A DNA stretch of 32,488 nucleotides from positions 1-32,488 of the forward strand of contig JAACFG010000031.1 in the NCBI GenBank assembly GCA_009937605.1. The letters are read 5' to 3'. The position numbers and the translations under genes are program-made. Under the pieces are notes generated by a model. It did not search any database. It worked only from the letters and a program-made list of their open reading frames with translations, and was not told the origin of the DNA. Positions 1-32,488 of the stretch are shown piece by piece; the first letter of the stretch is position 1, and every line of letters begins with the position of its first letter. Source of the stretch: Gammaproteobacteria bacterium (GTDB lineage: Bacteria; Pseudomonadota; Gammaproteobacteria; Steroidobacterales; Woeseiaceae).

Positions 1-50
1 TTAGCGCCACGCGGAATTGCAGGTTCCGCCTTCGCCGCAATAGGTGATAA

Positions 51-65
51 ACCGAAATATTCGGT
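51..65. promoter_or_regulatory. Inverted repeat upstream of the EF-G-like gene
   Basis: A perfect 6-bp inverted repeat, ACCGAA-ATA-TTCGGT, lies 51 bp before the ATG of the EF-G-like gene in an AT-richer stretch. It could be an operator for a dimeric regulator. No clear -10/-35 pair can be assigned, so the function is a guess. Bases 1-50 hold no gene I can support. Confidence 0.2.
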
Positions 66-116
66 GACATTTCAGTGCGCTAAGCTTGCCCTAAACAAGA
101 CTGAGAGGACGAGTTC

Positions 117-2150
117 ATGCCCTATTCTACTGCTGATATCCGCAACGTTTGCCTTGTCGGGCCTAGTCACGCCGGGAAGACCTTGCTTACAGAAGCGCTG
201 CTCTTTGCCGGCGGCAAGATCAAGGCAAAAGGATCGATCGATAAAGGGACAACGGTCTCCGATTACACCCCGCGCGAAAAGGAAATCGGCCACTCACAAT
301 TCAACTCGGTCTGTCATCTCGACCACGAAGGCATCCACGTCAATCTGATCGATACCCCCGGATATCGAGATTTTTTCGGTCGTGCGCTGTCAGTATTGCC
401 GGCAGCCGAGACTGCGGCGGTTGTCATTAACGCGACCGAAGGCGTCGAGGAAATGGCGCGGCGCATGATGAACGCCGCACACGACCAACGCATGTGTCGC
501 ATGATCATCGTCAACAAGATCGACGCCGAAGGCGTCGACCTCGAGAAAGTGTTCCACGATATCCAGGACGCGTTCGGCAAGGAATGCCTGCCGATGAACC
601 TGCCGTCCGCTGATGGATCAAAAGTTGTCGACTGCTTCTTCCAGCTTGAGGGAGACGACACCGCATTCAGTTCGGTTCCCGAAGCCCACACCCAGATCGT
701 CGACCAGGTCGTCGAAGTCGATGAGGCCCTGATGGAGATTTACCTTGAGCAGGGCGAGGATCTCGAACCCGAACAGTTACACGACCCGTTCGAGAAGGCT
801 CTGCGTGAAGAGCACCTGATCCCGGTGTGCTTCGTGTCGGCCGAAACCGGTGTTGGCATTCGGCAGTTATTGCAGATTTTCGAGCGCCTGATGCCCAACC
901 CGACGGAAGCAAATCCTCCGATCTTCCTGAAAGGCGAAGGCGCCGATGCCGAAGAAGTCATTTTGTCGCCGGACGCGGACGCCCACGCGATCGCGCACGT
1001 GTTCATGGTTAACGTCGACCCGTTCAAGGGACGCCTGGCCTTGTTCCGTATTCACCAGGGCACTATAAAAGCCGGCAACCAGTTGTTCGTTGGCGACGCG
1101 CGCAAACCCTTCAAGGCATCGCAGCTCATAAAAGTGAACGGCGATAATCATGACAAGAAGGAAACGGCAGTACCCGGCGACATCTGTGCTGTGCCTCGTG
1201 TTGAGGAAGCACACTACGATGCGGTCCTGCACGATTCGCACGACGAAGACCATTTCCACCTGAAACCGATCAAGCTGCCGCGACCGATGTTCGGCCTTGC
1301 GATCCGCGCCAAGGAAGACAAGGAAGCACAGAAGGTCTCGGATGCATTGAATATCGCCGAAGCGGAAGACCCGTCTATCCACGTCGAACACGTCGTGGCA
1401 CTCAATGAAGTGGTTCTCCGCGGACTGGGCGAACTGCACCTCGCGACGATCCTGCAGCAGATCAGGGATCGTAATGACCTCGAGGTGATAACGCAGCTCC
1501 CCTCGATCGCTTACCGCGAGACGATTACGGCGAAGGCCGAAGGCCACCACCGCCACAAGAAGCAGACAGGCGGCGCCGGCCAGTTCGGTGAGGTGTACCT
1601 GCGCATCGAGCCCCTGAAACAAGGCGACGGCTTCGAATTTGCCAGCGCGGTCGTCGGCGGAGCGATCCCGAGCGGGTTCATCCCGGCTGTCGAGTCTGGC
1701 GTCAAGCAGGCCATGGGTGAAGGCTCAGTTAACGGGTACCCGATGCAGGACATCAAGGTCACCGTCTACGACGGCAAGCATCACAATGTGGATTCCAAGG
1801 AAATTGCGTTCGTCCAGGCCGGCAAGAAGGCCTTCCTTGATGCGGTAGCCAAAGCACGCCCGATCGTCATGGAGCCGATTGTGGATGCCGAATTCCACGT
1901 GCCCACGGATTGCGTCGGCGGCGTAACCGGCGATCTTTCCGGCATGCGCGGCATGATTACGGGTACTGACGCGTTACCAGACGGCCGCGGCGTCGTGTCC
2001 GGACGGGTGCCACTCCAGGAGCTGCAGGACTATCACTCGCGCCTGAAATCCCTGACAGGCGGCGAAGGCAGCTTCACGATGGAATTCAGCCACTATGCGG
2101 AAGTCCCCGCATTGCAGCTAAAGGAAATCAAGGCAGCCAGCCAAAGTTAA
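117..2150 (+). CDS. Elongation factor G-like GTPase (EF-G paralogue)
   Basis: Translational GTPase of the EF-G-like subfamily, 677 aa, slightly shorter than canonical EF-G (about 700). The G domain carries a P-loop variant GPSHAGKT (residues 15-22), DTPG (79-82) and NKID (133-136). Domains II to V follow, including the domain IV start around GGAGQFGEVY and a complete C-terminus. Two features separate it from true FusA. The switch I region (about 48-65) lacks the usual EF-G sequence, and the residue after DTPG is Tyr83, where EF-G and EF-Tu have the catalytic His. This matches the EF-G-like/EF-G-2 group, whose members are thought to be ribosome-dependent GTPases of unclear role and not the main translocase. 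The ATG at 117 is preceded by a GAGAGGACGAG ribosome-binding region. It stands alone, outside any str operon, and ends at a strong terminator. Confidence 0.88.
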   Translation: MPYSTADIRNVCLVGPSHAGKTLLTEALLFAGGKIKAKGSIDKGTTVSDYTPREKEIGHSQFNSVCHLDHEGIHVNLIDTPGYRDFFGRALSVLPAAETAAVVINATEGVEEMARRMMNAAHDQRMCRMIIVNKIDAEGVDLEKVFHDIQDAFGKECLPMNLPSADGSKVVDCFFQLEGDDTAFSSVPEAHTQIVDQVVEVDEALMEIYLEQGEDLEPEQLHDPFEKALREEHLIPVCFVSAETGVGIRQLLQIFERLMPNPTEANPPIFLKGEGADAEEVILSPDADAHAIAHVFMVNVDPFKGRLALFRIHQGTIKAGNQLFVGDARKPFKASQLIKVNGDNHDKKETAVPGDICAVPRVEEAHYDAVLHDSHDEDHFHLKPIKLPRPMFGLAIRAKEDKEAQKVSDALNIAEAEDPSIHVEHVVALNEVVLRGLGELHLATILQQIRDRNDLEVITQLPSIAYRETITAKAEGHHRHKKQTGGAGQFGEVYLRIEPLKQGDGFEFASAVVGGAIPSGFIPAVESGVKQAMGEGSVNGYPMQDIKVTVYDGKHHNVDSKEIAFVQAGKKAFLDAVAKARPIVMEPIVDAEFHVPTDCVGGVTGDLSGMRGMITGTDALPDGRGVVSGRVPLQELQDYHSRLKSLTGGEGSFTMEFSHYAEVPALQLKEIKAASQS

Positions 2151-2170
2151 ATCAGGAATGGCTAGAACAG

Positions 2171-2195
2171 AAAGGGCGCCGAAAGGCGCCCTTTT
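2171..2195. terminator. Bidirectional intrinsic terminator
   Basis: The stem AAAGGGCGCC / GGCGCCCTTT closes a GAAA tetraloop and is followed by a T-run on the plus strand and on the minus strand. It sits between the convergent EF-G-like gene (stop at 2150) and the cNMP-domain gene (stop at 2206), so it can serve both. Confidence 0.85.
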
Positions 2196-2205
2196 CACGG
2201 ACGGC

Positions 2206-2685
2206 TCAGTAACGGCCGTGCTGCTTGAAAATGTAGTTCGAAAGTTCGACGAACTCGGTATTCATTCGGTGCACAATACGATGCGCAGATCGCGCGACGG
2301 CCCTCATAACCTTGTAAACGAGCTGCGGACTCGAGTCGACAATGCCCTCAAATGCCTCTCGCGAGAGCGACAATACGTGGGTCTCACAGAGCGCTCTCAG
2401 GCCAACCGTATGCACCGCACCATCGATGAAGCTCAGCTCACCGGCCAGCTCGCCCTCTCGCAGCACCGCGAGGCTCGAATAATCGTCACTGCCGGTGCGT
2501 TTCACGACCTCAAGCTTGCCCAGCAGGATCACATGCAGGGAATCGTCGTTGGTACCGTCTTCGAAAAGAAATTGACCGTCCTCAAGTTGCCGCTCAACCA
2601 TGAGCGCAGCCAGGATCTCCACCTCTGAATCGGAGAGATCAACGCCGAGCGACGAGGTCGTTATTCGTCTTGATACATCGTTCAT
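2206..2685 (-). CDS. Small cyclic nucleotide-binding-fold protein, no effector domain
   Basis: A 159-aa protein made almost wholly of one Crp-type cNMP-binding beta-barrel. Typical features are an acidic/Gly strand pattern (EDGQFLFEDGT), a central LLGKLEVVKR strand and a GELAGELSFIDG segment leading into the phosphate-binding cassette. A C-terminal helix follows, but no helix-turn-helix, so it is not a full Crp/Fnr regulator. Where the cassette normally has the Arg that contacts the cyclic phosphate (R-S/T-A), this protein reads H-T-V, so classical cAMP binding is doubtful. I chose the ATG at 2685. An in-frame TTG at 2721 would add 12 residues, but the family homology begins only after the ATG. 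It is divergent from the acyl-CoA synthetase gene with an 86-bp shared upstream region. Function is unknown; a regulatory or protein-interaction role is possible. Confidence 0.75.
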   Translation of the reverse strand: MNDVSRRITTSSLGVDLSDSEVEILAALMVERQLEDGQFLFEDGTNDDSLHVILLGKLEVVKRTGSDDYSSLAVLREGELAGELSFIDGAVHTVGLRALCETHVLSLSREAFEGIVDSSPQLVYKVMRAVARSAHRIVHRMNTEFVELSNYIFKQHGRY

Positions 2686-2753
2686 GTCCCACACTATCCG
2701 CTGCGGTAAATACCGGGTCAATTGGGGTTAGCCACAGTAACCTTCGAAGGCGA

Positions 2754-2767
2754 ATATTGGACAATAT
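2754..2767. promoter_or_regulatory. Palindrome just upstream of the acyl-CoA synthetase gene
   Basis: ATATTG-GA-CAATAT is a perfect 6-bp inverted repeat ending 4 bp before the ATG at 2772, in the divergent region between the cNMP-domain gene and the lipid operon. Its position would suit a repressor site blocking transcription or initiation. It does not match an operator I can name, and chance occurrence is possible. Confidence 0.3.
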
Positions 2768-2771
2768 CGCC

Positions 2772-4448
2772 ATGAAAAAACTCACTCAAAGCTACATGAC
2801 CGGCGAGGGTTCGGGACAGCTCCTATACGAGACAATTGGCGAGTGTTTCGACCGTGTTTCAGAGGAAAATCCTGACAATACCGCCTTGGTGGTTCGTCAC
2901 CAGCAGATTCGCTGGTCCTATCGTGAATTCCGGCAGCAGGTTGACCGCCTGGCAACCGGCCTTCTGGCCCTTGGTATCGAGCCCGGCGACCGTGTCGGCA
3001 TCTGGGGACCCAACAGTTACGAGTGGATCCTGACCCAGTTCGCAACGGCCAAGATCGGCGCGATCATGGTATGTATCAATCCCGCCTATCGCCTGTTCGA
3101 GCTCGAATTCGTGCTGAACAAGGTTGAATGCAAGGCCATCATTTCCGCGGAAGAATTCAAGTCCAGCAAATACCTGGCCATGCTGAACACCCTGGCGCCC
3201 GAGATCGCGACCTGTGAGCCTGGGTACCTGCGCTCCGAGAAACTGCCTTACCTGACGACAGTTATTCGCATGGGCGATGAACAGTCACCGGGTATGTTCA
3301 ATTTCGAGCAGGTTTGCTCGCTCGGTAACGAAGGCGCGTACCAACGGCTTGCCGAACTAGGTCCGACGCTGGGGCCTGATGATGCGATTAATCTCCAGTT
3401 TACGAGTGGCACAACCGGCAATCCGAAGGGTGCCACGCTGACTCATTGCAACATTCTCAACAACGGTTACAACGCCGGCCAGGGTATGGGCTTTACGCCC
3501 GACGACATCTTGTGCATGCCTGTCCCGCTTTATCATTGCTTTGGCATGGTACTCGGCGTGCTGGCCGCCGTGTCGACGGGTGCGACCATCGTGCTGCCCA
3601 GCCCGGTATATGACCCCGTGTCGACACTCGCGGCGGTAGCAGAAGAAAGATGTACGGCTTTGCACGGCGTACCCACAATGTTCGTCACCGAACTGGACCA
3701 CCCCGACTTTGCGAAGTACGACGTATCGAGCTTGCGCACGGGCATTATTGCCGGCGCGCCCTGCCCCGAGGAGTTGATGAAGCGCATCATCGGCGATATG
3801 CATATGGAAAATGTGTTGATTGGCTACGGCCAGACAGAATTGAGCCCTGTCAATCACCTGACCTTGCCTGACGATTCGCTCGAAAACCGGACGCAGACAG
3901 TCGGTCGGCCGATACCGTATGTCGAGGTCAAGATCGTCGATGAGAACGGTCGGGTCGTTCCGATCGGTGAGCAGGGAGAAATCTGCACGCGCGGCTATTC
4001 GGTCATGCTGGGCTACTGGAATGATGAAGACAAGACGGCCGAGACCATCGTTAATGGTTGGCTGTACTCCGGCGACCTGGGAACCATGAATGAGCACGGC
4101 TACGTACGTATTACCGGACGCATCAAGGACATGATTATTCGTGGCGGCGAGAACATCTACCCACGCGAAATCGAAGAGTTCTTATTCACGCATCCGAAGA
4201 TCAGCGAAGTCCAGGTATTCGGTGTGGAGGACCCGAAGATGGGCGAGGAGGTTTGCGCCTGGATCCAGCTTAAGGAAGGTCAGACCGCGACAGAGGAGCA
4301 AATTCGCGACTTCTGCAAGGGCCAGATCTCGCACTTCAAGATCCCGCGCTACATTCGCTTCGTCGACGAATTCCCGATGACGGTAACCGGCAAGATACGC
4401 AAGGTCGAAATGCGCGCTATGATGGCAGAGGAGCTTAAAGCCGCGTAG
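2772..4448 (+). CDS. Acyl-CoA synthetase, AMP-binding (fatty acid-CoA ligase)
   Basis: ATP-dependent acyl-CoA ligase of the ANL superfamily, 558 aa, which activates a fatty acid to acyl-CoA through an acyl-adenylate. The sequence shows the P-loop TSGTTGNPKG (211-220), the adenine motif YGQTE (352-356), the ribose-binding Asp in SGDLG (Asp435), the hinge Arg in TGRIKD (Arg450) and the catalytic Lys in VTGKIRK (Lys541). Length and motifs are those of the medium/long-chain FadD-like group; chain length cannot be read from sequence. The ATG at 2772 is preferred because upstream in-frame residues from 2670 overlap the divergent gene and look non-coding. It is the first gene of a plus-strand run whose next two members are lipases, which suggests it activates fatty acids they release. 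Only 15 bp separate it from the patatin gene. Confidence 0.92.
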   Translation: MKKLTQSYMTGEGSGQLLYETIGECFDRVSEENPDNTALVVRHQQIRWSYREFRQQVDRLATGLLALGIEPGDRVGIWGPNSYEWILTQFATAKIGAIMVCINPAYRLFELEFVLNKVECKAIISAEEFKSSKYLAMLNTLAPEIATCEPGYLRSEKLPYLTTVIRMGDEQSPGMFNFEQVCSLGNEGAYQRLAELGPTLGPDDAINLQFTSGTTGNPKGATLTHCNILNNGYNAGQGMGFTPDDILCMPVPLYHCFGMVLGVLAAVSTGATIVLPSPVYDPVSTLAAVAEERCTALHGVPTMFVTELDHPDFAKYDVSSLRTGIIAGAPCPEELMKRIIGDMHMENVLIGYGQTELSPVNHLTLPDDSLENRTQTVGRPIPYVEVKIVDENGRVVPIGEQGEICTRGYSVMLGYWNDEDKTAETIVNGWLYSGDLGTMNEHGYVRITGRIKDMIIRGGENIYPREIEEFLFTHPKISEVQVFGVEDPKMGEEVCAWIQLKEGQTATEEQIRDFCKGQISHFKIPRYIRFVDEFPMTVTGKIRKVEMRAMMAEELKAA

Positions 4449-4463
4449 GCAAGGAAGAAGATA

Positions 4464-5975
4464 TTGGTGTTCGCCACACGCCTGAAGAAACTCGAAGAGG
4501 CGATGGATGCAGCGACCAGCTATGAAGAGTGGAAGCTTGCGGCCATCGAACACGATGAAGAGTCCGGTGCGGCGCGCTGGAAGCATCTTGATCAGTCGAC
4601 CCGCTATGACTTCGTGTCGATTCGTGCCCGCCTCGATCACTTGCGTAGCCTGCGAGACCGGAATGACGACAAAGGCCTGTTGTTCGCCCTGAACGAAGGC
4701 ATCCACGGCAACATGGGTGGCATGGGAGCCTCGCCGCTCTATGGCAAGGCCAAATTCGGCACCAAGCAACTCATCGAGGACTACGTCGAGGAAATCGCTC
4801 TTTCGCTCGAGCACCTGGCAAGCCCTGAGGTCGACGGCATTAGCTTTGCGGACAAGCTCGACTTCTTCCAGCGAGCGAGCCATTGCTTTGGGCGTTCGGC
4901 GCTGATGATGAGTGGCTCGGGAACCCTGCTCTACTTTCACCTCGGGGTTGCCAATGCCCTTTGGCAGGAACGCTTGTTGCCCGACATCATTTCTGGCTCC
5001 AGCGGCGGCGCGCTAATCGGCAGCATCATCTGCGCGAGCAGCGACGCTGAACTCGACGATCTGCTCGACCCCGAGGCACTACCCGCGCTGGACGATCCCG
5101 ACGGAGTCATCAATCGCTTCTTCTCCAAGTTCAAGACCGAGCGGATTACCGAAGGCGACATTTGGGAGGTGCTGGAGGAGTTTCTTCCTGACTGCACGTT
5201 CGAGGAATCCCTGAGGCGGACCGGGCGACACATGAACGTTTCAGTCGCGCCGGCCGAGAACCACCAAAAGTCGCGACTGCTGAATGCCGATACTTCACCC
5301 AATGTATTCATGCGCGAGGCGGTCCTCGCATCGACCGCTATACCGGGCTTCTTCCCACCTGTCGTTCTCATGGCGAAAAACGACCAGGGCGAACGGCAGG
5401 CCTATCACTCCTCGCGCAAATGGGTGGACGGCTCGCTCAGCGACGACTTGCCGGCCAAGCGACTCGCACGCCTGTATGGCGTCAATCATTACATCGTCAG
5501 CCAGACCAACCCCTACGTCATACCGTTCATCGACACAACCAAGCGCAAAACGGACACAGTGTCTGAGCTCAAGTACGCGATGATCGATACGGCCCGGACC
5601 TGGATCAATGCGGGCGCAGCCATATTCGAAAAACCGATCGGCGTAATCCCGGAAATACAGCAACTCACGAGTTCGGCGCTTTCGATCATCAACCAGAGCT
5701 ATGTCGGCGACATCACGATCTCGCCACTTAAGAAACTGCATAATCCGTTGCGGGCATTGTCCTGGCGGACGCGCGAGGAAATTCGGGACCTCATGGATGA
5801 AGGCGAACGTGCCACCTGGCCTCGGATCGAGCGCATCCGCGTGCAAACGCGCATCAGCAGAACGCTGGACCCCATCCTCCACCGTTTTGAAGAGCTTCAT
5901 ATTGAGGAATTTGGCAAACCCGGCAAGGCCAGGAAGGCAGGTAGCTCGCCAGCAACCAGGAAGAAGGCCAGTTGA
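4464..5975 (+). CDS. Patatin-like phospholipase / acylglycerol lipase with DUF3336 domain
   Basis: A 503-aa serine lipase of the patatin fold. An N-terminal DUF3336-type region (about 10-140) precedes a patatin domain with the oxyanion stretch SGSGT (150-154), nucleophile Ser180 in GSSGG (178-182) and the catalytic-dyad Asp322 in DGS. This architecture is shared with yeast Tgl3/4/5 and plant SDP1 triacylglycerol lipases and with bacterial relatives. There is no signal peptide, so intracellular storage lipid or membrane lipid is the likely substrate. The start is TTG at 4464 (or GTG at 4467), 4-7 bp after the purine-rich AAGGAAGAAG. The C-terminus is Lys/Arg-rich. It sits between an acyl-CoA synthetase and a monoacylglycerol lipase gene, which supports a role in acylglycerol breakdown. 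Phospholipase activity remains possible. Confidence 0.88.
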   Translation: MVFATRLKKLEEAMDAATSYEEWKLAAIEHDEESGAARWKHLDQSTRYDFVSIRARLDHLRSLRDRNDDKGLLFALNEGIHGNMGGMGASPLYGKAKFGTKQLIEDYVEEIALSLEHLASPEVDGISFADKLDFFQRASHCFGRSALMMSGSGTLLYFHLGVANALWQERLLPDIISGSSGGALIGSIICASSDAELDDLLDPEALPALDDPDGVINRFFSKFKTERITEGDIWEVLEEFLPDCTFEESLRRTGRHMNVSVAPAENHQKSRLLNADTSPNVFMREAVLASTAIPGFFPPVVLMAKNDQGERQAYHSSRKWVDGSLSDDLPAKRLARLYGVNHYIVSQTNPYVIPFIDTTKRKTDTVSELKYAMIDTARTWINAGAAIFEKPIGVIPEIQQLTSSALSIINQSYVGDITISPLKKLHNPLRALSWRTREEIRDLMDEGERATWPRIERIRVQTRISRTLDPILHRFEELHIEEFGKPGKARKAGSSPATRKKAS

Positions 5976-6820
5976 AGCACACCGACACTTATCTCGACGT
6001 AACTCATAGCGAAGCTCGCGGATCGAGCCGCCTTTACCAGCAAACCTGGGAACCCGATGATCAAGCTCTGGCCGTGGTGCTGCTCGTCCACGGACTTGGT
6101 GAATACAGCGGGCGTTACGCTCACGTGGCCGAACACCTGACCTCACGTGGCTTCGTTGTATGTGCGCTCGACCATTACGGTCACGGCAAGTCGGACGGCC
6201 ACGCCGGCTTCGTTGAACGATTCAGCGTCTACCTCGATGGTGTGGACGCATTACGGAGCAAGATGCAGGCCGAGTATCCGTCGCTGCCCTTGTTTCTTAT
6301 TGGCCACAGCATGGGTGGATTGATCGCCGCGGCTTGTCTGCTCGCGAGCCAGGATGCGTTTCGGGCCTGTGTCCTGTCCGGGCCGGCCCTGAAGACAGAC
6401 CAGGCACCGCCGGCCTTACTCCTCGCATTGAACAGGCTGCTCTCGGCCGTCGTGCCGACGCTGCCGATGATCCAGCTCGATGCGTCTGGCGTCAGCCGGG
6501 ACCCCGCCGTCGTCGAAGCCTACGTCAACGATCCCCTGGTGTTTCACGGTAAGCTGACGGCGCGCCTGATCGCCGAGCTATCGAAGACCATGGATGACAC
6601 TCTGTCCCGTGCGGCTGAGATTCGTATTCCCGTCATCTTCATGCATGGCGAGGAAGACCAGCTTACATCCCCTTCTGGATCACAGGAGATGTTTGCCAAT
6701 GTGAGCTCTGCGGATAAGACCCTTAAACTCTACCCGGGGCTGTATCATGAGATCTTCAATGAGCCGGAGCAGGAGGCTGTCCTGGCCGACATGAGTACCT
6801 GGCTGGAGAGACATCTTTGA
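5972..6820 (+). CDS. Alpha/beta hydrolase, monoacylglycerol lipase family
   Basis: A 282-aa serine hydrolase (Hydrolase_4 type) that probably hydrolyses monoacylglycerol to glycerol and fatty acid. The triad is visible: Ser113 in GHSMGG, Asp229 in HGEEDQ and His259 in YPGLYHE. The oxyanion HG is at 40-41, and the lipase signature LDHYGHGKSDG is near 67. No signal peptide is present, so it is cytoplasmic. It starts with TTG in a TTGA overlap with the patatin stop (5972-5975), preceded by AGGAAGAAGG, which indicates translational coupling. It would complete the step after the patatin lipase and feed the acyl-CoA synthetase. Other esterase substrates cannot be excluded. Confidence 0.88.
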   Translation: MKHTDTYLDVTHSEARGSSRLYQQTWEPDDQALAVVLLVHGLGEYSGRYAHVAEHLTSRGFVVCALDHYGHGKSDGHAGFVERFSVYLDGVDALRSKMQAEYPSLPLFLIGHSMGGLIAAACLLASQDAFRACVLSGPALKTDQAPPALLLALNRLLSAVVPTLPMIQLDASGVSRDPAVVEAYVNDPLVFHGKLTARLIAELSKTMDDTLSRAAEIRIPVIFMHGEEDQLTSPSGSQEMFANVSSADKTLKLYPGLYHEIFNEPEQEAVLADMSTWLERHL

Positions 6821-7515
6821 CACGAGAACTATTCCGCGAAGATTCCTACCTGAAGACCTGCACTGCGAACGTAACCGAGAGCACCGGCAATCTCGTACGC
6901 ACCGATCAGACTGTGTTCTACCCGCTGGGTGGTGGCCAGCCTGCCGATACCGGTCAGATCTCCTGGGATGGAGGTCGCGCAAATGTAATCGACACTCGCT
7001 ACGTCGACGGAGATATCGCCCACGTACTGGAAGAGGGCTCGCCGCTTCCACAAACCGGGGACAAGGTCGACTTGTCGATCGATTGGGACCGCAGGTATCG
7101 GCACATGCGCATGCACACGGCGATGCATCTGCTCGGTTCAGTGCTTCGCTACGGTGTAACGGGCGGCAATATCAGTGCCGAGAAGAGCCGGCTCGACTTC
7201 GACATGGAGGACACGGTCGACAAAGAGGCGGTCGGCGCGGCGTTGACAGAGCTTGTTGCGGCCGACCGTCCTGTCAGTTGCCGCTGGATTACCGAGGAAG
7301 AGCTCGATGAGAATCCCGAGCTCGTTCGAACCATGTCGGTCCAGCCACCCCGCGGCAAAGGCGCTATCCGCCTTTTGGAAATTGAGAATGTCGACTTACA
7401 GCCTTGCGGCGGTACGCATTTGCGTTCTACCGGCGAGGTTGGCGCCGTACGAATTGGCAAGGTTGAGAAAAAAGGCCGCCAAAACCGGCGTGTTAATATC
7501 CACCTCGACGACTAA
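6817..7515 (+). CDS. Alanyl-tRNA editing protein, AlaX family
   Basis: A 232-aa free-standing homologue of the AlaRS editing domain, expected to deacylate Ser-tRNA(Ala) or Gly-tRNA(Ala). The zinc ligands are His100 and His104 (HTAMH) and Cys197 and His201 (CGGTH), and the glycine-rich GGGQPADTG motif is near 38-46. Size fits AlaX-M. It starts with TTG in a second TTGA overlap with the upstream lipase (6817-6820). The alternative is no in-frame ATG until within the domain, so the TTG start is well supported. Its link with the lipid genes is probably only co-transcription. Confidence 0.9.
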   Translation: MTRELFREDSYLKTCTANVTESTGNLVRTDQTVFYPLGGGQPADTGQISWDGGRANVIDTRYVDGDIAHVLEEGSPLPQTGDKVDLSIDWDRRYRHMRMHTAMHLLGSVLRYGVTGGNISAEKSRLDFDMEDTVDKEAVGAALTELVAADRPVSCRWITEEELDENPELVRTMSVQPPRGKGAIRLLEIENVDLQPCGGTHLRSTGEVGAVRIGKVEKKGRQNRRVNIHLDD

Positions 7516-7539
7516 TCAGTAAGCGGGGTCGGCACCGGC

Positions 7540-9405
7540 TTGGACATTACTCGAAGGGACTTCATCAACGGTATTGCGTTGAGCGTGACGGCCGGCGGCA
7601 CATTGTCACCGCTCGAGCTTCTGGCGTCGGCCAGTCCGGGCGTATACCCACCGGAACTCGCCGGTATGCGCGGTAACCATCCGGGTTCCTTCGAAGTCGC
7701 GCACGCCCTTGTGAGAGAGGGTAATTCCTGGCCAGCACCAGCAACACTAAGCGACGATGTGTATGACCTCGTCGTGGTCGGAGGTGGCCTCTCCGGCTTG
7801 TCGGCCGCGTTCATGTTTCGCCAGCAAGCCGGGCCCAGGGCCCGCATCCTGGTACTCGACAATCACGACGATTTTGGCGGTCACGCGAAACGCAACGAGT
7901 ATTCGGTCGATGGCAAAAACATCATCGGCTATGGAGGAAGCCAATCGATCGACACGCCGGCCAGCTACTCACAGGCATCCGCGGCGCTGCTACAAGATAT
8001 CGGCATCGAAACCGAGCCTTTCTACAAGTATTTCGATCGCGAGTACTTCTCGGAGCGAGGCCTCTCGAGGGGCGTTTATTTTAGTGAAAAGGTGTACGGC
8101 CGGGACAGCGTGAATCCCGATGCGCTGCGCTCCTACGACGGTACGCGAGCCAGTGACCCGGCGAAAGTCATCCAGGACTACCCGATATCTGAAGCGGCAA
8201 AACAGAATTTCGTACAACTCCTTGATAAGCCACGCGACTATCTCCCGGGTATGGACCGGGATGAGAAGATCGCATTGATGAGGCGGATCAGCTATTCGGA
8301 TTACATGCGCGAGTACGTCGGCGCCAATGAGGAAGTTATTGCGTTTTGCCGGGACCGACTCAGAGGACTGTGGGGATTTGGCTTCGACGCCCTGTCCGCT
8401 CTTGAAGGCGCCCGCTACAGTATGCCGGGAACGGAACACCTGGACTATTCGGACGCACCTACCGCGCGCCAGGAGTTTGATGAGCCGTACATTTTTCATT
8501 TCCCCGATGGCAATGCCAGCATCGCGCGTGCGCTGGTCCGGCAACTCGTCCCCGCAGCCGTTCCCGGCGGGAAATCCATGGAAGACCTCGTGGACGCGCG
8601 AGTCGACTATGAACAGCTCGACCGCCGTTCGAACGCTGCCCGAGTCCGATTAAACAGCACCGCGATCGACGTACGCCATGTCGACGGCAGGAGCGCTGTG
8701 GATGTCACTTACGTCCGTGACGGGAATACGCAGCGAGTGCGCGGGAAGCACGTCATCCTCGCGTGCTACAACCACATGGTGCCGCATCTCTGCCCCGACC
8801 TTCCGCAGATCCAGGCCGAAGCTATCCAGGTCGCTGAAAAGATCCCGCTTGCCTACATCAATATCGTGTTGCGCAACTCGAAGGCCTTCGAGAACCTGGG
8901 GTACCACGCTTTCTACGTGCCGCAGACGGAACTGATGCACTCATTCGGTATGGACTTCCCGGTCAGTATGGGTGATTACCGGTTTGCTGAGACCAGCGCC
9001 GACCCCGTCATTGTCCACGGCTCTTTCGCAGCCACAGCGCCGGATCAGGGTCTCACTGAACGCCAGCAACACATCGTCGGGCGGCAGCGCATGTACGAGA
9101 TGACGTACCAGGATTTTGAAACCCGAATTATCCGTCAATTGAGCGGCGCACTTGGCGGCGGCGGGTTTGACGCTGAACGGGACATCGCGGCGATTACCGT
9201 GAATCGCTGGCCCCACGGCTATGCCTACGAATACAACGAACTTTACGATCCGCCGGAGTGGACGCAGCAGAACGGGCCGCATCGTATCGGCGCGGCACAG
9301 GTCGGGCGTATTTCGATCGCCAACTCCGACGCCGAGGCCTTCGCGTACGTCAATGGCGCCATCGATGCCGCGTACCGGGCAGTCAACGAACAGCTGGGTT
9401 CCTGA
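7540..9405 (+). CDS. Tat-exported FAD-dependent oxidoreductase, spermidine dehydrogenase-like
   Basis: A 621-aa flavoprotein. The N-terminus has a twin-arginine signal (TRRDFING, Arg5-Arg6, then a hydrophobic stretch to about residue 32), so it should be exported folded. A Rossmann FAD-binding motif VVVGGGLSGLSAA lies at about 78-90. A NAD_binding_8/amine-oxidase-like body follows, with a second FAD-contact region near the C-terminus (RISIANSDAEAF). Length and overall layout recall Pseudomonas SpdH (about 620 aa, spermidine dehydrogenase), but the substrate is inferred from recollection of the family only. The start is TTG at 7540, 24 bp after the alaX stop, with a GC-rich AGCGGGGTCGG upstream. 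The TTG puts the twin-Arg signal at the usual distance. Its stop abuts the stop of the convergent FAD dehydrogenase with no gap. Confidence 0.72.
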   Translation: MDITRRDFINGIALSVTAGGTLSPLELLASASPGVYPPELAGMRGNHPGSFEVAHALVREGNSWPAPATLSDDVYDLVVVGGGLSGLSAAFMFRQQAGPRARILVLDNHDDFGGHAKRNEYSVDGKNIIGYGGSQSIDTPASYSQASAALLQDIGIETEPFYKYFDREYFSERGLSRGVYFSEKVYGRDSVNPDALRSYDGTRASDPAKVIQDYPISEAAKQNFVQLLDKPRDYLPGMDRDEKIALMRRISYSDYMREYVGANEEVIAFCRDRLRGLWGFGFDALSALEGARYSMPGTEHLDYSDAPTARQEFDEPYIFHFPDGNASIARALVRQLVPAAVPGGKSMEDLVDARVDYEQLDRRSNAARVRLNSTAIDVRHVDGRSAVDVTYVRDGNTQRVRGKHVILACYNHMVPHLCPDLPQIQAEAIQVAEKIPLAYINIVLRNSKAFENLGYHAFYVPQTELMHSFGMDFPVSMGDYRFAETSADPVIVHGSFAATAPDQGLTERQQHIVGRQRMYEMTYQDFETRIIRQLSGALGGGGFDAERDIAAITVNRWPHGYAYEYNELYDPPEWTQQNGPHRIGAAQVGRISIANSDAEAFAYVNGAIDAAYRAVNEQLGS

Positions 9406-10995
9406 TTAGTCGATAGCGTCGGCCGCGGCGCGTGCGGTCAGTATGCACCCCGACAGGAACGTACCCTCCAGAGAGCGACGACCGCTTGCACCGCCGCCGC
9501 CGAAACCGGCCGCCTCACCTATTGCGTACAAGCCGTCAATCGGATTCCCCGAGGAATCGAGCGCCCTGCTGTCGAGATCTGTCTGGATACCGCCGAGACT
9601 TTTCCGCGTGACGATCCTGAGCTTGATGGCAATGAGAGGACCATAATCGAGCATCGGCTTCGGTTTACACGTGCGAATGCGATCAGAACGCCAGGCGCGT
9701 GCATGCACGATGCGGCGCAATTGATCGTCGTTCCATTGCGCCGGACCTCGACCAATATTCGCGTCGAACGAATTTACAGCCTGCGCAACATTATCGAACT
9801 TCACAAGCTCGTCGCCATCCAGCGCGTTCATTTTCTCAACGAGTTCGGGCAGAGTCTCCGCGACGAGAAAATGATCGCTCTCTTGTTGCATTTGCCGAAC
9901 CAATCGGTGGTTACCCAGCAGGGTCTCCTTCAGGAAGGAGAAAAGACGGCTGTCGCGAATATGAGGGTTATGCTCGGCACCCGATATCGCGAATTCCTTC
10001 GCAGCGATACGCCAGTTCAGAATCTGCCAGGAGTATGGCATTTCCATCTCTGACAGACGGCGGCACATCTCGTTCGTGTCGAACCCGGTAATCAATGGTT
10101 CCGGTCCGATTCGCTTCCCCGTGTGGTCCAGCCAGAGCGCTGACTTGCACGGGATCAGGCTCAAACCGTGTCCTTCAAACTGTGGCTGCGGATGGGGAAT
10201 GCCCGCCGCATAATTCCACATGTTCTCGAGATGCGTAATCGTGCCGCCGTTTGCGGCGACGACGTCGTGCATGTGCCCATCGCAGTAGGGATGAGAGCCG
10301 TTCAGGATATCCGCTGGCGGGTTTCCCCAGTACCAGTTGTCGCGGACCTTCTGCATGTTTCCGTTGATTCCACCTGTGGCAACAATTGTCTGATCGCCCA
10401 GGAACTCGTGTTCTTCCCCGGTGGCCTCGATGGTGCCCCGGCACCCGGCAATCCGCCCGCCATCCTCGACCAGGTCACTCGCCCGGCAGCCGAACACGAA
10501 CTGCAGCTTGCCAGTGTTCGGGTGCGCCGCGATAAGGTCCACGAATCGCTGAACGAGCCCAAATCCCGTACCCCACATAATGTGGTAGCGAGGCACGCTG
10601 TTGCCGGGCACATAGTCACCGCGCTCAACCCAGTTGACGGCTGGCATGAAGCGCATGCCCTTGTCGCGCAACCAGGAAAAGACCCGCCCGGCACTTTGCT
10701 CGACATAGGCTTCGGCCCAACGCCTGGGCCACGTGTCGCGGTTCGAGAATTCGGCAAATGACAGCCAGTCCGACAGGGCCAGCTCGGGCGTATCCCTGAT
10801 GCCCATGCGCTTTTGTATCGGCGTCCCTACCAGGGCCATGCCGCCAAAGGCCGTGCGCGCGAGCCCTCCGACGTGCTCTGCCGAGTGCCGGTCGATAACC
10901 GTGACCGTTTTGCCCTGTTCCAGGCATTCGTGGGCTGCGACCAGGCCGGCAATACCAGCCCCGACGATGACTATGTCACTTTGATGGCGCGCCAT
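9406..10995 (-). CDS. FAD-binding dehydrogenase, KsdD/fumarate reductase-like (PRK12834 type)
   Basis: A 529-aa flavoprotein dehydrogenase of the FAD_binding_2 family. The N-terminal FAD motif IVIVGAGIAGLVAAHE is at about 8-23, followed by the HVGGLARTAFGG region. The C-terminal GLYAIGEAAGFGGGGASG stretch contacts FAD, and an RRSLEGTFLSGC tail follows. The combination GIRDTPELALSDW plus WVERGDYVPGNSVPRYH is characteristic of the uncharacterised group related to 3-ketosteroid delta1-dehydrogenase. The true substrate is unknown. The ATG at 10995 is chosen because the FAD motif begins 8 residues later; upstream in-frame sequence to 11226 crosses the divergent cytochrome gene and is non-coding. 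Divergence from a c-type cytochrome cluster suggests, but does not prove, an electron acceptor relationship. No signal peptide is seen. Confidence 0.82.
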   Translation of the reverse strand: MARHQSDIVIVGAGIAGLVAAHECLEQGKTVTVIDRHSAEHVGGLARTAFGGMALVGTPIQKRMGIRDTPELALSDWLSFAEFSNRDTWPRRWAEAYVEQSAGRVFSWLRDKGMRFMPAVNWVERGDYVPGNSVPRYHIMWGTGFGLVQRFVDLIAAHPNTGKLQFVFGCRASDLVEDGGRIAGCRGTIEATGEEHEFLGDQTIVATGGINGNMQKVRDNWYWGNPPADILNGSHPYCDGHMHDVVAANGGTITHLENMWNYAAGIPHPQPQFEGHGLSLIPCKSALWLDHTGKRIGPEPLITGFDTNEMCRRLSEMEMPYSWQILNWRIAAKEFAISGAEHNPHIRDSRLFSFLKETLLGNHRLVRQMQQESDHFLVAETLPELVEKMNALDGDELVKFDNVAQAVNSFDANIGRGPAQWNDDQLRRIVHARAWRSDRIRTCKPKPMLDYGPLIAIKLRIVTRKSLGGIQTDLDSRALDSSGNPIDGLYAIGEAAGFGGGGASGRRSLEGTFLSGCILTARAAADAID

Positions 10996-11080
10996 TTCGG
11001 TATCCCGTACTTGTTTTCGGTTGTACGTTTGTCCAAACTCATTGGCTCCCAGATGGTGGCATTTTCGGCAAGGTCGCACA

Positions 11081-11707
11081 ATGATTTCACGACTGCATAA
11101 ACTCGCATATTTGTCCCTCCTCCTCCCCGCCCTGGCGTTGGCCGGTAACGTCGATTCCGGCAAGGAACTGTACGCTGCCTGTGCCGCCTGCCACGGTGTC
11201 GACGGTGGAGGCAATGCCGAACTCATGGCGCCCGGCGTGGCCGGTCAGTCGGAGTCGTACCTGATTCGCCAGCTCTGGGACTTTAAGAAAGGGGTTCGCG
11301 GCAAAGAAGCCGGGGACATAGGCGGAGCACAGATGGCCCCGATGGCCGCAACGCTTGTAGACGGCGACGCTATCGCTGACGTCGCAGCCTATATCGCGTC
11401 AATGCCGGCGGTCGAGCATGCCGCGACAGTAGAGGGAGACGCTGGCAACGGTCAGAAGCAGTACACAAGCAAGTGTGGCGCCTGCCACGGTGGTAAGGGT
11501 TGGGGTAACGAAGCGCTGTACACACCTCGCCTGACGGTTATTGGTGACTGGTACCTCGTGAGACAGGTTCTGAACTTCCAGGAAAGCATGCGTGGCGTTC
11601 ACGAGGATTCACAATACGGCAAGCAGATGGCGATGATGGCCAAAACTGTATCCAAGGATGAGCTGAAGGACATTGCCGCATTCCTGAATGAGCAAAGCGC
11701 CGAGTAG
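11081..11707 (+). CDS. Di-heme cytochrome c, c4-like
   Basis: A 208-aa periplasmic cytochrome with a Sec signal peptide (cleavage near ALA-GN, residue 21) and two tandem heme-binding modules. The CxxCH sites are CAACH (34-38) and CGACH (132-136). Candidate distal Met ligands are in AQMAPMA (84-89) and KQMAMMA (181-187). The layout is that of cytochrome c4, an electron carrier. I start at the ATG at 11081 because the signal peptide begins there; an upstream in-frame start at 11021 would add 20 uncharacteristic residues. The gene overlaps the next reading frame by 20 bp and begins a three-gene cytochrome cluster, divergent from the FAD dehydrogenase. Confidence 0.9.
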   Translation: MISRLHKLAYLSLLLPALALAGNVDSGKELYAACAACHGVDGGGNAELMAPGVAGQSESYLIRQLWDFKKGVRGKEAGDIGGAQMAPMAATLVDGDAIADVAAYIASMPAVEHAATVEGDAGNGQKQYTSKCGACHGGKGWGNEALYTPRLTVIGDWYLVRQVLNFQESMRGVHEDSQYGKQMAMMAKTVSKDELKDIAAFLNEQSAE

Positions 11708-12911
11708 CTTAAGGGCCCGCGCGGGCCTGTTACTCGCGCTCGTACTCAGTACTGGCGCGCTCGCCGAAGCGCCGGCGCAACTGCGTGAATACTGCCCGCC
11801 AGGCTTTGAGCTGACAGACGGTAATCGCTGCGAGCTGCGTACCCTCTACCAGAACTACGATTCCCTGCAATATGCCGGGGTCGGTGGCCCCAGGACCGGG
11901 TTGCCATCGGCGCGGGACGGATTTTCGCCACAGCAAATTGACCTGGGCCGATACCTGTTTTTCGATCCCCTGCTTTCTGCGGACAACAGCATTTCCTGCG
12001 CCAGTTGTCATCACCCGGATCTCGGTTTTTCGGACGGTCGCGCTCGCAGTGTAGGAATCGGTGGCGCCGAGGTCCGACGGGCTGCCCCAAGCTTGTGGAA
12101 TGTGGCGTTCCTGCAATCGTTCTTTTGGGACGCGCGGGCTGATTCGCTTGAACAGCAGATGGTCGGACCGTTATACGACGCGAAGGAAATGGGCAGCAGT
12201 CCGGAGCAACTGCTCGCCGAGATCGGCGGAAACGCAACCTACCGGGCGCTGTTTCGCGTTGCTTTTCCAGGAAGCGAAGGCCCGCCAACGCTGGAGCAAA
12301 TCTACTATTCGATCGCGGCTTTCCAGGCGTCATTAATCTCGTTGAACAGTCGCTATGACCGGTACGCACACGGTTACCACGACGCGCTCACAGACAACGA
12401 GAAGCAAGGCATGAATATTTTCCGTTCATTTGTTGCGCGATGCGCCGAATGCCACACACCCCCTCTGTTCACCAATCAGCAGGTCGCCGTGATCGGCGTG
12501 CCGGAGCCGGACGGCCGGCGACTGGATGAAGGTGCCGAAACAACTAGCGGCAACCCGGGCCTGCGTGGCGGGTTCAAGGTTCCGAGCCTCCGTAACATAG
12601 CGAAAACCGCTCCATACATGCACTCCGGCGCATTCGATAACCTGCGCGATGCCGCCGAGTTCTATACGCTGGGTCGGGGTCATGCCCTGCCCGAAGAAGA
12701 AAAGCCGCGCATGACGGTGCATTGGCACATCTGGGAGCCCGAACTGGCGGATCATGAACTCGACCGGCTCGTTGATTTCCTGGCGACGCTAACCGACGAG
12801 GCGTTCAAACCAGGCATTCCCGCCACGGTGCCATCCGGCCTGGCACCTGTTGGTGTCATCCCGGAGGCGCTTGGACCAAAGCCAACCATCGCAGGACTGA
12901 ACGAGACTTAA
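11688..12911 (+). CDS. Di-heme cytochrome c peroxidase / MauG family protein
   Basis: A 407-aa exported di-heme protein. A signal peptide (residues 1-26) is followed by an unusual N-terminal segment with two cysteines (Cys36, Cys48). A bacterial CCP-type domain follows, with heme sites CASCH (104-108) and CAECH (252-256) and the family motif TAPYMHSGAF (307-316). At the position after this motif where classical peroxidases place a heme-ligand Met, this protein has Tyr326 (DAAEFY), as in MauG. By inference it may be an oxidative maturase or a variant peroxidase more than a simple H2O2 scavenger. The ATG at 11688 lies inside the 3' end of the cytochrome c4-like gene (20-bp overlap), suggesting coupled translation. 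The beta-helix cytochrome follows after 9 bp. Confidence 0.86.
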   Translation: MSKAPSSLRARAGLLLALVLSTGALAEAPAQLREYCPPGFELTDGNRCELRTLYQNYDSLQYAGVGGPRTGLPSARDGFSPQQIDLGRYLFFDPLLSADNSISCASCHHPDLGFSDGRARSVGIGGAEVRRAAPSLWNVAFLQSFFWDARADSLEQQMVGPLYDAKEMGSSPEQLLAEIGGNATYRALFRVAFPGSEGPPTLEQIYYSIAAFQASLISLNSRYDRYAHGYHDALTDNEKQGMNIFRSFVARCAECHTPPLFTNQQVAVIGVPEPDGRRLDEGAETTSGNPGLRGGFKVPSLRNIAKTAPYMHSGAFDNLRDAAEFYTLGRGHALPEEEKPRMTVHWHIWEPELADHELDRLVDFLATLTDEAFKPGIPATVPSGLAPVGVIPEALGPKPTIAGLNET

Positions 12912-12920
12912 GGAAGGAAC

Positions 12921-14417
12921 ATGGGGAAGAAGCTATTACAGATCATCGTGGCAATCGCATTGCTCGTTGCAGGCATTGTCGTCGGAACGAAGTTCGCGGG
13001 CGATAACCGTGCGACGGTTGTGGGTGACGCGTCGCGCTACAGCAATGCGACTGGCAGCGGTGGGCTGCTCACCCGTTCGGTGGGCGGCTCGAGCACGGGT
13101 ACCGTGCACGACGTACGTGATGGCAACTCAATTCAGGCAGCGGTTGCAGCAGCGGAGCCCGGCGACGTGATCCGAATATTCCCGGGCACATACACCGAAA
13201 CGGTCTACATCGACAAGGACGACATCGTACTCAGCGGCGTTGTCGTTAACGGGCAATGGCCCGTCATGGAAGGCAACAAGGAACTCAATGATGCCGTGCT
13301 GTACTCAGGCAACGACATAACGGTCGAGAACCTGCAAATACAACACTACAAGGGCAACGCTGTCATGGGCCAGGCAGGTAACAACTTCCTGATCCGCAAT
13401 AACAACATAATCGACACCGGCGTCTACGGGATCTTTCCGGAATTTGGCACAAATGGCCTGATAACTCACAACGTTCTTAGCGGCATTGAAGACGCCGCCA
13501 TTTACGTGGGTATGAGTGACAACATCCACGTCACGAACAACGAGGTATTCGACAATGTCGCCGGCATCGAGATCGAGAATTCGCGCCACTCGATCGTCGA
13601 GAATAACTACGTCCACGACAACACAGGCGGCATCCTGGTATTTATCACTCCCGGACTGCCGATCAAGACGACCTTCGATACGATCGTTCGCAACAACTTC
13701 ATTGTGAATAACAACACGCCGAACTTCGGTATCCCCGGTTCTACCGTGGCGGGCATACCCGCCGGTACCGGCATTCTCAATATGGCGGGCGATCAGACAA
13801 CGATCGAAGGTAATGTCATTACCGGCAATAAGGTTATCGGTATCCTGATTACGGACCATATGAATGCACCCAATGTCACGCTGGATCCGGGCGCAGACCC
13901 AAGTTCCGATGAAATCGCCATTCTCGACAACATGATGTGGAATAACGGCTACGACACGATTCCCGAAATCAAAGCTCTCAAAACACTCGAACTCGTCGAT
14001 GGCAACGTCGAGATTCTCAACGTCGGCGCAAGTGCGAACAGCTGCATTCTCGACCCTGACAAGTACATCACTGTCGGCCTCAAGAGCTTCGGAACCTGCG
14101 GTTTCGCGACCACAGCCGACGTCAGCACGTACCTGCTGGATGAGCCGGCACAACGGCGCGAGATCGCGGCCGAGGATATGGGCAAGCGCGCCTACTACGG
14201 CGTCTGCGCCGGCTGCCATTCGTACAACATCAAGATGGTCGGGCCACCGACTCAGATCATCCAGGCCCTGTATATGGACAACCCGCAGGGAATCGTCGAC
14301 TACATTACGAGTCCGACGAAGAAGCGAGACGACTACCCCGAGATGCCACCGCAAAATTATCTCTCCGAGGACGTCAGGATGGCGGCAGCCGAGTTCATGT
14401 TGCAGGTCAAGCAGTAG
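12921..14417 (+). CDS. Parallel beta-helix repeat protein fused to a C-terminal cytochrome c
   Basis: A 498-aa exported or membrane-anchored protein. The N-terminal hydrophobic helix (about 5-25) has no obvious cleavage site. Residues about 65-380 are right-handed parallel beta-helix repeats of the NosD/pectate-lyase fold, with many NN/N-x-I turns (IRNNNIID, VTNNEVF, VENNYVHDN, IEGNVITGN). The C-terminal 85 residues are a class I cytochrome c: CAGCH (429-433) and a probable Met ligand in PEMPPQ (Met475). The beta-helix part resembles an exported family I recall as TIGR03805; its biochemical function is unknown to me. It is the third gene of the cytochrome cluster, 9 bp after the MauG-like gene, with GGAAGG as ribosome-binding site. 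It could be a polysaccharide- or surface-binding electron-transfer protein, or a partner of the MauG-like enzyme; neither is shown by sequence. Confidence 0.82.
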   Translation: MGKKLLQIIVAIALLVAGIVVGTKFAGDNRATVVGDASRYSNATGSGGLLTRSVGGSSTGTVHDVRDGNSIQAAVAAAEPGDVIRIFPGTYTETVYIDKDDIVLSGVVVNGQWPVMEGNKELNDAVLYSGNDITVENLQIQHYKGNAVMGQAGNNFLIRNNNIIDTGVYGIFPEFGTNGLITHNVLSGIEDAAIYVGMSDNIHVTNNEVFDNVAGIEIENSRHSIVENNYVHDNTGGILVFITPGLPIKTTFDTIVRNNFIVNNNTPNFGIPGSTVAGIPAGTGILNMAGDQTTIEGNVITGNKVIGILITDHMNAPNVTLDPGADPSSDEIAILDNMMWNNGYDTIPEIKALKTLELVDGNVEILNVGASANSCILDPDKYITVGLKSFGTCGFATTADVSTYLLDEPAQRREIAAEDMGKRAYYGVCAGCHSYNIKMVGPPTQIIQALYMDNPQGIVDYITSPTKKRDDYPEMPPQNYLSEDVRMAAAEFMLQVKQ

Positions 14418-14421
14418 TCGC

Positions 14422-14442
14422 ACTCGATTAATCGAGTACAAT
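14422..14442 (+). promoter_or_regulatory. Perfect palindrome and -10-like TACAAT upstream of the P5C dehydrogenase gene
   Basis: ACTCGATTAATCGAGT (14422-14437) is a perfect 16-bp palindrome. It runs directly into TACAAT (14437-14442), followed by a GC-rich GCGGCGC stretch typical of a discriminator. No good -35 is present, which would fit an activator- or repressor-controlled promoter for the aldehyde dehydrogenase gene starting at 14482. The regulator is unknown. Confidence 0.45.
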
Positions 14443-14481
14443 GCGGCGCTCCAGACTCGGCACTATCTGCAGGTATTCAAA

Positions 14482-16068
14482 ATGACAACATCGTGGAAAA
14501 CATTCGCGACGGTCGACCCGTTCTCGGGAATGACCGGCAAGGCACCCGGCCAGTTACAGAACCTCGTCAACGGTCAGTGGGTGGATGTGCCGAACTATCG
14601 CGACGATATCGTCGACCCGATGAATGGCGAGCGCTTCCTGAACGTGCCCGACACGCAGGACCTCGCGGCGTTTATCGAAGGGCTCGAAAGCTGCCCGAAA
14701 TCCGGGTTGCACAATCCCCTGAAGAATAACGATCGTTATGTGCATCTCGGCCGGGTCTGTGCGCGAGCCGCGGCATTGCTGGCCACGGAAGAAGTCGAAG
14801 AATATTTCACCAAGCTGACGCAGCGCGTCATGCCCAAGAGTTGGCAACAGTGCCTGGCTGAAGTCCGCGTTACCCGCGTCTTTCTCGAGAATTTCGCGGG
14901 CGATGGCGTGCGCTTTCTCGCGCGCGGCTTTTCGAATCCAGGCGATCATCCGGGTCAGGAATCTCGAGGTTATCGCTGGCCTTTCGGGCCGGTTGTCGTT
15001 GTCGCGCCGTTCAACTTCCCGATAGAAATTCCGGCATTGCAGACGATGGGTGCGCTGTTCATGGGAAACCGACCGCTCGTCAAAGTCGATTCGAAAGTCA
15101 GTGCAGTCTTTGAGCAGTTCCTTCGCTTGCTGATCCACTGTGGGCTCGATTCCGCAGATCTCGACTACGTGCACTGCCGCGGCAGCAAGATGGGCGAGCT
15201 CATTACCGAAGCGGCGGACACAATCCGGCTCGCCCAGTTCACCGGATCTAGCACCGTTGCTGAACGCGTGTCAGAAACGCTTAATGGCCGCGTGCGGCTC
15301 GAAGATGCAGGTTTCGACTGGAAGATCATCGGCCCCGACTTCGACGCAGACTGGCTCGACTACGTCGCCTGGCAATGCGACGAGGATGCCTACAATGCGA
15401 CCGGCCAGAAATGCTCGGCGCAAAGCGCCCTGTTCGTGCACGAAAACTGGGCGGACAAACTACTGCCGATGCTCGGCGAACTGGCATCGCGACGCAGCCT
15501 GGACGACCTGACCACAGGGCCCATCCTGTCGTGGACGAATGACCAGATCAAATCGCATATCGATAGCGTACTCGCGGTCGAAGGCACAAAACTCCTGTTC
15601 GGCGGCAAGGCCCTGACCGGCCACGCCATCCCCGAGTGCTTCGGAGCGTATGAGCCCACGGCGATTCGGGTACCGATCGCGGCCATGCAATCGGGCGACT
15701 TCGATTTGCTGGCAAAAGAGCTATTCGGACCCTTCCAGATCGTAGTCACCTACGGCGACAACGATCTCGATGCCGTCCTCTCGATGTTCGAGCAGATGCA
15801 GAATCACTTGACCGCTGCGATCGTCAGCGCAGACGTCGGGTTCCAGAACCGGGTTCTTGGCATGACCGTGAACGGGACGACCTATGCCGGGATGCGCGCC
15901 CGTACGACCGGCGCGCCACAGAATCACTGGTTCGGACCAAGCGGCGACCCGCGCGGTGCCGGTATTGGTACGCCGGAGGCCATCCAGGTGACCTGGAGCG
16001 CGCATCGCGAGATCATTTCGGACCAGGGGCCTCGACCCGAGGGTTGGACTACGCCGCCAGTCAGGTAA
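14482..16068 (+). CDS. Aldehyde dehydrogenase, ALDH12-type 1-pyrroline-5-carboxylate dehydrogenase
   Basis: A 528-aa NAD(P)-dependent aldehyde dehydrogenase. The active site shows Asn178 in APFNFP, Glu274 in RLEDAG and nucleophile Cys311 in GQKCSAQS. Stretches such as GYRWPFGPVVVVAPFNFP, LVKVDSKVS, AQFTGSS and LEDAGFDWKIIGPD match the plant-type P5C dehydrogenase family ALDH12 more closely than the PutA or RocA types. It would oxidise glutamate semialdehyde to glutamate, the second step of proline catabolism. The ATG at 14482 gives the normal family N-terminus; the longer frame from 13999 is the out-of-frame shadow of the upstream gene. No proline dehydrogenase gene is in the window. Glutamate dehydrogenase, which would take the product further, is encoded 1.3 kb away on the other strand. 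Confidence 0.88.
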   Translation: MTTSWKTFATVDPFSGMTGKAPGQLQNLVNGQWVDVPNYRDDIVDPMNGERFLNVPDTQDLAAFIEGLESCPKSGLHNPLKNNDRYVHLGRVCARAAALLATEEVEEYFTKLTQRVMPKSWQQCLAEVRVTRVFLENFAGDGVRFLARGFSNPGDHPGQESRGYRWPFGPVVVVAPFNFPIEIPALQTMGALFMGNRPLVKVDSKVSAVFEQFLRLLIHCGLDSADLDYVHCRGSKMGELITEAADTIRLAQFTGSSTVAERVSETLNGRVRLEDAGFDWKIIGPDFDADWLDYVAWQCDEDAYNATGQKCSAQSALFVHENWADKLLPMLGELASRRSLDDLTTGPILSWTNDQIKSHIDSVLAVEGTKLLFGGKALTGHAIPECFGAYEPTAIRVPIAAMQSGDFDLLAKELFGPFQIVVTYGDNDLDAVLSMFEQMQNHLTAAIVSADVGFQNRVLGMTVNGTTYAGMRARTTGAPQNHWFGPSGDPRGAGIGTPEAIQVTWSAHREIISDQGPRPEGWTTPPVR

Positions 16069-16072
16069 ATCG

Positions 16073-16774
16073 ATGAACGAGGCCATTATTTTCGACGTTG
16101 ACGGAACGTTGTCGGAAACAGAAGAAACTCACCGCAGGGCGTTCAACACGGCATTTCGGCAAGCTGGGCTCAACTGGCACTGGAACCAGTCGCTGTACCA
16201 TGAGTTGCTCGCTGTTACGGGAGGCAAGGAGCGCATTCGCTACTACATTGAGTCTTTTGGTGGCAAAGGAGCACCTGAGGACGAGCTCGACGAGTTCATA
16301 CCTGCGCTCCATGCGCGCAAGACCGAGGCCTACACCATGATGGTGACCGGTGGCGAGGTCGAGTTACGTCCCGGAATTCGTGATCTGATCAGTGACGCTC
16401 AGGAAAGGGGATTCCGCCTGGCGATCGCCACCACGACGACGCCGGCGAACGTTGACGCCCTGCTTTCGGTAACTCTGGGTGGGAGCAGTGATTTCGAAGT
16501 AATTTGTGCCGGCGACAGTGTTCTCAACAAGAAACCTGCGCCTGACATTTACGAATTGGCACTGGACAAGCTCGGCTTGCCGGCCACGGCGTGCGTCGCG
16601 ATCGAGGATTCGAGGAATGGGCTGCTGTCTTCAGCAGCCGCGGGAATTGCGACAGTCGTGACACCGGGCATCTACACATCCGAACAGGATTTCAAGGAAG
16701 CGGCACTCGTCATCGACGATCTCGTCGCTGTCGATTTCAGGGCGATCTATCGGCTTACATCGCCGGTAAGATAA
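16073..16774 (+). CDS. HAD-superfamily phosphatase, CbbY/phosphoglycolate phosphatase-like
   Basis: A 233-aa HAD subfamily IA hydrolase. Motif I is FDVDGT (Asp8 nucleophile, Asp10 acid/base) and motif II is ATTTTPANV. The Lys of motif III is in NKKPAPDIY and the motif IV acidic pair in IEDSRNG. A cap domain (about 17-95) lies between motifs I and II. The closest known type is CbbY/beta-phosphoglucomutase-like; the substrate is a small phosphorylated metabolite that cannot be deduced. It follows the P5C dehydrogenase stop by 4 bp, so it is almost certainly co-transcribed. Its 3' end overlaps the convergent small gene by 20 bp. Confidence 0.87.
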   Translation: MNEAIIFDVDGTLSETEETHRRAFNTAFRQAGLNWHWNQSLYHELLAVTGGKERIRYYIESFGGKGAPEDELDEFIPALHARKTEAYTMMVTGGEVELRPGIRDLISDAQERGFRLAIATTTTPANVDALLSVTLGGSSDFEVICAGDSVLNKKPAPDIYELALDKLGLPATACVAIEDSRNGLLSSAAAGIATVVTPGIYTSEQDFKEAALVIDDLVAVDFRAIYRLTSPVR

Positions 16775-17216
16775 GCAGGTCTCCATCGATCCCGATGAAC
16801 TTCTTGATCCGGTTCGCACCCTGGCGAACGGCGGCCTGGAGGCTGATGCTGCGTACCGTGCTGCACTGACGCTCGGTCGCACGATTGTCTACCTCGACTT
16901 CAAGCGTAACGTCATTGTTACGGAACAGCAGCGAGCGGCGAACGTCATGGCTTGACCAGCCGAGGAACTTGCGGGGATCCATGAAGCGTACCTTGGTGCC
17001 ATCTGCCAGTATCGCGTGGCATTCGGCATAGCGCATCGGAATTTCGACCCGGTACTCAACTACGTCAACGTGGCTCGCGTCGCGCAGCGGAATCAGCTTA
17101 TCGAGAATTCGAGCTGTGTCCTCGAGCAAATCGGCATCGCCCTGCGGCTTGCGGCACAGCTCGGTGGCCAAAATGCCCTGTTGGGTTTCCTTCGTTTCCA
17201 GTGTCGTCTGTTGCAT
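16755..17216 (-). CDS. Small protein resembling an internal segment of malate synthase G
   Basis: A 153-aa protein with no obvious membrane or export signal. From about residue 30 it can be aligned by eye, almost without gaps, to the part of malate synthase G that links the beta-clip domain to the start of the TIM barrel. Corresponding elements are ARILDKLIPLRDASHVDVV, ILADGTKVRFMDPRKFLGW, SLLFRNNDVTLEVEVD and ISLQAAV, against FLDESLPL, NGKETTLRTPAQFVGY, ILLKNNGLHIELQID and IVEAAI of E. coli GlcB (from memory). The DCEDSVAAVDAED core of the enzyme is not conserved and the catalytic barrel is absent, so it cannot be a malate synthase. The ATG at 17216 has a strong GGGGGG ribosome-binding site. 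It lies downstream of glutamate dehydrogenase on the same strand, 129 bp apart. Real gene likely; function unknown. Confidence 0.66.
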   Translation of the reverse strand: MQQTTLETKETQQGILATELCRKPQGDADLLEDTARILDKLIPLRDASHVDVVEYRVEIPMRYAECHAILADGTKVRFMDPRKFLGWSSHDVRRSLLFRNNDVTLEVEVDNRATERQCSTVRSISLQAAVRQGANRIKKFIGIDGDLLILPAM

Positions 17217-17310
17217 CGTAACCCCCCGTAGGATCAGATTTGCAGGCTCTCCGTTTAGAACCCTTGCGTCCGATACTACGAGAGATTCACAATAAATTTT
17301 ACAAAAAGAA

Positions 17311-17331
17311 TTTCACACTGTTAATTTCACA
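17311..17331 (-). promoter_or_regulatory. Direct repeats in the AT-rich region upstream of the malate-synthase-like gene
   Basis: The minus strand carries two copies of TGTGAAATT exactly 14 bp apart within an unusually AT-rich stretch (17285-17330) of this GC-rich genome. A third partial copy (TGTGAAT) is at 17285-17291. The region lies between the glutamate dehydrogenase stop and the next minus-strand start at 17216, so it may hold the promoter and a regulator site for the small gene. Confidence 0.3.
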
Positions 17332-17345
17332 GGCATGTGTGTCAC

Positions 17346-18671
17346 CTACGGCCAGATATCCCTCTGCATAACGACGGTGGCGACACGTTTTATGGCTGAT
17401 ACAAGGGCCGCATCACGCAATGTTGGCCCCGATTTTCCCTTGTTCACTCCGCCTTTGAAGCGCTCCTGCAACTCGGTGAGCCGATCGACTGTCTCGTCGA
17501 CCGCCTGGCACATTTTCTTTTTGAGCCGCTTTTCTACTTTCTCGAGATCCCACTGCTGGTTCTCGAGGTTTTGTACCCACTCAAAATAGCTGACTACCAC
17601 ACCGCCGGCGTTAGCCAGGATATCGGGAAGAACGACTACGTTTCTTCGCTGCAGGATTTCATCGGCTGCCGCCGTCAACGGTCCGTTGGCGTCTTCAACG
17701 ATTAACTTGGCTTTGACGTCATTAGCATTGTCGACACGGACCTGGCACTCGAGTGCAGCCGGGATCAGGATGTCGCAGTCATGCGCCAGGACGTCCTCGT
17801 TACTTATCGGCATCGCGCCCGGATAGCCAACAACACTACCGGTCTCTTCCTTGTGCGCGAGGACTGCCCGTGGGTCAAGGCCCTCGTCGTTGCTGATACC
17901 GCCACGCGAGTCGCTGACGGCTACGACCACCGCGCCAGCATCGTTGAACAATCGAGCCGCGATCGATCCGGCATTGCCGTATCCCTGAACGGCGACACGC
18001 GCGCCCTCCAGCGATTCAAGACCGGGAACCGCGCCGCGCCGCAGTAACTGCTCAGTCGCATACCAGCTACCCCGCGCCGTGGCCTCGTCCCTGCCCAGCG
18101 AACCGCCTATTTCGAGCGGCTTACCTGTCACTACGGCAAGGTTGTTCTCGCCGGGATGAAGCTGATTGAAGGTGTCATAGATCCATGCCATCGTCTGAGC
18201 ATTGGTGTAGACATCAGGAGCCGGAACATCGGTATAGGGTCCGATGTTGTCGCCGAGCTCGGCGACAAAACGGCGAGTAATCCCGCGCAATTCATCGCGA
18301 CTCAGTTTCTTCGGATCGCAAACGACGCCGCCCTTGCCACCACCATAGGGAATATTTACGACGGCGGTCTTCCAGGTCATAAACGCGGCCAGGGCAGTTA
18401 CCTCGGCTTCGGTTACGTCCGGGTGGTAGCGGATGCCGCCCTTCCCGGGCCCGCGCACGTCGCTGTGAAGAACGCGAAAGCCGTGAAAATTTTGTATCGA
18501 ACCATCATCCATACGGACCGGGAACCGGACGTGGATCGTACGTTTGGGGTTGATCAGGAAATTGATAATCCCATCCTTGATCCCATCGATCCAGGCCTGG
18601 GCCCTTTCAAACTGCTGGGTAGCGTTGACGAACAGATCAAGACTTTCGGGTGTTCTGACGGGAGCATCCAT
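17346..18671 (-). CDS. Glutamate dehydrogenase (Glu/Leu/Phe/Val dehydrogenase family)
   Basis: A 441-aa hexameric-type glutamate dehydrogenase interconverting glutamate with 2-oxoglutarate and ammonia. The substrate region GPGKGGIRYHPDV (74-86), Lys101 in TWKTAV, the active-site GGGKGG (Lys113) and the catalytic Asp153 in PAPDV are all present. A Rossmann domain follows (AVQGYGNAGS). The sequence is closer to the RocG/GudB-like group of about 425 aa than to E. coli GdhA, which suggests a catabolic, probably NAD-linked enzyme; cofactor is an inference. The ATG at 18671 has AGAGAGGTG upstream. It fits with the nearby P5C dehydrogenase (makes glutamate) and AsnA (uses ammonia). Confidence 0.93.
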   Translation of the reverse strand: MDAPVRTPESLDLFVNATQQFERAQAWIDGIKDGIINFLINPKRTIHVRFPVRMDDGSIQNFHGFRVLHSDVRGPGKGGIRYHPDVTEAEVTALAAFMTWKTAVVNIPYGGGKGGVVCDPKKLSRDELRGITRRFVAELGDNIGPYTDVPAPDVYTNAQTMAWIYDTFNQLHPGENNLAVVTGKPLEIGGSLGRDEATARGSWYATEQLLRRGAVPGLESLEGARVAVQGYGNAGSIAARLFNDAGAVVVAVSDSRGGISNDEGLDPRAVLAHKEETGSVVGYPGAMPISNEDVLAHDCDILIPAALECQVRVDNANDVKAKLIVEDANGPLTAAADEILQRRNVVVLPDILANAGGVVVSYFEWVQNLENQQWDLEKVEKRLKKKMCQAVDETVDRLTELQERFKGGVNKGKSGPTLRDAALVSAIKRVATVVMQRDIWP

Positions 18672-18760
18672 ACCACACCTCTCTGATGACTGGAGTCTGC
18701 ACTGATATTTTGATCCCTTTCAATGGCCCCTGCCCTACGTAGATTCGCCTATTTCCCGTA

Positions 18761-18766
18761 TATAAT
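18761..18766 (+). promoter_or_regulatory. Consensus -10 element upstream of trhP
   Basis: A perfect TATAAT lies 38 bp before the trhP ATG, in the divergent region shared with the glutamate dehydrogenase gene. No good -35 hexamer is found 16-18 bp upstream. The predicted leader is about 30 nt and has no clear Shine-Dalgarno sequence before ATG (CTTCTCTCACC), so translation may be SD-independent. Confidence 0.45.
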
Positions 18767-18804
18767 CCCCCGACCGAAATCACTCTGGACCAGCTTCTCT
18801 CACC

Positions 18805-20133
18805 ATGAAGAAACCTGAATTGCTCTCCCCGGCGGGCACGCTCAAGAACATGCGCTTCGCGTTCGCGTACGGTGCGGACGCGGTCTATGCCGGCCAGCCG
18901 CGCTACAGCCTGCGCGTGCGCAACAACCAGTTCAGCAAAGAGGACATCCTGGCCCAGGGCATCGAGGAGGCACACGCCGGCGGGAAGTTGTTCTTCCTGG
19001 CCAGCAATATCGCGCCACACAACAACAAGCTGAAGAGTTACATTCGCGACCTCAAACCGATCATCGAGATGGGGCCTGATGCCCTGATCATGTCGGACCC
19101 CGGCCTCATCATGATGGTGCGGGAGTCATTCCCCGATGTGCCGATTCATTTGTCAGTGCAGTCCAACGTCGTCAACTTCGCATCCGTGAAATTCTGGCAG
19201 GCGATGGGACTGACGCGCATCATCCTGTCACGTGAGCTATCCCTTAAGGAAGTGCGACAGATCCGCGAGGAATGCCCGGACATGGAGCTCGAGGTTTTCG
19301 TGCACGGGGCACTCTGTATCGCCTATTCGGGCCGTTGCCTGCTGTCCGGCTACATGTCTCATCGCGATTCGAATCAGGGTGCGTGCACGAACTCCTGCCG
19401 CTGGAAATACAATGCCCAGGAAGCTCGGGAAACCAGCACCGGCGATGTCGCACCGGTCATGGTGGACCCCGCAGAACTACCCGTAGCCCTGCTCGAGGAA
19501 GAAACCCGCCCGGGCGAGTTAATGCCGGCCTACGAAGACGAGCACGGCACCTACATTATGAACTCGCGCGACCTGCGTGCCGTGCAACATGTGAAAGAAC
19601 TAACGGAGATGGGTATCGATTCGTTGAAGATCGAGGGCAGAACCAAGTCGGCCTACTACACCGCACGCACGACGCAGGTCTATCACCGCGCGATCGAGGA
19701 TGCCGCTGCTGGCAACGAGTTCGATATGGGCATGATGGAGGAGCTCGAAGGTCTCTCGAATCGCGGTTACACAGAAGGGTTTTACCGGCGTCACCCGCCT
19801 AAGGAATACCAGAACTACGAACAGGGCGCTTCGACATCCGACCGCCAGCAACTCGTGGGTGAGGTCCTGGACATCAATGACAGGCACCTGACGATTGACG
19901 TCAAGAACAAGTTCATGAAGGGCGACCTGATGGAGCTCGTGATGCCGTCAGGAAACGTGACGTTCGAACTGCACGAGCTCATCGGCAAGGACGGCAACGC
20001 CGCCGATGTCGCACCGGGATCCGGCCACATTGTGAAAATCCCCGTGCCAGCCAATGCCGACACGGGGACTATTGACGAATTCGCGATGCTCGTTCGTTAT
20101 CTGCCGAGACTCGCGGAACCTGCAACTACCTGA
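18805..20133 (+). CDS. trhP: tRNA 5-hydroxyuridine modification protein TrhP (peptidase U32 family, YegQ)
   Basis: A 442-aa U32-family protein that is nearly collinear with E. coli YegQ/TrhP (about 453 aa). The N-terminus KPELLSPAGTLKNMRFAFAY, the central MGPDALIMSDPGLIM and SRELSL segments, and the C-terminal SDRQQLVGEV region all match. The conserved cysteine cluster (Cys171, Cys178, Cys194, Cys198 in the region around GRCLLSGY and NQGACTNSCRW) is intact. TrhP takes part in prephenate-dependent hydroxylation of U34 in tRNA, the first step of cmo5U/mcmo5U formation; the 'peptidase' label is historical. The ATG at 18805 matches the family start. Its stop overlaps the convergent asnA stop by 8 bp. 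Confidence 0.93.
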   Translation: MKKPELLSPAGTLKNMRFAFAYGADAVYAGQPRYSLRVRNNQFSKEDILAQGIEEAHAGGKLFFLASNIAPHNNKLKSYIRDLKPIIEMGPDALIMSDPGLIMMVRESFPDVPIHLSVQSNVVNFASVKFWQAMGLTRIILSRELSLKEVRQIREECPDMELEVFVHGALCIAYSGRCLLSGYMSHRDSNQGACTNSCRWKYNAQEARETSTGDVAPVMVDPAELPVALLEEETRPGELMPAYEDEHGTYIMNSRDLRAVQHVKELTEMGIDSLKIEGRTKSAYYTARTTQVYHRAIEDAAAGNEFDMGMMEELEGLSNRGYTEGFYRRHPPKEYQNYEQGASTSDRQQLVGEVLDINDRHLTIDVKNKFMKGDLMELVMPSGNVTFELHELIGKDGNAADVAPGSGHIVKIPVPANADTGTIDEFAMLVRYLPRLAEPATT

Positions 20134-21253
20134 GGACGTGAATATTGTGCTTCTCGCAGACATCGTGGAGTTGCTGCGGCCATACAGTTGTGCTGACCTC
20201 ACCGAGATGCGCTTTTCTGAGCAGTAACATCTGCACACGCGACTGACCGATACCACCACCAATCGATAGCGGGACCTCGTCATTGAGGATCATCTGGTGA
20301 TACGGCTGTGACAGATCGTCTTCACGTTCGGCAATAGTCATCTGCTCGCGCAGCGTATCTTTCGTGACGCGAATACCCATCGATGACAGTTCATGCCGGC
20401 GTTTGGTGACATGGTTGTAAACCAGGATATCGCCATTCAGCCCATGCATGAGCTTGCCGTTTTTTTCTATCGTCGGCGTCACCCAGTCGTCGTAGTCTGC
20501 GGCACGCATTTCGTGCGGATAGCCATCGTCCAGTACCCAGCCAATTCCGTAGATGAATACAGCACCGTATTCCTCAATGATCTTCGTCTCGCGTTCCTTG
20601 CGCGGCAAATCCGGGTACTTCGCCAGGATCTCTTCCGCGTGGATGAAGTGCAACTCTTCGGGCAATGGCGGGAAGCGCGGATCCTGCAGCTCAGGATACT
20701 TGTCCATGACCATCCTTTCGGCGCCAACGAAGACCTTCCAGATCTTCTTAACGACGTCGGTCAGGTACTCGAGGCTGCGGTCCTCTTCAGTAATGACCTG
20801 TTCCCAGTCCCACTGATCCACGTACGCGCTGTGATCGTGATCCAGGAAGTAGTCTTTCCTGACAGCCCGCATATCTGTGTTGATGCCCTCGTGGACGTCA
20901 CACTGGAACTGTTGCAGCGCCCAGCGCTTCCACTTGGTCGCGGCCTGCACAATCGATGCGCGAATCGGAATATCAAGCCCGAGCCCGCACGGAAATTCGA
21001 CCGGCGTGCGTGAGCCGTCACGATCCAGCATGTCATTCATTCCGGACGATGCTTCGACGATTAGCGGTACCTGCACGAGCATCAGGTTGAGCTCTTTTGC
21101 GAGCCCCTTTTCGATGTACTCCTTAACGTCATAGATGGCCTGCTGAGTACGCTTGACGTCCAGCAGGGTCTCGTAGTTTTCAGGAAGGACTTTCTCGACG
21201 GCCTCGTAGGTACTGATACCCGGTCCCGCCAGGTCTGATCTCTTGTCCAGCAT
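20126..21253 (-). CDS. asnA: Aspartate-ammonia ligase (ammonia-dependent asparagine synthetase)
   Basis: A 375-aa class II aaRS-like ligase that makes asparagine from aspartate, ammonia and ATP. It aligns along its length with E. coli AsnA (330 aa). Matching elements are the ATKWKRWAL motif, AYVDQWDWE, ADYDDW, GLNGDILV, HELSSMGIRV and the ATP-binding GGGIGQSR (332-339). The protein is about 40 residues longer than the E. coli enzyme; most of the excess is at the N-terminus before LVQVPLIVE. The ATG at 21253 has an excellent GGAGG site 7 nt upstream. It is the only ammonia-assimilating amidation enzyme in the window and lies near a glutamate dehydrogenase that can release ammonia. The upstream region carries repeats that may regulate it. 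Confidence 0.93.
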   Translation of the reverse strand: MLDKRSDLAGPGISTYEAVEKVLPENYETLLDVKRTQQAIYDVKEYIEKGLAKELNLMLVQVPLIVEASSGMNDMLDRDGSRTPVEFPCGLGLDIPIRASIVQAATKWKRWALQQFQCDVHEGINTDMRAVRKDYFLDHDHSAYVDQWDWEQVITEEDRSLEYLTDVVKKIWKVFVGAERMVMDKYPELQDPRFPPLPEELHFIHAEEILAKYPDLPRKERETKIIEEYGAVFIYGIGWVLDDGYPHEMRAADYDDWVTPTIEKNGKLMHGLNGDILVYNHVTKRRHELSSMGIRVTKDTLREQMTIAEREDDLSQPYHQMILNDEVPLSIGGGIGQSRVQMLLLRKAHLGEVSTTVWPQQLHDVCEKHNIHVLR

Positions 21254-21268
21254 GATTCTGCCTCCAAA

Positions 21269-21331
21269 AGCACTAGGGATTCTTTGCCTGAATTGGCAGC
21301 ACTATTAGATGCTTCGCGAGGCGCTAGTGCT
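21269..21331 (-). promoter_or_regulatory. Three AGCACTA/TAGTGCT repeats in the asnA leader region
   Basis: The 96-bp gap upstream of asnA has AGCACTA at 21269-21275 and 21298-21304 (plus-strand reading) and the inverted form TAGTGCT at 21325-21331, spaced by 29 and 27 bp. On the asnA transcript the distal copy can pair with either of the other two (7 bp with the middle, 8 bp with the one touching the GGAGG ribosome-binding site), so the helices would be mutually exclusive. DNA operator or RNA switch are both possible. Confidence 0.35.
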
Positions 21332-21349
21332 ATTGTGGAAAATAGCAGT

Positions 21350-22018
21350 TCAGCTAGTCAGATCACCAAGACTCGAGACATTTCGGTGCGCCACTATTGC
21401 CATGAGCAACTCGGCCGTCGCGACAGCATCGACCAGGCAGTCATGGGCCGCGTAGCGCGGCAGACCGTAGGTTTCTCGAAGGTCTGCCAGGCGCAGCGAG
21501 GCATTTGCCTCGACGTGATGGTGACGTCGCTGGCGGCGATGCTCAAGCGCGAGCGTATCGACGACCGGGACAAGCAGGCGTTCCCCGAATCGGGCCTGGC
21601 ACAATCGATCCAGTAGCACCTTGTCGAGCCCCGCATGGTGGACCAGCAGTACTCGCCCCGTCAGAACACGCACAATCTTGTCCACGGCCACAGCCCAATC
21701 GAGCCCCTCGCCAACGACGGTATCGGTGAGTCCATGCACTGAGGCGCTGTCCCCTACGTCGCCAGTCGGTCGCACGATATGACTCTCGGCCGTTGAGAGA
21801 TCAACCTTCCCATTACGGACTATCACCCAACCTACGCTAAGCATGTCCGCCGTGTTCGCGTCCAGGCCTGTCGTCTCGATGTCCAGGCTGACGAACTCGA
21901 TGTCCGCAAATACAGTTGATGGGCGAGGCAACTCAGCGGCAAGAAACGCATCAAACGGTGCACGCGGGTGCCGTTGGCGGTAGTACCAGCGTCTGGCGCG
22001 TAACCAGGCAAGTCTCAT
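21350..22018 (-). CDS. DnaQ-like 3'-5' exonuclease (DEDDh family)
   Basis: A 222-aa exonuclease of the Pol III epsilon superfamily. The Exo I motif SLDIETTGLD (Asp46, Glu48), the Exo II motif with Asp132 in VHHAGLDKVLL and the Exo III motif with His192 and Asp197 (HDCLVDA) are all present. The N-terminal 38 residues, rich in Arg and Trp, are outside the nuclease domain. The start codon overlaps the stop of the upstream DUF294 gene by 4 bp (ATGA), so the two are translationally coupled. In other gammaproteobacteria a nuclease of this kind sits next to a DUF294 protein and an acetate-type symporter, which agrees with this locus. Its role there is not known to me. Confidence 0.88.
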   Translation of the reverse strand: MRLAWLRARRWYYRQRHPRAPFDAFLAAELPRPSTVFADIEFVSLDIETTGLDANTADMLSVGWVIVRNGKVDLSTAESHIVRPTGDVGDSASVHGLTDTVVGEGLDWAVAVDKIVRVLTGRVLLVHHAGLDKVLLDRLCQARFGERLLVPVVDTLALEHRRQRRHHHVEANASLRLADLRETYGLPRYAAHDCLVDAVATAELLMAIVAHRNVSSLGDLTS

Positions 22019-23598
22019 GCGAGATGAAAGCGATTAAGCAGCGCGGACTGGCTGACCCGCACTTGTGAAAATGCGGACTTGAGATTCTGGCGAACGAGGG
22101 GCGACAGCTCATTGGGCGCCAGGTGATTATCGGGGCTCTTCCCCGCCTGGAGTTGGCGGCCCTGGTGCTCCACCCGCAGCTTCTCAATGAAATCCAGCGC
22201 ATCGATAAGATTTGCTGCGTCCGTGGTCGTAATTTCCCCGGCCTCTGCCGCAGCACGCAAGCGGTTGCGAGTACTGATGCGTAGTTCACCGGCGGCCAAC
22301 GAGCGAATCCGGGCTAGTTCAACAATCGGCATGATGCCATGCAGCTTGAGGTCAAGTGTGTTCTTGTGCTCACCTGATCTCTCGAGCACAAACTGCCTGA
22401 AAAATCCGAGCGGCGGCTGATAATTCATGGCGTTCCTGGCCATCAACGCCAGGAATATCTCATTCTTGCGGGCATCACTGCGAATACTGACTTTCAACTC
22501 CTCCACGAGTTCTACGTTTCCCGCGACACAGCGCAGATCGAAGAAAATGTTCGCATGCATAAGAGCCTTCTGTTCAGGCACAGTTATCCAGCGATTGAAA
22601 TACTGTTTCCATTGCTGCAGGGGCTGGCGCCATTTGGGATTGGACGCCATCACGTCACCCGGGCAATACACATAGCCGCAGGCATCCAGGCCGTCATTCA
22701 CGACCTTCGCGATGGCCTCGAAATAGGCGTCATATTCCGGTTTTGCCGCGTCCGACAATAACAGTGCATTGTCCTGATCACTCTTCGCCGACTGTTCGAA
22801 GCGGCCCTGCGAGCCGAGGGCCACCCAGGCGTAGTCGCAGGGCGGCGGACCGTACTCGGTCTCTCCAATACGAAGCAATTGGCGGGTCACTGTATCGGTA
22901 ATCATCGTTATGAACTTGCCCAGCTGCTCGCTGTGGGCATCCGATTCGATCTGCCCGATGATCAAAGCTGGCAACCGCTTGCACGCATTGACTACACCTT
23001 CGGCCGTTGTCTGCTTGCCAATATCGCTGACCAGGTACAGCGGGTGTTCAGTCTCTATGCGCATGAAATCGCTGCGCGCAACCATACCTATGAACTCACC
23101 ATTTGAAGTAATGGGCAGGTGATGAATGTTTCTTTGCATCATGATCATCGCTGCTTCATAGGCGTGCGCATCTCCATCAAGGATGGCGGGTTGTTTCGTC
23201 ATGATGTCGGTGACCGGTCGATCGACCGACAACCCCGCGGCCACCACGCGCTTGCGAATATCCCGGTCCGTCACAATGCCGCTCAGGCTACCGCCGTCAG
23301 CTATCAGCATTGCAGAAACACGTTCGTCCACCATTTTCTGCGCAACCTCCCGGATAGAGGCGCTCGAGCCGATACTCACAGGACCTCGAGTAACCAGTCT
23401 TTTTACGGTTTCACCAGAGACGCCCCGAAAGGTTTGCGCCGCTGGCTGCTGGGTCAGACGATCCGACAGCGCACGAATAAACAGAGTGTCGAATTCGACA
23501 CTCGCGTTTCGCGCTCTCGCAAATGCCTCCCCATCCAGGTGGTAGATGAGCGTGTCTTCCAGCGCGACCGAGTGATTTCGTACAGGCGCGCTGTTCAT
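22015..23598 (-). CDS. DUF294 nucleotidyltransferase-like protein with CBS pair, cut off from its cNMP domain
   Basis: The reading frame gives 527 aa. Residues 1-50 are the tail of a cNMP-binding domain (APVRNHSVALEDTLIYHL), two CBS domains follow (about 68-122 and 130-186), then a DUF294 nucleotidyltransferase-like domain (GSQGRFEQS, Asp274 and Asp276) and the DUF294_C helical region. The family protein normally begins with a whole cNMP-binding domain, about 100 residues longer. Here the first half is in another frame (23598-23825). Read upstream of the ATG at 23598, this frame still encodes family-like sequence (DCFGFPSLMNSAP), so the ATG is an internal Met left by a frameshift. It may be translated by reinitiation through the TAATG junction. 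Downstream, an ATGA overlap couples it to the exonuclease. Confidence 0.8.
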   Translation of the reverse strand: MNSAPVRNHSVALEDTLIYHLDGEAFARARNASVEFDTLFIRALSDRLTQQPAAQTFRGVSGETVKRLVTRGPVSIGSSASIREVAQKMVDERVSAMLIADGGSLSGIVTDRDIRKRVVAAGLSVDRPVTDIMTKQPAILDGDAHAYEAAMIMMQRNIHHLPITSNGEFIGMVARSDFMRIETEHPLYLVSDIGKQTTAEGVVNACKRLPALIIGQIESDAHSEQLGKFITMITDTVTRQLLRIGETEYGPPPCDYAWVALGSQGRFEQSAKSDQDNALLLSDAAKPEYDAYFEAIAKVVNDGLDACGYVYCPGDVMASNPKWRQPLQQWKQYFNRWITVPEQKALMHANIFFDLRCVAGNVELVEELKVSIRSDARKNEIFLALMARNAMNYQPPLGFFRQFVLERSGEHKNTLDLKLHGIMPIVELARIRSLAAGELRISTRNRLRAAAEAGEITTTDAANLIDALDFIEKLRVEHQGRQLQAGKSPDNHLAPNELSPLVRQNLKSAFSQVRVSQSALLNRFHLA

Positions 23599-23825
23599 TA
23601 GTGACGGAAAACCGAAGCAATCGTGTTGTCATTGAGAAGCTCGACCGCACCGTTTCTAACAATATGCAGCCAGCGATTTTCGCTGCCGATCGTCAGTATG
23701 TCGCTGCCCTTGCGGTAGTAGGCGATTTCGATGTTCTTTGCACAATCGGCCAATTGCACATCATCAAGCACTGCAAACCCGGGAAGCCCTCGGAGAAACT
23801 GTGCGATCTCGGGGATTTCATTCAT
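23598..23825 (-). pseudogene. N-terminal cNMP-binding fragment of the DUF294/CBS protein
   Basis: A 75-aa frame starting at the ATG at 23825 encodes the first half of a cNMP-binding barrel (EIAQFLRGLPGFAVLDD, YYRKGSDILTIG, LHIVRNGAVELL). It then runs out of frame near 23622 and stops at TAA (23598-23600), which overlaps the ATG of the main reading frame. About ten residues expected between the NGAVELLNDN strand and the DCFGFPS turn are missing, so this is a small deletion plus frameshift and not a clean split. An upstream in-frame ATG at 23882 is rejected because it lies inside the porin terminator. Confidence 0.72.
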
Positions 23826-23859
23826 GCGTCGATTCTGACATGCGATGCCGAAATGTAAA

Positions 23860-23889
23860 ACTGGCGGTGCCGTTTCCGGCACCGCCAGT
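23860..23889 (-). terminator. Intrinsic terminator of the porin gene
   Basis: A perfect 13-bp stem (ACTGGCGGTGCCG paired with CGGCACCGCCAGT) closes a 4-nt loop. On the minus strand it is followed by TTTACATTT. It lies 33 bp past the porin stop and separates the porin from the cNMP/DUF294 unit. Confidence 0.85.
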
Positions 23890-23921
23890 GACCAAACCGA
23901 GATTGGTCTGTGGAGACTTAG

Positions 23922-25094
23922 TTAGAATGCGTATTTTGCGGAGAGCATGAAGCGCGTAAAGTCGCCGTCCGTGCCGTTCACGATCTCGCGCTCGCCCCAG
24001 ATGATTTCAGCGCCGACATCTAGCTTCGGCAACACGTTATGAATAACGTTGAAGTGGAAACTCGACGCGTTGTCGTTCAGTGAAGCCGCCGTCAGATCAT
24101 CTTCGTAGTCGATGGAGTTAGTACCGTACATGATGTTTGAACGCCACTTGTCGTTCCACAAATGCCGGTACGCGACGAAATAAGAAACGCTCTCGGCCGT
24201 ATCAATTTCACCCGTGAATGGATTCCTGACACCGTCCGGGGTGAAGCCAAGGCCGACGTAACGACCGATGCCGTCACCGTAGTTGACCATCGCGCGCAGA
24301 TCGCCGCCGCTGCCAAACACAAACTTGGCCGAAGCGCTGATGCCATATGCCGTCGCATCAGCCTGCGATCCGGAAGTGTCGTCCTGAATCTTCAGACTGC
24401 GTACAAGGCCGGCCAGCTTGACGTAGCTGCCGCCGTCCATCTTGAACGTGTAGCGCGCAATCAAGTCAGGCACCGTTGAGAGGTCTCGGTCACCGCCGGA
24501 TACAAAGGTTTGCGGGTTCTCGAGAGCCAGTTCAAGGTTGCCCGTCGTATAGCGGATCATCGACTGGCGTATGAAGGTCGTGGACTCGGCCGGGCCGACG
24601 AAATCGAGCGCCTCGGGCAATGCTGCCACATCCTGGAACGTCGACCAGGTCTGTCCGAAGGTCCAATTATCGAACTTCAGGAAGGCATGACGGATGCGCG
24701 GACTGTACGAATTGGACACAACTTCGTTGCCGTCGAGGTGAGTGAAGAAGTCCATCTCAATAAAGCCGGTAACTTTTCTGCCGCCGGCGGTCGTGTGGTC
24801 AACCTTGAAGTTCAGCCGGGATTCCCTGGCCTGAAAGTCGGTCGTAATATCGTCGCTAACAGTGCCGTCACCAATCGGGACACCGGGCGCCCAGTAGAAC
24901 TGGCGCATGAGGCCGCCGCCGCTCGGCGTAGCATCACTGTAGTCTGACAACATCGCGTCAAACTTCACATACCCGCCGAACTTGTACGTCGTACTCGATG
25001 CTGGCGCGGAATCCTGAGCCAGTGCCGGCACGCCTGCGCCAAGCAGAGCAAGAGCGATACCGGCTGAAATTGAATGTAGTTTTAACCTCGTCAT
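23922..25094 (-). CDS. DcaP-like outer-membrane porin
   Basis: A 390-aa beta-barrel protein with a Sec signal peptide (cleavage at ALA-QDS, about residue 26). Many alternating amphipathic strands follow, and the C-terminal strand ends in Phe (FMLSAKYAF), the usual BAM recognition signal. Segments such as YKFGGYVKFDAM, DFQARESRLNFKV, FIEMDF, RHAFLKFDNWTFGQTWSTFQD and FIRQSMIRYTTGNLELALENP are those of the DcaP family. This family comprises trimeric porins, some reported to pass dicarboxylic acids and other organic anions. The ATG at 25094 has a GGGGGA site. It is monocistronic, with its own terminator, and is divergent from a CrbR-like regulator. The shared upstream region carries a sequence block also found before the symporter, so it may belong to the same regulon. 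Confidence 0.85.
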   Translation of the reverse strand: MTRLKLHSISAGIALALLGAGVPALAQDSAPASSTTYKFGGYVKFDAMLSDYSDATPSGGGLMRQFYWAPGVPIGDGTVSDDITTDFQARESRLNFKVDHTTAGGRKVTGFIEMDFFTHLDGNEVVSNSYSPRIRHAFLKFDNWTFGQTWSTFQDVAALPEALDFVGPAESTTFIRQSMIRYTTGNLELALENPQTFVSGGDRDLSTVPDLIARYTFKMDGGSYVKLAGLVRSLKIQDDTSGSQADATAYGISASAKFVFGSGGDLRAMVNYGDGIGRYVGLGFTPDGVRNPFTGEIDTAESVSYFVAYRHLWNDKWRSNIMYGTNSIDYEDDLTAASLNDNASSFHFNVIHNVLPKLDVGAEIIWGEREIVNGTDGDFTRFMLSAKYAF

Positions 25095-25173
25095 GGATAT
25101 TCCCCCATTGCGGAATGCTTAATAGGCAAAGCGCATACTCTGTGACAGTGGGCGACCTGACCATTAGCCAATA

Positions 25174-25206
25174 GTCGAATCCCGCGTTTGGCTAGACGAA
25201 GGTCTA
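25174..25206. promoter_or_regulatory. Candidate regulator site in the porin / response regulator divergent region
   Basis: Contains GTCGAATCCCGCG (25174-25186), CGTTTGGCTAGA (25185-25196) and the inverted repeat TAGAC-GAAG-GTCTA (25193-25206). The first two blocks recur in the same order and orientation upstream of the DUF4212/symporter genes (29530-29562). I infer a binding site for a shared regulator, possibly the adjacent CrbR-like protein. Confidence 0.42.
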
Positions 25207-25261
25207 ATGCCGCGGTTTTGATTGCTGAGGAAGATAGCGAGGGTCGATTGCGGTAACCTTA

Positions 25262-25969
25262 ATGATCACTTCCAGCGCCCGAGGAGCCATCCTGGCTATC
25301 AAGAACACATTCATCGTCGCGGACGATCACCCCCTGTTCCGGGAAGCATTGATCCACGCGATCGGCAATTGCGTTGATGACGCGAACATCATCGAGGCAG
25401 ACAGTCTCGATACATTGCAAAGCGTTGTCGAAGCCAATCCGGAGGCCGACCTGCTTCTGCTTGACCTGAATATGCCAGGCGTCAGCGGCTTTTCGGCACT
25501 AGCCTATATCCGCAGCAAGCACCAGGCGTTGCCGACCGTTATTGTTTCGGCTATGGACGACCCCGCGGTCATACGGCGATCCATCCAACACGGCGCAAGC
25601 GGCTTCATTCCAAAATCATCGGCTATCGGCACGCTGGAGGCCGGGATTCGAGCGGTACTCGATGGTGAAGTCTGGATACCCGATGGCATTGACCTCCAGG
25701 ACGACCGCCTGGACAGCGAAGAAGCCATGATCGCGGCAGCCCTGAGCTCGCTCACACCGCACCAGTTTCGCGTACTGATGATGCTGGGTGAGGGATTGCT
25801 CAACAAGCAGATTGCCTATCAACTCGGCGTGTCCGAGGCCACTATCAAGGCGCATGTCACGGCAGTACTACGAAAAATGGGGGTCAATAACCGAACGGCC
25901 GCTGTTCTCGCTGTACAGAAGCTTGGTATCAGCGCACCAGTATTTGTGGATGACGAATCATCCGAGTGA
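25262..25969 (+). CDS. LuxR/NarL-type response regulator, CrbR/ErdR-like
   Basis: A 235-aa two-component regulator. The receiver domain (about 14-130) has the acidic pair Asp21-Asp22, phospho-acceptor Asp68 in LLLLDLNMPG and Lys118 in IPKSS. A GerE-type HTH follows (about 160-225: LTPHQFRVLMMLGEGLLNKQIAY and SEATIKAHVTAVLRKMGV). Pairing with the neighbouring symporter-histidine kinase identifies it by context as the CrbR/ErdR-type regulator of acetate utilisation (acs, actP-like genes). The ATG at 25262 gives a 13-residue lead before the domain, with a weak ribosome-binding site. The gene is divergent from the porin and convergent with its presumed kinase, overlapping it by 12 bp. Confidence 0.82.
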   Translation: MITSSARGAILAIKNTFIVADDHPLFREALIHAIGNCVDDANIIEADSLDTLQSVVEANPEADLLLLDLNMPGVSGFSALAYIRSKHQALPTVIVSAMDDPAVIRRSIQHGASGFIPKSSAIGTLEAGIRAVLDGEVWIPDGIDLQDDRLDSEEAMIAAALSSLTPHQFRVLMMLGEGLLNKQIAYQLGVSEATIKAHVTAVLRKMGVNNRTAAVLAVQKLGISAPVFVDDESSE

Positions 25970-28900
25970 ACGGCGACTGAGTATTCGATTGATCATCGCC
26001 CGCAACGCCGCTGGTTTGATCGGCTTGTGCAACAGCCCGTGACCGGCATCGTGGACTATGTTTGCTACCTCCTGCGTGTAATCAGCCGTCAGAATAACCG
26101 CAGGCAATTGATCCCCTGCACTCCTGCGTAACGCCTCAATAACTTCGATCCCAGTGACATTGTTGCCCAGGTGATAATCGACGAGCAAGAGCACCGGAAG
26201 CCGGTCCTCGTCTTCCCGAAATCGTTGTAGCTCATCAAGCGCCTGTTGCTGAGTTTCTGCGATGACAGGGGACGCGCCCCATTTACTCAACAGTCCTTGC
26301 ATACCGTCAAGAATTTCTCGTTCGTTATCGATGCAGACAATGACCTGCCCGTCTATCGAAGACGCCGCGCGCGGCTCCGGCAATGATGGCGCGAGCGTTG
26401 GCAGGTCATCAGAATCGCCTCGCGGCACGACGATCTCAAAACAACTGCCCCTGCCCAGCTCCGAGCGCAACGAAACCTCGTGACCCAGCAACCTCGCGAT
26501 ACGGACGACGATTGCCAGCCCCAGGCCGAGCCCGCGCCGGGTCCTTTTTGCGCCGTCAGACAGTCGATGAAATTCCTCAAACACGGCTTTTTGGTCGCGG
26601 CTCGCAATCCCGACGCCCGTGTCGATGACCTGGATGGCAATATCTTCGCCGCGCCGCCGACACCCAACCAGTACGCCGCCCGACCGTGTGTAGCGCCGCG
26701 CATTGCTCACGAAATTCTGCAGGATGCGTCTGAGCAATGCCGGGTCGGAATAAATGCACAAGTCGGTAGTTGCAAAGCGAAGCTTAAGACCCTGTTCATC
26801 GAACGTCTGCGCAAATTGGCCGCGAAGTGCCGCAAACATGTCGCTGGCTCGAAACACCCCTCTTTTTGGCTCAGGCGCCGCTGTGTCGAGACGAGAAATA
26901 TCGAGCAGTGCGCTCAACAGGTCCTCAACACTCAGCAGGCCGCTTTCTACCCTGGCGACGAGGGTATTTTGTTCCTCCGTCATTTCGCCGCGGTGCTCGT
27001 TCAGCAGCGCTGCAAACAACTTGGCCGCGTTTAGTGGTTGCAGCAGGTCATGTGCGGCTGCCCCGAGAAACCGGGTTTTCGAGACATTGGCGTCCTCGGC
27101 TTCTGCTTTGGCTTCCCTCAATGCCAGCATGGTGTCCTCGAGTTCGGCAGTTCGGTCTGCAACGCGTTCCTCAAGCAGTTGTTTGGCCTCAACCAGTGCA
27201 TTCTCGACAGACTTGAACTCCGTGATGTCCGTGTACGTCGTAACAAAACCGCCGTCCGGCATTGGCTGACCACGAATCTCGATCACCTTGCCGTCGAGAA
27301 ACGTGCTTTGGTAGCTGTATGCCGAACCTTCCCGGAGGTAATTTAGCCGCTTGCGGACTTGCTGCTCGATATCGCCATCGCCGAAGCGGCCTTTCTCCGC
27401 GTTGTAACGTATCAGGTCGGCCACCGACTCGCCGACATGCACCATGCCCTCCGGGTAATCCATGAGTTCGACGTAGCGGCTGTTCCAGCCGATAAGGCGC
27501 TGCGACGCATCCACTGCGCTCACGCCCTGCGTAATGTTCTCGAGTGTGGCTTCGGTTAACTGACGATTGAAGCGTACAGCCTCCGACGTCTCATCAAGCA
27601 ACAGAACCACGTCACCGATTTCCATACCCGTCTTGCGCAACGCCGTGGTGATAACGACACGGGCCGATGCGGCGCCTATCGCGCCTGCCAAAAGGCGCTC
27701 GGTGAACTGCAGTAATCGCCTGTCCGCAGGAAGAGACGGTGAAATTACGATTCCCTCTGTTTCGGCGAAGTCGACAAATGACCGTTCGGCGTGGGCGTCG
27801 CCAAGAAACCGGTCGGCCAGCGCGCGCAGATCCGCGTTGGTCAGGTCTGACGCCGTAGTTGGGGCAGAAGTCTCACGCCCTCGCGCGATCGGGCTGGCGA
27901 ACGCACGCGCCTGTATCTTCTCTATCATCGACTGGCGGCTCAGCAATGACACAACCACGAGGACCAGGATGTTCCCACCCAGCGACCATGCCACCCCGTG
28001 GGTCAGTGGATTCGAGCCGAAGTCAAACAGCAGCGCCTCGGGACGCAGCCAGGCAATATTGAACAGGCCATCGCCGATGAAATCTGCGCTGAACACACCG
28101 GATCGCGCCAGGGTCGGAAGAAATAGCGTAAACGCCCACAAGACGAACCCGGTTGTGAGCCCCAGGAATGCGCCGAGGCGGGTGGACCGTGGCCAGTAGA
28201 TACCCAAAACAATCAGCGGCATAAACTGCGCCGCCGCCGCAAATGACAGCAAACCGATACTCGCCAATGCCGCCGATTCATCCATAGCGAGGTAGTAGAA
28301 GTAAGCAAGAACCGTGATACCGACAATCGCGCCGCGACGAATGTGAATCAGCAGCCGCGAATAGTCCGAGCGATCGGACAGGCCGAGGGTCTTGATCCTC
28401 AGCAGCGTCGGCATGACGATCTCATTGCAGATCATCGTAGAGAGCGCGACGCAGGCGACAATCACCATGCCGGTTGCGGCCGAGAAGCCACCCAGGAAAG
28501 CGAGGATCGTTAACCAGTCACGGCCATGTTCCATTGGCAACGCGAGGACGAACATATCGCCACTGAACTCCCCGAGCGGCAACATTTTCAATCCCGCCAG
28601 CGTGACGGGAATAATGAATACAGTGAAGATCAGCAAGTAGAGCGGAAACACCCAGCGTGTCGCTCGAATATTGACATCCCTGTGTGCTTCGACAACGGCC
28701 ACGTGAAACTGCCGCGGTAAGCAGAAGATTGCGGCACTTGCCAGGATCAATTGTGTAATGAATGTGTCCGGAACATGGTCCAGCCTGAAAACGGAATCCG
28801 CCCTGGCAGCGGTAACGGTCACCTCGGCCTGGCTGCCTCCGAGCAGGACCAGCGCGAAAAGTCCAACTGCTATGAACGCCAGCAATTTCACGATCGATTC

Positions 28901-29482
28901 AAAGGCGATAGCGAGCATCATGCCTTCATGATGCTCTGTTACATCGATCTTGCGCGTGCCAAACAGGATCGCAAACACCGCAAGCGCGACGGCAACAACA
29001 AACGCAGTATCGTATTCCGCGCCGCCAGAAACAGAGTAGTTGGAGACAATACTGAAGCCGTTAACGACGGCCTTTAGCTGCAAAGCGATGTATGGCACGG
29101 AGCCAACGGTGGCGATGATCGTCACAAGCACGGCCAGGCTCTGGACCTTTCCGTAGCGGGCCGCGATGAAATCGGCGATCGATGTCAGGTTCTGGCGTTT
29201 ACTGATCGTTACGATGCGGTCTATCAGCGGCCAGCCGAAAAAGATGACCAGCATGGGTCCGAGATAGATAGGCAGATAGCCCCAGCCGTTTTGTGCGGCA
29301 CTCCCGACAGCTCCGTAAAACGTCCAGGAGGTGCAATAGACGGCGAGTGTCAGGCTGTAGACAAGCGCCCGAATATGAGGCGCGAAGCGACTCTGCTGAA
29401 CATTGTCTCCCCAGTACGCGATAGCGAACAGCACCGTCACGTAGCCCAGCGACAGGACCAGCAGTACCCACCAATTGATCAA
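25958..29482 (-). CDS. crbS: Hybrid histidine kinase with N-terminal Na+:solute symporter domain, CrbS/MxtR-like
   Basis: A 1174-aa membrane protein. Residues 1 to about 515 form an SLC5-type symporter domain with about 12-13 TM segments (QNLTSIADFIAARYG near 97; RQFHVAVVEAH near 257). A linker runs to about 640, followed by a PAS domain (about 645-755), a coiled segment and a HisKA domain with phospho-His811 in AAHDLLQPLNAAKLF. The HATPase domain has an N-box (NFVSNARR), DTGVG at 954 and GLGLGLA. A C-terminal receiver has phospho-acceptor Asp1102 (LLVDYHLG) and Lys1153. The architecture is that of CrbS/MxtR, which senses or responds to short-chain fatty acid supply and controls acetyl-CoA synthetase via CrbR. 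The start is TTG at 29482, preceded by AGAGGGGG. It is divergent from the symporter genes. Confidence 0.9.
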   Translation of the reverse strand: MINWWVLLVLSLGYVTVLFAIAYWGDNVQQSRFAPHIRALVYSLTLAVYCTSWTFYGAVGSAAQNGWGYLPIYLGPMLVIFFGWPLIDRIVTISKRQNLTSIADFIAARYGKVQSLAVLVTIIATVGSVPYIALQLKAVVNGFSIVSNYSVSGGAEYDTAFVVAVALAVFAILFGTRKIDVTEHHEGMMLAIAFESIVKLLAFIAVGLFALVLLGGSQAEVTVTAARADSVFRLDHVPDTFITQLILASAAIFCLPRQFHVAVVEAHRDVNIRATRWVFPLYLLIFTVFIIPVTLAGLKMLPLGEFSGDMFVLALPMEHGRDWLTILAFLGGFSAATGMVIVACVALSTMICNEIVMPTLLRIKTLGLSDRSDYSRLLIHIRRGAIVGITVLAYFYYLAMDESAALASIGLLSFAAAAQFMPLIVLGIYWPRSTRLGAFLGLTTGFVLWAFTLFLPTLARSGVFSADFIGDGLFNIAWLRPEALLFDFGSNPLTHGVAWSLGGNILVLVVVSLLSRQSMIEKIQARAFASPIARGRETSAPTTASDLTNADLRALADRFLGDAHAERSFVDFAETEGIVISPSLPADRRLLQFTERLLAGAIGAASARVVITTALRKTGMEIGDVVLLLDETSEAVRFNRQLTEATLENITQGVSAVDASQRLIGWNSRYVELMDYPEGMVHVGESVADLIRYNAEKGRFGDGDIEQQVRKRLNYLREGSAYSYQSTFLDGKVIEIRGQPMPDGGFVTTYTDITEFKSVENALVEAKQLLEERVADRTAELEDTMLALREAKAEAEDANVSKTRFLGAAAHDLLQPLNAAKLFAALLNEHRGEMTEEQNTLVARVESGLLSVEDLLSALLDISRLDTAAPEPKRGVFRASDMFAALRGQFAQTFDEQGLKLRFATTDLCIYSDPALLRRILQNFVSNARRYTRSGGVLVGCRRRGEDIAIQVIDTGVGIASRDQKAVFEEFHRLSDGAKRTRRGLGLGLAIVVRIARLLGHEVSLRSELGRGSCFEIVVPRGDSDDLPTLAPSLPEPRAASSIDGQVIVCIDNEREILDGMQGLLSKWGASPVIAETQQQALDELQRFREDEDRLPVLLLVDYHLGNNVTGIEVIEALRRSAGDQLPAVILTADYTQEVANIVHDAGHGLLHKPIKPAALRAMINRILSRRSLG

Positions 29483-29529
29483 GCGAGCGCCCCCTCTGAT
29501 TATTCTTGTCGGGGCAGTCTACTACTATC

Positions 29530-29562
29530 GTCGAATGCCCGCGACATAAGGCGTTTGCTAGA
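29530..29562 (+). promoter_or_regulatory. Candidate regulator site upstream of the DUF4212/symporter genes
   Basis: Carries GTCGAATGCCCGCG (29530-29543) and GCGTTTGCTAGA (29551-29562), matching blocks upstream of the porin/response regulator but with 8 extra bases between them. A -10-like CATAAT (29580-29585) lies further downstream at a suitable distance for an activator-dependent promoter. The region is shared with the divergent kinase gene. Confidence 0.42.
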
Positions 29563-29609
29563 TTCACCGGCGCAGAACTCATAATAGCACCAGAAGAAAG
29601 GGGAAACGC

Positions 29610-29867
29610 ATGTCTCAGAACAACAGCTATTGGAGCGCAAATCTAAAGCTCGTAGGGCTATGCCTCGCGATCTGGTTTGTCGTTTCTTACCTGTTTGGAA
29701 TCATTCTCGTCGAGCCGCTGAACAGCATCAAGCTGGGTGGGTACAAGCTCGGATTCTGGTTCGCACAACAGGGCTCCATCTACGTGTTTATCGCGTTGAT
29801 CTTCTTTTACGCCAAGCGCATGGGCAAGCTCGACAAAGAGCACGATGTCCATGAAGACGACGAATAG
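29610..29867 (+). CDS. DUF4212 family small subunit of a Na+:solute symporter
   Basis: An 85-aa inner-membrane protein with two TM helices (about 12-32 and 48-66) separated by a short loop, KLGGYKLGFWFAQQGS, typical of DUF4212. The C-terminus is charged and acidic. Proteins of this family are always found just before a VC_2705-type sodium:solute symporter, as here (9-bp gap), and are viewed as its small partner subunit. The ATG at 29610 has a strong AAAGGGG site. Confidence 0.92.
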   Translation: MSQNNSYWSANLKLVGLCLAIWFVVSYLFGIILVEPLNSIKLGGYKLGFWFAQQGSIYVFIALIFFYAKRMGKLDKEHDVHEDDE

Positions 29868-29876
29868 GGGAACGCC

Positions 29877-30506
29877 ATGACACTTCAAACAACAACTTAC
29901 CTGATCGTCGGCTTAACGTTTTCGATCTACATTGGTATCGCCATCTGGGCCCGAGCCGCGACGACAAAAGACTTCTACGTTGCTGGCGGAAGCGTACACC
30001 CGGTCGCAAACGGTATGGCCACCGCTGCCGACTGGATGTCCGCGGCATCGTTCATTTCGATGGCCGGACTGATTGCCTTCATGGGTCCTGGCGATGCTGC
30101 TCGCACCGTACCTGCGCAAATTCGGCAAGTTCACAGTGCCCGAGTTCATCGGCGAACGTTACTACTCCAAGGCTGCTCGTATCGTAGCCGTCATCTGTCT
30201 GATCGTTGCGTCGGTTACCTACGTAATTGGCCAGATGAAAGGCATTGGCGTCGCGTTTTCTCGCTTCCTCGAAGTACGCTACGAGATCGGGTTGATGATC
30301 GGCATGGGTATCGTTTTCATCTACGCTGTTTTGGGCGGCATGAAAGGCATTACCTACACGCAGATCGCGCAGTATTGCGTGCTGATTCTCGCCTACACGA
30401 TTCCGGCGATTTTCATCTCCCTGAGCCTGACAGGCGTCCCGATCCCGCAGCTCGGTCTCGGCTCGACCATGTCGGGTTCCGAAGTCTATCTGCTGGACAG
30501 GCTTGA
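29877..30506 (+). pseudogene. N-terminal fragment of frameshifted Na+:solute symporter
   Basis: From the ATG at 29877 the first 69 residues are authentic VC_2705-type symporter sequence: TM1 ([18 protein letters not shown]), the TKDFYVAGG segment, [19 protein letters not shown] and [11 protein letters not shown]. After about base 30084 the frame is lost, and the remaining 140 codons to the TGA at 30506 are nonsense translation over the true coding frame. The segment I expect next in the family (roughly YDGSVYLMGWTGGY) is missing, so about 14 codons plus 2 bases appear deleted. The RBS and the link to DUF4212 are intact. Confidence 0.78.
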
Positions 30507-31560
30507 CCAGGTATTGCGAGATCTTGGCTTCCTCGAATACACGACCAACGTCAGGCTAAGCACGATGAACATGTTCATGTATACGTTCTCGCTAATGATC
30601 GGTACGGCTGGCCTGCCACACGTCATCATTCGTTTCTTCACTGTACCGAAGGTCAAGGACGCTCGCAGTTCTGCTGGCTGGGCGCTCGTATTCATCGCGA
30701 TTCTCTACACGACGGCACCGTCCGTTGCCGCAATGGCTCGCCTGAACCTGATCGACACCTTCAACACTCCGGATGGTGGACACATGGTCTACGAAGAACG
30801 TCCGGACTGGGTTAAGAATTGGGAAGCAACTGGCTTGTTGGCCTTCGAAGACAAGAATGGCGACGGCGAAATTGCGTACTCAGCAGACCCCGCTACCAAT
30901 GAAGTAACCAAGATTGACCGCGACATCATGGTCCTGGCGAACCCGGAAATCGCAGGTTTGCCGAACTGGGTCATCGCACTCGTGGCAGCCGGCGGTCTGG
31001 CCGCAGCCCTGTCGACGGCGGCAGGCTTATTGCTGGCGATATCTTCGGCCATATCGCATGACTTGCTGAAGGGCGTCTTTAAACCCGATGTGACGGAGCA
31101 ACAAGAACTCCTTGCAAGTCGTATTGCCATGGCCGGCGCTATCATGCTGGCAGGTTATCTTGGCTTTAATCCACCCGACTTCGCAGCGGGGACGGTCGCC
31201 CTCGCCTTCGGACTCGCGGCCTCGTCGATCTTCCCGGCACTCATGTTGGGCATCTTCTACAAGCGCATGAACAAGGAAGGTGCTATTGCCGGCATGCTTG
31301 CGGGTCTGGGCGTCACTCTGCTGTATGTATTCCAGCACAAAGGCATCATGTTCATCGCCAGCACCTCGTTTATGGGTGACATGCCACAAAACTGGTTCCT
31401 CGGCATTGAGCCTAATGCCTTCGGCGCAGTTGGCGCATTGGTCAACTTTGGCGTCGCAATAGCGGTAGCCAAGATGACAGCACCGCCGCCGCAGGAAGTT
31501 ATGGAATTGGTCGAGCACATCCGCGTGCCCTCGGGCGCCGGAGCTGCAATAACCCATTGA
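30073..31560 (+). pseudogene. Main part of frameshifted Na+:solute (acetate-type) symporter, VC_2705 subfamily
   Basis: From 30085 ([16 protein letters not shown]) to the TGA at 31560 the frame encodes the rest of an SSS-family permease (about 490 aa, roughly 11 TM helices). It includes [41 protein letters not shown], an EF-hand-like DKNGDGEI loop common in this subfamily, and GLAAALSTAAGLLLAISSAISHDLL. The nominal TTG at 30073 is not a natural start: it lacks a ribosome-binding site and the first TM region is in the other frame. With the N-terminal fragment (29877 to about 30084) it forms one broken gene of about 560 codons. The substrate is probably acetate or a related short-chain acid, from context with CrbSR and a PrpE-like ligase. 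If the lesion is real, transport by this protein is lost. Confidence 0.82.
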
Positions 31561-31580
31561 TTCCCTAGAATCAAATTATT

Positions 31581-31609
31581 GGGGGGTCAATTCGACCCCC
31601 CTTTTTTTT
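31581..31609 (+). terminator. Strong intrinsic terminator after the symporter gene
   Basis: An 8-bp GC-rich stem (GGGGGGTC paired with GACCCCCC) has a 5-nt loop and is followed by eight T. It starts 20 bp after the symporter stop and closes the DUF4212-symporter unit. Confidence 0.93.
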
Positions 31610-31654
31610 GGGACCGATAAGGTACGACAGCGGCGTTGCTGTAGGATGTCACCT

Positions 31655-32128
31655 ATGTTCACGAACAAGCATGTAGTTGTGGCGATGCTGGTCGCACCGG
31701 TACTCGCGATCATGGCCTGGTTCGCCATGGATTATTTCATCGGCGAACGCCCGCATGCCGCCAAAGACGGTGCCACCTACACACTGATCGCGAAGTCGAA
31801 CTGCCGTTATGACAGCGGCCAGTGCGATCTCGAAAACTCCGATTTCACACTGAGTATTCGGCCAGTTTCGCTCACGACCAGCAGTGTGCAACTGGAGGTA
31901 ACGTCCGCGTTCCCACTGCAAAGCGCTGCGCTCGGGCTCGTCGATAATGGCGCTGAACTGCTGCCAGCACCGATGAAACCCACGGCCGAAGACGGCCTGC
32001 GCTGGACGGCGCAAATTGACCGGCCTACCCGCGCAAACGCGGAGATACGCATCGCTGTTACGGCACAGGGCGCGATGTGGTTTGCTGAAGTTCCTGTCGT
32101 CTTTATGAAGCTCGCCGACGAGCCTTAG
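31655..32128 (+). CDS. Membrane-anchored periplasmic protein of unknown function
   Basis: A 157-aa protein with one N-terminal TM helix (about 7-28) and a periplasmic domain of about 125 residues that looks beta-rich. Two cysteines, Cys50 and Cys57 (NCRYDSGQC), could form a disulfide. I recognise no family with confidence; the layout (short anchor, single beta domain) is FixH-like in general shape only. The ATG at 31655 is preferred to that at 31646 because GTAGGA is then correctly spaced. It follows the symporter terminator and precedes the PrpE-like gene by 80 bp, so it may belong to the short-chain acid locus. Confidence 0.62.
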   Translation: MFTNKHVVVAMLVAPVLAIMAWFAMDYFIGERPHAAKDGATYTLIAKSNCRYDSGQCDLENSDFTLSIRPVSLTTSSVQLEVTSAFPLQSAALGLVDNGAELLPAPMKPTAEDGLRWTAQIDRPTRANAEIRIAVTAQGAMWFAEVPVVFMKLADEP

Positions 32129-32208
32129 CCGCGTTCGTCTTTAGTCCAATGGATGACGGGGCTGGTCCTCACTAAACTGGCCGGAACTCGAATACTCACG
32201 GGACCGTC

Positions 32209-32488
32209 ATGACTGACTACGCCACGCTGCATAGTGCATCTATCAGCAACCCGACCGATTTCTGGGCAAAGGCAGCCGAAGGAATCGAATGGGCCCAACG
32301 CTGGGACAACGTTCTCGAGCAGAAGGATGCAACCACCTATCGCTGGTTTTCCGGCGGCAAGCTGAATACCTGTTTCAATGCGCTGGACCGGCACGTGCAA
32401 GGCGGCCGCGCGAACCAGGCCGCAATCATCTACGACAGTCCCGTCACGGACTCGCAACGCAAGATCAGCTATGCAGAGTTGCTGTCAG
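32209..32488 (+). CDS. prpE: Propionyl-CoA synthetase-like acyl-CoA ligase, 5' part only
   Basis: The frame is open from the ATG at 32209 to the window end (93 codons) and is cut off there. The N-terminal sequence has the ACAS_N layout: SISNPTDFWAKAAEGIEW, then TYRWFSGGKLNTCFNALDRHV, QAAIIYDSPVT and KISYAELL. The WF-x-GG-x-LNTC pattern and the 'SPVT' segment are closer to PrpE (propionate-CoA ligase) than to Acs, though the catalytic parts are outside the window. GGGA lies 7-8 bp upstream of the ATG. Its position downstream of the CrbSR and symporter genes fits activation of a short-chain acid taken up at this locus. Confidence 0.8.
   Translation, partial: MTDYATLHSASISNPTDFWAKAAEGIEWAQRWDNVLEQKDATTYRWFSGGKLNTCFNALDRHVQGGRANQAAIIYDSPVTDSQRKISYAELLS

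Follow-up and report, generated by a model that had tools for sequence, protein, structure and literature searches.

MauG matures methylamine dehydrogenase, and MbnH acts on the protein MbnP, its client, which is modified on a tryptophan. In MauG, Trp199 is known to be the electron-hopping residue. To our knowledge, very few partners of MauG-class diheme enzymes have been described. A study on BthA (PDB 6nx0), a Tyr-His diheme enzyme of Burkholderia that lies outside a mau operon, as does the enzyme described here, states that the client of MauG is modified on tryptophan, that a Met-His heme is the mark of bacterial cytochrome c peroxidases, and that BthA turns over H2O2 in spite of its Tyr-His ligation (PMC6405878).

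The locus analysed here joins an enzyme of this class to a beta-helix protein of the TIGR03805 family. The right-handed beta-helix is common to the protein of this locus, the A-modules of the alginate C5-epimerases AlgE4 and AlgE6, and NosD; this is a likeness of fold only, and a common beta-helix fold is not in itself proof of function. AlgE4, AlgE6 and NosD have neither a heme domain nor a membrane anchor. The usual partner of TIGR03805 proteins is TIGR03806 (the SO2930-family diheme cytochrome), an unrelated cytochrome. That pair, too, joins a beta-helix to c-type cytochromes; in the unit described here a cytochrome domain is part of the beta-helix protein itself, which works with a cytochrome c4 and a MauG-class enzyme as predicted partners. 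The unit adds a clearly defined enzyme-partner set, in culturable Gammaproteobacteria and without the usual tryptophan target, and it connects MauG-type enzymes to the uncharacterised TIGR03805 family.

The locus and its three proteins

The window, that is, the whole stretch of 32,488 nucleotides that was analysed, comes from a marine Woeseiaceae bacterium and contains three adjacent genes, for a c4-type carrier, a MauG/MbnH-class enzyme and a beta-helix cytochrome:

9406..10995, minus strand: KsdD-like FAD-binding dehydrogenase (NF009472), a neighbour judged to be outside the unit
10996..11080, no strand: divergent intergenic region of about 85 bp, read from the sequence
11081..11707, plus strand: c4-type di-heme cytochrome c, 208 aa, two CxxCH, Pfam Cytochrom_C
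11688..12911, plus strand: MauG/MbnH-class di-heme enzyme, 407 aa, two CxxCH, CCP_MauG
12921..14417, plus strand: beta-helix cytochrome, TIGR03805 class, 498 aa, Beta_helix and a C-terminal CxxCH

The tight packing of these cytochrome genes described in the initial annotation is correct in its coordinates, with a 20-bp overlap between the c4 and enzyme genes (11688-11707) and a 9-bp gap between the enzyme and beta-helix genes (12912-12920). The divergent KsdD-like gene that it reported is also real, its product matching the FAD-binding dehydrogenase model NF009472 with 517.7 bits (cut-off 476). The longest open reading frame called for this gene (9406-11226) reaches 146 bp into the c4 gene, and the family match begins only at residue 81; judging from the sequence, the likely start is the ATG at 10995, so that about 85 bp separate the divergent starts. 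The promoter of the three-gene operon presumably lies within 10996..11080. A promoter scan found no sigma-70-like site in this interval, and scans of positions 10900-14560 gave one sigma-70 promoter and three terminators, no more than the 1.9 and 3.3 expected. Neither mau nor nos genes were found by a Pfam scan of the 19 window proteins.

Conservation was read from alignments of the window proteins with 73 c4, 75 enzyme and 80 beta-helix sequences (ORF calls) from the best 80 of 402 relatives, a locus set that is hence biased towards close ones. The c4 protein matches Pfam Cytochrom_C (E 5.6e-23) as well as Cytochrome_CBB3, and its closest solved relatives are c4 cytochromes (PDB 6q2u and 1etp, E 2.5e-17 and 2.8e-17, respectively). 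Its sequence is that of a cytochrome c4: a tandem-domain carrier with two c-type hemes and similarity to solved c4 proteins. The heme motifs are C34-C37-H38 and C132-C135-H136, the methionine ligands are likely M85 and M183 (or M186), and an N-terminal signal sequence is predicted. The heme cysteines and histidines, M85 and M183 are found in 74/74 rows, and M186 in 71 of them.

The enzyme (CCP_MauG in Pfam, E 7.5e-52) is in the same superfamily as the bacterial cytochrome c peroxidases and carries the heme motifs C104-C107-H108 and C252-C255-H256. Alignment gives it a complete predicted MauG-type diheme site, with an acid-base Glu heme, an inter-heme Trp and a Tyr-His heme: Tyr326, which aligns with the axial Tyr at residue 294 of MauG, Trp147 between the hemes, and Glu167 are kept in 76/76 rows. 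The Met-His high-potential heme of bacterial cytochrome c peroxidase is absent, a tyrosine occupying the aligned position in every row. The Tyr-His six-coordinate heme, the inter-heme Trp and the acid-base Glu would thus be common to this enzyme and MauG (TIGR03791; PDB 3l4m). In contrast, the position of the hopping Trp199, a residue for which W199 variants of MauG are named in PDB titles, is taken by Phe248, a residue that no more than one of the 76 rows lacks, and the score against the MauG model is 189.8 bits (cut-off 443.85). The best curated model is that of MbnH (TIGR04039; PDB 6e1c), a member of the same diheme superfamily whose axial residue, judged by profile alignment, is likewise a Tyr, and the score is again below the cut-off (221.7 against 362.85 bits). 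The enzyme differs from MbnH in its own N-terminal extension with Cys36 and Cys48 and in a private HWH signature at 345-347, both present in 76/76 rows, and its partner is a beta-helix cytochrome that lacks a conserved Trp instead of MbnP. BthA has a serine between its hemes, according to the same study (PMC6405878), where the enzyme has the invariant Trp147, and its profile score is lower (116.5 bits). The structural model of the enzyme is of medium quality only (pLDDT 72).

The third protein matches Beta_helix (Pfam, E 3.3e-18) and TIGR03805 (173.9 bits, cut-off 141.5). It consists of an N-terminal membrane anchor (helix 2-25), a right-handed beta-helix at about 59-396, and a C-terminal single-heme cytochrome c domain in which the only CxxCH of the C-terminus (C429-C432-H433) accompanies a weak Cytochrome_CBB3 match (20.9 bits, below the 27 of the model); Met475 is likely the other heme ligand. 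The AlphaFold model has a mean pLDDT of 82, falling to 34 and 43 in blocks within 431-450 of the cytochrome domain. Its nearest folds are alginate epimerases and lyases, and it is also close to NosD: the VIA-align comparison gives Z 31.5 and rmsd 2.2 over 282 residues for AlgE6, at 18% identity, and Z 27.6 for NosD, at 16% identity, and the score against the NosD model TIGR04247 is 54.2 bits, below its cut-off of 300. A search of solved structures with the sequence profile returned 21 matches up to E 1, all of them cytochromes except for one weak pectinesterase. Six tyrosines (Y91, Y143, Y169, Y195, Y435 and Y451) are present in 81/81 rows, and no column with at least 50% Trp exists in the 81 beta-helix or the 74 c4 sequences, which makes a tryptophan modification of the MauG/MbnH type unlikely in either protein.

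Conservation of the unit and its neighbours

The order c4 - enzyme - beta-helix is found in 73 of the 74 loci, from the best 80 of 402, that have at least 2.4 kb upstream; 68 of them pass a strict spacing test, four have over-long start calls and one is a c4-enzyme fusion. The exception (L105), which has neither a c4 nor an enzyme gene beside it, is the second beta-helix gene of one Microbulbifer genome. The enzyme and the heme-bearing beta-helix subfamilies occupy identical genome sets, both in a sample of 396 genomes (30/30, with beta-helix scores above 239 bits, the next being 143, and enzyme E <= 1e-100 among the rows listed) and in one of 398 (7/7, with beta-helix scores above 561 bits, the next being 164, and an enzyme score of 633 bits against 252 for the next). 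The agreement of the sets depends on these cut-offs, and the P values calculated for it ignore the relatedness of the genomes. One genome outside the class, G722, is included in these sets.

The initial annotation had proposed to look for a conserved neighbourhood and co-occurrence in other genomes, and both are found. Because order and co-occurrence are conserved across genomes, the arrangement is far beyond chance, and the three genes almost certainly form a co-inherited operon. Genome comparison establishes joint inheritance of the enzyme and the heme-bearing beta-helix as a predicted operon, in which c4 is present in almost all cases. Distances correlate between the three alignments (0.79, 0.54 and 0.71); these values, calculated without a control gene, show co-inheritance only. 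Spacing is looser in G272 and in the second copy of G330, where about 1 kb lies between the enzyme and beta-helix genes.

The c4 gene is the least constant member: it adjoins the enzyme/beta-helix pair in 34 of the 36 genomes that carry the unit. In six loci that had seemed to lack it, a second look showed it to be present in four and absent in G184 and G722; c4 is therefore not a strictly constant member, and its absence beside the pair in two of the 36 genomes implies that it is replaceable. In two loci (L153 and L228) the c4 and enzyme genes are fused, which makes it likely that carrier and enzyme exchange electrons, and to that extent the electron passage suggested in the initial annotation is upheld. 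L153 is titled Myxococcaceae.

The neighbouring genes are less constant. Only 8 loci of the best 80 of 402 have the KsdD-like gene beside the unit, and all 8 are Woeseiaceae-like and close to the window, which places this gene outside the unit. An aldehyde dehydrogenase gene (6/80) and a HAD gene (4/80) were likewise rejected as members; none of the three genes is linked to the unit beyond the eight loci that most resemble the window. The view of the initial annotation that a conserved exported redox system is encoded here holds for the three cytochrome genes and fails for the KsdD-like fourth, so that the four genes are not conserved together. Outside the Woeseiaceae, 45 of 63 loci (from the best 80 of 402) have a TonB-dependent receptor or an AraC regulator no more than 2.6 kb upstream of c4, and 36 of the 63 have the receptor, a linkage to be expected if the locus serves the uptake and sensing of a ligand. 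The window and the Pseudomonas locus L107 have neither gene next to the operon, so these genes are not part of the core. For the three receptors that were scanned, the best NCBIfam match was the siderophore model, below its cut-off.

Possible functions of the unit

The reading that we tentatively favour is that a peroxide- or O2-using enzyme and its dedicated carriers would oxidise a ligand held by the beta-helix. The three genes would give one periplasmic electron-transfer unit, in which c4 would pass electrons to and from both the respiratory chain and the enzyme, and the latter would reach a high-valent diheme state using H2O2 or O2. Anchored in the inner membrane, the beta-helix protein would dock with the enzyme, which would oxidise a small or glycan-like ligand in the conserved groove of the beta-helix, while the fused cytochrome domain would relay electrons among the ligand site, the enzyme and c4. 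Ligand oxidation would make the beta-helix a substrate-presenting redox partner and not a protein matured on tryptophan.

Another way of looking at the unit, which we consider unlikely, is as a periplasmic H2O2 reductase fed by c4 and the beta-helix cytochrome, with the beta-helix serving for docking or as an envelope anchor. The enzyme does belong to the cytochrome c peroxidase superfamily, the operon provides two dedicated cytochromes, one of which, c4, forms a single gene with the enzyme at two loci, and BthA, in the study cited, turns over H2O2 despite its Tyr-His heme (PMC6405878). However, a plain peroxidase has no need of a beta-helix that is strictly co-inherited (30/30 and 7/7), and Tyr replaces the canonical Met-His ligand in all 76 enzymes.

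Less likely still, by analogy with MauG and MbnH, the enzyme would covalently modify the beta-helix, for instance on an invariant tyrosine, and so build a cofactor or metal site. MbnH and MauG are the nearest models to the enzyme, its axial ligand is a Tyr, and it has one partner protein, strictly co-inherited, with six invariant tyrosines. But neither the beta-helix nor c4 has a conserved Trp column, and Phe248 stands in place of the hopping Trp199; these two facts weaken the suggestion in the initial annotation that the beta-helix partner is oxidised or modified, and a Tyr-based modification may still occur.

MbnP was tried as a missing client and rejected: its model (TIGR04052) has no match in the genome of the window (G000, 86.6% complete), and in 5 of 15 unit-bearing genomes it exceeds the cut-off on other contigs. 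That the unit serves metal or heme acquisition and, like MbnH/MbnP, oxidises a metal complex imported by the linked TonB-dependent receptor is improbable, since this distribution of MbnP, a generic receptor match and a metal site that is only putative outweigh MbnH being the closest named family, the receptor linkage in 36 of 63 loci, the siderophore-model matches below cut-off and the NosD-like fold.

The two versions of the TIGR03805 beta-helix

In relatives, the main TIGR03805 branch scores 421-437 bits, compared with 173.9 for the window protein. Forty-three positions, Y169 and Y195 included, are conserved in both the heme-bearing version and the main branch, so the function of the beta-helix is probably unchanged whichever cytochromes accompany it. 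In five main-branch loci TIGR03806 is the only gene with two CxxCH and no MauG-class gene was seen nearby; common positions kept at loci of this kind count further against covalent modification of the beta-helix by the enzyme. TIGR03806 has no match among the operon proteins and exceeds its cut-off (313.3) in 0/36 unit-bearing genomes. It was also rejected as a distant relative of MauG (hhalign probability 7%) and of the beta-helix cytochrome profile (4.5%).

The two versions do not overlap, with 30 and 54 of 396 genomes (P 0.010) and 7 and 32 of 398 genomes (P 0.55). That they are mutually exclusive is suggestive only, because the P values ignore relatedness and at most three candidates were scored per genome. 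In a literature search with little coverage of subscription journals, two papers name TIGR03805 and none names TIGR03806, and no paper combines three of beta-helix, cytochrome c peroxidase, TonB-dependent receptor and cytochrome c4.

It is possible, if doubtful, that ligand oxidation defines a new periplasmic machine in which the MauG-class enzyme would oxidise ligands presented by the beta-helix and c4 would close the circuit, the TIGR03805/TIGR03806 pair being the same machine with another cytochrome module; in a variant of this reading, a tyrosine-derived cofactor may be built in the beta-helix. With two unrelated cytochrome modules serving the same type of beta-helix, the study of one may explain both. 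Because the set of three genes varies so little, deleting single genes and reconstituting the unit would be a direct test of its function.

Long open frames matching TIGR03806 at 260-280 bits, below the cut-off of 313.3, occur in 10 of the 36 unit-bearing genomes.

The gene cluster in the window

The window is one entire contig (C225) of a 3.1 Mb genome in 232 contigs that is 86.6% complete. The initial annotation described three tightly packed cytochrome genes; their presence and spacing are borne out by the coordinates in the sequence, and the identity assigned to each by family searches:

11081-11707, + strand, c4-like cytochrome
11688-12911, + strand, MauG-like enzyme
12921-14417, + strand, beta-helix cytochrome

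By inspection, each of the three proteins has an export signal or a membrane anchor at its N-terminus; in the predicted structure of the beta-helix protein, the anchor is helix 2-25. The c4-like protein aligns with a cytochrome c4 of solved structure. The KsdD-like gene adjoins, tail to tail, that of a 621-aa FAD/NAD-binding protein (NAD_binding_8; 7540-9405) for which no NCBIfam model exceeds its own cut-off. A U32 peptidase gene (18805-20133) lies 4.4 kb downstream of the cluster, and two Microbulbifer loci, L101 and L102, have a homologue upstream of the beta-helix gene, at a distance of 3.6-4.7 kb.

Conservation and co-inheritance of the unit

Searching the order and phylum samples with four close beta-helix orthologs gave two distinct score groups: one in which the matches take in the cytochrome domain (some truncated by contig ends), and a weaker one confined to the beta-helix. 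The first was seen in 36 genomes: 30 from the order sample, counting the window's own, plus 6 others from the phylum sample. In all 36 loci (L035-L070) a MauG-like gene lies upstream of the beta-helix gene. The c4 gene is visible in 30 of these short loci, and longer stretches of the remaining six reveal 4 more (one cut by a contig end); in genomes G184 and G722 it is absent beside the pair even in the longer stretches. G184, of the same genus, carries in its place upstream of the enzyme a protein of 229 aa (L222:3744-4433) that contains a CGTC motif and has, by inspection, the look of a DsbA-type thioredoxin-fold protein, and a divergent version of the unit in G272 has a 332-aa gene between enzyme and beta-helix gene (L224:3960-4958).

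With a profile from an alignment of 39 enzymes, the enzyme subfamily and the heme-bearing beta-helix were found in identical genome sets: the same 30 genomes among 396 in the order sample, and the same 7 among 398 in the phylum sample. One unit-bearing genome, G722, is outside the class, and another, G330, has two enzymes and two beta-helix genes, paired on the same contigs, with approximately 1 kb between the genes in the second copy.

A wider scan covered one genome per species; its 80 best relatives out of 402 include Pseudomonas, Microbulbifer, Simiduia, Bowmanella, Rheinheimera, Colwellia, Thalassotalea, Shewanella, Halioglobus and HTCC2143; the closest named relatives by the window's beta-helix are records titled Woeseiaceae. 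When the four-gene neighbourhood suggested in the initial annotation was checked among these 80 loci, a MauG-like hit was present in 78 and c4 in 74, and the KsdD-like gene in only 8; an aldehyde dehydrogenase gene is present in 6. Upstream sequence of 2.4 kb or more is available for 74 of the loci, and 68 of them pass a strict spacing test for both c4 and enzyme. In L097, L111, L132 and L173 both genes are present but overlap, an artefact of too early a start in the beta-helix ORF call, while in L153, also among the 74, c4 and enzyme are fused. This fusion (L153:8070-9851, record titled Myxococcaceae bacterium) is a single 594-residue protein that retains the c4 signal sequence and has lost the enzyme's own; a second one, a 630-residue frame with four CxxCH motifs (L228:1783-3672), occurs in G330, as its divergent second copy. 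The last of the 74, locus L105, has neither c4 nor enzyme; it is a second copy in Microbulbifer sp. NKW57, and its beta-helix cytochrome gene (L105:5331-6869) adjoins what by inspection appear to be nitrate-respiration genes, and similar ones lie downstream in L101.

The enzyme and its beta-helix partner

Within the diheme superfamily, the enzyme falls by sequence on the MauG/MbnH side. Its Tyr326 aligns with MauG residue 294, the axial ligand (PDB title 3orv: Y294H-MauG), and also with an MbnH Tyr; the Nitrosomonas peroxidase, by contrast, carries Met in this stretch. Phe248 occupies the position of MauG Trp199. All 39 members scanned match both the MauG and MbnH models at E 0.001, the window enzyme scoring below both model cut-offs. 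Tyr326, Trp147, Trp137, Glu167, both heme motifs, Cys36, Cys48 and His345-Trp346-His347 are kept in 76 of 76 alignment rows, and the HWH triplet was not seen in any of 12 further MauG-like proteins in an alignment. PDB matches start at about residue 78, so these searches offer nothing comparable to the N-terminal extension with its Cys residues.

The beta-helix is predicted with pLDDT above 85 in 30 of the 35 ten-residue blocks from residue 51 to 400, and the cytochrome domain is weak in the same model. The modelled helix is closest in fold to modules of alginate epimerases and lyases (Z approximately 31, 280 residues, 18–20% identity), with NosD at Z 27.6; a fold in common is no indication of function. 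Among 81 beta-helix rows there are six invariant Tyr columns and no column with Trp in at least half of the rows.

In the main branch of TIGR03805 proteins, 43 positions are kept (90% of 34 proteins) that are also kept in the beta-helix of the unit (95% of 40 rows), and none of the 34 has a CxxCH motif. The main-branch neighbour is TIGR03806, above its cut-off in 5 of 5 neighbours scanned, and of 60 relatives, 11 have TIGR03806 over cut-off and the very same 11 have high-scoring TIGR03805. TIGR03806 is above cut-off in none of the 36 unit-bearing genomes; ten of them (G250, G342, G131 and seven others) have sub-cut-off matches of 260-280 bits in open frames of 757-958 aa. No genome of the order sample showed both beta-helix versions, a separation with a chance P, uncorrected for relatedness, of 0.010 in the order sample and 0.55 in the phylum sample. 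One beta-helix type is thus, on sequence grounds, found with two unrelated cytochrome modules. The relative G051 possibly has a third arrangement, a beta-helix protein with two CxxCH beside a 901-aa beta-propeller-repeat protein with two CxxCH (L031:9281-13868).

Proposed reaction and upstream genes

The strict co-inheritance of enzyme and beta-helix, together with the two c4-enzyme fusions, points to electrons passing among the three proteins, as the initial annotation had suggested; its further idea, that the beta-helix partner is itself modified, is less favoured. In the favoured scheme, the enzyme would oxidise a ligand presented by the beta-helix; we infer the direction of electron flow, the oxidant and the substrate alike. 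The main rival is that the enzyme reduces peroxide, for which PMC6405878 offers a precedent in BthA, a Tyr-His enzyme that reduces H2O2. Maturation of the beta-helix by the enzyme ranks below ligand oxidation for two reasons: no Trp is conserved in the partners, and elsewhere this beta-helix type pairs with a different cytochrome, with no MauG-class gene seen nearby.

The genes upstream of c4 were counted in 63 non-Woeseiaceae-like loci with at least 3 kb of sequence there. Within 2.6 kb, a TonB-dependent receptor (median identity 43%; three scanned, no curated model above cut-off) is found in 36 loci and an AraC-type regulator in 29, one or the other being present in 45.
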